Source: Candidatus Poribacteria bacterium
GTDB taxonomy: Bacteria; Poribacteria; WGA-4E; WGA-3G
Length of the DNA stretch: 64,000 nucleotides
NCBI GenBank assembly: GCA_958295945.1
Contig: OY282386.1
Span: 5,202,204 to 5,266,203, forward strand
Direction: 5' to 3'
The position numbers were made by a program, and so were the translations under genes. Positions 1 to 64,000 of this stretch are shown piece after piece. Position 1 is the first letter of the stretch. Each line of letters begins with the position of its first letter. The notes below the pieces were generated by a model that did not search any database, was not told where the DNA came from, and was given only the letters and a program-made list of their open reading frames with translations.

Positions 1-1351
1 TTGCAACAATTTCACCAGTGTTTTCATCTTTGACAACGCGTTCGCAGGTGATGTAGTATGCATGCTTTAGGCGCACTTCACAGCCAGGAGCAAGTCTATA
101 GAATTTTTTGGGAGGGTCTTCCATAAAATCATCACGTTCAATATAGATTTCTCTTGAGAATGGAATCTCTCTTGTCCCAGCATTTTCATCTTCCGGATTG
201 TTATCTGCATCAAGCATCTCTACTTGATCTTCCGGATAATTATCTATGATCACTTTAACCGGATCCAGTACAGCCATAACACGCGGTGCGCGTTGGTTCA
301 GATCGTTGCGTATAGAGTATTCAAGCTGCCCAACTTCTATGAGATTATCGGCTTTTGACACGCCAATGCGATTACAGAAGTCCCGTATAGATTCTGGAGT
401 ATAACCACGACGGCGCATGCCAGAAAGCGTTGGTAATCTTGGATCGTCCCACCCATTCACGTGTCCACCTTCAACAAGGATTTTCAGTTTCCTCTTACCA
501 AGAACTGTATATGTAAGGTTCAGACGCGCAAATTCTATCTGCCGAGGTTGATAAATCTCCAATGATTCCAAAAACCAATCGTATAAAGGACGATGGTCTT
601 CAAACTGAACATCACATAACGAGTGCGTTACACCTTCAATAGAATCGGATTGTCCGTGTGTGAAATCATAAGTAGGATAGATGCACCAATTCGTTCCGTG
701 CCTATAGTGAGGGGTACGGAGAACACGATACATCACCGGATCACGCATATTTAGGTTCGGACTTCTCATGTCAATTTTGGCACGGAGCGTCCGAGAACCG
801 TCTGCAAACTCGCCAGCACGCATACCACGAAACAAGGTCAGATTCTCCTCAACTGTCCGATTTCGATAGGGACTATCTTTGCCTGGAGTTACCAATGTGC
901 CACGATAATCACGTGTTTCGTCGGGTGTCAAATCGCAGACATACGCTCTATCTTTCTCAATCAGTTTGATGGCATATTCATAGAGTGTCTCAAAATAGTC
1001 CGATGCGTAGAATTCACGATCTTTCCAATCAAATCCAAGCCAATTCACATCGCGTTTGATTGCCTCTACGAATTCATGCTCTTCAGTTATCGGGTTGCTA
1101 TCGTCAAACCGAAGGTTATAAAGACCATCAAAATCTTCAGCAATTCCAAAACTTATACAGATAGCTTTTGCATGTCCAATATGGAGGTAACCACTCGGTT
1201 CCGGTGGAAATCTGGTATGAACTCTTCCATCAAATCTATTGCACGTCATATCTTCTTCTATCGCTTGACGGATAAAGTTTGTGTCAGAGGTGTTCTTGTC
1301 ATTCTCTGTTGTGTTTTTGTTTTTTTTTGAGTCGTGTACCGGATGATTCAT
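1..1351 (-). CDS. glnS: Glutaminyl-tRNA synthetase, partial (C-terminus outside window)
   Basis: This cytoplasmic class I synthetase charges tRNA-Gln with glutamine. The reading frame runs open off the left edge, so about 450 N-terminal codons are present. The protein begins [13 protein letters not shown] and then shows the GlnRS N-terminal pattern [10 protein letters not shown], the class I HIGH box inside [11 protein letters not shown], and LRFDDSNP. Further on it has [13 protein letters not shown] at the KMSKS-equivalent loop (VMSKRKL in the E. coli enzyme, here VLGKRKL) and [15 protein letters not shown]. These features favour GlnRS over GltX. The Asn/Lys-rich first 20 residues precede the conserved region and may be a short extension. 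Upstream lie about 170 bp without a clear promoter. Family assignment is firm; whether the true start is this ATG is less certain. Confidence 0.95.
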
Positions 1352-1521
1352 GAATAACTCCTAACAAGAAAGATGTAACTTTCAATCTGTGCTATAGTTG
1401 AAAATTTGTAAAGATGCTTGTGTTCCCGTTTCTTCCACTCTAAAAATATGAAACCCATTATTAATGTAATACGTTAAAAGTGTAGGGGAGAGTAACAACA
1501 AAAATATTTTGGGGGATAGAT

Positions 1522-1731
1522 ATGTATAAGGATAAGGACAAACCTGACAAAGAAAGACAACTGTTAGAAAATAGGAAGCCAAGGTATTACGAGTTAGCAT
1601 TATATTTTGCAGCTGCAAAAGCAAAAGAGGAAGAATTTCATTGGGATAATTTTATTGACAATTTATCCTTTATCTGTGATAAATATGCCTCTCACATCAA
1701 GTCTAACAACGTCTCTAATATGGAAATGTGA
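1522..1731 (+). CDS. Small hypothetical protein (69 aa)
   Basis: Not recognised. The ORF starts at an ATG eight bases after a purine-rich GGGGGAT stretch that could serve as ribosome binding site. It encodes a charged, soluble, probably helical 69-residue protein (Lys/Glu-rich first half, Asn-rich end) with no signal peptide or membrane segment. It lies between glnS and the yvcK-like gene, both read from the other strand. Composition resembles coding sequence, but an antisense ORF overlaps its first half and there is no homologue known to me, so it may be fortuitous. Confidence 0.4.
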   Translation: MYKDKDKPDKERQLLENRKPRYYELALYFAAAKAKEEEFHWDNFIDNLSFICDKYASHIKSNNVSNMEM

Positions 1732-1776
1732 TTCTCCTCTTAATTGTTAAATGACGCAAATCCTGATTTCTTATAT

Positions 1777-1803
1777 AGGGTAAGGTTTCTTGTAACCTGC
1801 CCT
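1777..1803. terminator. Bulged hairpin between convergent genes
   Basis: AGGGTAAGGTT and AACCTGCCCT form a stem of about ten pairs (one wobble, one bulge) around a six-base loop. It lies between the end of the 69-aa ORF and the stop codon of the yvcK-like gene, which read toward each other. T-rich sequence follows on the plus strand. A bidirectional terminator is plausible but not proven. Confidence 0.35.
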
Positions 1804-3055
1804 ATTTCTCTTTAATCTTTTCCTTCAATCTTGTATGATTCTTGAATATCTCCACGAGATTCGTCACTAACTTTTCAGGATCATGACGAATAACGTTCAT
1901 CTGAACACCACCTAACCACGTCCCGATTTCAGTAACGACCATGTCTCTGATTAGATCTGCCTCAACAACGATTATACCATCATCTTCAAGTTTCTCCATC
2001 TTACGGTTATAGGACACTTGGACTTTTGAAGCATCCGCGACATGCATAGTTTCTGCTGAAAGGGATGAAATGTCTTTGGATAGGTTCAACACCTCAGTCA
2101 GATGTTCGGTATCTTCAGCCAACTTCGCAAGTCCTTCTTCAGCAAATGAACGAATACGAGTCAGTTGTGAGACCATTTCTTTCCGCACATACTCCTGCAT
2201 GATCTCCTGCGGGGCAGGTTGGTTATTTACCAAAACATAGTCAATCGGAATCTTTGCATGGTCAAATATAGCGTTGACATGATCAGTGACTGCATAACCG
2301 TCTGTTTCTCCCGGTTGGGTCATCACATTGCATACGTAGATTTTCAAGGCGTTTGAACGTTGAATAGTATCTACGATGCCTCTAATCACAAGATTTGGCA
2401 TAATACTGGTGTATAGACTACCCGGCCCGATGATTATAGCATCCGCGTTAACAAGCACTTCAATCGCTGTGTCGTGTGCTTGGCACACATAATCTTCATC
2501 GTAGTGATGATGTGTTTTCCCGTTCTCTCGCGGTTCAAAAAAGACGCGTTTTATCGGTTCACGATTTTCACGTACCGGTATAGTTGATTCACCTTTGACG
2601 ATTTCACCATCTGCAAGTTCAGCACAAAGCACGGTATAATCTAATGTCACCGGAATGATTTGTCCACGCACCGAGAGCAGGCGGGATGCAGCTTCAATCG
2701 CCATCGGAAAATTGCCTTTGAACTGCTCGGTCAGGGCAGTTAATAACAGATTACCGATGGTATGTCCGCCGAGATCACCATTGCTTGAAAAGCGGTGTTC
2801 AAAAAGACCGGCAAGTTCATCTGCATCCGATAATGTACACAGCAACCTACGGATATCACCTGGCGGTAACATATCAAATTCTTCAACGAGACGACCCGAA
2901 CTCCCACCATCATCAGAGACAGTAACAATCGCAGATAAACTGTCAAGATCAATAATCCTACGGTCACCGTTCTCTAAATCGGCAAATTGCTTAATTCCGC
3001 TGAGCAATGCGGATAATCCACTTCCACCGCCAATGCAGGCAATTTTCAAAGACAT
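1802..3055 (-). CDS. yvcK: YvcK/CofD-like gluconeogenesis factor
   Basis: Cytoplasmic UDP-sugar-binding protein of the YvcK family, which in Bacillus is needed for growth on gluconeogenic carbon and for cell shape. The N-terminus carries the phosphate-binding loop CIGGGSGLSALLSGIK followed by TVSDDGGSSGRLVEEF and PPGDIRRLL; the mid-region has IIIGPGSLYTSIMPNL and NVMTQPGETDGY, all hallmarks of the CofD-related fold. Length of 417 aa is longer than the usual ~320; the extra C-terminal 90 residues contain no motif I recognise. The start ATG follows GGAG with good spacing. It is downstream of glmM on the same strand, fitting a link to UDP-GlcNAc and envelope metabolism. Confidence 0.88.
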   Translation of the reverse strand: MSLKIACIGGGSGLSALLSGIKQFADLENGDRRIIDLDSLSAIVTVSDDGGSSGRLVEEFDMLPPGDIRRLLCTLSDADELAGLFEHRFSSNGDLGGHTIGNLLLTALTEQFKGNFPMAIEAASRLLSVRGQIIPVTLDYTVLCAELADGEIVKGESTIPVRENREPIKRVFFEPRENGKTHHHYDEDYVCQAHDTAIEVLVNADAIIIGPGSLYTSIMPNLVIRGIVDTIQRSNALKIYVCNVMTQPGETDGYAVTDHVNAIFDHAKIPIDYVLVNNQPAPQEIMQEYVRKEMVSQLTRIRSFAEEGLAKLAEDTEHLTEVLNLSKDISSLSAETMHVADASKVQVSYNRKMEKLEDDGIIVVEADLIRDMVVTEIGTWLGGVQMNVIRHDPEKLVTNLVEIFKNHTRLKEKIKEK

Positions 3056-3174
3056 AACTACTCCAAACCGTCAAACCATTGTTCAGTAAACTCAAATTAT
3101 TGTAGTTTTAATATTGGACAAAAATTGTCAGATTTCTAAATTCAAAGATTTATTATAATATGTGACAAATAACG

Positions 3175-4590
3175 CTATTTAAGGTTTATCTGTTTCATTA
3201 ACATTTTTAGATTTTTTAGAGTTTCATCACAGAGCATTTCTGCTTCAGATTCAGACGGTGCCTCACTGAATACTCTAATTACTGGTTCTGTACCAGATTT
3301 TCGGATGTTAACCCATCTGTCTTCCCATGCGCGTTTGATGCCATCTGTCAATTCAAGATTGAATGTTCGTTCTCCTGTCCCTGTTGTTCTAACCTCTTTC
3401 TTATACATTTCTAAAGCAAGCTCCACGAGTTGGGTCGCAACTGTTTGTGATGGGATTTCCAGTTTTTTCCTACACATTTCATATTTCGGCATGGACTCAA
3501 CAAGATCGGACAATGTGCTTTTGGATTCGACAAGATGTTGAACAATCGCTGCGATTGATGTGATACCATCTGTCGTATGGTTGATAGAGGGATATATTAT
3601 ACCTCCTGTGCCTTCTCCGCCAATAACAGCGTTAACCTCATGCATCTTTTCAACGACCCATCCCACACCAACTTTCGTTCGATGAAGCATCGCACCATGC
3701 TTTTCCGCAATATCATCTAACATCCGACTCGTTGAAACGGTAGCAACAATATCTCCTTTTTTCTTTTGAAGAATAAAATCTGCTACAATGGCGAGTGTCC
3801 ATTCTCCACTGAGGGCAGTACCACAATCCGTTACAATCACAACCCGATCCGCATCTCCATCATGTGCGAATCCGATATCTGCTCCAGTGTCACATACAGT
3901 TTGGCATAGTTCACTCAACGCATCAGGTGTAGGTTCGGCAGAACGATTGAAGTTACCGTCAGGCACACAATTAACTTCAACCACATCACAACCGAGTTCC
4001 CGCAATAAAATAGGGCTAATCACACATCCCGCACCATTGCCACAATCAAGTGCAACCTTTAATTTCGTGCTCTGTATTAAATCTAAGTCAAGCCATGGCA
4101 AATTGTGTATATGCTTAAGGTGATGATTTACGGCATCCTCATATACTTCAAACGTTCCTAACTTATTCCATGTTGATAAAGCAAACTCCTCAGTTTCATA
4201 TATGTGTGTCAACTCCTCCCGTTCTGTCTGTGTCAGCAACCTTCCTGATTCTGATGCAAATTCTATGCCATTCCACTCCACAGGATTATGACTGGCAGTG
4301 ATGGTAATACTACCTTGCGCATCCAGTGTTTTTGCAGTCAAGAGGACAGTCGGTGTTGGACACAAACCTACATCAATGACCTTACATCCTGTTGCAAAAA
4401 GACCTGCTAATACTGCATGCCGAATCATAGGACTTGAAGTGCGTGTATCTCGTCCCACAACCACAGTTTTACCACCGACAAATGTGCCAAAAGCAAGCGC
4501 GAACCGTGTAATTGTCCGCATATCAAGCGAAACACCAACCTGCCCGCGAACTCCCGAGACACTAATAATAGGATCTTGTGTTTTAGGCAT
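3175..4590 (-). CDS. glmM: Phosphoglucosamine mutase / phosphohexomutase
   Basis: Interconverts glucosamine-6-phosphate and glucosamine-1-phosphate on the path to UDP-GlcNAc, in the cytoplasm. Visible alpha-D-phosphohexomutase motifs, in order: VSGVRGQVG at the N-terminus, the phosphoserine loop ITASHNPVEWNG (residues about 96-107), the metal loop AHDGDADRVVIV, the sugar loop GGEGTGGIIYP, and the C-terminal phosphate loop RKSGTEPVIRVFSEA. The GEGTGG loop rather than GEQSGH makes a phosphomannomutase or phosphoglucomutase role possible. RBS AGAGAGG precedes the ATG. It lies 28 bp downstream of a membrane protein and belongs to the 6072-1802 minus-strand run. Confidence 0.85.
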   Translation of the reverse strand: MPKTQDPIISVSGVRGQVGVSLDMRTITRFALAFGTFVGGKTVVVGRDTRTSSPMIRHAVLAGLFATGCKVIDVGLCPTPTVLLTAKTLDAQGSITITASHNPVEWNGIEFASESGRLLTQTEREELTHIYETEEFALSTWNKLGTFEVYEDAVNHHLKHIHNLPWLDLDLIQSTKLKVALDCGNGAGCVISPILLRELGCDVVEVNCVPDGNFNRSAEPTPDALSELCQTVCDTGADIGFAHDGDADRVVIVTDCGTALSGEWTLAIVADFILQKKKGDIVATVSTSRMLDDIAEKHGAMLHRTKVGVGWVVEKMHEVNAVIGGEGTGGIIYPSINHTTDGITSIAAIVQHLVESKSTLSDLVESMPKYEMCRKKLEIPSQTVATQLVELALEMYKKEVRTTGTGERTFNLELTDGIKRAWEDRWVNIRKSGTEPVIRVFSEAPSESEAEMLCDETLKNLKMLMKQINLK

Positions 4591-4618
4591 GAATCCTCTC
4601 TACAATAATTATTTCACT

Positions 4619-5398
4619 TCAATCAATAACGACAAAATTGGATGACCTATAAAGTTGCCATGTCCACAGAAAACAACACCCGCCTATGACAAGCTGCCAG
4701 AAACAACTAACATACCACGGTGGATATGAGTAAACAAAATATGTAATCGGTGTAAGTTCATATAACAACGGATTTCTAAAAATGTCCCAACCATCAAAGA
4801 TGTTACACACTGCAATCAACGGGTTTAAGTGGAGGATGGGTTGAACCATCGGTTGTATATTATCAATGTAACGTCCCAAAAGCTTTAGAAGAAACGCACT
4901 TCCCAACAATACACCCCATATAAGATACGCAAATTCAGTTCCAAAAAATGCATCCTTCAATACCCGCGCACCCCACATACCGACTGCTCCTGCTGAAAAA
5001 CTATAGAGTGTCAAAACAACTATCATCACCAATACTTTGCCGATTGTAACTTCAGTAACTATCAGTGCTAATCCTGTTGATAAGTATACCCAACATAGAA
5101 GTGGTATTAGACTAATAAAAAGACGTGTCAATAGATGTCTAACGGTAAAGATAGGACTAAGCAAGAACATCTGTTTGGAAGGAGTGGTTCGATTATCAAA
5201 AACTATACTTGTAGAGGCAAGATAAGGTGCTACTAAGAGAACAACGAACACCTGTGCAAGTGAAAAACACTCGGCAGTTGAACCAAGGTTGGCACGGTTC
5301 AACAATCCATATACCAACCATTGTAAAAGACTCGCTATACCAATAGATATAAAGATAATCTTTATTGAAATACGTTTTGTCTCAATCACGGAATTCAT
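4619..5398 (-). CDS. Polytopic membrane protein, ABC-2 permease-like
   Basis: A 259-aa hydrophobic protein with about six predicted membrane spans (around residues 12-32, 45-62, 88-110, 115-140, 155-175 and 225-245). The order and length resemble ABC-2-type transport permeases such as Gld/Nos-type subunits, but there is no ATPase gene next to it and I see no diagnostic motif, so the transporter role is only a suggestion. It starts 14 bp after the stop of the HEAT/TPR gene and ends 28 bp before glmM, so it is probably co-transcribed with both. Shine-Dalgarno sequence is weak, consistent with coupling to the gene upstream. Confidence 0.7.
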   Translation of the reverse strand: MNSVIETKRISIKIIFISIGIASLLQWLVYGLLNRANLGSTAECFSLAQVFVVLLVAPYLASTSIVFDNRTTPSKQMFLLSPIFTVRHLLTRLFISLIPLLCWVYLSTGLALIVTEVTIGKVLVMIVVLTLYSFSAGAVGMWGARVLKDAFFGTEFAYLIWGVLLGSAFLLKLLGRYIDNIQPMVQPILHLNPLIAVCNIFDGWDIFRNPLLYELTPITYFVYSYPPWYVSCFWQLVIGGCCFLWTWQLYRSSNFVVID

Positions 5399-5412
5399 TG
5401 GTAATTTCTAAA

Positions 5413-6072
5413 CTATTTCTTTCCTTCTTCCAACACACGACGAAGTTGAATGATTACCTTAGCAATTGAAATGAGATTCGGATTAATATTCAATGCCTGT
5501 TGATATGCCTCAATTGCTTCACCGACTTCACCCAATCTAAGATATGCGTGTCCCATGCCAGCATAAGCACCAAAATGATACGGGTTAAGTTTGACTGTCT
5601 GTTGACAGTCTTCAATTGCTTTTTCCCACTCTCCAATTACAAAATATGCAATCGCACGTTGGTTATATCCTTCAGCGAAAGTCGGAGCGACTTCTATTAC
5701 TTCAGCAAATTGTTCAATAGCTTCTGAAAATTTCTCGCTTTCTATATGTTGTTTTCCAACATTTAGTTTCGTATCAACATCATCATTACCCGAACGTGAC
5801 CATATATTCCATAAGGATGTTTCGGTGTTGACAGTTGCACGATAATCGTTGTTTTTTAGGTTTTTGACTAATACAGGCACTATGTTCATGCTACCAATCA
5901 ATCCAAGAGCAGTGGCAGCCGCACGTGCGACAAGGATATCTTCATTTTTTAAATAATTCACTAAGTCGCTTTCTGTATATTTTGATGATAGAACCTGTCT
6001 AAGATTGTCCTCATCTACATCATTTGTATACATGAGTGCTGCTAATTTTGAGAACCCATTACCTACCGACAT
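5413..6072 (-). CDS. HEAT/TPR repeat protein
   Basis: A soluble 219-aa scaffold-type protein. Residues about 25-90 look like HEAT/armadillo-type helices (NEDILVARAAATALGLIG, NIVPVLVKNLKN). Residues 103-205 contain three TPRs with the typical A-x-x-x-Y/F pattern (EAIEQFAEVIEVAPTFAEGY, KAIEDCQQTVKLNPYHFGAY, EAIEAYQQALNINPN). The ATG follows a strong AAGGAGGG site. As first gene of the minus-strand run with the membrane protein and glmM, it may assist an envelope process; no specific partner can be named. Confidence 0.8.
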   Translation of the reverse strand: MSVGNGFSKLAALMYTNDVDEDNLRQVLSSKYTESDLVNYLKNEDILVARAAATALGLIGSMNIVPVLVKNLKNNDYRATVNTETSLWNIWSRSGNDDVDTKLNVGKQHIESEKFSEAIEQFAEVIEVAPTFAEGYNQRAIAYFVIGEWEKAIEDCQQTVKLNPYHFGAYAGMGHAYLRLGEVGEAIEAYQQALNINPNLISIAKVIIQLRRVLEEGKK

Positions 6073-6138
6073 TGTATACCCTCCTTAATCTAATTTGATT
6101 ATAACACATCCTTGTTGATATAACAAATATATGTCTAT

Positions 6139-6323
6139 GATGGGGGTGTGTAAAGTTTTTGTCACCGTAGACATCAATTCAAGTGAAAAACCTGTAATCT
6201 ATTGTAGGGCGGGTCTCTGTTCCCGCTCGTTACCTCCAATTCTCAGACATGGCGGGGCACAGAGACCCGCCCCTACAATGGTTGGTGAGAAGCTAGTGAC
6301 AAAAATTTTACACACCCCTCATC
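6139..6323. mobile_element. MITE-like element with 27-bp terminal inverted repeats
   Basis: About 185 bp bounded by GATGGGGGTGTGTAAAG (continuing TTTTTGTCAC) and its near-perfect inverse. Inside sits a second inverted repeat, ATTGTAGGGCGGGTCTCTG facing CAGAGACCCGCCCCTACAAT. No transposase is encoded. The same two nested inverted-repeat sequences recur at 39.72-39.84 kb, and the outer end alone at 19.91 kb, so this is a dispersed family. The right end stops about 10 bp before the argF -35 box. Any short ORF across it is not a gene. Confidence 0.75.
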
Positions 6324-6333
6324 AAAAAAAGAT

Positions 6334-6362
6334 TTGACATCCACATTCAACTCAGTTATAAT
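6334..6362 (+). promoter_or_regulatory. sigma70-type promoter of argF
   Basis: TTGACA at 6334-6339 and TATAAT at 6357-6362 with a 17-bp spacer, both perfect matches to the consensus. Transcription would begin near 6370, giving a leader of about 60 nt before argF. It lies directly beyond the MITE end, so the element either stopped just short of the promoter or helped form it. Confidence 0.8.
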
Positions 6363-6427
6363 TACCATTTCTTTCCACCGATAGTCTCAACAGTAAACAT
6401 ACAAATATGACCATTGCGGAGGTAAGT

Positions 6428-7366
6428 ATGCACCTAATTACTTTAAAAGACTGGTCAGAAGCAGAAATCCGAGAAACCGTAGAGAACTGCATCAAAATCA
6501 AGAATCATCCTGAGAAATATAGACATGCCGCGTCTGCATTAAGCCTCTCATTACTATTTCAAAAGACATCTACTCGGACACGGTGTGCTGGAGAGATTGG
6601 TATCTTACAGTTAGGTGGACATGCACTTTATTTAGACTGGCGAACAACGAACTTCGGATTGGCAGATCTCGGAGACGAAATGCATGTCTTGTCAGATTAT
6701 GTTGATATCATATTAGCACGATTCTTGAAGCATAGTGATATCCAAAAGGCTGCGGATGCCGCATCCGTTCCTGTCATCAACGGTTGTTGCGACAGATACC
6801 ACCCAACACAAGCCATAGGTGACCTTATGACAATAAAAGAACATCTTGGGAAGTTAGAAGGTGTTAAGCTCTGCTTTATAGGTATTCATAACAATGTCTG
6901 TAATTCATTGATATCCGCAGGAATGAATGTTGGACTTGCAGTAACCGTTATTGCTCCTGAAGTTAACCCAGCTGCCGTTGATGAAGAACTATGGACACAA
7001 GCGGAACAGAAAGGGTACTATAAATCCATTCCTACAGATACACTTGACTCAAATGCAGAACTACAGGAGATTATCGCTGAAAACGATGTTGTCTACACAG
7101 ATACTTGGTTAGATATGGAATTCTTCGCAGATCCAGACTTTGCGGAGGAACGGGAACGACGTATGAAACTGATGATGCCCTATCAGTTGAATCCTTCGCT
7201 TCTTAAAGGGATTGACTGTAAGATAATGCATTGTCTACCTGCACATCGCGGCTATGAAATTGCTGGTGAACTCCTTGATGACCCACGTGCAGTCATCTTT
7301 GAACAATCAGAAAACCGACTGCACAGCATGAAAGCAATCATACTCAAATTGCTTGAACGTTCTTAA
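6428..7366 (+). CDS. argF: Ornithine carbamoyltransferase
   Basis: Transfers the carbamoyl group to ornithine to give citrulline in arginine biosynthesis; cytoplasmic trimer. It has the carbamoyl-phosphate loop STRTR (FQKTSTRTRCAGEI), the HPTQ box in YHPTQAIGDLMTI, and the C-terminal HCLPAHRG with the conserved Cys of the ornithine site. An upstream in-frame ATG at 6407 exists, but GGAGGT sits 4 bases before the ATG at 6428, which gives a 312-aa protein of usual length, so 6428 is preferred. A consensus promoter lies at 6334-6362. Putrescine or N-acetylornithine carbamoyltransferase are alternatives I cannot fully exclude. Confidence 0.88.
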   Translation: MHLITLKDWSEAEIRETVENCIKIKNHPEKYRHAASALSLSLLFQKTSTRTRCAGEIGILQLGGHALYLDWRTTNFGLADLGDEMHVLSDYVDIILARFLKHSDIQKAADAASVPVINGCCDRYHPTQAIGDLMTIKEHLGKLEGVKLCFIGIHNNVCNSLISAGMNVGLAVTVIAPEVNPAAVDEELWTQAEQKGYYKSIPTDTLDSNAELQEIIAENDVVYTDTWLDMEFFADPDFAEERERRMKLMMPYQLNPSLLKGIDCKIMHCLPAHRGYEIAGELLDDPRAVIFEQSENRLHSMKAIILKLLERS

Positions 7367-7448
7367 CTTATATCAAGAGTTAGAAAGACGCGTCGATGAA
7401 AGCAATAGAGAGATAACGTAAACATAGTTCACACAACGAAGCTGACAA

Positions 7449-7733
7449 ATGGACTACAGAAAGTTTTTCATAAGCCTTGCTTTACTCACACTAATCACCT
7501 TGAGGCTTATCGTTTTCATCACGTATACTTATACCAGTTATACGCCAGAAGGAACGATCGTTTCTCTGTTTATTATAATATTGAAACTGCTGTTCTTTGG
7601 GTTAGTCGTTATCGCACACATATATCTTACCTACCTTGTATTTCTATTTTTGTTCCGGTTGCTGCGAAAGTTACTCTACTTTATTTCCGCCACATTGCGG
7701 AGAATGTATCATATAATTTGCACCAGGCGGTAG
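7449..7733 (+). CDS. Small membrane protein (94 aa)
   Basis: Not recognised. Two strongly hydrophobic segments (about residues 5-28 and 37-72, the latter possibly two short spans) end in a basic tail (RRMYHIICTRR), suggesting an inner-membrane protein with cytoplasmic C-terminus. It lies between argF and the threonine synthase gene on the same strand. The Shine-Dalgarno sequence is poor, which lowers confidence. Confidence 0.5.
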   Translation: MDYRKFFISLALLTLITLRLIVFITYTYTSYTPEGTIVSLFIIILKLLFFGLVVIAHIYLTYLVFLFLFRLLRKLLYFISATLRRMYHIICTRR

Positions 7734-7816
7734 CATCTATGAAAGCGCACACCAGTAAAGTGTTTCTGAACTTACTCTAAATCCTAATAATGATTTATAA
7801 TTTTTCTGTATAAAAC

Positions 7817-8968
7817 ATGAATAACTTTCTACAACACCTTGAATGCAGTCGTTGTGGTGAAACTTTCCCACATATTGTCCCACAAAATCTCTGTCATTCC
7901 TGCGGGAAACCGCTTTTTGCACGTTACGCACTTGACCAATTGACTGATACTTGGAAACCAAAACAACTACAGTCAAGACCTAATACTTTGTGGAGATATA
8001 GGGAACTGCTCCCTATCAGCAATGATAAACACATCGTATCACTCGGTGAGACGTTGACCCCGCTCATCCACGCAAAGAGACTTGGGGCACAATTCGGTCT
8101 ACAGCAACTTTGGATTAAGGACGAATCCCGTTTGCCAACAGGTAGTTTCAAGGCACGCGGATTAGCAATGGCTGTTTCCAAAGCGAAAGAACTCGGTATT
8201 AAAAAACTCGCAATCCCATCTGCAGGAAATGCAGCAACTGCATTATCAGTTTATGCTGCATCTGCGGGGATACCGGCATTTATTTTTATGCCGAAAGACA
8301 CACCCACATATAATATTGAAACCTGTCAACTTGTTGGAGCAAACGTTACACTTATTGATGGGTTGATTAGCGATGCTGGTAAGTCGGTCGCAGAACGGAA
8401 AACAGATGAAGGCTGGTTTGATGTATCTACACTTAAAGAACCATACCGCGTAGAAGGCAAAAAAACGATGGGATTTGAGTTGGCAGAACAGTTCGGTTGG
8501 AAACTACCAGATGTGATTGTCTATCCTACGGGTGGCGGAACAGGTATTGTTGGCATGTGGAAGGGTTTTGCTGAATTAGAGGCAATCGGTTGGATAGGTA
8601 AAAAACGTCCACGTTTTATATCGGTTCAAGCAGAGGGTTGTGCGCCAATTGTAAAAGCATGGAATGAAGGGAAAACGCATGCTGAACCTTGGCAAAATGC
8701 TCACACCATCGCAAGCGGATTGAGGGTGCCGCAAGCAATCGGTGACTTTCTGATTTTAGAGGCTATACGGGAAAGTGGAGGAACGGCAGTTGCTGTTACT
8801 GATGATGCCATCAAAGAGGCTATGCAGATGCTACCATCAACTGAAGGAATATTAACATGTCCTGAAGGCGCAGCAACTGTTGCAGCATTAGAAGAACTTG
8901 TTGGGAACGGAACAATCAAGTCGTCTGATCAGGTGGTGTTGTTTAATACGGGTGGGTATCAATCATAA
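7817..8968 (+). CDS. thrC: Threonine synthase (PLP-dependent, fold type II)
   Basis: Converts O-phosphohomoserine to threonine using pyridoxal phosphate. The N-terminus is a zinc-ribbon-like CSRCGETF...LCHSCGKPLF, frequent in threonine synthases of this class. The PLP lysine sits in LPTGSFKARGLAMAV, the substrate loop is PSAGNAATALSVYA, and the phosphate-binding glycine loop is YPTGGGTGIVGM. Length of 383 aa is normal for the short class. A TATAAT box lies 15 bases before the ATG, with no clear Shine-Dalgarno sequence. A cysteate synthase or related enzyme would look similar, so the substrate is inferred from family. Confidence 0.83.
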   Translation: MNNFLQHLECSRCGETFPHIVPQNLCHSCGKPLFARYALDQLTDTWKPKQLQSRPNTLWRYRELLPISNDKHIVSLGETLTPLIHAKRLGAQFGLQQLWIKDESRLPTGSFKARGLAMAVSKAKELGIKKLAIPSAGNAATALSVYAASAGIPAFIFMPKDTPTYNIETCQLVGANVTLIDGLISDAGKSVAERKTDEGWFDVSTLKEPYRVEGKKTMGFELAEQFGWKLPDVIVYPTGGGTGIVGMWKGFAELEAIGWIGKKRPRFISVQAEGCAPIVKAWNEGKTHAEPWQNAHTIASGLRVPQAIGDFLILEAIRESGGTAVAVTDDAIKEAMQMLPSTEGILTCPEGAATVAALEELVGNGTIKSSDQVVLFNTGGYQS

Positions 8969-8978
8969 TAAAAGAAAT

Positions 8979-9011
8979 ATCCGTGAGCACGAATTAGTCG
9001 TACCCACGGAT
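8979..9011. terminator. Hairpin between convergent genes
   Basis: ATCCGTG (8979-8985) pairs with CACGGAT (9005-9011), and ACGA/TCGT can pair inside the loop. It lies between the stop codons of thrC and of the secreted protein gene on the other strand and is a likely bidirectional terminator, although no long T-run follows. Confidence 0.45.
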
Positions 9012-9017
9012 AACGGC

Positions 9018-9785
9018 TTATCTATCTTGTTCAATATAATCGTATTTCGGTTTCTTTTCCTTAGTTGTCTGTTCTTTTTTCGTAGTCTCTGCTTTTGGGT
9101 TATTTGAACTGCTGAATGTTCGGTTGCCAATTTTATAGTCGGTAACTTTCAATATTGGATAGGGACCATCAAAACCAACGATTCTACCATATACTTCTAC
9201 CTCTTCATTCTTCTGTGCAGCATCAATCCGCAGTTGATCATATTCTGGTGAGGCAGTGAATACAAATTTCTGGTCATCTTTACCGGTTGTGAGCGCATGT
9301 AACTGTTCAGAAGTATGCGGTCTATGTCGTGCCCATCCTGGTATATCCCGTATGCTACTACGTGAGAAACCTGGATATGCAAACAAACGTCCCTTCACCG
9401 TCGCTTCAGTTTTTAGGAGATGGACCTGACCTAATCCGTGTCGTCCACGATAGCGCGAGTCCTTCAACTGTCGCATTATGTCATAGACATCAAAATGATG
9501 TGTTTCGCTATACTTTGAAACGCCACGTCTCGGTTTCACTTCTACAACTGTAGAGAAAAGTCTTTTTTTACCGTTTTTATCTATTGGTGTATGGAAGGTA
9601 ACATCTTTTGGATCTGCCCACGGTGTCAACAGATGACGAATTTTAATCGCATCCGCGACTGATATTACATCTGTAATCTCTATTTTCAAGGATTTTAGTT
9701 CGGCTACACTGAGTGTACTAATACCACAGATTAGAAACATCAACAGTGCAACACGAAAGATACTGCTGAAATATGTGCGTTTCAT
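9018..9785 (-). CDS. Secreted protein of unknown function
   Basis: Not recognised. The start chosen is the ATG preceded by GAGGAACACACT, which opens directly into a Sec signal peptide (MKRTYFSSIFRVALLMFLIC...STLSVAE). A longer frame begins 18 codons upstream but lacks a ribosome binding site. The mature region of about 225 aa is mixed alpha/beta by appearance: a first stretch to residue 80 (SLKIEITDVISVADAIKI), a His/Arg-rich middle, then an OB- or stalk-like segment (EVYGRIVGFDGPYPILKVTDYKIG), and a Lys/Glu/Thr-rich tail. The second half (VTVKGRLFAYPG...VEVYGRIVGFDG) has a repeated beta pattern typical of nucleic-acid- or ligand-binding barrels, but that is only an impression. Confidence 0.65.
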   Translation of the reverse strand: MKRTYFSSIFRVALLMFLICGISTLSVAELKSLKIEITDVISVADAIKIRHLLTPWADPKDVTFHTPIDKNGKKRLFSTVVEVKPRRGVSKYSETHHFDVYDIMRQLKDSRYRGRHGLGQVHLLKTEATVKGRLFAYPGFSRSSIRDIPGWARHRPHTSEQLHALTTGKDDQKFVFTASPEYDQLRIDAAQKNEEVEVYGRIVGFDGPYPILKVTDYKIGNRTFSSSNNPKAETTKKEQTTKEKKPKYDYIEQDR

Positions 9786-9850
9786 AGTGTGTTCCTCGTT
9801 TGTATTGTTTATCTTATATCCATTAAGTCTATTATACATTGATATACAGA

Positions 9851-10940
9851 CAGAACTTACGCATTTTTAAAAATTATTGAAGGATTAGAGAGTTGAAATC
9901 GCATATAATCATCCAATAAACTTTGTTTTAGTTCATAAATTGTTTTACCATGTTTGCGCGCAACACGTTTCAAACAGACCCATACTTGAAAACAACAAGC
10001 AATATGATTTCTTTGGGCACGCAACTTGCGGCATTGACATTTACCAATACCGGTGACTTGTTTGATCTCACGATGAAGTTGTTCAATCTTCCAACGCACG
10101 CGACATTCTTGGCGTGTCGCATCCGCATCCGATTGAGATAAATCGTTTGTCGCAATATATTCCGTGCGTCCGTTAGAGGAGACTAACCGGAACAACTTCA
10201 CTTGATGCCCTTTTGGAAACTTCTTGATGTGCACGTGCTTTCCGTGTTGCGTTTCTGTCTGTGTCCAAGATAACTTTTGGACTTGTTGGTGTGGTTCAAC
10301 GCCGTCCGTATCGTTTACAAGACGATTGCGTTTCAGTGGCACATAATAAATCTTAGAAAGTTTTTCAATCGCTTTCATGACTTGCATGGATGCATACCAA
10401 CTATCCATTAGCACCGTCCGAAACGGGAGTTGTTTTTTGAAGACCGCGTTTTGCAGCATGTCTAATAAATGGTCTATTTTGGTTTTTCCATCATGGTCTT
10501 TGTCGTAAATGCGATAATCAATGATCCAATACTCTTGCGTCTTTGGGTTGACATAGAGACACGTTACAATACCGATGCCATCAACGACTTTTTTGTCGCT
10601 ACCACTCCACTGAGGACGGAGAGCTTCAATCTTTTTCGCATGCGGTTTAGGTAGCACAACATCATCAAAAGCAATGTGCCCTTGATCATCAAACTCAATG
10701 TCATCCTGGACAGACTGCCAGAGTTCGCTTGATGGAATGTTCTCATTTCTCAAAAAACGATTGAGTTGATCATGGCTCCATTTCTCAGACTGATCACCAA
10801 AGTACGTTTGCGTCCAGTTCGTAAAACTTGATAACAAAAATTGACAATAATCGGAAAATAGGTTTTCCTTCTTTTTAGATTGTGTCCATGTAGTCATAAT
10901 AGAATAGTATACACCATTTTATAAAAATGCGTAAGTCCTG
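9851..10940 (-). mobile_element. 1,090-bp IS element, copy 1 (IS4-superfamily)
   Basis: Terminal inverted repeats CAGAACTTACGCATTTTT (left) and the inverse of CAGGACTTACGCATTTTT (right) bound one transposase gene. The 5-bp direct repeat ACAGA flanks it on both sides (9846-9850 and 10941-10945). An apparently identical copy lies at 25508-26597 with a different 5-bp duplication (ATGGT), so both ends are defined to the base and the element moved recently. Confidence 0.95.
9857..10897 (-). CDS. DDE transposase of the 1,090-bp IS, copy 1
   Basis: Catalyses cut-and-paste movement of the element. The 346-aa protein has the RNase H-like DDE layout of the IS4 superfamily: a first acidic region KKVVDGIGIVTCLYV, a second in RTVLMDSWYASMQVM, and the C-terminal R-(3)-E-(6)-K signature in RWKIEQLHREIK. 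The Tyr that usually precedes this signature by three residues is a Cys here (ECRVRW). It fills nearly the whole element and is identical in protein sequence to the copy at 25514-26554, so it is probably functional. Confidence 0.93.
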   Translation of the reverse strand: MTTWTQSKKKENLFSDYCQFLLSSFTNWTQTYFGDQSEKWSHDQLNRFLRNENIPSSELWQSVQDDIEFDDQGHIAFDDVVLPKPHAKKIEALRPQWSGSDKKVVDGIGIVTCLYVNPKTQEYWIIDYRIYDKDHDGKTKIDHLLDMLQNAVFKKQLPFRTVLMDSWYASMQVMKAIEKLSKIYYVPLKRNRLVNDTDGVEPHQQVQKLSWTQTETQHGKHVHIKKFPKGHQVKLFRLVSSNGRTEYIATNDLSQSDADATRQECRVRWKIEQLHREIKQVTGIGKCQCRKLRAQRNHIACCFQVWVCLKRVARKHGKTIYELKQSLLDDYMRFQLSNPSIIFKNA

Positions 10941-11119
10941 ACAGACAATGTGCAAATGATAATTGTGTTTGTATCTCCCTCTATGGAAAAACCAGTCATA
11001 AAAGACATTTCCCCACGGTAGGTGATGAATGCTATATGTACATTCATGCCGTTGATTTGAAGGTCTCCTAACCTCTCTGTTGCAATGTGTCTAACTAATT
11101 CATAGGTTTGCCATGAATT

Positions 11120-12574
11120 CAATACCTTCGCCAAAAAAATTGTTGAATAAATTGGGCAAATGTCCTAAAGTTATGCAAATATATTAATAAAATAACTTTG
11201 AAAGGACAATTGCCCATGCAAGTAATTATAGCACTTTTTGCAGTTTTTGCACCACATATATCTGCAACGACAGGACGCCAATTATCATGTGTTGTCCTCG
11301 CAGTGCTTGCGATGACAGGACGGGTCACCATGTTAAATATCTCTCGTTGGACATCAAAAGGCGGTAGCTACCGCACACTTCAACGCTTTTTCAACACGGT
11401 GCTGCCTTGGCCGACCCTCTTCTGGGTGTTTTTTCGCACACACCTGCTTGATCGTGAAAGCGAATATATCATCGTAGGAGACGAAACAATCAAGCCCAAA
11501 ACGGGTTCAAAGACTTTTGGTTTAGACCGTTTCTTTTCTTCAACACATGGCAAAGCGATCCCAAGTTTGTCATTCTTAGCCGTGTCCTTAGTGAGTGTCA
11601 ATGAACGGCGTTCTTATCCAATGGCTATAGAACAAATCGTCCGAGATGACACATCATCGACTTCAGCTGCCAAACAAGATGCTACCCCAAAGGACCCCTT
11701 GAAACGCCCGCGTGGACGCCCAAAAGGGAGCAAAAACCGAGATAAAACCGATGTCGTGATTATCGGTGTTTTGAAACAACTTCAAATTATGATCAAAACG
11801 CTACTGTCAAAAGTCGGCGGTGCGATCCAACTCCGGTATTTAGTGCTTGATGGATATTTTGGACATAATAACGGAGGACAAATGACAAGACAATGTGATC
11901 TCCATCTCATCTCAAAACTTCGCTCGGATGCCGCACTGTTTTGGCAACCGACAGACGAAAAAGAAGGCCCCGGACACCCACGGCTCTACGGGGAAAGGTT
12001 CAACCCACAACAGATTGATCCGAAATATCGCATCTCTATCCAAACCGATGGAAATATCAGAACCGACATCTATCAAGGACACCTGCGAAACCAAAAGTTC
12101 CCAGAACTTCTAAACGTCGTTTGCCTCCTCAAGACAAACTTGAAAACAAAAAAGCAATCACACATCCTATTGTTTAGTTCTGATTTAGCATTAGACGCAG
12201 AAAAGATGATTGACTATTATTCCCTTCGTTTCCAAATCGAGTTCAACTTCCGGGATGCGAAACAATATTGGGGATTGCAAGATGCTATGAATGTCAACAA
12301 AGAACCCGTGAACACTGCAGCAAATCTATCAATGTTTATGATCCATGTCAGTGCGAAACTCATGGAAAAGGACAGATGTCAGAATCCCGAATATAGTGTA
12401 TTAGATCTCAAATCGCGCTACCGAGGGCTGAAATATGTGCATGAAACATTAAAAATGCTTCCGCAAAAACCTGAACCAATTGTTATTCAGCAAATCACTG
12501 AACATCTGGGTTCAATCGGTGCTATTCATCACACACAACCCAATCTTAACCCAGGATAATTGGCGAAGGTATTG
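11120..12574 (+). mobile_element. 1,455-bp IS4-family element
   Basis: Perfect 15-bp inverted ends CAATACCTTCGCCAA and TTGGCGAAGGTATTG enclose one transposase gene. The 7-bp sequence ATGAATT is duplicated immediately outside both ends (11113-11119, 12575-12581). It lies only 179 bp from the 1,090-bp IS, between the efflux operon and the secreted-protein gene. A 7-bp duplication fits the ISPepr1-type branch of IS4 as I remember it, but family placement rests mainly on the transposase. Confidence 0.93.
11216..12559 (+). CDS. IS4-family transposase
   Basis: Cut-and-paste DDE transposase. The first Asp lies in YIIVGDETIKPKTGSK, the second in YLVLDGYFGHNNG, and the C-terminal signature Y-(2)-R-(3)-E-(6)-K is complete in YSLRFQIEFNFRDAK, which is diagnostic for IS4. 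A low-complexity basic linker PRGRPKGSKNRDK sits mid-protein. The ATG at 11216 follows AAAGGA with normal spacing; a TTG six codons upstream is a possible alternative. The gene is intact (447 aa) and flanked by perfect inverted repeats. Confidence 0.93.
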   Translation: MQVIIALFAVFAPHISATTGRQLSCVVLAVLAMTGRVTMLNISRWTSKGGSYRTLQRFFNTVLPWPTLFWVFFRTHLLDRESEYIIVGDETIKPKTGSKTFGLDRFFSSTHGKAIPSLSFLAVSLVSVNERRSYPMAIEQIVRDDTSSTSAAKQDATPKDPLKRPRGRPKGSKNRDKTDVVIIGVLKQLQIMIKTLLSKVGGAIQLRYLVLDGYFGHNNGGQMTRQCDLHLISKLRSDAALFWQPTDEKEGPGHPRLYGERFNPQQIDPKYRISIQTDGNIRTDIYQGHLRNQKFPELLNVVCLLKTNLKTKKQSHILLFSSDLALDAEKMIDYYSLRFQIEFNFRDAKQYWGLQDAMNVNKEPVNTAANLSMFMIHVSAKLMEKDRCQNPEYSVLDLKSRYRGLKYVHETLKMLPQKPEPIVIQQITEHLGSIGAIHHTQPNLNPG

Positions 12575-12631
12575 ATGAATTATCCTGATATATATACTAA
12601 CGTCCATATCAACCAATAGATGACAGGATAC

Positions 12632-15600
12632 CTATTCTTCTGCATTACGTTTTTCAACAAGGTAATACAATGCAGGCAAAACAAGCAATGTCAAAAAGGT
12701 TGCAGTAATCATACCACCGCTGATAACAATAGCAAGCGGTTTCTGTAGTTCCGCACCTGAACCGTGTGCTAACGCAAGGGGAAGCATTCCAAGTCCTGTG
12801 GTCAATGCAGTCATTAAAACAGGACTAATCCGTTCTGATGCGCCTTTCATCACAGCATCATATAACGACATACCTTCAGAACGAAGCGCATTGATATGTG
12901 ATACAAGGATGATGCCGTTTCTCACAGCAATACCGAACAACAGAATGAAACCAACCATTGACGGAATGCTCAAGACACCACCTGTTAAAAATACACTGAC
13001 TACCCCACCAATTAACGCTAACGGCAGGTTTAGTATTACCAGTAGTGTCAGTTTCATAGATCCCAATGCAAGAAACAACAGAATAACTATTCCGATCAAG
13101 ACAAATCCTGTTTGTATGATAATCCGTCTCTGTGCTCGCTGTTGACTTTCGAATTGTCCACTATACGTGAGGAAATACTCTTCTGGTATATCAATCTGTG
13201 ATTCAATTTTATCCTGAACTTCTGTAATAAAGTTCCCCAAGTCTCTATTTTGAACATTACATTGAATTACGATGCGACGTGATACATTCTCACGATTGAT
13301 AGTATTCGGTCCCTTTCCAAATTTGATGTCAGCAACCTGTCTTAGTGGAATGAATGCCCCTGAAGGCGTTTTGAGTTTTAGGCTACCGAAGGATTCAACA
13401 GTTTTGACAAGTGTCGGGTCAATCCGAACAACGAGGTCGTATTGACGTTGTCCTTGAATTATTTGACTGACTGTTTCACCTTTGAATGCAGCCTCAGCGA
13501 AATGTGTGATGTCTTGAACATTTAAACCGTATCGCGCCGCTTCAAAACGTTTTACCTTGATCTGAAGTTGATCTATCATCACCTGTTGTTCAACATGCAG
13601 ATCAGCAACACCTTCAATACTTGACAATACACCTTCGATTTCCTGTGCTTTCTGTCTTAACATTTCAAGGTCTGGACCGAACAATTTCAAGGCTACTTGA
13701 GCACTAACACCAGACAGAAGATGATCCAGACGGTGTTGAATTGGTTGACCAACGGAGACCAAAACACCGGGGAAATTCTCTGTGGAAAGCAGTTCACGCA
13801 CTTCTTCAAGTAAATCTTCACGAGTTTTCTCCCGATCATCTGGTGGTTTGAAATTTACAACGATTTCATGCGTATTCACATCGTGCGCATGTTCATCCGC
13901 TTCCGCACGACCTGTCCGACTACTAACACTTATGACATCTGATATCTCGTTTTTCAGTTTTATTTCCATTTCACGACCAATACGTGTGGATTCTCCGAGC
14001 GATGTTCCTGGGGGTGAAAGCACACTGATTGTAAATGTCGCTTCATCCATTACGGGTAAAAATTCTCTACCTAACCTCGGTATTGATACAACTGTCAGAA
14101 TTATCAATATCAATGCCACAGTCACCACAAGCCAACGTAAACGTATGACGAGTGCAAGAATAGGACGGTATGCATGCTTTATCCACATCACAACAGGTTG
14201 GAGTGTCAATGCAGTCTCGACATCTGAATCTGGGGCTAATGCAAGAACGAATAGTCTCCACCGCACCACCAGATTACGGAAAAAATTGAATATGCTCTTA
14301 ATCCAACCAAACATTCCACGTTTCTGCGTCCGGTCAACACCAGAAATTGGAACTTGCAACGGTATGTCTCTAACACGTCCTAACAGTAAATCACTAAGCA
14401 CGGGAACGACAGTCAGTGCTACGAACAATGATGCCGCCATTGAAATCACAACTGCCCAACCGAGTGGACGGAACATTCTACCCTCAATTCCGCTCAGACT
14501 AAACAGTGGTAAGAATACAAGGATAATTATCAAGGTAGCAAATACGATAGACACGCGCATCTCATCACTCGCCCGGGTCACAACCTGTATCGGTGTTTCC
14601 TCTGATTCATTCCCTAACTCACGAAGATGGAAGTACTCTTGTAACCGACGAAATATGTTTTCTACATAAACAATCGCATCGTCAACTACCATACCCACAG
14701 CAATTGCCAAACCCGCAAGGGTCATAATGTTTAAAGTGCCACCTTGTGAAAGCAATACAATAATTGCGATGATCAGTGATAAAGGAATTGCTGTCAGTGT
14801 AATCAGCGCAGTACGTATATTAAAGAGGAAGATTATCAGAACAATGACAACAAGGATTGCACCATCACGCAATGCTTCTTTGACAGTATCTACTGCACGA
14901 CGTATCAAATCCGCTTGGGCATATTCGACTTCAACCTTAACACCATCAGGTAATGTCTTTTCAAGCGATTCCAATTCAGCTTCGACGCTATCACTGAGGG
15001 CAAGCGTATTGATACCGGGTTGTTTCACGACTTTCCCTAATACTGTTTCCTCACCATTACGGCTTCCCGCACCACGACGAATTTCAGGAAGCGTCCCAAT
15101 CTTCACAGTCGCAATGTCCTTGACCAGAACGGGGGTGTTATGTTCGCGGACATCAATTACTACATTCTCAATATCTTCTACCGATTCAATTCTTCCTAAA
15201 CCACGAATCATTAACTCTTTGGCACCCTTAATTAAAAACCCACCTGCAGCGTTGTCATTGCTCTTTTCAAGGGCGTGGGCAACATCTTCAAGTGAAATAC
15301 CGTAACTCACCAAACGTTCAGGATTAACAAAGACTTGAAACTGTTTAACATATCCACCAAGGTTAATTACATTAGCAATACCACCCTGCGATTGGAGCCG
15401 ATAACGGATGATCCAATCAGCAATATCACGCATCTCCATCGGATCAAGTTTATTATCCTCACTTGATTCATCTACGAGTGCATATTCCATTATCTCACCC
15501 AATAGTGAAGATGTAGGTAAAATTATCGGTGTATCAACACCTTCTGGTAAATTGGGCCCTACAAGTTGAAGCCTTTCATTTACCATCTGACGGGCAAGAA

Positions 15601-15910
15601 AGATATCCATTCCCCACTCAAATTCAACAAAAACAAGCGATAATCCAATAGCAGACGATGAACGAACACGAGTCACATCGGGGGCACCGTTCATTGAACT
15701 TTCAATCGGTAGTGTTACAAGTGTTTCAATCTCCTCTGGTGACCATCCATGTGCTTCGGATAGGACAGTAATACGCGGTGGATTAATGTCAGGATACACA
15801 TCAATCGGTGCACTTTGAAACATTCTGAAACCGATTATAACTGCGGCGATAAGACCACAAACAACAAGGAGTCTATTCCTAAGTGAAACTTCAGTGATTT
15901 TTGACCACAT
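12632..15910 (-). CDS. RND-family efflux pump, CusA/CzcA-like
   Basis: Inner-membrane proton-driven pump that extrudes metal ions or small molecules through a tripartite envelope complex. The 1,092 residues have the RND plan: TM1 near residues 13-31 followed by DVYPDINPPRITV, a large periplasmic loop, TM2-6 (about 335-500), a second loop and TM8-12 (about 880-1080). In the TM4 region the sequence is AVGMVVDDAIVYVEN, which keeps the Asp-Asp/Glu relay residues but lacks the DFGxxxDGA signature of Zn/Co/Cd pumps, so the substrate is not settled. It is the last gene of the operon, 24 bp after the adaptor stop. Confidence 0.9.
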   Translation of the reverse strand: MWSKITEVSLRNRLLVVCGLIAAVIIGFRMFQSAPIDVYPDINPPRITVLSEAHGWSPEEIETLVTLPIESSMNGAPDVTRVRSSSAIGLSLVFVEFEWGMDIFLARQMVNERLQLVGPNLPEGVDTPIILPTSSLLGEIMEYALVDESSEDNKLDPMEMRDIADWIIRYRLQSQGGIANVINLGGYVKQFQVFVNPERLVSYGISLEDVAHALEKSNDNAAGGFLIKGAKELMIRGLGRIESVEDIENVVIDVREHNTPVLVKDIATVKIGTLPEIRRGAGSRNGEETVLGKVVKQPGINTLALSDSVEAELESLEKTLPDGVKVEVEYAQADLIRRAVDTVKEALRDGAILVVIVLIIFLFNIRTALITLTAIPLSLIIAIIVLLSQGGTLNIMTLAGLAIAVGMVVDDAIVYVENIFRRLQEYFHLRELGNESEETPIQVVTRASDEMRVSIVFATLIIILVFLPLFSLSGIEGRMFRPLGWAVVISMAASLFVALTVVPVLSDLLLGRVRDIPLQVPISGVDRTQKRGMFGWIKSIFNFFRNLVVRWRLFVLALAPDSDVETALTLQPVVMWIKHAYRPILALVIRLRWLVVTVALILIILTVVSIPRLGREFLPVMDEATFTISVLSPPGTSLGESTRIGREMEIKLKNEISDVISVSSRTGRAEADEHAHDVNTHEIVVNFKPPDDREKTREDLLEEVRELLSTENFPGVLVSVGQPIQHRLDHLLSGVSAQVALKLFGPDLEMLRQKAQEIEGVLSSIEGVADLHVEQQVMIDQLQIKVKRFEAARYGLNVQDITHFAEAAFKGETVSQIIQGQRQYDLVVRIDPTLVKTVESFGSLKLKTPSGAFIPLRQVADIKFGKGPNTINRENVSRRIVIQCNVQNRDLGNFITEVQDKIESQIDIPEEYFLTYSGQFESQQRAQRRIIIQTGFVLIGIVILLFLALGSMKLTLLVILNLPLALIGGVVSVFLTGGVLSIPSMVGFILLFGIAVRNGIILVSHINALRSEGMSLYDAVMKGASERISPVLMTALTTGLGMLPLALAHGSGAELQKPLAIVISGGMITATFLTLLVLPALYYLVEKRNAEE

Positions 15911-15934
15911 AGATTTACCTCATTTCCTTTGAAA

Positions 15935-17854
15935 CTAATGTCCATGTCCAGCATGTGGATCATCTACAATTGCTGTGCCTGCTGATGCTCTCATGAGTTG
16001 ATGTGTTCCTTGGATGACCACCATCTCACCTGCATGCACACCGTCTTTGATTTCAATATACCGGTCATCTTTTACTCCAACTTTTACTTCATGCTTGAGA
16101 TATGCGTTATTAGATTCAACAAACACTATCTGTGTAGCACCATCTTCTATGACTGCACTTAACGGTACTGACAGGACATCATCTATCTTGTCTATAACAA
16201 GGGTCTGTTCGGCAAACATTCCCGGTTTCAGTTGACGATTGGAATTATCTACCTCTGTCCAAAAATGCACTGTGCGTTTTTCTGGGTCTACCACCGCAGA
16301 AATTTGGGATATCTTACCCGTGAATACTATTCCTGAATAGGCGGGTACACGAATTCGCACTTCACTACCTACATCCCACTTGTTGTGCAAAAGTGCAAGT
16401 GAGTCTTCATAGGCTTCACCTTCAATCCAAACAACATCGGTGTCAAGTATTCCAAACAAAGTGCTGTTTCTGTCAACGGTTTCCCCGAGCGATACATCTT
16501 GCTTGGTGATTTTTCCAGTGGCTGTGGCTGTTACAAATAATCGAGAATGGGGTTTTCCTGTTTGGATTATCTTATCAATTTCCTCTGATGTCATTCCATA
16601 CACTTCAAGTTTCTGTTGAACCTTTTGCAATACAATGGTAGCGTTACGCTGTGCCTCTTCCGTTTGTAACAACGCTTCTAATGTCTCTGAATTCGTCATG
16701 AAGGGCGCGTAATTGTCAATTAATGCATCTGTAGCAATTTCGCTAAATGAAGCGATCTTGCCACTTTTCATCAGTGTCTTCAGATGCATTTCTGACAATC
16801 CTGCCGCTAACACACGTTGTTTGTGTGCATGAACCTTGATTTCAGCCGAATTGAATGCTGTTTCTGCATCTACAAGTCCAGTTGCCTCTTCTATGAGTGA
16901 AACATATTTTAATGCTGGATGACCATCTTCTTTATTTGAAACAGAATTAACTTGTCCAGCATCTTTCCTATCCTGATGAAGCAGTTTAAGGATAGGTGTT
17001 TTTCCATCATCGTCAAGTATCTTCTGAAGCAACTGATCATTGACACCAAGCAATCGGAATTGCCGTTTTGCACCAGCAAATGTATTTATCGCTTTCGTGT
17101 ATTCTGCTTTACGTGCCACAAGTTCCTTCTGTGCTGAAATTCGCATCTCCGTGAGAGATTCAATACGTTCCAGCGTGTTCTTAAGCAATTTTCGTTCAAC
17201 ATCGGCTGTGATCAGGTCAACACGCATCTGTTCCAATGCAGAAACAGTCTTCGCAATAGCAAGCGATCTGTGCTTAAGATATGCTGTTTTCTGCTGTTGC
17301 ATTTCCGCAATTGATTCCAGATAGTCAATCTGTCGGGTTTGTAGTTCCAGACGAATCTGTTTGGCAAATACAGATCGCTGTTTCGCTGATTTGGATTCTA
17401 ATGATTTCTGTTGACGTCCTGCTTCTATGAGATCAATCTCTGCCAATTGCAGGTCAAGACTTTCTAATTCCAGTAGAACGTCCCCTTCCTTAACCATATC
17501 ACCAAGGTTGGCATGGATTCGTTTCACGATTCCACCAATACGAGGCGTGACAATTGCTTGTCTTCCAGGATGTGCAATTATATTACCAGTAACTTGTACT
17601 ACCTTTTCAATTGTATGTAGGTCTGCTTCAGCAGTTTTCAAACCGATATTGGCTTTTGCCTTATCGGAGAGAATCACTTCGTTATCTTCAGTATGATCAT
17701 GAACATCATCATGCGTTTGTCCTCCAGTTTCATTGTCAACCTGTTCATCTTCAGCAAGGGTTTCTGTAATACAATATTCGGAAAGAAACAAGGCACTTAT
17801 CGCAACTAAAATAATAGCCAACAATAGCAATGTATAACAAAATTGGCGTTGCAT
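15935..17854 (-). CDS. RND efflux periplasmic adaptor (membrane fusion protein)
   Basis: Links the RND pump to the outer-membrane channel. The ATG at 17854 follows AAGGAG exactly; a frame extending 15 codons further lacks a site. The N-terminus is a membrane anchor (CYTLLLLAIILVAISALFL), then a His/Asp/Glu-rich stretch (HDDVHDHTEDNE) suited to metal binding. The lipoyl/barrel half-motif GNIIAHPGRQAIVTPRIGGIVKRI begins the hairpin domain, a long coiled coil fills residues 130-380, and beta-barrel and membrane-proximal segments follow. The last residues are again His-rich (DDPHAGHGH). At 639 aa it is longer than most adaptors because the helical hairpin is enlarged. Confidence 0.88.
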   Translation of the reverse strand: MQRQFCYTLLLLAIILVAISALFLSEYCITETLAEDEQVDNETGGQTHDDVHDHTEDNEVILSDKAKANIGLKTAEADLHTIEKVVQVTGNIIAHPGRQAIVTPRIGGIVKRIHANLGDMVKEGDVLLELESLDLQLAEIDLIEAGRQQKSLESKSAKQRSVFAKQIRLELQTRQIDYLESIAEMQQQKTAYLKHRSLAIAKTVSALEQMRVDLITADVERKLLKNTLERIESLTEMRISAQKELVARKAEYTKAINTFAGAKRQFRLLGVNDQLLQKILDDDGKTPILKLLHQDRKDAGQVNSVSNKEDGHPALKYVSLIEEATGLVDAETAFNSAEIKVHAHKQRVLAAGLSEMHLKTLMKSGKIASFSEIATDALIDNYAPFMTNSETLEALLQTEEAQRNATIVLQKVQQKLEVYGMTSEEIDKIIQTGKPHSRLFVTATATGKITKQDVSLGETVDRNSTLFGILDTDVVWIEGEAYEDSLALLHNKWDVGSEVRIRVPAYSGIVFTGKISQISAVVDPEKRTVHFWTEVDNSNRQLKPGMFAEQTLVIDKIDDVLSVPLSAVIEDGATQIVFVESNNAYLKHEVKVGVKDDRYIEIKDGVHAGEMVVIQGTHQLMRASAGTAIVDDPHAGHGH

Positions 17855-17904
17855 ACTATTTCTCCTTATAGATTCTGTGTATCTCACTTTTGTTGTCAAA
17901 ACAC

Positions 17905-19149
17905 TTACTCAGCCAAAGTTATGGATGTTCCGATAGCAGTCTCAAGTTCAACAAATGCTTTAATATATGATGCAATAGCATCAAGATATGCAAATCGTGT
18001 TTTGACAAATTCGTTCTGTATCAATATAAGCTCAAAAAGTTGTGCTTCTCCCAATTCGTAAGCACTACGGGTACGTGTTAGATTTTCATTGAGTAACTTC
18101 ATTAAATCGTCATCATAAAATTTCAGGTTTTGTTGGGCAGCATTTAGAGAAAGATACGCTGCCATCACTTCACGTTCAATCTGTCGCTCGGTATTGTTAA
18201 TCTGGGCATTATCCTCATGTTTCTGTGCTTTTGCTGCATCAATCTCAGCACGATTCCAATCAAACAACGGCAACGGTATTGAAAACTTCACACCTAATCC
18301 CATCTCACCTGAGCTACGTTCTGCAATACCGCCGATATTCAGATTTGGTATGTTTGCAGCTTTCGCAAGCCGATGTGTGCTTTCGGTCCGTTGCAAACTT
18401 AATTTCTGAGATTTCAGATCTGGTCGATGTGTGAGAGCGCGAGATTTCAAATCTTCAAGTTTCAAACTCATTGACTTTATTTCATCATATTTTCCAGTGG
18501 CAGTTAAAGTCGCATCAAGAGGTGTTCCCATCAATCCATTTAGGTCAAGTTGTGTTAACCGCAAATCATTTTCTAATGTAGCATGCTCTCTTCGGGCAGA
18601 TTGTAATTGAATGTTCGCCAGACCTACTTGTGCCACAGGTATATCACCCGCAGCGAATTGGAACTGTACCATCTCAAACATCTGTTGATTATGACCAATA
18701 ATCTCTTTTGCTAATTTTAATTTGTCTTGGTTAAGAACAACTTGATAGAAAGCAAGTGTAATGGATTTTCTAAGTTTACGCACTTCATCAGTAAGTTCAA
18801 GATTCACTTTTTCAAGGTTTATCTTTGCTATCTGTTTACGGTGTCTACGTTGTCCACCGAGTTCAAAGGATTTTGTTAATTCAAGGATTTGTTCTGCCTC
18901 TTCGCCTCCGATAAATTCGCTTTCTAATTCAGGATTGCTTAGCAGTGCGATACCGTTTAGTTGTGCTTGTGCAACTTTCACTTTTTCACGGAGTACCTTG
19001 AGTGACGGGTTTTCCTGCACCGCAGTATTGATTGCTGATTCAAGTGTGATTTCTTCATGTGAATCTGCAAATACGTTCTCTAATGATCCACCTGAGACAA
19101 ATATGCACATCACAATGAATGTGAAAATTAAACAAAATCTGTTTTTCAT
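17905..19149 (-). CDS. Outer-membrane efflux factor, TolC/CzcC-like
   Basis: Forms the outer-membrane channel of the efflux complex. The ATG at 19149 has AAGGAG upstream and opens into a signal peptide (MKNRFCLIFTFIVMCIFVSGG). The two-fold TolC architecture is visible: ITLESAINTAVQENPSLKVLREKV opens the first helical repeat, and KSLALTHRPDLKSQKLSLQRTE-type sequence opens the second. The helical segments are Ala/Gln-rich. Length of 414 aa fits CzcC-type factors. It is the second gene of the efflux operon, with 50 bp before the adaptor gene. Confidence 0.88.
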   Translation of the reverse strand: MKNRFCLIFTFIVMCIFVSGGSLENVFADSHEEITLESAINTAVQENPSLKVLREKVKVAQAQLNGIALLSNPELESEFIGGEEAEQILELTKSFELGGQRRHRKQIAKINLEKVNLELTDEVRKLRKSITLAFYQVVLNQDKLKLAKEIIGHNQQMFEMVQFQFAAGDIPVAQVGLANIQLQSARREHATLENDLRLTQLDLNGLMGTPLDATLTATGKYDEIKSMSLKLEDLKSRALTHRPDLKSQKLSLQRTESTHRLAKAANIPNLNIGGIAERSSGEMGLGVKFSIPLPLFDWNRAEIDAAKAQKHEDNAQINNTERQIEREVMAAYLSLNAAQQNLKFYDDDLMKLLNENLTRTRSAYELGEAQLFELILIQNEFVKTRFAYLDAIASYIKAFVELETAIGTSITLAE

Positions 19150-19354
19150 TCGTATTGTGCTCCTTACAAGATTGATGATATAAATACACACGGGTAATCG
19201 AATCAAACAGTAATGTAGATTACATCCCGATAACCAGGTAATATTTATAGATTAGTTTCAGATAGGAATTTGCTTAACACAGCACCGATCTGAATACAAT
19301 ATTAGTTCTTGTAGAATATTTCTTTACATAATGCATGGATTGCACATGGAAAGA

Positions 19355-19801
19355 TCAAATGAGCAGCAGGACAGTACGGAGAGTAATAAGAGTGGGATCT
19401 ATAAATGGTGGAATTTCAGAAGCGTGGGTATTAGAAAGAATGAAATTATTACTTGTATGGTATGTGGGAAGTGTATACAAGGATGGGGTGTCGTGAAGTT
19501 GCAATACCTCATTGTTTGAGATAATGTATAATTCACTGTTCAGAGATGCAAAGATAGGTAAGTCAACACATTTACCACAGTGGTCGTCATCAGATTCAGA
19601 ATGCACTCTGTCATGATCTTCATCATGGGAAGGAATGTCAGTACAACTCCCGTTGATAGCAAATTCTAATTCAACATGTCCATCCTCACCAATGCATAAG
19701 ACAAAGTTTGACAACTGCATCGGCATCACAGCAGAATAGACGAATAGACAAATTAGAGTGATATAAAATGTGTTTTTTTGAGTTTTTAAAAATGTCATCA
19801 A
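19355..19801 (-). CDS. Exported His/Asp/Cys-rich protein leading the efflux operon
   Basis: Family not recognised. A signal peptide or membrane anchor (YITLICLFVYSAVMPMQ) precedes a mature region of about 115 aa. That region contains ICIGEDGH-like sequence, then DEDHDRVHSESDDDHCGKCVDLP, a dense array of His, Asp and Cys suited to binding metal ions. The C-terminus is hydrophobic (LITLRTVLLLI). It is the first gene behind the promoter at 19868-19896, ahead of the efflux genes on the same strand, so a metal-sensing or metal-buffering role in the periplasm is a reasonable inference. Two adjacent ATGs are possible starts. Confidence 0.7.
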   Translation of the reverse strand: MMTFLKTQKNTFYITLICLFVYSAVMPMQLSNFVLCIGEDGHVELEFAINGSCTDIPSHDEDHDRVHSESDDDHCGKCVDLPIFASLNSELYIISNNEVLQLHDTPSLYTLPTYHTSNNFILSNTHASEIPPFIDPTLITLRTVLLLI

Positions 19802-19867
19802 CTAACTTCTCTGATTTTATTGAGATGGATACACATAGTTTTAGAGAAATGTCCTTTATATCTTTTA

Positions 19868-19896
19868 AGTATAAACTATTCTTAACAAATTGTCAA
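19868..19896 (-). promoter_or_regulatory. sigma70-type promoter of the efflux operon
   Basis: On the minus strand TTGACA (19896-19891) and TATACT (19873-19868) are separated by exactly 17 bp. It lies 67 bp upstream of the small His/Cys-rich gene that heads the operon. No operator palindrome for a known metal regulator is evident. A lone MITE end starts 15 bp further upstream. Confidence 0.75.
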
Positions 19897-19910
19897 GAAG
19901 AAACTTAGAA

Positions 19911-19934
19911 GCGGGTGTGTAAAGTTTTTGTCAT
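19911..19934. repeat. Solitary MITE terminal repeat
   Basis: GGGTGTGTAAAGTTTTTGTCA matches the outer inverted repeat of the element at 6139-6323 and the right end at about 39.84 kb. No partner repeat is seen within 300 bp, so it is an orphan end. The AT-rich remainder of 19935-20030 holds nothing I can name. Confidence 0.65.
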
Positions 19935-20030
19935 CTTATGCTTCAATTTATAATAAAATATAGACCAGAATAATATAAATTGATTAAAATTACAAAATGT
20001 CGTATAATCACCGTATATGGTATCAGTTGT

Positions 20031-20207
20031 ATATATAACGACTTGTGCTAAATAACTTTTAGTCACCAATTGTTTTACACAAAAAATGTTTATGTAAACG
20101 GAATTAGTGGGACGCTCTGATGCCTTGGGGATAGCCCCTGGGTGCCTTCGAGCACCTTGCAAACCGTCCAAAAAGTGTAATGCATAGCATTGCACGGAAA
20201 TGGACAG
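20031..20207. repeat. 177-bp structured direct repeat, copy A
   Basis: Nearly identical to 30400-30576, same length, with only a few substitutions and two compensating one-base indels. It contains strong hairpins: GGTGC (20141-20145) with GCACC (20152-20156) around a CTTCGA loop; GTGTAATGC (20175-20183) with GCATTGCAC (20187-20195) around ATA; and an outer GTCCA/TGGAC pair (20166-20170, 20201-20205). The loop base that differs between copies (CTTCGA versus CTTTGA) leaves the stem intact, as expected for a selected RNA or DNA structure. Function unknown. Confidence 0.85.
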
Positions 20208-20335
20208 AAGAAAAACAGTCCCCAAAGGGAATTTGGCCGTGGATCCTTCTTTCCTGTGTAGGGCTACTCATCGTTGGCGGTGTCATCGTGTTAGCACTGC
20301 TGCTTTGGTTCATCTTGGATCATCCGTTTATATAG
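20180..20335 (+). CDS. 51-aa single-pass membrane peptide
   Basis: Not recognised, but very similar to the 52-aa peptide at 31160-31318. It has a short basic head with EKQSPKG, then WPWILLS, a long hydrophobic span rich in Leu/Val/Gly with IVGGVIVLALLLW, and a short tail DHPFI. The paralogue shares EKQSSK, W-WILL, VGGGIVLVLLVW and NIPFI, which is good evidence that the frame is real. The ATG used lies inside a hairpin of the 177-bp repeat and has no Shine-Dalgarno sequence; the true start could be elsewhere. It ends about 155 bp before the giant LRR gene. Confidence 0.6.
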   Translation: MHSIARKWTEEKQSPKGIWPWILLSCVGLLIVGGVIVLALLLWFILDHPFI

Positions 20336-23300
20336 AATGGCGGGCTGATAAACAGAGAACATACAAGTCTCGCTACAAGGGAGGGCGTGTAGAGAAAATA
20401 CTCCCGAAAAAAAATAAAATTGATGGTTATTTTCTGTCATGCGGGGAGACGCAAAACCCTCACACTTACACACAACACATAAGGAAATATTATGAATAAA
20501 ATTTTTGGTGTTTCACACACGACGACACTTCTTGGCATAATGAGTCTACTTCTTTTCGTATTTGTTGTTTCTAACGTTTCAACGGCTGATGTCGCTGAAG
20601 AGACGTGGATGCCGGATGCAAAACTCCGCGCAAAGGTCCGGGCTGTACTCAAACTGCAGTCAGATGATCCGCTTACGCAGCAGGCAATGACAAAAATAAA
20701 GGTCTTAAAAGCGAACAAAAAAGAGATAAGTTCACTGACTGGACTTGAACACGCGACGAATCTAAAGAGATTATTTCTGAACGCGAACCAAATCAGTGAT
20801 ATTACACCGCTGAGCGGGCTAACCAAACTGACGAGGTTAGACCTGAACGCGAACCAAATCAGTGATATTACACTGCTGAGCGGGCTCACCACACTCACGA
20901 GGTTAGACCTGAACGCGAACCAAATCAGTGATATTACACCGCTGAGCGGGCTAACCGCACTCACGAAGTTGTATCTCAATGGGAATCCGATTTCAGATTT
21001 TGCCCCACTTCGCACACTCAAGACACAAAACCCGAATATACAGATAGACATTGCTATTCCGGCTCCCAACCGTGCGCCTCTTACAGTCGGCACGATCCCC
21101 GTGCAGTCTTTGGTATTCGGTGGTGGTGCTGCTGTTGTAGATGTCTCCGCTTACTTCCAAGACCCCGATAGTAACGCGCTCACCTACACTGCGACTTCCA
21201 ATGATGTAAACGTCGCAACCGTCCGCGTGTCCGGTGTAAACGCGACAATCACCCCCGTGAATGCCGGCAACGCAACGATCACAATAACCGCAAGTGATGG
21301 CACATTGACAGCAACACAGAATATCGCTGTCTCCGTAACGGTTCCGAATCGTGCACCTACGGCAGTCGGTTTTATTCCTGCCCAGTCTTTAGCAGTCAGT
21401 GGTTCTGCTGTGACGATAGATGTCTCCGGTTATTTTCAAGACGCAGATAATGACACGCTCACTTATACTGCAAGTTCCAATGACAAAAATGTCGCGACCG
21501 TGTTTGTGTTTCAGTCTCAAGCGACTATCATACCGATAGCTGCAGGGAGCGCGAGTATCACAATAACCGCAATGGATGGCACATTGAAAAAAGCAACACA
21601 GAATATCGCTGTCTCCGTGGCAGTTCCGAATCGTGCGCCGACTGCCGTTGGTTCTATATCTGATCAGTCTTTGATAGCAGGCGGTTCTGGTGCGGTTGTG
21701 GATGTCTCCGCTTACTTCCAAGACCCGGATAGTAACGCGCTCACCTACACTGCGACTTCCAGTGATGAAAATATCGCAACCGTGGCTGTGTCTGGGGTTC
21801 AAGCAACTATCACGCCAGTCGGTGCGGGGAACGCAACAATCACTGTAACCGCAAGTGATGGCACTTTGAAAGCAACACAGAATATCGCTGTCTCCGTGAC
21901 GGTTCCGAATCGTGCGCCGACTGCCGTCGGTTCTATATCTGATCAGTCTTTGATAGTAGGCGGTTCTGGTGCGGTTGTGGATGTCTCCGCTTATTTCCAA
22001 GACCCGGATAGTAACGCGCTCACCTATACTGCGACTTCCAGTGATGAAAATATCGCAACCGTGGCTGTGTCTGGGGTTCAAGCAACTATCACACCAGTCG
22101 GTGCGGGGAACGTAACAATTACTGTAACAGCAAGTGATGGCACTTTGAAAGCAACACAGAATATCGCTGTCTCCGTAACGGTTCCGAATCGTGCGCCTAA
22201 TACAGCCAACACGTTCTCTCCGCAGATTGGTCAGGTGATTACGAATGTTATGGACCGTACGCCCGCAGTCCGAGATGCTATTGTCGCCGCTACCGGTGTC
22301 CGTTCTGCCGACGAGGTGACACCAACACATCTCGCTGCAATTACCGAACTGAACCTATCAAGTAAAGGCATCACAGCACTCAAAACCGGTGATTTCAACG
22401 GCTTAACCACACTGAAAACGCTTTACCTATACATCAACCGATTAAGTGCCTTGCCACCGAATATTTTTGACGACCTCACAGCACTGAAAAAGCTTGAGTT
22501 GTCAATCAACGGTTTGAGTTCATTGCCTGCCGGTATCTTTGACAACCTTACCAATCTGACAAATCTTGGCTTGTCGGGCAACGCTTTGAGTTCATTGCCG
22601 GCGGGTATCTTTGACAACCTCACACAACTGACAAACCTTGGATTGTCAAACAACGTTTTGAGTTCCTTGCCGCCGAATATATTTGACAACCTTACCAATC
22701 TGACAAATCTTAGCTTGTCGCGCAACGCTTTGCGTTCTTTGCCGGCGGGTATCTTTGACAACCTCACTAAACTGACAAACCTTGACCTATCCGTCACCGA
22801 TTGGAGTGCGTTGCCTGCAAATATCTTTGACAATCTCACACAACTGACACATCTTTACATGGTTCCCAACCGTAACCCATCAAGCGCTTTACCTGCTGGT
22901 ATCTTTGACAAACTTACAGCACTGACCCACCTTGACTTAGCACACAACAATTTTAGTGCATTGCCTGCAAATATCTTTGAAAAGCTTACCGCCCTGACAA
23001 CGCTTCGCTTAGAGGGCAACAAAATCAGCGATATCTCTGAACTTGAAGATTTGACTTCGCTCACAGATTTACGTCTTGATGGTAATCCGATTGCGGATTA
23101 CGGACTGCTACGCACACTCACGGCGAGTAACCCGGAGATGACCATAGATATTACGACCCTAAATAACAATCCGGTATTCACCGAAGGTGACAGCACGACA
23201 CGCGCCGTCCCTGAAAACAGTGCCGCCGGTCAAAATATCGGCAGTGCGGTCTCTGCTACCGACCCGGAAGACGATACATTGACCTACACACTCGGTGGCA

Positions 23301-24102
23301 CCGATGCTGCAACGTTCAGTGTTGTTCGCACGACCGGGCAACTACAGACAAAAGCAGCGTTAGATTATGAAACCCAAAATTCTTATGCGGTGACGCTTAC
23401 CGTTTCTGATGCCACGGGCACGGATACCATCAACGTCATAATCAATGTTACGAACGCAATTGACTTGGTTGCTGATCGCACGTCACAAGTCCGAGATGCT
23501 ATTGTCGCCGCAGTCCCCGGTGTGAGTTCTGCCGACGCGGTGACCGCAACACATCTCGCTGCAATTACAGAACTTAACATAAGCAGTGAAAACATCACAG
23601 CACTCAAAGCAGGGGATTTCGACGGCTTAACCGCACTCACAACGCTTAACTTGCGTGACAACGCTTTGGTTTCTTTGTCTGCAAATATATTTGACAACCT
23701 TACAGCACTCACAACGCTTTACTTGCATGACAACGGTATGAGTTCATTGCCTGCAAATATATTTGACGAACTCACAGCACTGGAAACGCTTTACTTGCAT
23801 GACAACGGTTTGGTTTCTTTGCCTGCGAATATATTTGACGAACTCACAGCACTGAAAGCGCTTCGGTTGTCTGGCAACGGTTTGGTTTCTTTGCCTGCGA
23901 ATATATTTGACGAACTCACAGCACTGACATACCTTGACTTGGGTGGCAAAGCTTTGGATTCTTTACCTGCGAATATATTTGACAAACTCACAGCACTCAC
24001 AACGCTTGGACTGGGGGGCAACGAATTGGTTTCATTGCCAACGAATATCTTTGACAACCTTACAGCACTGAAAACGCTTAGTTTGGTTGACAACAATTTT
24101 AG

Positions 24103-24246
24103 TTCTTTGCCTGCGAATATATTTGACAAACTCACCAATCTGACAGAGCTTTACTTGTATGGCAACGGTTTGGTTTCTTTGCCTGCGAATATATTTGACA
24201 AACTCACCAATCTGACAGAGCTTTACTTGTATGGCAACGGTTTGGT
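24103..24246. repeat. Exact tandem duplication of a 72-bp LRR unit
   Basis: Units 24103-24174 and 24175-24246 are identical, each coding one 24-residue LRR (LPANIFDKLTNLTELYLYGN). Perfect identity at synonymous sites points to very recent duplication or gene conversion. Confidence 0.85.
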
Positions 24247-25093
24247 TTCTTTGCCTGCGGGTATCTTTGACAAGAACACAGCACTGGCAGAGCTTTACTT
24301 GGATGACAACGGTTTGGTTTCATTGCCTGCGGGTATTTTTGACGAACTCACTGCACTCAGATGGCTTAACTTGAAGTCCAACGCCATCAGCGATGTCTCT
24401 GAACTTGAAGATTTGACTTCGCTAACAGAGTTATCTCTCAATGGCAATCCGATTGCGGATTACGGACCGCTCCGTAGACTCAAGGCGAAGAACCCAGGGG
24501 TGTCTATAGATATTACCTTCCCCCAGTTCACACCGCTTGCGAACCGCACGTCACAAGTCCGAGATGCTATTGTCGCCGCAGTCCCCGGTGTGAGTTCTGC
24601 CGACGCGGTGACCCAAACACATCTTGCTACAATTACAGAACTGTCCCTAAGCAGTAAAGGCATCACAGCACTCAAAGCAGGGGATTTCAATGGCTTAACC
24701 GCACTGACAACGCTCTACCTGAGCGGCAGCTATAGTTTGCGTTCTTTGCCTGCGGGTATCTTTGACGATCTCACGGCACTGACATGGCTTGGCTTGGGCC
24801 ACAACGCTTTGAGTTCTTTGCCTGCGGGTATCTTTGACAATCTCACGGCTCTGACATACCTTCGCTTAGCACACAACGATTTGAGTTCTTTACCTACGGG
24901 TATCTTTGATAATCTCACGGTTCTGACATACCTTCACTTAGATCAAAACGGTTTGAGTTCTTTGCCTGCGGGTATCTTTGATAATCTCACGACTCTGACA
25001 ACGCTTTACTTGCATAACAACGGTTTGAGTTCTTTGCCTGCGGGTATCTTTGACAATCTCACGGCTCTGACAAGGCTTAACTTGGATCGCAAC

Positions 25094-25237
25094 GCTTTTA
25101 GTTCTTTGCCTGCGGGTATCTTTGACGAGCTCACCGCACTGACGCGGCTTGACTTGGATGACAACGCTTTTAGTTCTTTGCCTGCGGGTATCTTTGACGA
25201 GCTCACCGCACTGACGCGGCTTGACTTGGATGACAAC
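25094..25237. repeat. Second exact 72-bp LRR tandem duplication
   Basis: Units 25094-25165 and 25166-25237 are identical, coding FSSLPAGIFDELTALTRLDL repeats, and a third unit follows that diverges only after GCACTG. It shows the LRR array is still expanding or contracting. Confidence 0.85.
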
Positions 25238-25507
25238 GCTTTTAGTTCTTTGCCTGCGGGTATCTTTGACGAGCTCACCGCACTGGAAGTGCTTCTCTTG
25301 CGGAACAACGCTTTGGTTTCCTTGCCTGCAAATATATTTGACAACCTTACAGCACTCACATGGCTTTACTTAGATGGCAACGCCATCAGCGATGTCTCTG
25401 AACTTGAAGATTTGACTTCGCTAAAATTTTTAGGTCTCCGTGGCAATCCGATTTCGGATTACGGACCGCTTCGTAGACTCAAGGCAAGGAGTGTGACCAT
25501 ATATGGT

Positions 25508-26597
25508 CAGAACTTACGCATTTTTAAAAATTATTGAAGGATTAGAGAGTTGAAATCGCATATAATCATCCAATAAACTTTGTTTTAGTTCATAAATTGT
25601 TTTACCATGTTTGCGCGCAACACGTTTCAAACAGACCCATACTTGAAAACAACAAGCAATATGATTTCTTTGGGCACGCAACTTGCGGCATTGACATTTA
25701 CCAATACCGGTGACTTGTTTGATCTCACGATGAAGTTGTTCAATCTTCCAACGCACGCGACATTCTTGGCGTGTCGCATCCGCATCCGATTGAGATAAAT
25801 CGTTTGTCGCAATATATTCCGTGCGTCCGTTAGAGGAGACTAACCGGAACAACTTCACTTGATGCCCTTTTGGAAACTTCTTGATGTGCACGTGCTTTCC
25901 GTGTTGCGTTTCTGTCTGTGTCCAAGATAACTTTTGGACTTGTTGGTGTGGTTCAACGCCGTCCGTATCGTTTACAAGACGATTGCGTTTCAGTGGCACA
26001 TAATAAATCTTAGAAAGTTTTTCAATCGCTTTCATGACTTGCATGGATGCATACCAACTATCCATTAGCACCGTCCGAAACGGGAGTTGTTTTTTGAAGA
26101 CCGCGTTTTGCAGCATGTCTAATAAATGGTCTATTTTGGTTTTTCCATCATGGTCTTTGTCGTAAATGCGATAATCAATGATCCAATACTCTTGCGTCTT
26201 TGGGTTGACATAGAGACACGTTACAATACCGATGCCATCAACGACTTTTTTGTCGCTACCACTCCACTGAGGACGGAGAGCTTCAATCTTTTTCGCATGC
26301 GGTTTAGGTAGCACAACATCATCAAAAGCAATGTGCCCTTGATCATCAAACTCAATGTCATCCTGGACAGACTGCCAGAGTTCGCTTGATGGAATGTTCT
26401 CATTTCTCAAAAAACGATTGAGTTGATCATGGCTCCATTTCTCAGACTGATCACCAAAGTACGTTTGCGTCCAGTTCGTAAAACTTGATAACAAAAATTG
26501 ACAATAATCGGAAAATAGGTTTTCCTTCTTTTTAGATTGTGTCCATGTAGTCATAATAGAATAGTATACACCATTTTATAAAAATGCGTAAGTCCTG
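25508..26597 (-). mobile_element. 1,090-bp IS element, copy 2, inside the giant LRR gene
   Basis: Same ends as the copy at 9851-10940. It is flanked by the 5-bp duplication ATGGT (25503-25507 and 26598-26602). The target is the right half of a 12-bp palindrome ACCATATATGGT. An uninterrupted version of that target (ACCATATATGGTATTA) occurs later in the same gene at about 29279, showing what the site looked like before insertion. Confidence 0.95.
25514..26554 (-). CDS. DDE transposase of the 1,090-bp IS, copy 2
   Basis: The protein is identical to the transposase at 9857-10897, with the same R-(3)-E-(6)-K signature and Asp-containing segments. It is read against the host LRR gene. Full identity with copy 1 argues for recent activity in this genome. 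Confidence 0.93.
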   Translation of the reverse strand: MTTWTQSKKKENLFSDYCQFLLSSFTNWTQTYFGDQSEKWSHDQLNRFLRNENIPSSELWQSVQDDIEFDDQGHIAFDDVVLPKPHAKKIEALRPQWSGSDKKVVDGIGIVTCLYVNPKTQEYWIIDYRIYDKDHDGKTKIDHLLDMLQNAVFKKQLPFRTVLMDSWYASMQVMKAIEKLSKIYYVPLKRNRLVNDTDGVEPHQQVQKLSWTQTETQHGKHVHIKKFPKGHQVKLFRLVSSNGRTEYIATNDLSQSDADATRQECRVRWKIEQLHREIKQVTGIGKCQCRKLRAQRNHIACCFQVWVCLKRVARKHGKTIYELKQSLLDDYMRFQLSNPSIIFKNA

Positions 26598-26602
26598 ATG
26601 GT

Positions 26603-29600
26603 ATTACGACCCTAAATAACAATCCGGTATTCACCGAAGGCACCAGCACAACACGTGCCGTTATGCAAAACACTGGCTCCGGTCAAAATATCGGTGATGC
26701 CATATCCGCTACAGATGCAGAAAACGATACACTCACCTATACACTCGTCGACAGCACCGATGCCGCAGCGTTCAGTATTGTTAGCACTACCGGGCAGCTT
26801 CAGACAAAAGCCGCGTTAGACTATAAAACGCAAACTTCCTATTCGGTCACCGTCTCTGTCGCTGATGAATATGGTAGTGACAGTATTACCGTCACAATCT
26901 ATGTTACGGACGCAGCCAAGTTGGTTGGTGATCGCACGCCACAGGTGAGAGATGCGATTGTAGCTGCAGTCCCTGGTGTGAGTGCTGCTGACGCGGTGAC
27001 CGCAACACATCTCGCTGCAATTACAGAACTTTACCTAAGCGGTCAAGGCATCACCGCACTCAAAGCTGGTGATTTTGATGGCTTAACCGCCCTCACATAC
27101 CTTTACTTGTCCAACAACGGTTTGGTTTCGTTGCCTGCGGGTATCTTTGACGACCTCACAGCACTGACAACGCTTGATTTGACGAACACCAAGTTGAGTT
27201 CTTTGCCCGCGAATATCTTTGACCACCTCACCGCACTGAAAACACTTGGCTTGGGTAAAAACGCATTGGTTTCGTTGCCTGCGGGTGTCTTTGACAAACT
27301 CACAGCACTCAAAGGACTTGGCTTGTTTGACAACGATTTGGTTGCCTTACCACCTAATACCTTTGACAAACTCACCAAACTGACACAGCTTAGCTTAGAT
27401 AACAACGCATTGAGTTCTTTGCCATCTAATATATTTGACGACCTCACCGCACTCACATGGCTTAGCTTGCCGGGCAACGGTTTGCGTTCATTGCCTGCGG
27501 ATATATTTGACGACCTCACCGCACTGACAACGCTTCACTTAGATGACAACGCCATCAGCGATGTCTCTGAACTTGAAGATTTGACTTCGCTCAGATTTTT
27601 ACGTCTCAGTGGCAATCCGATTGCGGATCACGGACCGCTCCGTAGACTCAAGGCGAAGAATCCAGGAATGTCTATAGATATTACCTTACCCCAGTTCACG
27701 CCTGTTGCTGATCGCACGCCGCAGGTCCGAGATGCGATTGTCGCCGCAGCGGGTGTGAGTTCTGCCGCCGAGGTGACCAAAACAGATCTCACTGCTATTA
27801 CGTCACTTCACATAAGCAGTAAAGGCATAACAGCACTCAAAGCAGGGGATTTTGATGGCTTAACCGCACTGACAACGCTTGAACTGAGGAAAAACGCTTT
27901 GGTTTCATTGCCTGCGAATATATTTGACAAGCTCACCGCACTCACAAGGCTTACCTTGTCGCGGAACGCTTTGGTTTCATTGCCTGCGGGTATCTTTGAC
28001 AAGCTCACCGCACTCACATGGCTTGGCTTGAACCACAACGGTTTGCGTTCTTTACCTGCGGGTATCTTTGACAAGCTCACCGCACTCACAATGCTTGGCT
28101 TGAGCCATAACGCCATCAGCGATGTCTCTGAACTTGAAGATTTGACTTCGCTAATAGGTTTGTATCTGGATGGCAATCCGATTGCGGATTACGGACCGCT
28201 CCGTAGGCTCAAGGCGAATAATCCGTATATGTACATAAGCGTCTTATTCATGCCAGTTGCTGATCGCACGCCGCAGGTGAGAGATGCTATTGTCGCTGCA
28301 GCCGGTGTGAGTCCTGCCTCCGAGGTGACCGAAACACATCTCGCTGCAATTACAAGACTGAACCTAACAAGTAAAAGCATCACAGCACTCAAAACAGGGG
28401 ATTTCGATGGCTTAACCGCACTGACATGGCTTGACTTGGATAATAACGATTTAAGTTCTTTGCCAGCGAATATCTTTGACGAACTCACCGCACTGACAAC
28501 GCTTAGGCTGCTTAACAACGATTTAAGTTCTTTGCCATCTAATATCGTCAACCTCACAGCACTCACAACGCTTGAACTGGGGGCCAACGAATTGGTTTCA
28601 TTGCCAGCGAATATCTTTGACAACCTTACAGCACTGACAACGCTTGGCTTAGGCGGCAACGATTTAAGTTCTTTGCCGCCTAATATCGTCAACCTCACAG
28701 CACTGACATGGCTTAGTTTGGGGCACAACCGTTTGAGTTCGTTGCCAGCGAATATCTTTGACGAACTCACCGCACTGACAACGCTTAGCTTGCGTAACAA
28801 CGGTTTGCGTTCTTTGCCGCCTAATATTGACAAACTCACAGCACTGGAATATCTTGACTTAGCACACAACGATTTGCGTTCTTTGCCTTCTAATATCTTT
28901 GACAACCTCACAGCACTGACATACCTTAACTTGTCGGTCACCGGTTTGCGTTCATTGCCGCCTAATATCTTCGACAACCTCACCGCACTGACACAGCTTT
29001 ACTTGGGGGGCAACGCATTGAGTTCTTTGCCGCCTAATATCTTCGACAACCTCACCGCACTCACAGTGCTTGAACTGGAGGGCAACGCATTAAGTTCTTT
29101 GCCTTCTAATATCTTTGACAACCTCACCGCACTGACATGGCTTCGCTTAGATGACAACGCCATCAGCGATGTCTCTGAACTTGAAGATTTGACTTCGCTC
29201 ACAGGGTTACATCTCGGTGGCAATCCGATTTCGGATTACGGACCGCTCCGTAGACTCAAGGAGAAGAATCCGAATCTGACCATATATGGTATTAACCTTG
29301 CAAACGACCCGCCGGTATTCTCCGAAGGCACCAGCACAACACGCACCGTCCCAGAAAACACTGCCGCCGGTCAAAATATAGGCAATGCGGTTTCTGCTAC
29401 AGATCAGGGGTTTCTCATACTTCGCAGCCCGGGTAATCTTGAAAATACACTTCTCGACCCTAATATAATTATTGACAATACCCTTCAAGATTTTAAACTT
29501 ACCTATATCCTTAAAGGGACAGATGCGGCAGCGTTTAGTATTGTCGACAGCACGGGGCAGCTACAAACAAAAGCAGCGTTAGATTATGAAACGAAGTCGT

Positions 29601-30025
29601 CTTATACAGTAGAAGTCTGGGTTTATGATGATCATGGTAGCAATAATAGCGGCATTGGTATGATAACTGTGACTATCAACGTCACGGATGTGGACGAAAC
29701 AGCAGGTGCCCCGCAAACACACCCCCTGCCATCTCAAACAGCACTACTGACAAACTACCCCAACCCATCCAATCCGGAGACGTGGATACCGTATCAGTTA
29801 GCGAAGTCTGCTGATGTGGAATTGGCGATCTATAACATTCAAGGGGTCATGGTCCGGCAGTTGAAATTAGGGCATCAAACTGCGGGTGTCTACCATAGCC
29901 GTTCTCGTGCTGCGTATTGGGACGGCAAAAACGCAGTCGGTGAGTCTGTGGCAAGCGGTGTGTATTTCTATACTTTAACCGCAGGCGACTTCACTGCCAC
30001 GCGCAAGATGTTAATACGAAAATAA
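26603..30025 (+). pseudogene. Giant LRR/cadherin-like surface protein, 3' part
   Basis: Continues in the same frame as 20492-25507 once the IS is removed: ...TIYG joins ITTLNNNPVFTEGTSTTRAV. It contains a cadherin-like domain (26603-26920), three more LRR super-modules starting DRTPQVRDAIVAA (26931, 27711, 28260), and another cadherin-like domain (about 29300-29700). The protein ends in a FlgD-like sorting tail, NYPNPSNPETWIPYQL to TATRKMLIRK. An ATG at 26663 could allow a 1,120-aa fragment to be made, but without a signal peptide it could not be exported normally. A hairpin at 30032 follows the stop. Confidence 0.88.
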
Positions 30026-30031
30026 TTTTCC

Positions 30032-30052
30032 ATTTCACTGTAGCAGTGAAAT
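30032..30052 (+). terminator. Hairpin after the giant LRR gene
   Basis: ATTTCACTG and CAGTGAAAT make a perfect 9-bp stem with a TAG loop, followed by TTGT. It lies 6 bp after the stop codon, well placed for intrinsic termination although the U-run is short. Confidence 0.6.
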
Positions 30053-30106
30053 TTGTATTCAATCGCTATCTATACGCGAAAAAAGTTATATTTGAGGTGT
30101 TGAAAA

Positions 30107-30319
30107 ATGGCGCAAACGGAACGGAAGATACTGATGATAGGGGTGCTGATTGTCGTCGGACTGATTATCAGCTGTATTTTTATTTCCGATTGGTTCTTTG
30201 AGCGCACCCTGCTCACAGAGACGTTGGTCGGTATCCTGATCGGCACACCGCTCGGCTGGATTGGTGCCTATGTGGCGTTCTATACCGTTGAAACGAAAAA
30301 TAATGGTGATGATTCATAA
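30107..30319 (+). CDS. Small two-span membrane protein (70 aa)
   Basis: Not recognised. Starts at an ATG after TTGAGGTGTTGAAAA. Two hydrophobic segments, ILMIGVLIVVGLIISCIFI (residues 9-27) and a second around 40-60 (VGILIGTPLGWIGAYVAFY), are joined by a short acidic linker, with a hydrophilic TKNNGDDS tail. It lies just after the giant LRR gene and before the 177-bp repeat, among other tiny membrane proteins. Confidence 0.65.
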   Translation: MAQTERKILMIGVLIVVGLIISCIFISDWFFERTLLTETLVGILIGTPLGWIGAYVAFYTVETKNNGDDS

Positions 30320-30338
30320 AGAAGAAAGGAATAGACGC

Positions 30339-30407
30339 ATGTTGAAAAAGATTCATTTCAAACCCGCTTTTGTCTATTCCTTCTTGTTCTTCTCATGCTA
30401 TATATAA
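30339..30407 (+). pseudogene. Truncated lipoprotein signal (22 aa) ending in the 177-bp repeat
   Basis: AAAGGA precedes an ATG that encodes MLKKIHFKPAFVYSFLFFSC followed by two residues and a stop. The Leu/Phe-rich core ending in FFSC looks like a lipoprotein signal with its lipobox cysteine. The frame stops within the first bases of the 177-bp repeat, which begins at 30400, as if the repeat cut a lipoprotein gene. It also overlaps an imperfect inverted repeat GGAATAGAC/GTCTATTCC, so a chance ORF cannot be excluded. Confidence 0.35.
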
Positions 30408-30576
30408 CGAGTTGTGCTAAATAACTTTTAGTCACTAATTGTTTTACACAAAAAATGTTTATGTAAACGGAATTAGTGGACGCTCTGATGCGTTGGGAGA
30501 TAGCCCCTGGGTGCCTTTGAGCACCTTGCAAACCGTCCAAAAAGTGTAATGCATAGCATTGCACGGAAATGGACAG
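30400..30576. repeat. 177-bp structured direct repeat, copy B
   Basis: Second copy of the repeat at 20031-20207. Same hairpins: GGTGC/GCACC, GTGTAATGC/GCATTGCAC and outer GTCCA/TGGAC. The two copies lie at equivalent places: each ends shortly before a small membrane-protein gene, and together they bracket the giant LRR gene about 10 kb apart in direct orientation. Confidence 0.85.
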
Positions 30577-30599
30577 GTTCATAGTATTGGACAATTCTC

Positions 30600-31116
30600 A
30601 TGTGGACACAGCGGTGGAAACGTGAATGGTTGACGTTACTGGTTATCGGCGGCATGCTTGTATTGCTTGTTTATATTTCTATTGAGCATCTGCCGAAACA
30701 AACGTATGTCTATCCGCCGTTGAGTTTTCGTATAGATGAAACGTTGCTCGGAGCATCGGTTGAAGACTCTACGCTGAATATGCGTATGTCGATGCCGAAG
30801 GGATGGCATCGTATCAACCAGGTGACTTTTTCCCATGTTTTTGGAGCAGCGGATAAAAGGTTTCAACAGGCACATGAACGAGGGGTTCTGCAATATATCT
30901 TTTGGCAACAGGAGATGGGTGCCGCTTCTGTGGTGATCGGTTCTGCTCACCAACACCGCAGAAACACCACAAAACGCGGCACCTGTGTTTGTTGAAAGTT
31001 GTTTCATTAAACTTCAATTTGCAAATAAACTCGCTTTTCAGGTTGTGCGAATTCAAGAAAACAACTTGTATTGTGTGATTCTTTTACCAATAGGAATATC
31101 CGTTTATATAGAATGA
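30600..31116 (+). pseudogene. Frameshifted membrane-anchored protein (~171 aa if repaired)
   Basis: Not recognised. The first frame gives an N-terminal anchor (WLTLLVIGGMLVLLVYISI) and an extracytoplasmic region up to GAASVVIG. An extra G near 30939 then shifts the frame, and the displaced frame ends 17 codons later at 30995. The +1 frame continues as coding-like sequence, LLTNTAETPQNAAPVFVESC then KLAFQVVRIQENNLYCVILL, to a stop at 31114. Reading through with one base removed gives about 171 aa. A sequencing error is as likely as a true mutation. Confidence 0.6.
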
Positions 31117-31159
31117 CGGAAATCGCAGTAGCTTTCAGCAATCCCTTGAGGAATTCTTC

Positions 31160-31318
31160 ATGAAACGCGCATCTCAACACCGCACGCCAGAAAAACAGTC
31201 TTCAAAGAGAAGATGGCTGTGGATTCTTCTCCTCGTTGTCGGTATTCTTGTTGGCGGTGGCATCGTGTTAGTACTGCTTGTGTGGATACTTTCAAATATT
31301 CCGTTTATAGCGTGGTAG
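31160..31318 (+). CDS. 52-aa single-pass membrane peptide
   Basis: Paralogue of the peptide at 20180-20335. Start ATG has GAGG eight bases upstream. Basic head MKRASQHRTPEKQSSKRR, then LWILLLVVGILVGGGIVLVL spanning the membrane, and the tail SNIPFIAW. A Gly-rich VGGG in the middle of the span may support helix packing. Net positive N-terminus predicts the head inside the cell. Function unknown. Confidence 0.68.
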   Translation: MKRASQHRTPEKQSSKRRWLWILLLVVGILVGGGIVLVLLVWILSNIPFIAW

Positions 31319-31428
31319 TCGGGTCTCGGGAACCTTGTCTTCTCTATGAATCATCCACAATAACAGCGCATCCGCGATATGCGTTTCATAACCCCCTTTG
31401 GGCTGGCACAGCGACGAAAGGAGAAGCA

Positions 31429-31584
31429 TTGAAAAAGGAACGGTTCTCGATATTGAAAAAAAGAAATATTCGCGGGTGGAAGGCCGCAGCCGTGTATATC
31501 GGTTGCGGCCTGGTCATCACGGTTGTCGGAATAGTGGGTGCCCTCCTCGCTTATGCGATGTGGGCGATGGATACGTTTTGGTAA
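31429..31584 (+). CDS. 51-aa membrane peptide with TTG start
   Basis: Not recognised. A strong AAAGGAG lies 6 bases before a TTG, giving a 51-residue protein. It has a very basic head (KKERFSILKKRNIRGWK) and a single span AVYIGCGLVITVVGIVGALL, ending AMWAMDTFW. Size, charge pattern and position match the two peptides of about 51 aa nearby, although sequence similarity is low. A longer upstream frame exists but overlaps the previous peptide and has no ribosome binding site. Confidence 0.58.
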   Translation: MKKERFSILKKRNIRGWKAAAVYIGCGLVITVVGIVGALLAYAMWAMDTFW

Positions 31585-31675
31585 GCCGCAGAGGGTACAC
31601 ATCTGATTTTGTCTGACCTGGGCACGTCCAAAAACTGTCTCATACAGTATTAAAAACAAATGGAGGACTATAAAC

Positions 31676-32107
31676 ATGAACATATACAGGTGCATCATAG
31701 ACAGCCAGCAACAGGTGTATGATGGCGATACAATCAAGGATGTTCGGATTGAGGTAGAAATTCCCAGTCTTGAGGTCGGTTTTTGGCTTTCACGCGATAT
31801 CCGTATCAACGGCATCGACACACCAGAGAAACGCCCCAAGCGGGCGGGCAGGACACCCGAGAGCCTCACCGCCGAGAAAGCGGCTGCGAGTCAGGCACGG
31901 TTTTTTCTCATTGACTTACTCAAAGCGAACGGATTCCAATTTGAGATTGGAGATGTCGGCTATGGCAAATATGCGGGGCGCGTCCTCGCAGATGTTTTCA
32001 TCAAAGGCGAGAGTGTCGCAGAAATTATGATCGCTGCCGGACACGCGCTTGCCTACACGGGTGGTACGAAAATACCTTTTGATGAGTGGTATCAACACAA
32101 AAGGTGA
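31676..32107 (+). CDS. Thermonuclease-like (SNase) domain protein
   Basis: The 143-aa protein shows the staphylococcal-nuclease fold pattern: VYDGDTIKDVRI, RDIRINGIDTPEKRP and YAGRVLADVFIKGESVAEIMI, with the acidic DGDT, the Arg of RINGIDTPE and the GRVLADV strand conserved. These correspond to the calcium-binding and catalytic Asp/Arg/Glu positions of the family, suggesting a Ca2+-dependent nuclease. There is no signal peptide in this frame, so it is probably cytoplasmic or uses another route. The ATG follows GGAGGACTATAAAC. Confidence 0.82.
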   Translation: MNIYRCIIDSQQQVYDGDTIKDVRIEVEIPSLEVGFWLSRDIRINGIDTPEKRPKRAGRTPESLTAEKAAASQARFFLIDLLKANGFQFEIGDVGYGKYAGRVLADVFIKGESVAEIMIAAGHALAYTGGTKIPFDEWYQHKR

Positions 32108-32123
32108 GTTCCACTCACTTTTT
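32104..32123 (+). terminator. Intrinsic terminator after the thermonuclease-like gene
   Basis: GTGAGT and ACTCAC form a 6-bp stem with a TCC loop, followed directly by TTTTT. It overlaps the stop codon of the SNase gene. Confidence 0.7.
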
Positions 32124-32154
32124 CAAACGTTCACATACCCCGCACGCTGATTTA

Positions 32155-32280
32155 ACGGACGGCATGTAGACTTAGGCCTTGGTGTTCCACATACGCCCGC
32201 CAAGCGATCCGTCGGGGAAAATAAGTAAGCAAATCTCGCTTTGCAAGGTGTGCAAGGCGATAGGGAACCCCCTGCTTTTA
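32155..32280 (+). other. Possible structured leader upstream of the HAF-repeat gene
   Basis: ACGGA (32155-32159) can pair with TCCGT (32208-32212), enclosing GGC/GCC and TGT/ACA pairs (32161-32167 with 32189-32197), and a further CTTTGCAAGG/GTGTGCAAGG direct repeat follows. It occupies most of the gap between a terminator and the next gene. No known riboswitch is recognised; the fold was judged by eye only. Confidence 0.3.
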
Positions 32281-32296
32281 AAAAAGGAGAATCGTA

Positions 32297-35116
32297 ATGA
32301 ATTTAGAGGTTTTGGTTATGAATACTCAGATGAAGTCCCGTTTTTTATTTTACACGTTTACACTGTTTTTGTGTCTCAATTCCTTTTTCCTAATGAACGC
32401 TGCTGCACAAGGCGGTGCTGCATCTGTCAGCTCCGACTATACTTTTGAGACGATTGATGTGCCGGGTGTCCAATTTTTAGCCGTGACAGCAAGTAGCGAC
32501 TTTGAAGACTACGCCGGCTACACGAAAAGTGCTGATGGTCAAAAAGACAGTGCCTTTACCCTCATTAATGGCGTTTTCACCACCTACGATTTCCCCGGCT
32601 CACAGAATACCTATTTCTACGCGCTCGGCAATAATGGGAACGCTGCGGGGCACTACGAGGATAGCGAGGGTCTGTACCACGGTGTCGTCTTAGAAAATGG
32701 TGAGTTGCGGGAATACAACTTCCCGGATTCTGTCCAAACGGAGATATACGGTATTAGTGATGCCACTGGAGCACTGACCGGTAATTTTATAGACGCTTCC
32801 GGCGTTCGCCGTGGATTTTCAGCGGACACAATAATTGAGGTGCCCGGTGCATCGGCAACTTATGCCGATTTTGTGAACGCAATCGGGGCTATGGTAGGTA
32901 GCTATGTAGATGCTGAAGGTATCTATCATGCTTATGTACGCACCCCGGATGGCACTTTCCGAATTTTCGACATTTCTGGTGAAGCATCAGAACTGGAATA
33001 CTATTTTGTGCACGGTATCAACGATGCCAGGGTTATCGTTACACGCTCCAAAATGGTGGGGGATGTCCCGCGTAGCTATGTCGGTCTCTCCGATCAAGTG
33101 GAGCTTGATGAGTTGCAGTTTCCGGGCAGCGTGAGCACAGAGGGCTGGAACATTAATCAGGACGGCTCTATCGTCGGGCACTATGACACACCGGATGGAC
33201 GCAGACACGGCTTTATTGCCAGACCTTCAGCGGAGCTTATTGAACAAATATACACTGTCCCCGTCGTCGGATCCACCCGCTCCGACTATACTTTTGAGAG
33301 TATTGATGTGCCGGGTGTCCACTTTTTAGAGTTAACGGCGAGTAGCGACTTTGAGGATTACGCCGGAAACACGAGGAGTAAGGATGGTGAACAGACAGTC
33401 GGCTTTACACTGATTGATGATGTCTTTACGACATACCATTTCCCCGGCGCAAAGAACACTTATTTCTATGCACTCGGCAATAATGGCAACGCTGCGGGGC
33501 ACTACGAGGATAGCGAGGGGCTTTTTCATGGTGTCATATTAGAAAATGGCGAGTTGCGGCAATACGATTTTCCAGATGCTGTCCAAACGGAGATATACGG
33601 TATTTCTGATGCAACGGGGGCACTGACAGGGAATTTTATTGATGCTGCTGGCATTCGCCGTGGGTTCTCAGGTGACACTATCATTGAGGTGCCCGGGGCA
33701 TCCGCAACTTATGCCGATTTTGCGAACTCGATCGGACTTATAGTGGGCAGCTACGCAGATGCTGAAGGTGCATATCATCTATACACGCTTCTCCCGGATG
33801 GCACGCTTATACCGACCCAACTTCCACAACTCACAACGTATGAATACTTTTTTGTGCAAGGTATCAACGATGCTGGGGCTGCTGTTGTGCGACGCAAAGC
33901 GGTGGGGGATGTCCCGCGCACTTATGCCGGCTCGTTCATGGCTGGGTTAATTGTTCTGGATACGTCAACACCCTCGGAATTCGAGGCGTTTTTCGCATCG
34001 CATGAGTTGCAGTTTCCGGGCAGCGTGAGCACGGATGGCTGGAATATCAACCAAGACGGTTCTGTCGTCGGACATTATGACACACCCGATGGACGCAGAC
34101 ACGGGTTTATCGCCAGACCTGCTCCCAAGGCAGAGAGCGATCAGTTCGGCAACGTCTTCAACGTGACGCTGACGAAAGGACTAAACATGCTTTCTGTGCC
34201 GTTAGCACCGCCTAAACCGATGACTGCAAAATCACTTGCAGGGATAACGGGTGCGACAGTTGTCATCGCACTTGATGCGGCACATCAACGTTTTGTTGGG
34301 TGGACACCGGATGCGCTCAACGATGGATTCCCCATTGAAGGTGGACAAGGCTATATCGTCAATGTGCCACAACCCCGCAACTTTGCTTTCGTGGGATCAC
34401 GATGGACAAACCAAACGGAGGCGGCTGCAGCACCTGATATTACCCCCTTGACAAGGGGGGTTGCCCAAGAAACGTGGGATATTACCCCCTTGACAAGGGG
34501 GGATAGGGGGGTTGCCCAGGAAGCGTGGGCATTCGTGGTAAGTGGACACTTGGCAGGTCCACGATCATTTGATGGCTACCAAGTGATAGTCCGCAACAAG
34601 AGAACAAACAGCACGATAACCGGCTCGGTGCAAGGGACATACTTCGCTGCTGCAACTGCTGACTTAGCGCGGCGTAGCGTTGTCAAAGTTGGCGATGAGA
34701 TTGAGTTACGCGTCATCGGTCCGGATGGCAATCTTGAATCACAAACCCGTAGTTTTAAAGTGACTCCGGAGCACTTGGCAAACGCGGTTTTGTCTGTCAG
34801 ACTTGATAGCATCGGTCAACCCAATCAGAACCAGTTGCTACAGAACTACCCAAACCCATTCAATCCTGAAACCTGGATACCTTATCAACTCACACAAGAC
34901 AGTGCTGTATCGGTCTCCATTTATGATGCAACCGGTAAGGTGATACGCACTCTCTCGCTCGGTATTCAATCTGCAGGTTTCTATAATAGCCGAAGCCGTG
35001 CAGCCTATTGGGATGGCAAAAACGCTGTGGGTGAACCCGTGGCAAGCGGAGTCTATTTCTATACACTCACCGCAGGCGATTTCACTGCCACGCGCAAGCT
35101 GTTAATACGGAAATAG
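32297..35116 (+). CDS. Secreted HAF-type repeat protein with C-terminal sorting domain
   Basis: The ATG follows AAAGGAG with 7-base spacing. An N-terminal signal region (FLFYTFTLFLCLNSFFLMNAAAQ) is followed by two tandem copies of a domain of about 280 aa. The copies start SDYTFETIDVPGV (near residue 46) and SDYTFESIDVPGV (near 328). Each contains short repeats such as GNNGNAAGHYEDSEG, TGALTGNFIDA and GHYDTPDGRRHGFIA, typical of HAF-type extracellular beta repeats. Next is a region with LTKGLNMLSVPLAPP, a duplicated low-complexity insert DITPLTRG..VAQE, and the FlgD-like tail NYPNPFNPETWIPYQL...TATRKLLIRK. Likely exported to or through the outer membrane; the binding partner is unknown. Confidence 0.85.
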   Translation: MNLEVLVMNTQMKSRFLFYTFTLFLCLNSFFLMNAAAQGGAASVSSDYTFETIDVPGVQFLAVTASSDFEDYAGYTKSADGQKDSAFTLINGVFTTYDFPGSQNTYFYALGNNGNAAGHYEDSEGLYHGVVLENGELREYNFPDSVQTEIYGISDATGALTGNFIDASGVRRGFSADTIIEVPGASATYADFVNAIGAMVGSYVDAEGIYHAYVRTPDGTFRIFDISGEASELEYYFVHGINDARVIVTRSKMVGDVPRSYVGLSDQVELDELQFPGSVSTEGWNINQDGSIVGHYDTPDGRRHGFIARPSAELIEQIYTVPVVGSTRSDYTFESIDVPGVHFLELTASSDFEDYAGNTRSKDGEQTVGFTLIDDVFTTYHFPGAKNTYFYALGNNGNAAGHYEDSEGLFHGVILENGELRQYDFPDAVQTEIYGISDATGALTGNFIDAAGIRRGFSGDTIIEVPGASATYADFANSIGLIVGSYADAEGAYHLYTLLPDGTLIPTQLPQLTTYEYFFVQGINDAGAAVVRRKAVGDVPRTYAGSFMAGLIVLDTSTPSEFEAFFASHELQFPGSVSTDGWNINQDGSVVGHYDTPDGRRHGFIARPAPKAESDQFGNVFNVTLTKGLNMLSVPLAPPKPMTAKSLAGITGATVVIALDAAHQRFVGWTPDALNDGFPIEGGQGYIVNVPQPRNFAFVGSRWTNQTEAAAAPDITPLTRGVAQETWDITPLTRGDRGVAQEAWAFVVSGHLAGPRSFDGYQVIVRNKRTNSTITGSVQGTYFAAATADLARRSVVKVGDEIELRVIGPDGNLESQTRSFKVTPEHLANAVLSVRLDSIGQPNQNQLLQNYPNPFNPETWIPYQLTQDSAVSVSIYDATGKVIRTLSLGIQSAGFYNSRSRAAYWDGKNAVGEPVASGVYFYTLTAGDFTATRKLLIRK
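34436..34528. repeat. REP-like palindromic repeat inserted in frame in a coding sequence
   Basis: Two copies of a unit containing ACCCCCTTGACAAGGGGGG plus GTTGCCCA. The second copy has ATAGGGGGG added. Related sequence (GATAAGGGGGATTTAGGGGG) occurs between genes at about 48.65 kb. Here it is translated as DITPLTRGVAQETW followed by DITPLTRGDRGVAQEAW without breaking the frame. Confidence 0.75.
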
Positions 35117-35150
35117 GTGCTTATCTGTAAAGAGATCGGATGGAAGGAAA

Positions 35151-35196
35151 GGAAGGTTGAAAGGATAGGGGGCTACTCCTCCCCTTCCAACCTTCC
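35151..35196 (+). terminator. Hairpin between two secreted-protein genes
   Basis: GGAAGGTTG (35151-35159) pairs with CAACCTTCC (35188-35196), and GGGGG/CCCC can extend it inward. It lies 35 bp after the stop of the HAF-repeat gene and is probably a terminator or a REP-like element; no T-run follows. Confidence 0.45.
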
Positions 35197-35262
35197 GCAC
35201 TTCCAATCGCGCAGCAATAGAAGGATTTTTTGCGTCCATCCTTCATAAAAAAGGAGTTTCTA

Positions 35263-38142
35263 ATGAAAACCAAAGTTTTTTTGAGTCTGATGTTCTTAAT
35301 TATTTCAACGTTTCTGTGTGTAGCACACACAGTTGCCGACTATGCGGACCACACACAATGGGGTTTACCCGAAGGTGCCATAGCGCGTCTTGGCAAAGGC
35401 AGGATATATGAGATAGCGTCCTCTCCCGATGGCACGCGGCTGGCGGTAGCAAGTCGTATCGGCATCTGGATTTATGATGCACAGACTGGTGAAGAATTGG
35501 TACTACTCACAGGACACACCAGCGGTGTCCTTAGTGTCTCGTTCAGTCCGGATGGAAAAACAATCGCCAGTGGAAGTAGCTGGCCGGACGGGACGGTGCG
35601 TTTGTGGGACGCAAACACAGGGGACACGCTCCGCACCCTCACTGGACACACCGGCGATGTCAATAATGTAGCGTTCAGTCCAGATGGAAACACGCTCGCA
35701 AGTGGGGGTTGGGACGACACGGTGCGTTTGTGGGACGCAAACACAGGCGATCCCATTCGCACCCTCACAGGACATACCGGCGATGTCAATAGTGTCTCGT
35801 TCAGTCCGGATGGCACCACAATCGCAAGTGGGAGTGAGGACAACAAGGTTCGTTTGTGGGATGTTGCTACAGGGGATCTTATTCGCACCCTCACTGGACA
35901 CACCCGCGGGTCCAGTCATGTAACCGGGGTCTTTAGTGTAGCGTTTAGTCCGGATGGCACCACACTCGCAAGTGGCGGTGAGGACTGGAAGGTGCGGTTG
36001 TGGGTCGCAAACACAGGCGATCCTGTCCGCACCCTCACAGGAGGCACCTGGGGGGTCAATAGTGTAGCGTTTAGTCCGGATGGCACCACACTCGCAAGTG
36101 GAAGTTACAGAACAGTGCATTTGTGGGACGCAAACACAGGCGATCCTATCCGCACCCTTGAAGGGCACACCGGCGATGTCAATAGTGTAGCGTTTAGTCC
36201 GGATGGCAACACACTCGCAAGTGGCAGTATGGACAACACGGTGCGTTTGTGGGACGCAAACACAGGCGATCCTGTCCGCACCCTCACTGGACACACCGGC
36301 GATGTCAATAGTGTAGCGTTCAGTCCAGATGGCACCACAATCGGAACTGGAAGTGGCTGGCCGAACAACACGGTGCGTTTGTGGGACGCAAACACAGGCG
36401 ATCCTGTCCGCACCCTCACTGGACACACCCACTGGGTCAATAGTGTAGCGTTTAGTCCAGATGGCACCACAATCGCAAGTGGGAGTGGGGACGACACGGT
36501 GCGTTTGTGGGACGCAAACACAGGTGATGTTATCCGCACCCTTGAAGGGCACACCGGCGATGTCAATAGTGTAGCGTTTAGTCCGGATGGCACCACACTC
36601 GCAAGTGGAAGTTACAGAACAGTGCATTTGTGGGACGCAAACACAGGCGATCCTATCCGCACCCTTGAAGGGCACACCGGCGATGTCAATAGTGTAGCGT
36701 TCAGTCCGGATGGAAACACTATCGCAAGTGGAAGTGGGAGTTGGATAGATGATGACAACACGGTGCGGTTGTGGGATGTTGCCACAGGCGAGACTATCCG
36801 CACCCTTGAAGGACACACCTACTCTGTCCTTAGTGTAGCGTTCAGTCCAGATGGAAACACAATCGCAAGTGGGAGTTATGACAGAACGGTGCGTTTGTGG
36901 AACGCAAGCACAGGGGACATGCTCCGCACCCTCACAGGACACACCGACAGGGTCCTTAGTGTAGCGTTCAGTCTGGATGGCACCACACTCGCAAGTGGCA
37001 GTTTGGACAGGACGGTGCGTTTGTGGGATGTTGTCACAGGGGACACGCTCCGCCGCACCCGCACAGGACACACCGGCGGGGTCAATAGTGTAGCGTTTAG
37101 TCCGGATGGACAGACGCTCGCAAGCGGGAGTCAGGATGGCACGATACTTCTGTGGACACTCACCGCTGAACCCGAAGAACCGCCCACACCCGATCCAGAT
37201 TCAGACGGGACGCTGGAGACTGCAACTCCCCTCACTTTAGATACGCCCCTCACTGATGAGATAGACCCCGGCGATGATGTGGATTACTTCAGTATAGAGG
37301 TCACGGAGACAGGGCAGTTGTCAGTCTGGACAGTCGGTAATCTTGATACCGTGGGCACGCTGCAAAATAGTGAGGGTGTGATCATCGCAGAGAATGACGA
37401 TGGCGGAACCGGCACTAATTTCAATATCATACACGATGTAGAACCGGGGACGTATTACGTCAGAGTCCAAAGTTATGAGACAGCGACTGGCGATTATACC
37501 GTCTACGCTGAGTTTTCCGCTGCACTCTCAGCAGATGTCAACGGTGATGGTGAAGTCAACGTGTTAGATTTAGTGATTGTAGCTGCCAACTTTGGCAATG
37601 CCAATGCACCTCCCGCAGTGGATATCAACGGCGACGGTGAAGTCAATCGTGAAGACATCCTTGCAGTGTTAGAAGCGTTAGCAGCACAAGAAGCGGTGGG
37701 CGCACCTGCAGCTGTCTCCACTGCCCAAAGCCTACAGCGATACATTGACGCTGCGAAGCAACTTAACCTCACAGACGCAACTTTTCAAAAAGGGATCGCT
37801 GTGCTTGAAAATCTGCTAAAAACGTTGAGAGAGATAGAGACGGTACCGAAACAAACGGCATTGCTTGCTAACTATCCAAATCCGTTCAATCCAGAGACCT
37901 GGATACCGTATCAGTTGGCAGCTCCCGCAGAGGTGACGCTGACGATTTACGGTATAGATGGACAAGTCGTCCGTCAGTTAGCACTCGGTCATCAAGCTGT
38001 GGGTCTGTATCAGAGTCGTACCCGCGCTGCGTATTGGGATGGCAAAAACGCTGTGGGTGAATCTGTAGCAAGCGGTGTCTATTTCTACACATTGACTGCA
38101 GGCGATTTCACCGCCACGCGAAAAATGTTGATACGGAAATAG
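35263..38142 (+). CDS. Secreted WD40 protein with PPC, dockerin and sorting domains
   Basis: The start chosen has AAAAAAGGAG upstream; the frame extends 11 codons further without a site. After a signal peptide (VFLSLMFLIISTFLCVAHTVA) come 14 WD40 repeats (about residues 45-640) of the form VNSVAFSPDG.T.ASGS..TVRLWDANTGD..RTL.GHTGD, enough for two seven-bladed propellers. Next are a pre-peptidase C-terminal-type domain (about 645-750, DPGDDVDYFSIEV and GTYYVRVQSY) and a type I dockerin-like pair of calcium loops (DVNGDGEVNVLDL, DINGDGEVNREDI). A helical linker leads to the FlgD-like tail NYPNPFNPETWIPYQL...TATRKMLIRK. The dockerin suggests docking to a cohesin, but no cohesin is seen here. Confidence 0.88.
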   Translation: MKTKVFLSLMFLIISTFLCVAHTVADYADHTQWGLPEGAIARLGKGRIYEIASSPDGTRLAVASRIGIWIYDAQTGEELVLLTGHTSGVLSVSFSPDGKTIASGSSWPDGTVRLWDANTGDTLRTLTGHTGDVNNVAFSPDGNTLASGGWDDTVRLWDANTGDPIRTLTGHTGDVNSVSFSPDGTTIASGSEDNKVRLWDVATGDLIRTLTGHTRGSSHVTGVFSVAFSPDGTTLASGGEDWKVRLWVANTGDPVRTLTGGTWGVNSVAFSPDGTTLASGSYRTVHLWDANTGDPIRTLEGHTGDVNSVAFSPDGNTLASGSMDNTVRLWDANTGDPVRTLTGHTGDVNSVAFSPDGTTIGTGSGWPNNTVRLWDANTGDPVRTLTGHTHWVNSVAFSPDGTTIASGSGDDTVRLWDANTGDVIRTLEGHTGDVNSVAFSPDGTTLASGSYRTVHLWDANTGDPIRTLEGHTGDVNSVAFSPDGNTIASGSGSWIDDDNTVRLWDVATGETIRTLEGHTYSVLSVAFSPDGNTIASGSYDRTVRLWNASTGDMLRTLTGHTDRVLSVAFSLDGTTLASGSLDRTVRLWDVVTGDTLRRTRTGHTGGVNSVAFSPDGQTLASGSQDGTILLWTLTAEPEEPPTPDPDSDGTLETATPLTLDTPLTDEIDPGDDVDYFSIEVTETGQLSVWTVGNLDTVGTLQNSEGVIIAENDDGGTGTNFNIIHDVEPGTYYVRVQSYETATGDYTVYAEFSAALSADVNGDGEVNVLDLVIVAANFGNANAPPAVDINGDGEVNREDILAVLEALAAQEAVGAPAAVSTAQSLQRYIDAAKQLNLTDATFQKGIAVLENLLKTLREIETVPKQTALLANYPNPFNPETWIPYQLAAPAEVTLTIYGIDGQVVRQLALGHQAVGLYQSRTRAAYWDGKNAVGESVASGVYFYTLTAGDFTATRKMLIRK

Positions 38143-38265
38143 ACTGCTTCGTAAATGTGAGATATAATTATATTGGTATGTACGATGTCTGAATCGCGGA
38201 GGACACGGGTTTTCTGTTTTCTGGCGACTCAGACAACGTCATCCGAGTCTTCGCAAAGCATTTTC

Positions 38266-38294
38266 TTGATATTTTTCTTACCGGAGTGTATAAT
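38266..38294 (+). promoter_or_regulatory. Promoter for a probably leaderless Rpn-type gene
   Basis: TTGATA (38266-38271), a 17-bp spacer and TATAAT (38289-38294). The ATG at 38302 lies only 7 bases after the -10 box, so transcription should start at or next to the ATG. The intact homologue at 58930 has the same spacing. Confidence 0.7.
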
Positions 38295-38301
38295 ACTCAT
38301 C

Positions 38302-39230
38302 ATGGCACATTATGATGAACTATTCAAACATTTAGGAGAATATTCGCCCGACCAACTCGCAGCCTTGGCTCTGGATACGGAGCAGGTGAGAGTGAGAGAC
38401 TCTCTGAACACCGAGCAACCCACGGTGAAGTTACATCACAGTGATCTGACGTTTCGGGTCTCGCTGCCTGATAGAGGTGAAGATGCAATCCTGCATATAG
38501 AGGCACAAACCGAGGAGAGTCGGGATAAACCGATGTCGTTACGAATGCTGGCGTATGTGAGCTTTCTCGTCCACCAACATGAGATGAACGTCTATTCCAC
38601 GGTCTTCTACCTCCGACCACCTGCAGGACAAAACGACCCTGGACATTTTATACCTATGGAGACGAAGTCATCGGAGGATTGCGGTTTACGTATAATGTGA
38701 TTAGGGGCTACGAGTTAGAAGGCGAGTCATATTTGGATCCGGGTACTGTTGGTTTGTTGCCATTTACACCTTTGATGAGACCCCCTACAGGAACCGCACC
38801 AGAAGCATGGGTTGAGCGGTGTATAGAAACGACGAAGACAGCACCCGTAGACAGCCGCACCCGCAGTACGTTATTATATGCCCTCTCTGTATTTGGGGGT
38901 TTAATTCATCCACCTGAACTTTTTCAGGATGGTATATTGGAGGCACTCATGAGAGAATCACCTGTTTACGAAAGAGTGATGCAACGCGGCATACAGCAAG
39001 GAATTGAACAAGGAATTGAACAAGGAATTGAACAAGGTAAAAAAGAACACGCTGTTGAAGCAATCCTCACAGTGTTAGAGGTCAGGTTTCAGACCGATGT
39101 CGCAGAGAAACTAAAACCTTTTCTCAGGGCAATTGACGATCTGCAACGCCTGGACCATTTACACCGAGTCGCTACCCAAGCATTAGATGTAGATGCGTTT
39201 ACACAGGTCCTCTTGAACCTTGAAAATTGA
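38302..39230 (+). pseudogene. Rpn/PD-(D/E)XK nuclease-family protein, frameshifted
   Basis: Homologue of the intact 304-aa protein at 58930-59844 (AILHIEAQTEES versus AILHIELQLRDS; LPFTPLMRPPTG versus LPFTPLMKRPTG; same GIEQG hinge). The first frame ends at 38700, and the second frame picks up as YTYGDEVIGGLRFTYN. Adding one T to the four-T run at 38646-38649 joins the two into 309 aa. The family is the Rpn/PDDEXK group of recombination-promoting nucleases. The hinge here is a 12-bp tandem repeat coding GIEQ four times. It may be a true pseudogene or a homopolymer sequencing error. Confidence 0.8.
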
Positions 39231-39314
39231 GCTGGAGAACCCATGCCAAGTGACGTGTATTTCTACACATTGACTGCTGGCGATTTCACTGCTACGCGCA
39301 AGAAGTCCGATTAA
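39231..39314 (+). pseudogene. Fossil of a sorting-tail C-terminus
   Basis: Directly after the Rpn-type gene the DNA reads as a degraded copy of the C-terminal tail: a changed VGEPVASG region, then VYFYTLTAGDFTATRK, then KSD and a stop. The nucleotide match to the three intact tails is strong over about 60 bp. No upstream coding part of such a protein remains. Confidence 0.7.
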
Positions 39315-39459
39315 ACTGTAGACCGGGTTTAGTTTGCGAAACCCATAAATCAACGGGACCAATGTGCTTATGGCATTCCCCGGGTGTCAACTTAAGAAGA
39401 TCTCCACATTATTATCAATCTCTCTCAATCCGCATTGTTATTAGGATTGTCCTATATTT

Positions 39460-39681
39460 TAGTTCCGTCCGAACGATATGTTTATAGATCGCGTCTGAAC
39501 ACAGTTTCTTTAGTCCCGTCCGGACGATATGTTTGGACGGTGTGGTTAGTACAAACATATCGTCCGGACAGGACTAAAGAGGGTCTATAGACGTTTAGCT
39601 ATAAACATATCGTCCGGACGGGACTAAAGAACTGAAGGCTACTCGGTTTCTATAAACATTCCGTCCCTACGGGACTAAAGA
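39460..39681. repeat. Five-unit palindromic repeat array with orientation switch
   Basis: Units of about 27 bp, consensus AAACATATCGTCCGGACGGG followed by ACTAAAGA, at 39553-39580, 39603-39630 and (diverged) 39652-39681 in plus orientation, and at 39460-39484 and 39507-39533 in the opposite orientation. Spacing is close to 50 bp. Each unit has an internal CGTCCGGACG palindrome. The region 39315-39459 before it holds nothing I can name. The mixed orientation and short unlike spacers argue against a CRISPR array. Confidence 0.75.
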
Positions 39682-39717
39682 AAACAGAAGTTTACATCTC
39701 TGTGTCAAATGTACCAT

Positions 39718-39840
39718 CCATTGTAGTGCGGGGTCTCTGTACCCCGCCGTTGTTAGTAGATCCAAAGTGGGTGGGGCACGGAGACCCCGCACTACAATGG
39801 TTGATGTGATATTTTGCCAAAAACTTTATACACACGCACT
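39718..39840. mobile_element. MITE-like element, second copy (left end degraded)
   Basis: An inner inverted repeat, CATTGTAGTGCGGGGTCTCTG facing its inverse (39718-39747 and 39771-39800), is followed by the outer end CCAAAAACTTTATACACACGC at 39817-39837. Both match the element at 6139-6323. The left outer end is not clear. Its right end reaches the stop codon of the lipoprotein gene on the other strand. Confidence 0.65.
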
Positions 39841-40658
39841 TATCGATCTTCTTCCAACATATCACGTTGTTTAACTTCATTAATTATCATGTCTAAGTGT
39901 TCTTGGTTTTTTGGGGGCCATGGCACATCAGGAGGTAATCCCAAATCTTCACGGTTGATAGGTTCAGGTTTTTCAGGTAGGATGTTATTTTCTTCATCAA
40001 GATATAAAATCTTCCAACCCCAACCCCATTTCCATCCACCCCAATTCCTCGGATGTTTTCCTTTAAATACAAGATCAAATTTCTGTTGTTCAGAGAGTTT
40101 TGATACACCTCCACCTGTCATGCCAACGCCTACATCCATATTCTTGTGCTTGGTAATTTTGACTTTAACATATCTACTTGAATTCGTAATTGGTATGACA
40201 GTTTTTCCATCTGCACCTAAAAAGTCAACCCACCAAACGTTAGAGTTTTTCTGTTGAGCAGCTTTGAATTGTTTGTGTTCCCAAATTTTTCTTTTAATGA
40301 AAGCATCTTTGAAAGTTTCCCAATCATTGTACTCTTCATTATATAATCGCCATATCCCGTGCTGAGATGTTCTTTCATCCAAAGATTTACGAATTGCCAA
40401 ATACGCTTGAAAATCATGTGAATCTTCAATAATAAAACCTTTATCAATGAGCATCTGAAACCATTCAATAGGATTGTCGATATCTGTTTTCCACTTTATC
40501 AAATTTGGATCAAATGCTTCAAGAATAGCTTTGGGTGTTTGTGGTTGTGGTCCATCATATTTAATCGGTAGTGTTCTTTCAGTCTCTACACAAGCGACAA
40601 CAACACACAAGCAAAGCATTACTGTAAATATCACCAAGAACCTAATATCTCTTACCAT
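39840..40658 (-). CDS. Lipoprotein of unknown function (272 aa)
   Basis: Not recognised. The ATG with AAAGGAG upstream opens a lipoprotein signal ending in the lipobox VVAC (VRDIRFLVIFTVMLCLCVVVAC), so the mature protein is lipid-anchored. The body is rich in Trp and charged residues, with WFQMLIDKGFII, a Trp/Gly cluster (WGGWKWGWGWK) near residue 205, and a Pro-rich segment (LPEKPEPIN) before a helical end. A longer frame starting 12 codons earlier lacks a binding site. The stop codon touches a MITE end. Confidence 0.65.
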   Translation of the reverse strand: MVRDIRFLVIFTVMLCLCVVVACVETERTLPIKYDGPQPQTPKAILEAFDPNLIKWKTDIDNPIEWFQMLIDKGFIIEDSHDFQAYLAIRKSLDERTSQHGIWRLYNEEYNDWETFKDAFIKRKIWEHKQFKAAQQKNSNVWWVDFLGADGKTVIPITNSSRYVKVKITKHKNMDVGVGMTGGGVSKLSEQQKFDLVFKGKHPRNWGGWKWGWGWKILYLDEENNILPEKPEPINREDLGLPPDVPWPPKNQEHLDMIINEVKQRDMLEEDR

Positions 40659-40874
40659 TGACTTATCTCCTTTAGAGTATGTATAGATATACACAGATCA
40701 GATCTGTTTTTACTTTTTTGTTGTCAACGGGACTGATTTTCTTCCATAATTTGAAAATACTTACAAATAAGTCTAAGATTACTATATCAACAAAAGAAGG
40801 AGATTAGATCTTGAAAGCAAACAGTGTTGATGTTTGGAGGGTTTAACTATGGTTGAAATCAGAATTCATTGTGA

Positions 40875-40903
40875 TTGACACACAAAACGGAACGGTGTAT
40901 AAT
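40875..40903 (+). promoter_or_regulatory. sigma70-type promoter of the ATPase-fragment gene pair
   Basis: TTGACA (40875-40880), 17-bp spacer, TATAAT (40898-40903), about 27 bp before the ATG at 40931. Both boxes match the consensus, so the pair downstream is probably expressed although the ATPase is truncated. Confidence 0.78.
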
Positions 40904-40930
40904 TAAAAATGGCAATTGGAGGTAATATAC

Positions 40931-41119
40931 ATGTCCGAACGTAAAGCGTTTTTAGAAAAAGTACATATCAAAAACTTTCTAAGTTTGCGGAATGTCACAC
41001 TTCCGTTCAAACCGCTTACAGTTCTCGTTGGTCCCAATGCAAGCGGGAAGTCAAACTTCTTGCGAGCATTGAGTTTATTTATGGAAGTGATAAGTGCAGA
41101 AATGGAGGAACCTGTATGA
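40931..41119 (+). pseudogene. AAA-family ATPase, N-terminal fragment (62 aa)
   Basis: Begins after GGAGGTAATATAC with the pattern of RecF/OLD-like or AAA_21 ATPases: FLEKVHIKNFLSLRNVTLPF, then LTVLVGPNASGKSNFLRAL with a complete Walker A (GPNASGKS). It stops after 62 residues, where such proteins normally run 350-450, so Walker B, sensor and coiled-coil regions are missing. The stop overlaps the start of the next gene as ATGA. Probably the remnant of an internal deletion in a two-gene system. Confidence 0.75.
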
Positions 41120-41655
41120 TAAGCATTAGGGTATGGAATATAGAATCGGACAGTGACACCAATGCAGTCGGTTTTTTGGAGGATGAGTTTTTGAGACCAC
41201 GGCAGCTTGGACATTTGGCAATCCGATCAGCAGGAAGAAGTGCATTTCGTAAGTGCCATAGAAAGGGTGCTCCTATAAATAAAAGTCTAAAGAAGGCAAT
41301 CCAACACTACCTCAAGCAAGACGATTTTATTGTGTTCGTTACTGACGTTAACAATACCAAGTCAGAGAATCAAAAGTTTATTGAACAGATTAAAAATGTC
41401 GTTGAAGAGATCGATTTCACTGACAAGGTATATTTCGGAACAGACATTCAAGATAGTGAATCTGCAGCGGATACAACGTGGCAAGGTTTAGTTTCAGATT
41501 TTCGAGATCGAGTTGAAAGGGATCGTAAACAGTTTCAGAAGGAATGGGATAGTACTATAGCACGTTTCCACGAGGCATTTGCTGACACCTCAGAAGAGGA
41601 TGTGATGCGCGATTTTGAGGAAGCACTTGCAGAGGTGAGACGTGAACGAAAATGA
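41116..41655 (+). CDS. Toprim-like partner of the truncated ATPase (uncertain)
   Basis: A 179-aa soluble protein translationally coupled to the ATPase fragment by an ATGA overlap. It has IESDSDTNAVGFLEDEF near the N-terminus and DDFIVFVTDVNNTKSEN near residue 73, reminiscent of the acidic motifs of Toprim-type partners (DUF4276-like) found beside AAA_21 ATPases. I could not match further family motifs. The last third is a charged helical region (FRDRVERDRKQFQKEW, EEDVMRDFEEALAEV). With its ATPase truncated, the system is unlikely to work. Confidence 0.55.
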   Translation: MISIRVWNIESDSDTNAVGFLEDEFLRPRQLGHLAIRSAGRSAFRKCHRKGAPINKSLKKAIQHYLKQDDFIVFVTDVNNTKSENQKFIEQIKNVVEEIDFTDKVYFGTDIQDSESAADTTWQGLVSDFRDRVERDRKQFQKEWDSTIARFHEAFADTSEEDVMRDFEEALAEVRRERK

Positions 41656-41736
41656 GAACCGTTGGCGTGATTTCCTAATTTTACACAAAAAGTTATACCG
41701 ATAGTATCCCGTAATCAAAAAAAGAAAATTCCTCAC

Positions 41737-42516
41737 ATGAAACATTTCTGTCTATTACTTCCAATCCTCATCCTCTTCCTCAGTTGTTCACCACAACCGA
41801 TAGAGATCCCTGATCCAAATTTAGTTACAGCAATAAGAGATTCCCTCGGTTTAGAACCAAGTGAACCGATCCTGCAAAAGGATCTGGATACGTTAACATC
41901 TCTGACAGCATCAAATGCTGGTATAACAAAATTAAAAGGTATTGAACAGGCAAGAAATTTATTGAGTTTACAACTGGACAGGAATCAGATTACAGACATC
42001 ACCCCATTGACAGAATTAGTCCAACTCAAAGAACTCAATCTCAGAATGAACCAAATTGCAGACTTGACACCGCTGCAAGGTTTAACACAACTGATAGAAC
42101 TCTCAATCTCAAATGGTCAAATAAGCGATATATCACCACTTGCTGAGTTAACACAACTCAAAGTCCTATCACTTTCATACAGTAGAATCAGTGATATTGC
42201 CCCTTTTAAAAAATTAACTCAACTGAGGGTTTTACGGCTTGTTTCTAACCAAATTAGCGACATCACGCCGCTTGAACATTTGACGCATCTCACCGATTTA
42301 TGGCTTGTATCTAATCGGATACGTGATATTTCACCGATCAAATTTATACCGCAACTTCGCAGTTTATTGGTATCATTCAACCAAGTTCAAGATATTAGCA
42401 TAGTTGAGAAAATGACAAGTTTGAAGGATTTAGGAATTAAGGGTAATCCTATTCAAGACAAGACGCCAGTCTATCGGCTTCAAAAGAAAATTCCAAATTT
42501 GAAAGTAGACATGTAA
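41737..42516 (+). CDS. Internalin-like LRR lipoprotein
   Basis: Signal with lipobox (LLLPILILFLSC), then a short N-terminal cap (IPDPNLVTAIRDSLGLEPSE) and about seven 22-residue LRRs of internalin type, e.g. QLKELNLRMNQIADLTPLQG and LTDLWLVSNRIRDISPIK. The short end motif NPIQDKTPVYRLQKKIPN is also seen at module ends of the giant LRR protein. A surface-exposed lipid-anchored binding protein is likely. It stands alone and its stop is 13 bp from the convergent UxaA-family gene. Confidence 0.82.
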   Translation: MKHFCLLLPILILFLSCSPQPIEIPDPNLVTAIRDSLGLEPSEPILQKDLDTLTSLTASNAGITKLKGIEQARNLLSLQLDRNQITDITPLTELVQLKELNLRMNQIADLTPLQGLTQLIELSISNGQISDISPLAELTQLKVLSLSYSRISDIAPFKKLTQLRVLRLVSNQISDITPLEHLTHLTDLWLVSNRIRDISPIKFIPQLRSLLVSFNQVQDISIVEKMTSLKDLGIKGNPIQDKTPVYRLQKKIPNLKVDM

Positions 42517-42529
42517 GTAATCCTATTCT

Positions 42530-45187
42530 TCACATAGAAACCCCTAACAACCCACGCGTCAACTGAAAATCTGTATTCCCTTTACCGTGTAACTTTGGGG
42601 TATAGTTCCGCGAAGCCACCGCTATAACCAACAATAATAACTCATCAACATCAACAGAAGTCAAATCCACATCTTCTCCATACCGATTTTGTGTTGTCGA
42701 ATCGGTCGTAACTTGAATTAGGGGGACCATCACATGTGATTGTAAGGGTGCTCCAACGATATGTGCTAACGCAAGTTCAACACCCGTTGCTCCTAAACCT
42801 GTGAGAGTTTCCGTAGGTTGATCTGTGGGTGTCTCCATGATGTGAAAACCTTTCATTTCCACCTTCTGTCCATAAGCTAACGATGGGGATGAAGACAAGA
42901 ATTCTGTCAAGAATGTCGCGTTAGCAGGCACAACGACTGTTCCACCCGCATTGATGATTACTTCGGTCAGTTGCATCATTGATTGTGAAACAGATGCAGT
43001 CACTTCACCGACAGATGTTACTGCTATACAAAGGTGTTCTAATCCAGCATCAACAATTGGTATAGAAGGTTTATCAGAAAGTTCATCTACGAACCAATTA
43101 TGCACCTTCTCAATTACTGCATCAATACCTCCGTCCATTTGCACACTTGCCCATCCATAACCTTCAGGAGATATTCCCAGTTTTTGAATCTCATGCCGAA
43201 CATGGTCGTTATGTGTCTTTTCACAGCCGTGTTCCAATAGCAAACCGAGTGCAACCGTAGGATGTGTGAGATGACCAATCATGGTGCGAGTGTGAATCTC
43301 CTCAGTGCGTCCACTTGAAACACCACATCCTTCTGTATGTGCAAGTGCTACAAATCGCGATATCCCGTGATCACTGCCGATACCTTCTTCATTGCATCTG
43401 TGCGCAATCATCTGTGCAATCTGACCTGAACAGAGGCTGGTTGGCAAGATGAGACCGAGTTGATCGCTGCGGTATCCATCTTTTGTTTGAAAAGCACGGA
43501 ATGTGTAGTCATCAGTAGATACATCTGTTGAGAAGATCGGTATCGGTTCACCTGATTTCATCTCGGATGCCTCAAGATAAGGTGTCAGATCAGTCGGTGC
43601 AGTCTGTTTCCAATCACGCCAGAGTGAAACTTGTGAATGTCCTGCTTTTTCACCTACCGACAACTCTCCCGATGCGACACTTACCGTCTGATTAAGCATC
43701 TGTTCACCGAGGCGTTCCATCGGTGTGCCATCAAGGAATGCCCCCGCGTTGACATCCATATCCTTCTCAAGCATCTCATACCGCGTAGTCGTAGTTACAA
43801 TTTTTATTGTTGGTACAAAAGGGAAATTAGTAATGGAACCGTTGCCAGTAACAAAGAATATTATGTTGGAACCGGATGCTACCTGTCCAGCAATGCTCTC
43901 CAAATCGTTGCCTGGACTGTCCATGAAATAGTAACCTGATTTGTCCATCAATTCGCTGTAATCAATAATATACTCAAGGCAGACATCAGGGTCTCGTTTC
44001 ATCGCAGCACCGATTGATTTAATGGCAATGTTATAAAGTCCTCTGAAATTGTTACCTCCGGATGGGTTTCCTTCTGCGGAATGTCCGTGCCATCCAACCC
44101 GTTCTTTAAAGCGTTCAACAGTATTGAGAAACTTCCGTGCTGTCGGTAAATCGCGTACGTTCTGAAGTAGATATGCTTCTGCGCCAATAAGTTCATCTGT
44201 TTCTGCAAGATTGGCACATCCACCGTAACGGATTACCTCTTTCGCAACATAAGCTGCCAATGGATTGCCTGATACACCTGAAAATGCATCTGAACCACCA
44301 CATTGTAATGCTATTTTGAGATTTTCCAAGGACTCTTCTGTCCGTGAGAATCCATTTACAGTATCTAACCATCCGTTGATAATTTCAGTTCCTCTTGCTA
44401 TGTTAGAATCGAAACTACCTTGTAAGCGAAAGAAATGGTGAACGACATCGTTTAAATCGTACTCCTCGCGCACCATATATTCTTTAAGCGTGTCGTTATT
44501 GACAGCTTCAGTACCGTAGTCAACAAGTATGATTGCCCCGATATTTGGATGCACTGTGAAACCTGCCAGTGTCCGTAGCAACAAGTCAATGTTATTTGGT
44601 GTTTTATCTTCTCCCCCTTCTGTGTGTGTCACCGAAACAATACCATCTATGTTCGCATATTTATCTGCACTTGATGAACACTGGTCAGCGAGTTTTCTCG
44701 CAAAACCAGATGTGCGTGCTGTTGTCCCCATTACGACAATATAGTTCCGTGTGCCAACACCACGACGAGATGAACGTCTATAACCAAGAAATGAACGATC
44801 TTCTGAATGGCGTTCAACTTGTCTACCCGGTCTCAATGCTTTTTCATCAAGGTTAAAGGGTTTTATCGTGTCAATGAAGTTCGGCGTGTTCGGCAGCTCA
44901 AAATCCAGATTTCTGATTGACAACGAATCTATCATCTTCTGATTGCATACATAATCGCCAGGGGCAATTGCGCGTGAAGCATATCCGAAAGGCAATCCCC
45001 AGGATAATAACGGCTCACCTTCTGCTATTAATTTGACGGCGAATCGATGTCCTTCCAACACGGAATGTGATAATGAAAACTGCTCATCATACTGAATCTG
45101 TGTTCCGACATCTAATTTCTGGGTTGCAATTGCTACGTTGTCATCTGGTGCAGGTAACCTCGCAACACTTAGAAAATTATGTGTCAT
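42530..45187 (-). CDS. UxaA-family (altronate/galactarate dehydratase-like) protein, enlarged
   Basis: Residues 1-120 resemble the SAF domain of UxaA/GarD (NVAIATQKLDVGTQI...APGDYVCNQ). Residues 130-530 form a full UxaA body: GIVSVTHTEGGED, LQCGGSDAFSGVSGNPL, FMDSPGNDLESIAGQVASG, and VNAGAFLDGTP. A further 350 residues repeat the N-lobe pattern (LILPTSLCSGQIAQMIA, FVALAHTEGCGVSSGR, LTHPTVALGLLLEHGCE) and then an unfamiliar C-terminal part. At 885 aa it is far longer than the usual 500. It probably dehydrates a sugar acid using iron, but substrate is unknown. Start has GGGAGG, and it follows the methyltransferase gene by 9 bp. Confidence 0.75.
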   Translation of the reverse strand: MTHNFLSVARLPAPDDNVAIATQKLDVGTQIQYDEQFSLSHSVLEGHRFAVKLIAEGEPLLSWGLPFGYASRAIAPGDYVCNQKMIDSLSIRNLDFELPNTPNFIDTIKPFNLDEKALRPGRQVERHSEDRSFLGYRRSSRRGVGTRNYIVVMGTTARTSGFARKLADQCSSSADKYANIDGIVSVTHTEGGEDKTPNNIDLLLRTLAGFTVHPNIGAIILVDYGTEAVNNDTLKEYMVREEYDLNDVVHHFFRLQGSFDSNIARGTEIINGWLDTVNGFSRTEESLENLKIALQCGGSDAFSGVSGNPLAAYVAKEVIRYGGCANLAETDELIGAEAYLLQNVRDLPTARKFLNTVERFKERVGWHGHSAEGNPSGGNNFRGLYNIAIKSIGAAMKRDPDVCLEYIIDYSELMDKSGYYFMDSPGNDLESIAGQVASGSNIIFFVTGNGSITNFPFVPTIKIVTTTTRYEMLEKDMDVNAGAFLDGTPMERLGEQMLNQTVSVASGELSVGEKAGHSQVSLWRDWKQTAPTDLTPYLEASEMKSGEPIPIFSTDVSTDDYTFRAFQTKDGYRSDQLGLILPTSLCSGQIAQMIAHRCNEEGIGSDHGISRFVALAHTEGCGVSSGRTEEIHTRTMIGHLTHPTVALGLLLEHGCEKTHNDHVRHEIQKLGISPEGYGWASVQMDGGIDAVIEKVHNWFVDELSDKPSIPIVDAGLEHLCIAVTSVGEVTASVSQSMMQLTEVIINAGGTVVVPANATFLTEFLSSSPSLAYGQKVEMKGFHIMETPTDQPTETLTGLGATGVELALAHIVGAPLQSHVMVPLIQVTTDSTTQNRYGEDVDLTSVDVDELLLLVIAVASRNYTPKLHGKGNTDFQLTRGLLGVSM

Positions 45188-45196
45188 AGTACCTCC

Positions 45197-45766
45197 CTAT
45201 CTACGATAGATACTTACCTCAATAGCATCCTTTTTAACCCACGGCAGGTCAATATCAAACCAATGTGTCTCAGAATCAAAGTTTGTGCGGACATGTTTAA
45301 GATAATCTGTCATAGCATCTGCTCCGATACCAACATTATCTGCTAATACAGTTGCTGGATCGGTCAATTGTGGTTCAATTGCTTCAAAACATGGAAAGTA
45401 GTTATCAAAGTTATTATCAAGGAGCAGAAAATCTACAGGTTCTTTAATATCTTTTAGTGCCTCCTGTGCATCACCGGTACGAGAATCAACGAGGTCCGCT
45501 ACGCCAGCACTTTCAAAATTCGCTTGTGCTTGTTTTGCGCGGTTCGTATCTATTTCAATTGTTATCAAACGTCCAGAACCTATTTCTTTCAATACGCGTA
45601 ACATCCAGAGACCAGAATATCCTATTGCAGTGCCACATTCAACGATGAGAGAAGGTTTAGCTTTCTCCACCCATCCTGCAATAAATTTTGCTTTTTCTGG
45701 ACCCAACATCGGAATCCTTTCTTCTCTACACTGTTCCTCAACCTTTTGTAAAACTTGTTCAAACAT
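45197..45766 (-). CDS. SAM-dependent O-methyltransferase
   Basis: The ATG at 45766 follows AAGGAGG; an upstream extension of 48 codons lacks such a site. The 189-aa protein has the class I fold of the catechol/caffeoyl-CoA O-methyltransferase group: IVECGTAIGYSGLWML (motif I), LITIEIDTNRAKQAQANFESAG (motif II region), GDAQEAL, and PVDFLLLDNNFDNYFP with the acidic residue usually involved in metal binding. Substrate unknown. It is the first gene of a two-gene operon with the enlarged UxaA-family gene, so a sugar-acid or aromatic pathway is possible. Confidence 0.82.
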   Translation of the reverse strand: MFEQVLQKVEEQCREERIPMLGPEKAKFIAGWVEKAKPSLIVECGTAIGYSGLWMLRVLKEIGSGRLITIEIDTNRAKQAQANFESAGVADLVDSRTGDAQEALKDIKEPVDFLLLDNNFDNYFPCFEAIEPQLTDPATVLADNVGIGADAMTDYLKHVRTNFDSETHWFDIDLPWVKKDAIEVSIYRR

Positions 45767-46044
45767 ATAGTCCTCCTTATACAATAGCGTCCCTTCCATT
45801 TGGATTTGACACCAATAAATCAGTATGGTAACATTTTTAAGATGCTTAGTGGTATTTGATTGTAAAATCTCCTTATCAACGATATATGATAGCGTACAAT
45901 GATGAGACAATCTTACACGAATTTCATGTTAGGGTCAAGTAATCAAGTTTGAATCATATTTTGACTTAAAATTTAAGAGAAAAAATTGAAACTGAATTCG
46001 CAATTCGGTGTATATTAGATTGTAAGCATCTCCGGAGGTGCCGA

Positions 46045-46653
46045 ATGCCAGAATTAGACGATGAATTAATGCAACGTTTCCAAAAAGGCGATGAGGATGC
46101 CTTTAATTTATTAGTGCGTCGGCATCAAAAACCGTTGATCAATTTCATTGCAAGGTTCACCGGGGATAAAGATAATGCTGAAGACTTGGCACAGGAGACT
46201 TTCATTCGAATGTTTAAAGCTGCCAATCGATACAAACCGGGACGTGCTCAGTTTAAAACTTGGATGTATTTCATTGCAAAAAATCTTTGCAAGAATGAAA
46301 TTCGAAACCGAGGCCGTAGAGAAAGGTATCAGATTGACAATATCGTCTCCAACGACAATTCTGTGGATGGAAATAATGAAGAAATTGATCTTATTGCAAG
46401 TGCACCTGCCGACTCTGCCTTCCAACCAGAAGTCGCACTGGAACGCAAAGAACTTCGTAGCATAATCCAGAAAGCGATCGCAGAATTGCCAGAACAGTAT
46501 AGACTTCCCTTGGTTCTGCGGGACATACAAGGACTGAGTTATGATGAAATCGGCAATATACTTGAACTGCGCAGCGGCACTACTAAATCGCGTATCAATA
46601 GAGCACGACTTATGTTAAAGGACAAACTTAAATCATATATGGAGTTAATATGA
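46045..46653 (+). CDS. ECF-family RNA polymerase sigma factor
   Basis: Directs RNA polymerase to a stress-type regulon. Region 2 is complete (residues 10-88: FQKGDEDAFNLLVRRH, GDKDNAEDLAQETFIRMF, FKTWMYFIAKNLCKNEIR) and region 4 has the HTH (residues 148-195: LPEQYRLPLVLRDIQGLSYDEIG, SGTTKSRINRARLMLK). Region 3 is absent, as in all ECF factors. The ATG has CCGGAGGTGCCGA upstream. A TTGAAA...TATATT pair lies upstream at 45986-46017 with a 19-bp gap and is a weak promoter candidate. It overlaps the anti-sigma gene by 4 bp. Confidence 0.93.
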   Translation: MPELDDELMQRFQKGDEDAFNLLVRRHQKPLINFIARFTGDKDNAEDLAQETFIRMFKAANRYKPGRAQFKTWMYFIAKNLCKNEIRNRGRRERYQIDNIVSNDNSVDGNNEEIDLIASAPADSAFQPEVALERKELRSIIQKAIAELPEQYRLPLVLRDIQGLSYDEIGNILELRSGTTKSRINRARLMLKDKLKSYMELI

Positions 46654-47213
46654 ACTGCTTACAAGTTGAGGAACACTTTTCTGCACATTATGAAGATTCG
46701 CTTGACTACCAAACGTTACAACGTTTTGAGTCACACATAGATGAATGTCAAGGATGTAAACAAGAGTATACGTTATTCCGCGAATCTGTCCAAGCGTCAC
46801 AACAATTGCCGCAGATAGAACCTTCACCCTCATTTTCGTCAAAATTACAACAACGTCTCTCTGAAGAAGAACGCGAGACGCTCTCCTTTTGGCAACGGTT
46901 GCGACACGTTTTTGTCATACCAAAATGGGGTTACGGTTTTGCAGTTATCCTGATATTAGTATCTTCCATTTCATTCCTATACTATGATGATGTATTCAAT
47001 GAGAGTCCTCAATCTGATGTAAATGGTGAATTCATTAGTGCGCCAGGTGCTAATTCGCAAACGCAAATTCCTTCAGAAATTGATGATCGCTTCCTGCCGC
47101 GTAGTTTCGGAGGAATTGATTCTGCATTTACCACTTCATCACAACCGATGCAGCGGAACTATGTTTTAAAACGTGTGAGTTATACTACTACATCAACCGC
47201 TGGTGGGTTATAA
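46650..47213 (+). CDS. Anti-sigma factor with zinc-finger (ZAS) domain
   Basis: Starts by a 4-bp ATGA overlap with the sigma gene, so the two are coupled. The N-terminal domain contains the H-x3-C-x2-C zinc motif of ZAS anti-sigma factors (SHIDECQGCKQEY, residues about 29-41). A single membrane span GYGFAVILILVSSISFLYY lies near residues 92-110, and the C-terminal part is periplasmic, Ser/Thr-rich and without known domain. It presumably holds the sigma factor at the membrane until a signal from outside releases it. Confidence 0.88.
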   Translation: MNCLQVEEHFSAHYEDSLDYQTLQRFESHIDECQGCKQEYTLFRESVQASQQLPQIEPSPSFSSKLQQRLSEEERETLSFWQRLRHVFVIPKWGYGFAVILILVSSISFLYYDDVFNESPQSDVNGEFISAPGANSQTQIPSEIDDRFLPRSFGGIDSAFTTSSQPMQRNYVLKRVSYTTTSTAGGL

Positions 47214-47265
47214 TACTCCGAATGGACATCAATAAGACAATTCTATACTGTAAGAGGATAAATAG

Positions 47266-48327
47266 ATGGTTATCAAGAAATCTCAACAAAATATGGACAT
47301 AATATATCTTTGCAAAGTGTTTGGAATAGTGTTCATTCTGTTTCATTTTTTTGTATTGACACCGAGTTTTGCGAAAGAAAGTGTATTGCAGCAATTGGAA
47401 AAAGATTTTAAGAAAGTTGTAATCACATCCCGTCCAGCAGTCGTCAAAGTAATAGCAACACATCACACTACAACACAATTTCCAAACAACATACGCAAAA
47501 TGAATGTCTCACAGCAAAGCATCAGTTCTGGTATTATTCTTGATAAGAATGGACACATTGTAACCACAACTTTTGATTTCCTCCCCAACGCAGTTGAGGT
47601 AGTTTTGAATAACAAAAAACGTGTCCCTGCTAAATTTATCGGAATGGATGACCTGACCGATATTGTTGTGCTTAAGACAGAAAATAAAATGCCTTTTCAA
47701 GTAAAACAAGGGAATACAAAACAGATAGATACCGGTTCCTGGGTCCTCACCTTAGCGAATTCTCGCGGTAGTCATCCTATCATCTCATTTGGCATCGTTA
47801 GCGGCATGGAAATATTGCCTGATCGACCCTGTGATGAACTGATTAAGATCAATACACCTATTTCTCCGGGGAATAGTGGAGGTGCCGTAATAAATACTTC
47901 AGGGGAGATTGTCGGCATGCTTCTGGCTGTCCTTTCCGAACCTCATTTGCCAGATCCTTTTATGTCTCAATTTCCTTTTCCAGCATTCAATAGACCAGGA
48001 ATTGCTTTTGCCGTTCCGATAGAAACAGTAAAATCTGTTGCTACAGAAATAATAGAACATGGTAAGGTGCGTCGCGGTTGGCTTGGCGTTACAATTGAAA
48101 CAAAGGATTTCGGTGTGTTTGTTACACGGGTGAATGAGAACAGCCCCGCGCATAAGAGTGGAATTTTACCGAGAGACGTTATACTTAAATTCGAGGATGA
48201 ACCCATAACAACCTATACCCAACTGTTAAGGTGCGTTGGCACCAAACGACCCAATACTGAAATCAAACTTAGAATCAATAGAAACGGGAACGAACAGAAC
48301 TATACCATTAAACTTGGTGAACGGTAG
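47266..48327 (+). CDS. HtrA/DegP-like protein with missing catalytic histidine
   Basis: Third gene of the sigma/anti-sigma operon, usual site for an envelope-stress protease. An N-terminal anchor or signal (VFGIVFILFHFFVLTPSFA) is followed by a trypsin-like domain with the Asp in DDLTDIVVLK and the Ser in SPGNSGGAVIN, and a C-terminal PDZ domain (RRGWLGVTIETK, SPAHKSGILPRDVIL). The His position, normally in GYIVTNNHV, reads GHIVTTTFDF, with Phe in place of the catalytic His. A neighbouring His two residues into the strand is not at the active site. The protein may therefore be a non-proteolytic sensor or chaperone. Confidence 0.85.
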   Translation: MVIKKSQQNMDIIYLCKVFGIVFILFHFFVLTPSFAKESVLQQLEKDFKKVVITSRPAVVKVIATHHTTTQFPNNIRKMNVSQQSISSGIILDKNGHIVTTTFDFLPNAVEVVLNNKKRVPAKFIGMDDLTDIVVLKTENKMPFQVKQGNTKQIDTGSWVLTLANSRGSHPIISFGIVSGMEILPDRPCDELIKINTPISPGNSGGAVINTSGEIVGMLLAVLSEPHLPDPFMSQFPFPAFNRPGIAFAVPIETVKSVATEIIEHGKVRRGWLGVTIETKDFGVFVTRVNENSPAHKSGILPRDVILKFEDEPITTYTQLLRCVGTKRPNTEIKLRINRNGNEQNYTIKLGER

Positions 48328-48396
48328 CATTAGTGTATCCTATTTTATAGTGAATTATAAAGATAAGTTGACACTTTTGCCCCTTCCTTTTAGAAT

Positions 48397-48422
48397 CCGG
48401 TGCGGTTCGGAAACTGCACCGG
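48397..48422. repeat. Long palindrome in the 48.33-48.92 kb intergenic region
   Basis: CCGGTGC (48397-48403) pairs with GCACCGG (48416-48422), and GTT/AAC pairs inside. It could serve as the terminator of the sigma-operon or be a REP-like element. The rest of this 596-bp gap holds a TATAAT-like box near 48585 (promoter candidate), a GATAAGGGGGATTTAGGGGG repeat near 48650, and a strong hairpin at 48868-48899. Confidence 0.5.
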
Positions 48423-48867
48423 CCGCCTCGGGATTAACTTTCAGTCCATCTCTATAAACGAGAAATAATAACAACCGAAATCATCCGACGCGTCTTTGAA
48501 AATATACCCAATACCCTACCGACTCATACCAACACAATATAAATAATCACAATAAAAAGTGTTACACAAAAAAATAAACTGTGTGTATAATACAACTAAT
48601 ACCATTTCTATTTAAGAAACTGTCATAAAGGATTTCTTAAAGTCCCACTGATAAGGGGGATTTAGGGGGTTCTTCCAAGGACCAATGAGATATTATTATT
48701 TAGAAATGGTATAACTACCAAAACAAAAACCTTAAAATGGGGCCCCTTCTCACTATTAATTTAGAGAGTTTTTGGTTTGGTAGCCAGGGTACTAGATGAA
48801 CTCCCCGTCTCTGACACCGAGGAACTCTTTATTCCTCGTGATGAATAACTTTCTGCTATTCTATTGT

Positions 48868-48899
48868 CTGCGGGGCTCTATCATCAAAACCCCGCAGAG
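48868..48899 (+). other. Strong hairpin just upstream of the TolB-like gene
   Basis: TCTGCGGGG and CCCCGCAGA form a perfect 9-bp stem about 25 bp before the start codon of the next gene. It is too close to the Shine-Dalgarno sequence for a plain terminator and may influence translation or be a repeat remnant. Confidence 0.5.
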
Positions 48900-48923
48900 A
48901 CTCTACACCGAAGGAGATATGCC

Positions 48924-49940
48924 ATGAGAATGAAACGTAGTCTAATCTTATGCCTTATGTTCGGCAGTTTTGCTATTTTCTTGCTTTGTCCGTTGAATGT
49001 CACTGCCAAAATAGTGTTTACTGCGAAAATAAAACACGCTGGAGATACGCTCTATCATATCTATGCGATGGAGGATGATGGCAGCAACTTACGCAGAATT
49101 ACGCCCTCCCATCGTTATGATACTGCGGCGCGATGGTTTCCTGATGGCAAACGAATCGCGTTCGAAAGAGACTGGGGGAAAGGCAGATGGAACACAGGGG
49201 AAACAGTGCATAGAGAGTTCTTCATCATAGATGAAACAGGGCGCAATGAACACAGCTTTATGGTGGACAAACATCGAAAAGATACAGGCCCCGTCCCCTC
49301 TCCAGACGGTAGGTACATCGCCTTTGACAGTAGCCGGACAGGAGAGTTAGATATTTACGTCTACGACTTAGCACGTGACAAACTCACGGCACTAACAAAT
49401 AACGAAATAGAAGACGGATGGACCCAACATCCGGATTGGTCTCCTGACGGTAGCCGGATTGTTTATCACAATGGAGAGGCTATCTGGGTCATGAATGCCG
49501 ATGGTAGCAGAAAAGAACAGATCGTCGCTGCCCCTGCCTTCCATACTTTTCGTGGTTATGCGTGTTGGTCCCCCTCCGGTAGATACATCATGTATAGTGA
49601 GACAATTCCGGAGCCTTTAGCGTTCCGCCTTATTTTTCATAAGATGTCCACGAACGCGCGCGATGCCTACAATCTCCCCATAACGGAGGGGAAATATGGG
49701 CAAGTGGCCGGTTTGACGTGGATGGGGGATGATAACACCGTACTGCTTTCATACGAAGAAGCGGGGGGTGCCCAGAATATCTATCGGTATGATCGGGATA
49801 GTCGTCGGATGACGAAGCTCACCGATTTTCCACTGGGACATGCTTACTTTCCGCATTGGATTGAAGGGCCGCTGGCTGTATCTCCATTGGATAAAGCGAC
49901 GACTCGCTGGGGATATTTAAAGCAAAAGTTAGCGAAGTGA
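48924..49940 (+). CDS. Exported TolB-like beta-propeller protein
   Basis: The ATG at 48924 has AAGGAG seven bases upstream; an earlier in-frame ATG does not. A signal peptide (SLILCLMFGSFAIFLLCPLNVTA) precedes a single propeller made of WD40-like/TolB_N-type blades: IYAMEDDGSNLRRITPS, ARWFPDGKRIAF, GPVPSPDGRYIAFDS, HPDWSPDGSRIVYHNG, ACWSPSGRYIMYSE. Similar blades occur in TolB and in Asp-box-free PD40 proteins. It lacks the TolB N-terminal domain, so it is not TolB itself. Role probably periplasmic and binding-related. Confidence 0.8.
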   Translation: MRMKRSLILCLMFGSFAIFLLCPLNVTAKIVFTAKIKHAGDTLYHIYAMEDDGSNLRRITPSHRYDTAARWFPDGKRIAFERDWGKGRWNTGETVHREFFIIDETGRNEHSFMVDKHRKDTGPVPSPDGRYIAFDSSRTGELDIYVYDLARDKLTALTNNEIEDGWTQHPDWSPDGSRIVYHNGEAIWVMNADGSRKEQIVAAPAFHTFRGYACWSPSGRYIMYSETIPEPLAFRLIFHKMSTNARDAYNLPITEGKYGQVAGLTWMGDDNTVLLSYEEAGGAQNIYRYDRDSRRMTKLTDFPLGHAYFPHWIEGPLAVSPLDKATTRWGYLKQKLAK

Positions 49941-50087
49941 AACATCTAATTGTATATCTAACAAGCTGATTCACCACCTAACATCAACACCTTTACAAGC
50001 AGGGACCCTATTTGGATATCTGCCTTTTTCATATTTGGGCGTATTATGGTGAAGTATGAAATTATATCTACACTTTCTTTCTACGGT

Positions 50088-50111
50088 AGGTGAGGTTTCC
50101 TAACCTCACCT
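50088..50111. terminator. Bidirectional hairpin terminator
   Basis: AGGTGAGGTT, a TCCT loop and AACCTCACCT form a perfect 10-bp stem between the convergent TolB-like and PLD genes. A related but weaker hairpin (GCGAGG/CCTCGC) lies at 61017-61036, suggesting a dispersed repeat used as terminator. Confidence 0.6.
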
Positions 50112-50139
50112 CAGCAATGTGGAGAATTAATTCAATAAT

Positions 50140-51219
50140 TTACCATAACTTGTTATATTCATCAATATATGCTTGAGCAATATCCTTATTATTCTTTATT
50201 ATCAGCAAGTTTTCACTGTTCCGTATCTCAGCATTTCTTGAGAAATTATAGGAACCGGTGATGACCGTCTCCTCATCAATAATTATCACCTTGTGATGCA
50301 TCGTCCCCGATGTTTCATCTATTTTTACATCCATTCCTGACTCTTGCATGAGATGATATTCAGAATATCTTGAAATCTGATTCTCATCAAACACACCACC
50401 TACTTTAATGCCGTTCTCATGTTGATCACGCATCGCCAACCCGATTTTATCGTGTGTAAATGAAAACACCATGAAATTGATGGATTCTTGGGCAGAATTT
50501 ATTTCATGCAATAGAGGCGGGATCGTCTGAGATCCTGGAGAGAAATATGTAAATATCTGTGTGCCATCACTCAGGGTTACTTGTGGGTGAGGAATACTAT
50601 TTTGAGGGAGTTTCTCTTCCCCGCGTGATGAATAGATTACCTGAAATTCCTTTGTGAAGTTTTCTGCAAGTGGCACAGAATCAATCCAAACTACGTTATT
50701 ATCATTTTTAAATGCACCGTTGTAGGTCGTGTTATATGAACCTGTCCAGACATATCTTTCGTCAATAATGACAAATTTGTGGTGCATATAACCATCATTG
50801 TCACCATCATCATGAACAGGGATACCCTCTCTAAGTAACCTTTGTATTTCTTCCTCTTCCCCATGACTATTTTCTGTGAATACCCTAACTTTCACTTCTC
50901 TGTTGTGTGCATTGATTAATGCTGTTGCTATTGACTTAGAGTCCAAATCATAGAGTGCAGCATCCACAACCGAAGTTGCAGAAGTAAGTTTGTTGACAAG
51001 TCGCTCCTCTAAGTTAGGTCCACTGACAGCACCGTTGACTTCGCTGAAATATACTTCCAACTCACTACTTGGTTCCGGAAGTATTTCTTTTGAACCTATG
51101 AAGTGCCTGATAGTAAAACCAATCGCAATTGCAATCACTATAATGAGAAAAAACGGTACGAAACGTGCGTTTCGACTTTTAGGTGCTGCTGAATTGTTGT
51201 CTATCATTTCATTGTCCAT
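50140..51219 (-). CDS. Phospholipase D-like protein, membrane-anchored
   Basis: A single N-terminal span (FVPFFLIIVIAIAIGFTI, about residues 22-40) anchors two PLD domains, each with an HxKx4D motif: HHKFVIIDERYVWTGSYN (first) and HHKVIIIDEETVITGSYNFS (second), both complete with the conserved G-S/T-x-N that follows. Members of the family act on phospholipids or as nucleases. The gene starts 6 bp after the stop of the dioxygenase gene on the same strand, so it is co-transcribed with it. Confidence 0.85.
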   Translation of the reverse strand: MDNEMIDNNSAAPKSRNARFVPFFLIIVIAIAIGFTIRHFIGSKEILPEPSSELEVYFSEVNGAVSGPNLEERLVNKLTSATSVVDAALYDLDSKSIATALINAHNREVKVRVFTENSHGEEEEIQRLLREGIPVHDDGDNDGYMHHKFVIIDERYVWTGSYNTTYNGAFKNDNNVVWIDSVPLAENFTKEFQVIYSSRGEEKLPQNSIPHPQVTLSDGTQIFTYFSPGSQTIPPLLHEINSAQESINFMVFSFTHDKIGLAMRDQHENGIKVGGVFDENQISRYSEYHLMQESGMDVKIDETSGTMHHKVIIIDEETVITGSYNFSRNAEIRNSENLLIIKNNKDIAQAYIDEYNKLW

Positions 51220-51225
51220 GATCGT

Positions 51226-52116
51226 TTAGACTCCCCACCTTCGTCTTGACTCTTCCAACGACTCAATTTCCGCATCCTTCTGCTTCCAAGCATAATGTCC
51301 CTTCGGTTTTTCGCCGATCCATCGCTCATCAATCGCTTCTGATGCGAGTTGATAGCGCGTATCTGCAGTGATACGAATTTTGTTAGAGGAGTTGACAAGG
51401 GAGGCATGCATCATAAACATACTGAATATGATGACATCACCTGCAGAAAACGTAGTTGTTGCCCAGTTACCGCCAAATTTTTCTACCACCTCAATCGGTT
51501 TATCACTAAAATGTCCTTGTATCAGATCACGATCCACATCCGACTGTCCATAAGTCTGTCGCACTTTATCAAATCTATTTGAACCGATGCAGAAAACGAT
51601 AGGTCCCATATCTAGTGAGACATCTCCGAAAGGAGTCCAGCAGGAATATAGTTTTTGCGTGCCTCGTCCCATAAAGACAATATCATAATGAATCGGTGAA
51701 CCAGAACCTGGACCTGCAGTACGTAGCCATTTGAAGTCATAAGTCCGCGCTTCACCACCGAGAAAATGCTTGAAAAAGTTCATTATCGGTGCACCTTCAA
51801 CAACGGCTTTAAATTCGGGTAGTTGTGTCAACTCTATATTCCCCATTGAACCTGTGGACGTAGGTTCAGGATAATCTGGATTGAAGATACCATCCATCAA
51901 AGATGTATCGGGGGCAATCATGTCTTTTTCTGCTAATTTTTCAAGAATCTGGTGTCGCGCAGCTAATACTGTTTCCTTATCATGCAACCCGCGAATCAAC
52001 AAATATCCATCTTCTGCCATACGTTCTTGAAGCTCATCTGGATCGTCTAATATATCATTACTCTCTCTTAGATCTGTACTAACCTCAACTTCTTGGTGTA
52101 AAAATGGTAGTTTCAT
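51226..52116 (-). CDS. Phytanoyl-CoA dioxygenase (PhyH) family protein
   Basis: Fe(II)/2-oxoglutarate-dependent hydroxylase family. The 296-aa protein has the N-terminal pattern QERMAEDGYLLIRGLHDKETV, the metal-binding HxD inside SPIHYDIVFMGRGT, and a distal HASLVNSS-type His within FMMHASLVNSSNKIRI, with Arg downstream for 2-oxoglutarate. Substrate unknown; such proteins are unusually numerous in Poribacteria. It is separated by one base from the FGE-like gene and by 6 bp from the PLD gene, forming a compact operon. Confidence 0.85.
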   Translation of the reverse strand: MKLPFLHQEVEVSTDLRESNDILDDPDELQERMAEDGYLLIRGLHDKETVLAARHQILEKLAEKDMIAPDTSLMDGIFNPDYPEPTSTGSMGNIELTQLPEFKAVVEGAPIMNFFKHFLGGEARTYDFKWLRTAGPGSGSPIHYDIVFMGRGTQKLYSCWTPFGDVSLDMGPIVFCIGSNRFDKVRQTYGQSDVDRDLIQGHFSDKPIEVVEKFGGNWATTTFSAGDVIIFSMFMMHASLVNSSNKIRITADTRYQLASEAIDERWIGEKPKGHYAWKQKDAEIESLEESRRRWGV

Positions 52117-52117
52117 A

Positions 52118-54142
52118 TTATTTCCTCACTTCCGATGGCGGTTGTTCCTTCAACCAAGCATAGTTAAACCGATAGTGCTGTTTACTGCTAATGAGATGAA
52201 TGATGCCGTTTCTTCCTTGGGTAACAGCAAGATACCCACCTGGTTCAGCACTGTTCAATCCCATAACAAAAGGTCGACCATCCATTGTTTCGATTTCTCT
52301 ATCAGGACCATCATCTGAAATCAGTCTAATATTTGTCCAAGTTTCTCCATCATCATAAGAGAGTGCACCAAATAGTCCAGTTACATGGCGTTCTTTACCC
52401 GATTCGTCAACGACAAGCATTGTTTCGGGGGTTTTACGACTTCCAGTGAAGGATGCGAGAAAAATCGGTCCTTCCTGAAGTCGTAAAAATACACACCGTT
52501 GCCCACCAGAAACAGGTGGAAACGAACTTGCACTATAATGCCATGTTCTTCCACCATCTTCAGATATACTTTTCGGCATGCGTCCATCAATCGTATCACC
52601 ACGACCAAACCCCATTAACCGACCATCAGACAACTCCACGACAGCCCCGTGAATACCAGCAATCCATCCACCACTATTACCCGCAGCAAATTCAGGGATA
52701 GGTTGTCCGGCACCAGGCTCATACCACGTCTCTCCGTCATCCTCACTTATCCAAACGACTGTGCCGCCGTTTCCACCACTCACAGCATCACAAGCAAAGA
52801 GGATTGAACCGTCATGTCTTCGGAAAACCGATGCGATAGGCATGTGTCGTAGTCTATGCTCAGGTGAAATCAGGTGTGGTTTTGACCAGGTTGCACCGTT
52901 ATCATCGGAATGTCGTAATACTAATGCTAAAGGACCCCACGTCGCAGCTGCTGATAGTCCGTTGAAATGGTAAATCCTCCCATCTTCATTGCACCAGAGC
53001 GATGTTGCATGGTTGTTTCTATCAGGTGGTCCCCAGAATGGTTCCGCAATTTCCCATTCCGATTCACCTAAACGCAAACGGCTTGCAGCGACTGTCAATT
53101 CCCTTCCCCGTTCTGTCACACACGAATACCACGCTGTAAACATATCTCCATTCGGACATTCTACTATCGCAGGAACATGGTTATGCTTTGAAAATAGCGG
53201 ACCGTCTGAACCTTCAGGAATACGGACAAACGGAATCGGATCTGCAAAATGCGGCTTTTCTGGGGCCGGAACATCTACCCTCTCCTGCTTGACATCACGT
53301 CCCCATAACGCTACCCTTGGTGATGGTAATAGGTTGGGTTTTTCAGACATCTCCCCACAAACAACTCGGAACCCGATATACCAATGTTTATCTTCAGGCA
53401 ATGCACCTATGCGGTTTGCAGAACGCAGATAACATAGTAAAGTTGAGTGGCTACCACCGCGTGTCACTCGATACAACCCCGATTCTCGTCCACTCGGATC
53501 GGTCTGTGGAAGTGCATCATAGGGACCATACCAGTCTTGGCACCACTCTTCAACGTTGCCGTGCATGTCGTAGATACCCCATGCATTCGGTGTTGTTTTG
53601 CCGACGTATAACGGTACAATTTCCTCAGTCCCACGACCCCGTCCTTCATCCGGATACCAACTCTCACAAACATTTTTATGAAATTCATCAGGTAAAGTAT
53701 CACCTATATGGTAATGGGTTGTGGTTCCAGCACGGCATGCATATTCCCATTCCGCTTCAGTTGGCAAACGGTACGGGAGTCCCTCCTTTTCTGAGAGCCA
53801 TTGGCAAAAGCGTGTCGCATCGTGCCAATCCACAAAAACAACTGCCTCATCATCGTCTTTTGAGAAACCGATTTTTCCACGTTGTTCGTGATGTGAAGGA
53901 TCGAATTCCTCATACTGCGCATTCGTTACCTGGTGGATTCCGATGTGAAAGGGAGTGCTGAGCGTCACCTGATGTACAGGTTGTTCATCCCAATCCCCAT
54001 CTTTCAAGTATTCTTTACCTAAGGTTAGTTCATCTGAAAGGTTCGCATCCGCAGAACCCATCATATACGTTCCGGATTCTATTCTTACGAACTGCATTCC
54101 GATTGAGTTCGTGAAAGTCTTATCTTGTATTATCTGTTTCAT
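52118..54142 (-). CDS. FGE/SUMF1-like domain fused to a sialidase-like propeller
   Basis: Residues 10-275 form an FGE-sulfatase domain: NSIGMQFVRIESGTYMMGS, the LPTEAEWEYACRAGT box, YDMHGNVEEWCQDWYG and RVTRGGSHSTLLCYLRSANR, ending GFRVVCGEM. True formylglycine-generating enzymes keep two Cys in the RGGS...C segment; here only the second is present. Residues about 310-660 are a sialidase-like six-bladed propeller with Asp-box-type repeats (SDDNGATWSKP, SEDDGETWYEP, SEDGGRTWHYS, SYDDGETWTN). No signal peptide. The fusion is unusual. It begins 30 bp after the AAA ATPase stop and ends one base before PhyH. The sulfatase gene at 62.7 kb is not adjacent. Confidence 0.85.
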   Translation of the reverse strand: MKQIIQDKTFTNSIGMQFVRIESGTYMMGSADANLSDELTLGKEYLKDGDWDEQPVHQVTLSTPFHIGIHQVTNAQYEEFDPSHHEQRGKIGFSKDDDEAVVFVDWHDATRFCQWLSEKEGLPYRLPTEAEWEYACRAGTTTHYHIGDTLPDEFHKNVCESWYPDEGRGRGTEEIVPLYVGKTTPNAWGIYDMHGNVEEWCQDWYGPYDALPQTDPSGRESGLYRVTRGGSHSTLLCYLRSANRIGALPEDKHWYIGFRVVCGEMSEKPNLLPSPRVALWGRDVKQERVDVPAPEKPHFADPIPFVRIPEGSDGPLFSKHNHVPAIVECPNGDMFTAWYSCVTERGRELTVAASRLRLGESEWEIAEPFWGPPDRNNHATSLWCNEDGRIYHFNGLSAAATWGPLALVLRHSDDNGATWSKPHLISPEHRLRHMPIASVFRRHDGSILFACDAVSGGNGGTVVWISEDDGETWYEPGAGQPIPEFAAGNSGGWIAGIHGAVVELSDGRLMGFGRGDTIDGRMPKSISEDGGRTWHYSASSFPPVSGGQRCVFLRLQEGPIFLASFTGSRKTPETMLVVDESGKERHVTGLFGALSYDDGETWTNIRLISDDGPDREIETMDGRPFVMGLNSAEPGGYLAVTQGRNGIIHLISSKQHYRFNYAWLKEQPPSEVRK

Positions 54143-54172
54143 AGTTGTATCAGTATATTCCTTTGAAAATTA

Positions 54173-55771
54173 TTACACCACTTGTGAAGGTCGATGTTGC
54201 AGGACAGGAATAACATAGCTCTGTATGGTACACCCGTCATACGTATCTGTTTCGGACTTTGAAATAGCATTCTCACGATAATCAAACACGATGTAAAATC
54301 CCTCTGTTGCACCTTCCAGTTCTAAATATGCTGCGAGTTGCTGTTTACCTGCTTGATATGTTTTTTCAGTTCTCCAAACCTTGGTTTCAATTATATATTT
54401 ATGTTCGTTATACCTAACGATAAGATCCACCCTACCTCTACCCACTGGCACCTCAAGATACATCATTGCTCGAACAATATTCACAAATTCATCAAGATAG
54501 GTAAACAACAAGTATTGTCCAACAAATTCTTGTGGTGTATCAGGCACTTGCAGAATCCTGTAGCCTGCGCGTGCAATGAAATCCTTAAAGTTGTCAATCA
54601 GGGTCCGCATCTGAAGTTCTCCATGAGGTGAAATATACTCGGTAAAATCCATCCCGCCATCTTCGGCAAAGTATTGATCTTCGAGTCCATTTATGAGTGG
54701 TTGAAACGTTAATAAGATCCGATGCAAATAGATCGGATTAAGAATCTGGCACATCCCATCATCATCCTCTCCAATTATGCCATAGGTTGCGAGTTCGCTG
54801 ATTATCTCATCGTCAAGAATAAAATGTCTTCGTTCCTTATAGAATGTGATACGCATGAGTAGTTTCTCAAAACGGGGGTCTCTACGTATGTTGGTTATAA
54901 GATGTGAGATATTCGTGTTCCGTTCTTTGAGAATTTTCTTGTATGCCTTATTGAAGTGATGCATCTGAATCGTCTCAGATGATGGAATTTTTAGTTCTTC
55001 TGTGAGAATTTGTCCGAATCGGTTGACAAGAAAAGGTTGTCCTGCAGTCTGAGTGTGGACTGCTTCAATAACCTCAGAGATGAAAGGTTGTCCAGTTTCT
55101 TCTGTGTATTGTGAATAGAGATCCTCTACTTGTGCAAGCGCAAAATTTGATAACTTAAACTCATCTTGAATGTTAAAGGGTGAAATGGAACGATCATAGT
55201 TAAGTTGAGAGATGTTTTTTACCCCAACAATACCGACGCTATATGGACACTTAAGACTTGTATTTGAAAGATATATTTGTCGGAGTGTATGTAGAAATCC
55301 ACGAATGGCATCGGGAGGAATTCCATCAAATTCGTCTATTATAATGGTAAACCTCTTATTTTGTAGTACAACTCCTAGATTCTCAAAGAATTCACGCATT
55401 GAAACAGGATCTATAATCCGCGCATTTTCCATGAAATGTAACAAATCATCAGATGAATTCTCCTTACGTTTTTGTAGTGAATATTCAATTTGTCTACATA
55501 TTTCTCGGCATAGAGAAGGATAAAATCTATCAGCATCCGTATCTACATATCCTTCAAAATTAAGATGGATAGGTAGATATGCGTTTCCTTCTGCTTCAAG
55601 TGCATTAAGCGCGTTACGGAAGAAAGTAGTTTTTCCTGTCTGTCGTGGTGCAAACAGCACAACATACCGTCCCTGTTTCACGCGATTGATGTAATCTGCG
55701 AGTTCATCTTTACGGGAGACAACATAGTTTATATCTGAATAGACGGGACCGAATGTGCCAAAACATCTCAT
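54173..55771 (-). CDS. AAA ATPase fused to a PD-(D/E)XK nuclease-like domain
   Basis: A 532-aa protein of the AAA-ATPase_like type. Walker A lies in VVLFAPRQTGKTTFFRN (near residue 40), Walker B in FTIIIDEFDGI. After a winged-helix-like middle, the C-terminus holds a PD-(D/E)XK pattern: GRGRVDLIVRYNEHKYIIETKVW (D...E-x-K). Such proteins are common and of unknown function, often counted among mobile or defence-related genes. The ATG at 55771 has CGGAG; a 29-codon extension lacks a site. A consensus promoter lies at 55809-55837. Confidence 0.83.
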   Translation of the reverse strand: MRCFGTFGPVYSDINYVVSRKDELADYINRVKQGRYVVLFAPRQTGKTTFFRNALNALEAEGNAYLPIHLNFEGYVDTDADRFYPSLCREICRQIEYSLQKRKENSSDDLLHFMENARIIDPVSMREFFENLGVVLQNKRFTIIIDEFDGIPPDAIRGFLHTLRQIYLSNTSLKCPYSVGIVGVKNISQLNYDRSISPFNIQDEFKLSNFALAQVEDLYSQYTEETGQPFISEVIEAVHTQTAGQPFLVNRFGQILTEELKIPSSETIQMHHFNKAYKKILKERNTNISHLITNIRRDPRFEKLLMRITFYKERRHFILDDEIISELATYGIIGEDDDGMCQILNPIYLHRILLTFQPLINGLEDQYFAEDGGMDFTEYISPHGELQMRTLIDNFKDFIARAGYRILQVPDTPQEFVGQYLLFTYLDEFVNIVRAMMYLEVPVGRGRVDLIVRYNEHKYIIETKVWRTEKTYQAGKQQLAAYLELEGATEGFYIVFDYRENAISKSETDTYDGCTIQSYVIPVLQHRPSQVV

Positions 55772-55808
55772 GTTCTGCTCCGAAGTTCTATGTAAATGGT
55801 GTATTATC

Positions 55809-55837
55809 ATTATACAAACTCTATGTAGAAAAGTCAA
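55809..55837 (-). promoter_or_regulatory. sigma70-type promoter of the AAA-FGE-PhyH-PLD run
   Basis: On the minus strand TTGACT (55837-55832), a 17-bp spacer and TATAAT (55814-55809), 37 bp before the ATG of the AAA ATPase gene. All four downstream genes are spaced by 30 bp or less, so one transcript could carry them. Confidence 0.75.
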
Positions 55838-55870
55838 ATAATGATTGGTGTAGGTCACTAGAGAAATTCC

Positions 55871-55899
55871 TTGACATTTTATCTCGCTTTTGGTATTCT
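55871..55899 (+). promoter_or_regulatory. sigma70-type promoter of the LamG gene
   Basis: TTGACA (55871-55876), 17-bp spacer and TATTCT (55894-55899), about 90 bp before the ATG at 55988. Confidence 0.65.
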
Positions 55900-55987
55900 T
55901 AATTACGTAAGGTGGATATTGAATTGTACGATATCACATCACATTATTTTTAATAGTAAATGCATAAAATATAGAAAGAGGATTGAA

Positions 55988-56764
55988 ATGAAATACTTAG
56001 TGAATGACTTTAGTAAGTTGGTTAAAATCGTCGGGATGGTCTTAGTAGTTGCGGTTTTTCTATCAACGAATGTTAATGCTGCGGACGAACTTGTCCTGCA
56101 CCTCACTTTTGATGAGTTAAAAGGGGACGTGGCAGAAGATATATCCGATTTCGGGAATGATGTTACTTTTAATGGAAATGTTAAATTAGTTGATGGGATG
56201 TTTGGGAAAGCAATTGATCTTGATGGGAAATCTTGGGGAGAAATTCCTGACGATGATAGTCTTGATATTGTTGACGGTATAACAATTGAAATGTGGGCAA
56301 AACTCCGTGCAGCGGGTAATGAGCAAACAGGTGTTGAAAAAGGAACCACTTGGAAAGCAGGTTTATATACACTTGCACCTTATTATAGAAATGGATCAAT
56401 CCTTCAATTCTTTGATTTACCAGAAAATTGTAATGATGAAAATATAGGTGGCAATATACAAGATGACACCTGGCACTTTATGGCAGGAACCTGGGATGGC
56501 TCCACAATCAAGTTGTATATTGATGGTGAGATTAGCAAAGAATCTGAATGTAAAGGCAAACTCTCCCCGAACAATGATCCGGTTTTTATCGGTTCACGTG
56601 GTGGCACACAACGTTTTGTTAACGGTGCGCTTGACGAAATAAAAATGTATAACTATGCGTTAACCGAAGACGAACTCAAAGCAGATATGGACAACCCGCA
56701 GACTGCAGATGTTCTACCTCAAGATAAATTAACTACAACTTGGGCGCGTATCAAATCAAGATAA
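55988..56764 (+). CDS. Secreted LamG/concanavalin-like protein
   Basis: The ATG with AAGAGGATTGAA upstream opens a signal peptide (LVKIVGMVLVVAVFLSTNVNAA). A frame beginning 39 codons earlier overlaps the promoter and is rejected. The mature protein is a LamG-like jelly roll (LVLHLTFDELKGDVAEDISDFGND, ITIEMWAKLRAAG, DDTWHFMAGTWDGSTIKLYI, FVNGALDEIKMYNYALTEDEL), a fold common in carbohydrate-binding surface proteins of this phylum. It may be exported to bind sugars or sulfated polysaccharide. It has a short unstructured C-terminus without the NYPNPFNP tail. Confidence 0.84.
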   Translation: MKYLVNDFSKLVKIVGMVLVVAVFLSTNVNAADELVLHLTFDELKGDVAEDISDFGNDVTFNGNVKLVDGMFGKAIDLDGKSWGEIPDDDSLDIVDGITIEMWAKLRAAGNEQTGVEKGTTWKAGLYTLAPYYRNGSILQFFDLPENCNDENIGGNIQDDTWHFMAGTWDGSTIKLYIDGEISKESECKGKLSPNNDPVFIGSRGGTQRFVNGALDEIKMYNYALTEDELKADMDNPQTADVLPQDKLTTTWARIKSR

Positions 56765-56780
56765 TTCACAACAAAGGTCA

Positions 56781-57338
56781 ATGATGAAGAGATTAGTTAC
56801 TTTTATAACAATAATTACTGTGTTCCAAATAATAACGGGTTGTGCCATTCTCCCTTTTGGCAAAAAGTCAAAGGAGCAAGTTGCAGTCGTAAAAACTCAG
56901 AAAGGCACATTTGTAATTGAGTTTTACGCCGAATCTGCACCTGTAGCAGTTGATAACTTCAAAAAGTTGATTGACTTAAAGTTTTACGATGGATTAACAT
57001 TCCATCGTATAGAGAAAACACCTGGACTGAATGTTGTTCAGGGAGGTTGTCCAGAGGGCAATGGAGGGGGCGGTCCGGGTTGGACCATTGTTGATGAGTA
57101 CACGAATCCTAATCAACGGAAACATGTGAGAGGTACCGTTGCTATGGCACGTGCAAATTTACCAAATTCATCGGGTAGTCAGTTTTACATCTGTTTGAGC
57201 CCACAACCTCACCTTGACGGTAGTTATACCACATTCGGTGGTGTTATACAAGGAATGGAGGTCGTTGATACTTTAGTTATCGGCGATGTCATGAAAACAA
57301 TACGATTGGAGGCAAAGTCGAAATATGTTAAATCATAA
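56781..57338 (+). CDS. Cyclophilin-type peptidyl-prolyl isomerase lipoprotein
   Basis: Lipoprotein signal with lipobox ITGC (LVTFITIITVFQIITGC). The cyclophilin core shows FYAESAPVAVDNFKKL, the catalytic Arg in LTFHRIEKT, VVQGGCPEGNGGGGPGW, RGTVAMARANLPNSSGSQFYICL and YTTFGGVIQGMEVVD. Most active-site residues are conserved, so proline isomerase activity in the periplasm is expected. It overlaps the next cyclophilin gene by 14 bp, so the pair is co-expressed. Confidence 0.87.
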   Translation: MMKRLVTFITIITVFQIITGCAILPFGKKSKEQVAVVKTQKGTFVIEFYAESAPVAVDNFKKLIDLKFYDGLTFHRIEKTPGLNVVQGGCPEGNGGGGPGWTIVDEYTNPNQRKHVRGTVAMARANLPNSSGSQFYICLSPQPHLDGSYTTFGGVIQGMEVVDTLVIGDVMKTIRLEAKSKYVKS

Positions 57339-57954
57339 GAGAATTAACCAATTTCCGATCGCACTCGTAATTATTACCTGTTTATCTATTGTCATTCTAT
57401 TTGGGTGTTCGCAACAGGAGAAAAAGGTATCTGAAACCAATACAGAACAATCTGAAACCCAACAAACAGTTATTAAACCAGTTCAAGAACCTGAGAAAAC
57501 AGAGCCAGAACCAGAAGCCAAACCTATGATAGCACCTGCAAATGCAATCGCTGTCATTGAAACAGCAAAGGGTAACATTGAGTTTGAATTTTATGCAGAC
57601 GACTCACCACAAGCATCAAGAAACTTTATCAAGATTGCAAGTATGGGTTACTATAGGAATGAGAAGTTTCATAGGGTTGAACCTCTTTTAATCCAAGGAG
57701 GGTCAAGTTTTACAGATGAATCGTTTCCCATTGAAAACAGTGACCTACCTCTTGAAAAAGGTTCAATAGTAATGGTAACAGAAGAAGGATCAAGCGTTGC
57801 TGATGGAGATGAATTCCTGATCTGTAAGGATGCCATTGTAAATGAAGGATGGACTGTTCTCGGTAAAGTTACCAAAGGTTTAGATGTATTAGATAGTATT
57901 GTTAAAAATGATAAGATAGAAAATATCACAATTCGTGAACGCAACGCTGAATAA
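57325..57954 (+). CDS. Second cyclophilin-like lipoprotein, reduced active site
   Basis: Lipoprotein signal (LVIITCLSIVILFGC) followed by a Glu/Pro-rich linker (EPEKTEPEPEAKP) of about 45 residues and a cyclophilin domain. The domain has FEFYADDSPQASRNFIKIA and KFHRVEPLLIQGGS, but the central FYI/QF segment that carries catalytic contacts is reduced to EFLICKDAIVNEGW. It ends WTVLGKVTKGLDVLDSI. Activity is therefore uncertain; it may bind peptides. Start lies inside the previous gene. Confidence 0.8.
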   Translation: MLNHKRINQFPIALVIITCLSIVILFGCSQQEKKVSETNTEQSETQQTVIKPVQEPEKTEPEPEAKPMIAPANAIAVIETAKGNIEFEFYADDSPQASRNFIKIASMGYYRNEKFHRVEPLLIQGGSSFTDESFPIENSDLPLEKGSIVMVTEEGSSVADGDEFLICKDAIVNEGWTVLGKVTKGLDVLDSIVKNDKIENITIRERNAE

Positions 57955-57961
57955 ATGTAAT

Positions 57962-57987
57962 GGGTGGTCTGCTTTCTACGACCACCC
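57962..57987 (+). terminator. Hairpin after the cyclophilin pair
   Basis: GGGTGGTC (57962-57969) and GACCACCC (57980-57987) form a perfect 8-bp stem with a 10-base loop, 8 bp after the stop codon. No U-run follows. Confidence 0.5.
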
Positions 57988-58013
57988 TATACTCAGACTG
58001 AAAGGAAAAGTTT

Positions 58014-58382
58014 ATGGCATTAACGGTTATTCGGACAGCACGTCCGAGTCCAGTGTGGCAAGAAAGTTATGTAAACATAAAAAAAGGGCAGCGCCTTGTG
58101 ATTGATGCTGATGGCGCGTGGTCCCCTGATTTGAAAAATAGAACGGGTTGGTGTGGGGCAGACGGTGTGCCTAAAACACCTGCTGGTGATGGTTATCTCC
58201 TACCCGGTACCAATATCGGAGCACTCATCGCAAGAATCGGGAGTACCGTTTTTGCAGTCGGGTCACGCTACGATAATCCTGCCCCCGCAGACGGTGTTAT
58301 TTTCCTGGCTATGAACGAAAACCCCAACAATAACAACCAAGCGGGAAGTCTACTTGCACAAATAATTATCTTTGATGAATAA
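58014..58382 (+). CDS. LecA (PA-IL)-like small lectin
   Basis: A 122-aa protein without signal peptide, starting after GAAAGG. The pattern matches the PA-IL galactose lectin family: VWQESYVNIKKGQRLVIDADGAWS, NRTGWCGADGVPK, LLPGTNIGALIARIG, FAVGSRYDNPAPADGVIFLAMNENP and a final AGSLLAQIIIFDE. The loop NENPNNNNQAG takes the place of the calcium/sugar-binding NDxxxxxNxG motif of PA-IL. Galactose binding is inferred from family. It stands as a single gene; how it leaves the cell, if it does, is not evident. Confidence 0.65.
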   Translation: MALTVIRTARPSPVWQESYVNIKKGQRLVIDADGAWSPDLKNRTGWCGADGVPKTPAGDGYLLPGTNIGALIARIGSTVFAVGSRYDNPAPADGVIFLAMNENPNNNNQAGSLLAQIIIFDE

Positions 58383-58464
58383 TTCTATTCATTCAGTAGA
58401 ATATTATCCATAATCCTCCGATATATACTTGATCGGATCATTGCGTTTAATGAGGAGAAGTTAG

Positions 58465-58839
58465 ATGGAAGAAAACACAACTCAGGAAGAAGTTCAACTC
58501 CCACCTATTGATTTTAGGACTTTTATTGCGGACTTAATTACGACTGCACATCTCTACCTTCATGGATTTAAAGACCCGGAAACCGATGCCGTTATTGTCA
58601 ATCTCGGCTTAGCAAAACGAATGATTGATACAATTGAGATGCTTGAAGAAAAAACAAAAGGAAACTTGACTGCCCCTGAATCGAATTTCTTGACAAATTC
58701 TCTTTATGAACTGCGGATGGGATATATCCGCGCCGCTGCTGCTCAAAAGGGCGTATCAGAAGTTGAAGAAATAGAAGACGCACCTGTTCAAGATGCACAG
58801 AACGAGGATGTCAATCAAACCGAAACAGAAAATTCCTAA
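58465..58839 (+). CDS. DUF1844-family protein
   Basis: A 124-aa soluble protein matching DUF1844: FRTFIADLITTAHLYLHGF, then VNLGLAKRMIDTIEMLEEKTKGNLT, then LTNSLYELRMGYIRA. The C-terminal 30 residues are acidic and variable. Function of the family is unknown. Start ATG follows GAGGAGAAGTTAG. The gap before the next gene contains the promoter at 58893. Confidence 0.85.
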   Translation: MEENTTQEEVQLPPIDFRTFIADLITTAHLYLHGFKDPETDAVIVNLGLAKRMIDTIEMLEEKTKGNLTAPESNFLTNSLYELRMGYIRAAAAQKGVSEVEEIEDAPVQDAQNEDVNQTETENS

Positions 58840-58892
58840 GACGAAAACACAGTTAATAAGTCTGATTAATCCTACACACGCTGGGTTTAACA

Positions 58893-58922
58893 TTGACATT
58901 TTCAAACCCAATGATATATAAT
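58893..58922 (+). promoter_or_regulatory. Promoter of the intact Rpn-type gene (probably leaderless)
   Basis: TTGACA (58893-58898), 18-bp spacer and TATAAT (58917-58922), with the ATG 7 bases further (58930). No Shine-Dalgarno sequence precedes the ATG, so the mRNA probably begins at or near its start codon. Confidence 0.75.
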
Positions 58923-58929
58923 TTCCAAT

Positions 58930-59844
58930 ATGGCAAAAGACTACGACAATATGGCAAAATCAATATTAACAGATTTTGCTACCGACATTTCACAGTTTGT
59001 AATCGGCACTCATCTTGATGTTGAAGTAATAGAAAATATTGACACGGAACAACAACTTGTTGTAGAACAACTTACTGACAGCACAAAACGGATTCGTATC
59101 AACGAAAGCGAAGCGATTTTACATATTGAGTTACAACTTCGTGATAGCACATATAAACCGATGTGGGCCCGTAATGCGGCATATCACGGATACCTTATCA
59201 AAGAACATCAGATACCTGTTTATTCCAATGTCATCTATTTCCATCCGAATGCTGGAAGAAATGATACGGGTTTTTATCACTATAGTTCATACGGATATGA
59301 ATACACCTTACGATATAAGGTAATACGACTGATTGACATTGATGGACAATCGATATTGAAGATGCAGGCACCAGGATTGCTCCCTTTTACCCCGCTGATG
59401 AAACGTCCTACGGGAGTTTCCATTGAAGAGTGGATGCAAGAATGTATCAACGCAGTTGCTGCAACCCCTTTTGATGAACAGACACAAGGAGACCTATTCT
59501 GTGCGCTATCGTTGTTCGGTGGCATTATCTATGATCCATTACTTTTCAAGAGAATGATACGGGAGGAACGTATGCAAGAATCAAAATACTATCAACTCCT
59601 ACGCGATGAATTCATCGCTATTGGCATTGAACAAGGTCTGGAACAAGGTCTGGAACAAGGTGCAAGAGAATCTACTATTAAAAACATCTTGAAGTTTCTA
59701 AATAGTAGATTCATTGCAGAAGAAGTCAACGAACTAATACCTGAACTACAACAGATTACAGATATAGACCGACTTGAACAGTTGCTCTTTGCTGCACCAC
59801 AAGTACAAAATCTTGAAGCCTTCAAATTCATGCTTGAAGAATAA
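58930..59844 (+). CDS. Rpn-family PD-(D/E)XK nuclease-like protein
   Basis: A 304-aa member of the Rpn/transposase_31-like group, proteins with a restriction-nuclease-fold core that promote recombination in E. coli. It has the core EAILHIELQLRD, NAAYHGYLIKEHQIPVYS and IYFHPNAGRND, then LLPFTPLMKRPTG. A hinge of IGIEQGLEQGLEQG and a helical C-terminal end follow. Intact homologue of the frameshifted gene at 38302-39230. No Shine-Dalgarno sequence; leaderless promoter directly upstream. Confidence 0.82.
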   Translation: MAKDYDNMAKSILTDFATDISQFVIGTHLDVEVIENIDTEQQLVVEQLTDSTKRIRINESEAILHIELQLRDSTYKPMWARNAAYHGYLIKEHQIPVYSNVIYFHPNAGRNDTGFYHYSSYGYEYTLRYKVIRLIDIDGQSILKMQAPGLLPFTPLMKRPTGVSIEEWMQECINAVAATPFDEQTQGDLFCALSLFGGIIYDPLLFKRMIREERMQESKYYQLLRDEFIAIGIEQGLEQGLEQGARESTIKNILKFLNSRFIAEEVNELIPELQQITDIDRLEQLLFAAPQVQNLEAFKFMLEE

Positions 59845-59911
59845 CATACTCAGGACTTATACACTGTCCTTTGAATGAAGTTTGCTTTGAATGAAGTTTG
59901 AATGGAGGACA

Positions 59912-60919
59912 ATGAACTATCAACGCAAGATTATTATCGCCTTCAGTCTGTTGTTTGGTCTTCTTATCGTGGGAACAATCGGGTATTCACTGATAGAAAA
60001 GTGGGACATCCTTGATGCTGTATGGATGACCGTTATTACACTAACGACAACGGGTTTCGACATAAGGGATATGAGTGATGCTGGACGCATCTTTACGCTG
60101 TTTCTACTCGTTGGTGGATTTGGGATATTCGCGTATAGCGTAACTGTTGCAACTGCTTTTCTTGTTGAAGGACAATTGCAAAGTTTTTTTAAACAAAGAA
60201 AAATGATACGAACTGTTGATAAACTCTCAAATCATTATATTATCTGCGGAATTGGTGATACAGGCGTGCATGTGCTTGAAGAAATGGAAAAGGCAGATGC
60301 CAATTTTGTCTGTATTGAAATGGATGAAGAACGTGTAGAACACATTGCTGAAACTCACGATTTTCTATACGTTCACGGCGATGCAACAGATGATGATATT
60401 CTCATCCGCGCAGGCGTTGAACGGGCGAAAGGACTTGTCGCTTGTCTCAGTCGGGATCAAGATAATCTATTTGCTGTCATTTCTGCCAAAAAACTCAATC
60501 CGAGTTTGCGAGTTGTTTCCAAGGCAGTAGAGAATAATTCTCCTGAGAAGATGATAACTGCTGGGGCAGATGAAGTCGTTTTGCCAGACCATATCGGGGG
60601 AATACGTCTTGCTTCTGGTATACTTGAACCACATCTAATTGATTTTTTTGCAAAGATGCAGGTAAGCAGACAGACTACGCGATTCGCAGAATCTATCATT
60701 CAACCAGATTCTAAATTGGACGGTATTACCATTGAAGAAGCAGAAATCAAAGATGAAACAGGCTTAGTCGTCATCGCTATTCGCAGTAAAGATGGTACAT
60801 ACATCTATAATCCTTCCGGTGATTTGCGAATTGAAGCGGGTGATGCTCTATTTGTCATATCAGACCCAAGGCAGCTGCAGTTACTACATAAACTCACCGA
60901 AGATACCCGTTGGGAATAG
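59912..60919 (+). CDS. Two-TM potassium channel with RCK (TrkA-N/C) domains, odd filter
   Basis: The ATG at 59912 follows TGGAGGACA. TM1 (IIIAFSLLFGLLIVGTIGYSL), a pore helix, and TM2 (FTLFLLVGGFGIFAYSVTVAT) form a minimal channel; the filter TTTGFDI replaces the usual TVGYGD. RCK_N follows (YIICGIGDTGVHVLEEM, VHGDATDDDILIRAGV) and RCK_C fills the rest (KLDGITIEEAEIKDETGLVVIAIR). Such proteins usually conduct K+ in response to ligands; selectivity here is unclear because of the filter. Confidence 0.82.
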   Translation: MNYQRKIIIAFSLLFGLLIVGTIGYSLIEKWDILDAVWMTVITLTTTGFDIRDMSDAGRIFTLFLLVGGFGIFAYSVTVATAFLVEGQLQSFFKQRKMIRTVDKLSNHYIICGIGDTGVHVLEEMEKADANFVCIEMDEERVEHIAETHDFLYVHGDATDDDILIRAGVERAKGLVACLSRDQDNLFAVISAKKLNPSLRVVSKAVENNSPEKMITAGADEVVLPDHIGGIRLASGILEPHLIDFFAKMQVSRQTTRFAESIIQPDSKLDGITIEEAEIKDETGLVVIAIRSKDGTYIYNPSGDLRIEAGDALFVISDPRQLQLLHKLTEDTRWE

Positions 60920-61123
60920 TCATAATTGATGATGCCGACTATGTTCTGTTTGCTTGTCACCATGCTATCCGAGTTATGGTGAATTCTATTATCAATATAC
61001 ACGCTTTAAACGGAAAGCGAGGCTTCCTGACCTCGCCTAATCAGAAAGTCTAATTATTTCAATATTCTACCATAATTTACAATTCTAAATTTAATATAAT
61101 ACACACAAAAAGGAAAAAATCGT

Positions 61124-62665
61124 ATGCTTGCAACTGTCCTAAGCAGTGCAGTACTTGGAATAGATGCATATATCGTTAAAGTAGAGGTAGATGTTGCTGA
61201 TGGTCTTCCCGCATTCAGTACAGTCGGTTTACCAGATAGTGCCATCAAAGAGAGTCGTGATCGAGTTACAGCCGCAATAAAAAACTCTGGCTTTTACTTC
61301 CCACCGAGTAGAATCACAGCAAACTTAGCACCAGCACACATTCGCAAAGCAGGTTCCGCTTTTGATCTCCCCATTGCCATCGGTGTTATGGCAGCAACGA
61401 ATCAGGTTGATCCGATGAACCTTGAAAGTACAATGATTTTGGGAGAACTTGCTCTTGATGGCAACATTCGCAATATACAAGGAGGACTTCCTATTGCTTT
61501 AGCAGCAAAACATAACGGAGTGGAAAATCTTGTCCTACCTGCCGAGAACGCTAAAGAGGCAGCGATTGTTGAAGGGTTGAAAGTTTATCCTGTGGAAAGT
61601 CTTACAGAAGCGGTCACGTTCCTAAACGCTGTCAACGAAATCTCTCCAGTACCACATACACTTAACACTACATTAGAAAATACAGACACAGAATCCTATC
61701 TTGACTTAATTGATGTTAAAGGACAGGAACATGTAAAACGCGCAGTAGAGGTGGCTGCTGCCGGCGGACATAATATTATCATGATTGGTCCACCAGGTTC
61801 CGGTAAAACGATGATCGCAAAACGTATCCCATCAATCTTGCCGAAGTTATCTGTAGATGAATCGCTGGAAACAACAAAGATACAGAGCATCATAGGAATC
61901 TTACCGAGTGATACCCCGTTGGTAACAGTCCGTCCGTTTCGGTCACCACATCATACGATTTCAGATGCAGGGCTAATTGGTGGTGGGAATGTGCCACGTC
62001 CAGGCGAGGTAAGTCTCTCACATAATGGTGTTCTGTTCCTTGACGAACTTCCCGAATTTCGCAGGAACGTCCTTGAAGTCATGCGACAACCTTTGGAAGA
62101 CGGTTCTGTGACGATTTCTCGTGCTGCTGCATCACTGACCTATCCTGCAAATTTCATGTTAGTAGCAGCGATGAATCCCTGTCCTTGTGGTTTCTTCAGC
62201 GACCCTAATAGAGAATGCAAATGCTCTCCTAAACAAATTCAAACGTATGTCTCTCGTATTTCTGGACCGCTGTTAGATAGAATTGACATACAAGTTGAAG
62301 TTCCCGCAGTGAAATATGCTGAACTATCAGCAGATGTGACTGGAGAAAAGTCAACTGTGGTGCGTGAACGTGTAGAAGCAGCACGTCGCATTCAACACCA
62401 ACGTTTTGAAGACACTACGATACACGCAAACGCAAATATGGAATCGAAACAGATAAGAGAATATTGCAAAATAGAAACGCAAGCGCAAGACCTGCTTCGT
62501 GTCGCCATCAATCAGTTAGGGTTGAGTGCCCGAGCTTACGACCGTATTTTGAAAGTATCCCGCACCATCGCCGATCTTGATGAAAGCCTGAGTATTGAAG
62601 CAGTACACGTCTCTGAAGCAATACAGTATCGTAGTTTAGATAGAAGTTTCTGGAAAAAACAGTAA
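61124..62665 (+). CDS. comM: YifB/ComM-type Mg-chelatase-like AAA ATPase
   Basis: A 513-aa protein with the N-terminal lon-substrate-like fold ([61 protein letters not shown]). The AAA domain has Walker [15 protein letters not shown], Walker [11 protein letters not shown], and the zinc-like cluster [19 protein letters not shown]. The C-terminal end is typical ([21 protein letters not shown]). Members help branch migration in natural transformation. Start has AAAAAGGAA. Whether it supports DNA uptake here is unknown. Confidence 0.93.
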
Positions 62666-62746
62666 AATTCAGATATGATAGCAGGCACGTTTCTTTGTGC
62701 CGAAATCAATTTCAAAGTACCGATAATACAAGAACGTGGAGGACAA

Positions 62747-64000
62747 ATGCAACCCAATTTTATTATCTTTTTGACTGACGATCAAGGCTACGGTGACCTT
62801 TCTTGTATGGGTGCCACAGATTTCAAAACACCACACCTGGATAGAATGGCAGCTGAAGGTATCCAATTCTCAGATTGGTACTCCAACTCGCCTGTATGCT
62901 CACCATCACGGGCTGCGTTATTGACAGGACGGTATCCGTGCCACGCGGGTGTGCGATCAATTTTAGCCGGACATCGCACCGCTACAGGATTGCCACCTTC
63001 CGTTCCAACGATTGCAACTGCACTGAAAGAACTCGGTTATTATTCCGCAATGTCAGGGAAATGGCATCTTGGACTCGCAGAGGGTTCACGACCTGAAGAT
63101 CACGGATTTGACGATTGGTTCGGATTTATGGCGGGATGCATTGACTTCTATTCTCATATCTTTTATTGGGCATTAGGACGACCCGACTTTGACCAAACAC
63201 ATGACCTGTGGGAAAACGGTGAAGAAATCTACCGAAACGGTGAATACTTCACGGAGTTGATAACGGAATACGCAATAAGATATATACGAAAATCTCTTGA
63301 CCTCGGTAAACCATTTTTCCTATATGTGCCATACAACGCTCCCCACTATCCAATGCATGCTCCGCAGGAGTATGTCGATAGATTTCCAGATCTACCTTGG
63401 GATAGACAGATTATGGCTGCGATGCTAAGTGCCGTTGATGATAGTGTCGGTGCAATTTTTGCTGAATTGGAACGGCAAGGTATCGCTGAAAATACGTTCT
63501 CATACTTTCAAAGCGATAACGGGCCTTCGCGTGAAACACGAAATTGGTTAGATGGAACGCAAGACCCATATTACGGCGGCAGTGCAGGTAAACTCAAAGG
63601 ACATAAATTCAGTTTATATGAAGGAGGGATCCGTTCACCCGGGATTATGAAATGGCCTAAAGAAATTCCACCTGGAAACGTACTAAGTCACCCAAATCTA
63701 TATGGTGCAGCAATGGATGTTTTTCCGACTTTTTTATCGGCAGCTGATGGAGATCTAACCAAATATGAACTGGATGGACTCAATCAAATACCTGTAGTAT
63801 GTGATGGTTCGTTTACACCGCATACTGATATTTTCTGGGAAATGGGGAAACAGACTGCTATGCGTCGGGATAAGTGGAAATTAGTGCTCAATGGTCAATT
63901 GGTGGAAGATGCACCACCCGAAGATGATGTTCACCTCGCAAACCTTGAGACAGACATGGGAGAAACGACTAATTTGAAAGACGAATATCCTGAAATCACT
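62747..64000 (+). CDS. Cys-type sulfatase, partial (3' end outside window)
   Basis: The frame is open to the edge, giving 418 N-terminal residues. It opens with the arylsulfatase metal motif FIIFLTDDQGYGDLSCMG. The catalytic box is VCSPSRAALLTGRYP, with Cys (to become formylglycine) in C-x-P-S-R. Further motifs are MSGKWHLG, HAPQEY and the SDNGPS site near residue 255. It would hydrolyse sulfate esters, plausibly from sponge or algal polysaccharide, after activation by a formylglycine-generating enzyme. The ATG follows GTGGAGGACAA. No signal peptide is seen in this frame. Confidence 0.92.
   Translation, partial: MQPNFIIFLTDDQGYGDLSCMGATDFKTPHLDRMAAEGIQFSDWYSNSPVCSPSRAALLTGRYPCHAGVRSILAGHRTATGLPPSVPTIATALKELGYYSAMSGKWHLGLAEGSRPEDHGFDDWFGFMAGCIDFYSHIFYWALGRPDFDQTHDLWENGEEIYRNGEYFTELITEYAIRYIRKSLDLGKPFFLYVPYNAPHYPMHAPQEYVDRFPDLPWDRQIMAAMLSAVDDSVGAIFAELERQGIAENTFSYFQSDNGPSRETRNWLDGTQDPYYGGSAGKLKGHKFSLYEGGIRSPGIMKWPKEIPPGNVLSHPNLYGAAMDVFPTFLSAADGDLTKYELDGLNQIPVVCDGSFTPHTDIFWEMGKQTAMRRDKWKLVLNGQLVEDAPPEDDVHLANLETDMGETTNLKDEYPEIT

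Follow-up and report, generated by a model that had tools for sequence, protein, structure and literature searches.

DegS is the textbook anti-sigma protease. In this work, we ask what an HtrA-like protein can contribute to an ECF sigma factor switch when it carries phenylalanine in place of the catalytic histidine. The gene in question lies in a window of 64,000 nucleotides (the whole stretch of DNA that was analysed) from a Candidatus Poribacteria bacterium, and it was followed through 84 genomes of the phylum. The original prediction, made from the letters of the window, held that a catalytically dead copy could sense misfolded proteins and regulate the anti-sigma factor. Of this reading, the dead state, the ECF/anti-sigma operon, the maintenance by selection and a plausible ligand, the tail of the anti-sigma factor, are supported below; the sensing and the regulation enter as conditional steps of a proposed circuit. 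The gene and its relevant parts are the following.

47266..48327, + strand: HtrA-like pseudoprotease, 353 aa (open reading frame, Pfam, alignments, AlphaFold2)
47266..47373, + strand: putative Sec-type signal peptide, residues 1-36, ending in TPSFA before KES (by eye)
47572..47574, + strand: Phe103 in the place of the catalytic His (alignments to HtrAs)
47659..47661, + strand: Asp132, the catalytic Asp retained (alignment; D 66, G 2, N 1 of 69)
47866..47877, + strand: Pro201-Gly-Asn-Ser204, oxyanion-hole segment and nucleophile Ser (Pro201 in 69/69, Ser204 in 61/69)
47875-47877, + strand: codon of Ser204 within GNSGG
48070..48324, + strand: single PDZ domain (PDZ_2 62.4 bits, AlphaFold2 model)

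The segment around the lost histidine reads SSGIILDKNGHIVTTTFDF. In a joint alignment with E. coli DegP, DegQ and DegS, and pairwise with HtrAs of the PDB, Phe103 aligns to DegS His96, Asp132 to Asp126 and Ser204 to Ser201, which bears out the predicted Phe at the His position together with the retained Asp and GNSGG Ser, and leaves the His-Asp-Ser triad of active HtrAs incomplete. The architecture is that of the HtrA family, a trypsin-like domain followed by PDZ: Trypsin_2 (61.5 bits) and PDZ_2 both exceed the Pfam cut-off, and the PDZ domain had been rightly called intact. A hydrophobic N-terminal stretch with a small-x-small end (SFA before KE, or similar) was seen by eye in the window protein and in most of 18 relatives; it looks like a cleaved signal peptide, and the protein is probably exported.

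The AlphaFold2 model, a monomer without ligand computed from a 50-sequence alignment, reached pLDDT 88.4 and pTM 0.83, and was used for the fold match instead of a run with 4 sequences, which gave pLDDT 34. In VIA-align 2, peptide-bound DegS came first (Z 31.7, rmsd 3.1 over 293 residues), tied with AlgW (Z 31.1), DegQ, plant Deg1 and others lying within 1 of it. The best Foldseek match by E-value was the protease domain plus PDZ1 of E. coli DegQ, and the best-scoring NCBIfam models were HtrA families, all below cut-off. The DegS equivalog TIGR02038 scored 139.7 bits against a cut-off of 422.95 and the MamO model NF040961 (NCBIfam) 35.9 bits against 800, so both fell short.

The protein belongs to a pseudoprotease family present in 68 of the 84 Poribacteria genomes. 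In a profile search of the phylum its members scored at least 259 bits (the lowest at a contig end) and the next HtrA among the matches listed 222; a peptide search with the window protein over genome contigs gave three loci, all from Poribacteria. The 72 members, in which three pairs were the same locus from two sources, correspond to 69 distinct ones, and histidine occupies the catalytic position in none of these: Phe occurs in 55, Gly in 8, Ala in 4, Glu in 1 and Ser in 1. Of the 69, 66 retain the catalytic Asp (otherwise Gly 2, Asn 1) and 61 the nucleophile Ser (otherwise Asn 5, Thr 2, Ile 1), with a second triad residue, Asp or Ser, also gone in 9/69. Thirty other HtrA rows were aligned alike, 3 of them E. 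coli proteins and 27 poribacterial, including two duplicate readings of the L003/L005 locus; 29 have the histidine, the exception being a separate dead HtrA of genome G004. Because His is found in 0/69 distinct relatives, its loss is neither chance nor a sequencing error. The substitution reported for the window is thus real, and it is common to the whole orthologue group rather than peculiar to this copy.

A maximum-likelihood tree was built from 97 rows, 69 of the family and 28 others, and a branch supported at 100/98 separates the family from the rest; several long branches were flagged in this midpoint-rooted tree, and its basal order is unsure. That the family is catalytically dead is strongly supported by the alignments, and, given vertical inheritance, it was most likely non-proteolytic before the poribacterial families f1, f2, f3, f4, f6 and f8 diverged. 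Candidates for an alternative catalytic histidine were considered by sequence conservation and rejected, none being universal: His97 is present in 63/69, His265 in 58/69 and His296 in 52/69. The His97 position is Tyr in 25/27 active rows.

Two further observations were made in the course of this survey. Genome G004 (family f5) carries at L205 3122-8243 a second, independent triad-less HtrA of 451 aa, with TTRLIIEG, Gly at the Asp position and PSMGG; its cluster begins, by eye, with an ECF sigma gene and a short zinc-domain anti-sigma gene, and it falls outside the 69-member group in the tree, possibly a case of convergence. Genome G018 has two copies of the module (L016, L062), a native Gly-type one and a Phe-type one nested in the window's genus in the tree, which points to transfer or assembly contamination.

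The most conserved segments of the family are L2 (0.62 bits), L1/oxyanion (0.84) and the strand that leads up to position 103 (also 0.84). Variation is free in the L3 insert (2.47 bits), and the loop 103-108 is freer in the family (1.9 bits) than in active rows (1.08). Before the nucleophile loop, the QTD of active HtrAs (24/24 at each position) has become K-I-N in 66, 64 and 69 of 69 members, and the position of DegS Asp193 is Asn in 69/69. Pro161, Tyr162, Thr169, Arg178 and Asn197 are among the residues that make up the DegS activation cluster or are linked to it (PMC11642142). The family does not retain this cluster: Pro161, Thr169 and Arg178 are kept in 0, 0 and 1 of 69 (24, 23 and 23 of 24 active paralogues), Asn197 in 8/69, and Tyr162 in 51/69, but it is Arg in the window. 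The residue preceding GNSGG (Pro201 in the window, His198 in DegS) is Pro in 69/69 and in 10/24 active paralogues, within an invariant GN-GG frame. In DegP with the R207P change, the oxyanion hole stays active and substrate binding is tighter (PMC11642142). Taking R207 as equivalent to the family Pro, the cleft would appear to be reshaped for binding without catalysis. No internal stops were found in the family matches listed from the profile search, and contig ends truncate three of the 69 members (L078, L080 and L083).

The two genes in front of the pseudoprotease, and the end of the second of them, are as follows.

46045..46653, + strand: ECF sigma factor (Pfam Sigma70_r2 and r4_2; orthologue of at least 222 bits in 68/84 genomes)
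46650..47213, + strand: membrane anti-sigma factor with N-terminal zinc domain (zf-HC2, 22.6 bits against a cut-off of 22.2)
47148..47210, + strand: conserved anti-sigma C-terminal tail, residues 167-187, MQRNYVLKRVSYTTTSTAGGL (column entropy, 66 sequences)

This order, ECF sigma and then membrane anti-sigma, is of the sigma-E/RseA type, and the ECF operon setting had been correctly recognised. The anti-sigma gene is directly upstream of the pseudoprotease in 66/69 loci; in the other three the pseudoprotease lies at a contig end (L033 at base 12, L078 at the last base, L057 at most 283 bases from the start). Sigma factor and pseudoprotease occur together in 67/84 genomes, both are missing from 15, and one stands alone in 2, namely G047, where the HtrA lies at the start of a contig, and G058, where the sigma gene lies at the end of one. 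One ECF sigma/anti-sigma switch has the pseudoprotease as its dedicated third part.

The accompanying expectation, that the third gene of most ECF-linked operons is an active protease, was not supported in this genome, where 1 of the 7 ECF loci listed at E<=1e-20 has an HtrA match, among those listed, within 5 kb. The nearest own-genome sigma paralogue (46% identity) has an anti-sigma factor with a different C-terminus, and no HtrA lies beside it within the 3.5 kb read. Sigma paralogues of 46-49% identity at L210 (G000:C1:1957261), L201 and L203 share a different, repeated gene order, in which an anti-sigma gene without the GGL tail is followed by a larger gene, non-HtrA by eye. The own genome also encodes the site-2 protease RseP and several other HtrAs; those aligned (L002-L005) keep the His. 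In gene content, the window operon is like the sigE-rseA-htrA operon (Rv1223) of Mycobacterium tuberculosis, with ECF sigma, anti-sigma and HtrA genes. Rv1223 is HtrA-like and predicted to be essential (PMC3062566).

The anti-sigma tail offers a candidate ligand. Its 21 residues follow the pattern ..Y-[VI]-L-K-x-V-S-Y-T..GGL, and among 66 anti-sigma sequences it has the lowest mean column entropy of five regions, 1.04 bits, against 1.21 in the zinc domain and 2.56 in the linker. The latter, periplasmic and covering window residues 113-166, is variable in sequence and has a length of about 34-105 residues before the tail. The last residue is Leu in 63, Phe in 2 and Trp in 1 of 66, and the GGL end is found in 62/66. 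The nonsynonymous share of codon differences is 0.51 for the tail, below the 0.57 of the zinc domain and the 0.85 of the linker, which argues for selection at the protein level. The tail matches its own genome only once and is absent from the anti-sigma factor of the nearest sigma paralogue. PDZ domains prefer free C-termini (PMC8103513), and DegS cleaves E. coli RseA after Val148 (PMC8098476), a cut site that the V-S pair of the tail recalls. We infer that the tail binds the neighbouring pseudoprotease; its partner could also be RseP, an active HtrA or something else.

Coevolution was assessed by a mirror-tree test with sigma divergence controlled (62 rows; duplicates, truncated-locus rows and the second copy of G018 dropped). 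Between tail and protease domain there was no signal (partial r 0.01, 207/500 permutations as high), and between tail and PDZ a weak one (0.14, 15/500), about equalled by the cytoplasmic zinc domain (0.135, 22/500). The strongest signal came from the middle and membrane part of the anti-sigma factor (0.57 to PDZ, 0/500, and 0.45 to the protease domain). A specific tail contact is thus unsupported by this test, and the signal of the middle and membrane part is unpredicted by a guard model. The tail may be too conserved to inform such a comparison.

Upstream of the sigma gene there is a further feature.

45986..46013, + strand: ECF-type promoter TTGAAAC-N14-GGTGTAT, presumed autoregulatory (exact match to the motif upstream of orthologous sigma genes)

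Of 60 stretches in front of the sigma gene, 57 contain the pattern TTGNAAC-N14-GGTGT with no more than one difference (50 with none), and a stricter pattern is exact in 55 of the 68 genomes that have the sigma factor, 27-34 bp ahead of its match. The own genome has two exact copies of the motif. One is at the window operon; the other, at G000:C1:4723273, lies 34 bp ahead of the earliest possible start of an HtrA of 541 aa (row L002), which has Trypsin_2 and PDZ domains and keeps the catalytic His; the reversed-motif control gave zero exact matches there. Since the scan with one mismatch was noisy (45 matches against 20 for the reversed control), only exact own-genome matches were used. We infer that the motif is the promoter of the window sigma factor.

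Non-family HtrA hits, chosen among the matches listed and most without an individual His check, were available for 54 of the 84 genomes, and the motif precedes them in 42 (32 exact, 10 with one change), the own genome included. Of the 22 genomes without the exact motif 20 were read, among them these 10, which show at most one mismatch or spacer change, and G031 and G053 were left out as contig starts; the G036 hit may be another HtrA type. In G025 and G026, which have no module, the motif is absent before the HtrA (4 and 3 differences), and in G069 it is present at the HtrA though the module is undetectable. Altogether 239 exact matches occur in 73 of 84 genomes; 151 are neither at the sigma gene nor at the chosen HtrA hits, therefore the motif is not exclusive to the window sigma factor, or its regulon is wider.

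Pfam was run on seven genes downstream of the motif, one of which proved to be the own His-keeping HtrA and one another ECF sigma factor. Two genomes have the motif in front of a gene for another ECF sigma factor, recognised by Pfam in L254 and by eye in L257, which suggests that sigma factors act in a cascade or that related ECFs use a common promoter. At L249, L250, L251, L259 and L260 the motif is followed by proteins of some 245 residues that carry a probable export signal (MKR.HFY...ISDVVSN.DA..IRRLLEPWAD), and the one at L249 had no Pfam match; they are candidate regulon members or targets of another ECF.

On this evidence our preferred reading, at nearly even odds, is that the pseudoprotease is a DegS/AlgW-like guard of the anti-sigma factor working in the circuit that follows. 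The empty conserved cleft and the PDZ groove would hold the anti-sigma tail as a trapped pseudo-substrate or C-terminal ligand, and the held tail would be shielded from site-1 cleavage. When envelope proteins misfold, their exposed C-termini would compete with the tail for the cleft and the groove and so free it. The active HtrA and then RseP, presumably in this order, would next cleave the anti-sigma factor, and the sigma factor thus set free would drive transcription both of its own operon and of the gene for the active HtrA. That a DegS-type site-1 protease was turned into a permanent trap for a tail resembling both a cleavage site and a PDZ ligand, and in this way sets the response of a widespread stress switch, the cutting being left to an active HtrA under the same sigma factor, is possible though doubtful.

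Known systems share parts of this arrangement. DegS and AlgW likewise have a single PDZ after the protease domain, belong beside an ECF sigma/anti-sigma pair and head the structural list, whereas they keep the catalytic His and the activation cluster. DegS is an inner-membrane protease (PMC8103513), unlike the window protein, whose signal peptide is likely cleavable and whose gene is in the sigma operon. RseB, a periplasmic protein from the sigma operon, binds the anti-sigma factor in its periplasmic portion and keeps site-1 cleavage from taking place (PMC8103513). It is similar in the proposed guard role only, the window protein having an HtrA scaffold with PDZ and the Pfam and NCBIfam hits listed for it including no RseB.

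The same anatomy fits the opposite sign almost as well, namely that the dead HtrA serves as an adaptor or activator, presenting the tail to the active HtrA or activating that protease and so promoting cleavage. There is a precedent in MamO, a magnetosome HtrA-type pseudoprotease required for MamE-dependent proteolysis without an active site of its own (PMC4794232). Like the window protein, MamO is non-catalytic, retained and accompanied by a related active protease; it differs in having Thr for the nucleophile Ser with His116 and Asp149 kept, in binding metal and in serving biomineralisation, and the excerpt makes no mention of an ECF link (PMC4794232). His-keeping HtrAs that could be so assisted exist in the genome, one with the same promoter motif. 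Nothing specific speaks against the adaptor, although negative feedback through co-expression with the anti-sigma factor would favour the guard slightly; we consider the adaptor unlikely.

Trimers are usual in the HtrA fold, and the dead protein might act as a DegP modulator or holdase, forming mixed trimers with the active HtrA or buffering clients while the anti-sigma factor is untouched. The HtrA fold and the promoter motif shared with a His-keeping HtrA are consistent with it, but it is with the anti-sigma gene, not with the gene of the other HtrA, that the pseudoprotease gene is closely linked, and the conserved anti-sigma tail would be left unexplained, which makes this role quite improbable. 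A protease still active by unusual chemistry, a Ser-Asp dyad or another His, could account for Ser204 in 61/69, Asp132 in 66/69 and the invariant Pro201 and GN-GG frame; it has against it the His at 0/69, the nine members without Asp or Ser, the absence of any universal substitute His and a largely replaced activation cluster, and we hold it to be very unlikely. A decaying pseudogene heading for loss might be seen in the module being undetected in G029, G032 and G069 of the window's family, two of which are only 73-81% complete, but stop-free frames in 69 members (three cut by contig ends), a conserved cleft and PDZ, and presence in 68/84 genomes of families f1, f2, f3, f4, f6 and f8 leave hardly any room for it.

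HtrA pseudoproteases (MamO), ECF/anti-sigma/HtrA operons (that of the mycobacterial sigE region) and anti-sigma guards (RseB) were already known. In a literature search over titles, abstract openings and cited passages, with few subscription papers among them, we found no HtrA pseudoprotease regulating an anti-sigma factor and no paper joining Poribacteria, sigma factor and ECF; poribacterial signalling is little described. New relative to the literature searched is a widely kept dead HtrA, fixed in an ECF switch together with a conserved anti-sigma tail. Its fixation in 68 of 84 genomes of the phylum would show that the sensing and binding half of DegS is selectable without the cutting half. 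It would offer a natural "sensor only" DegS, with an exact, testable ligand candidate in the GGL tail and a candidate regulon made up of its own operon and the His-keeping HtrA.
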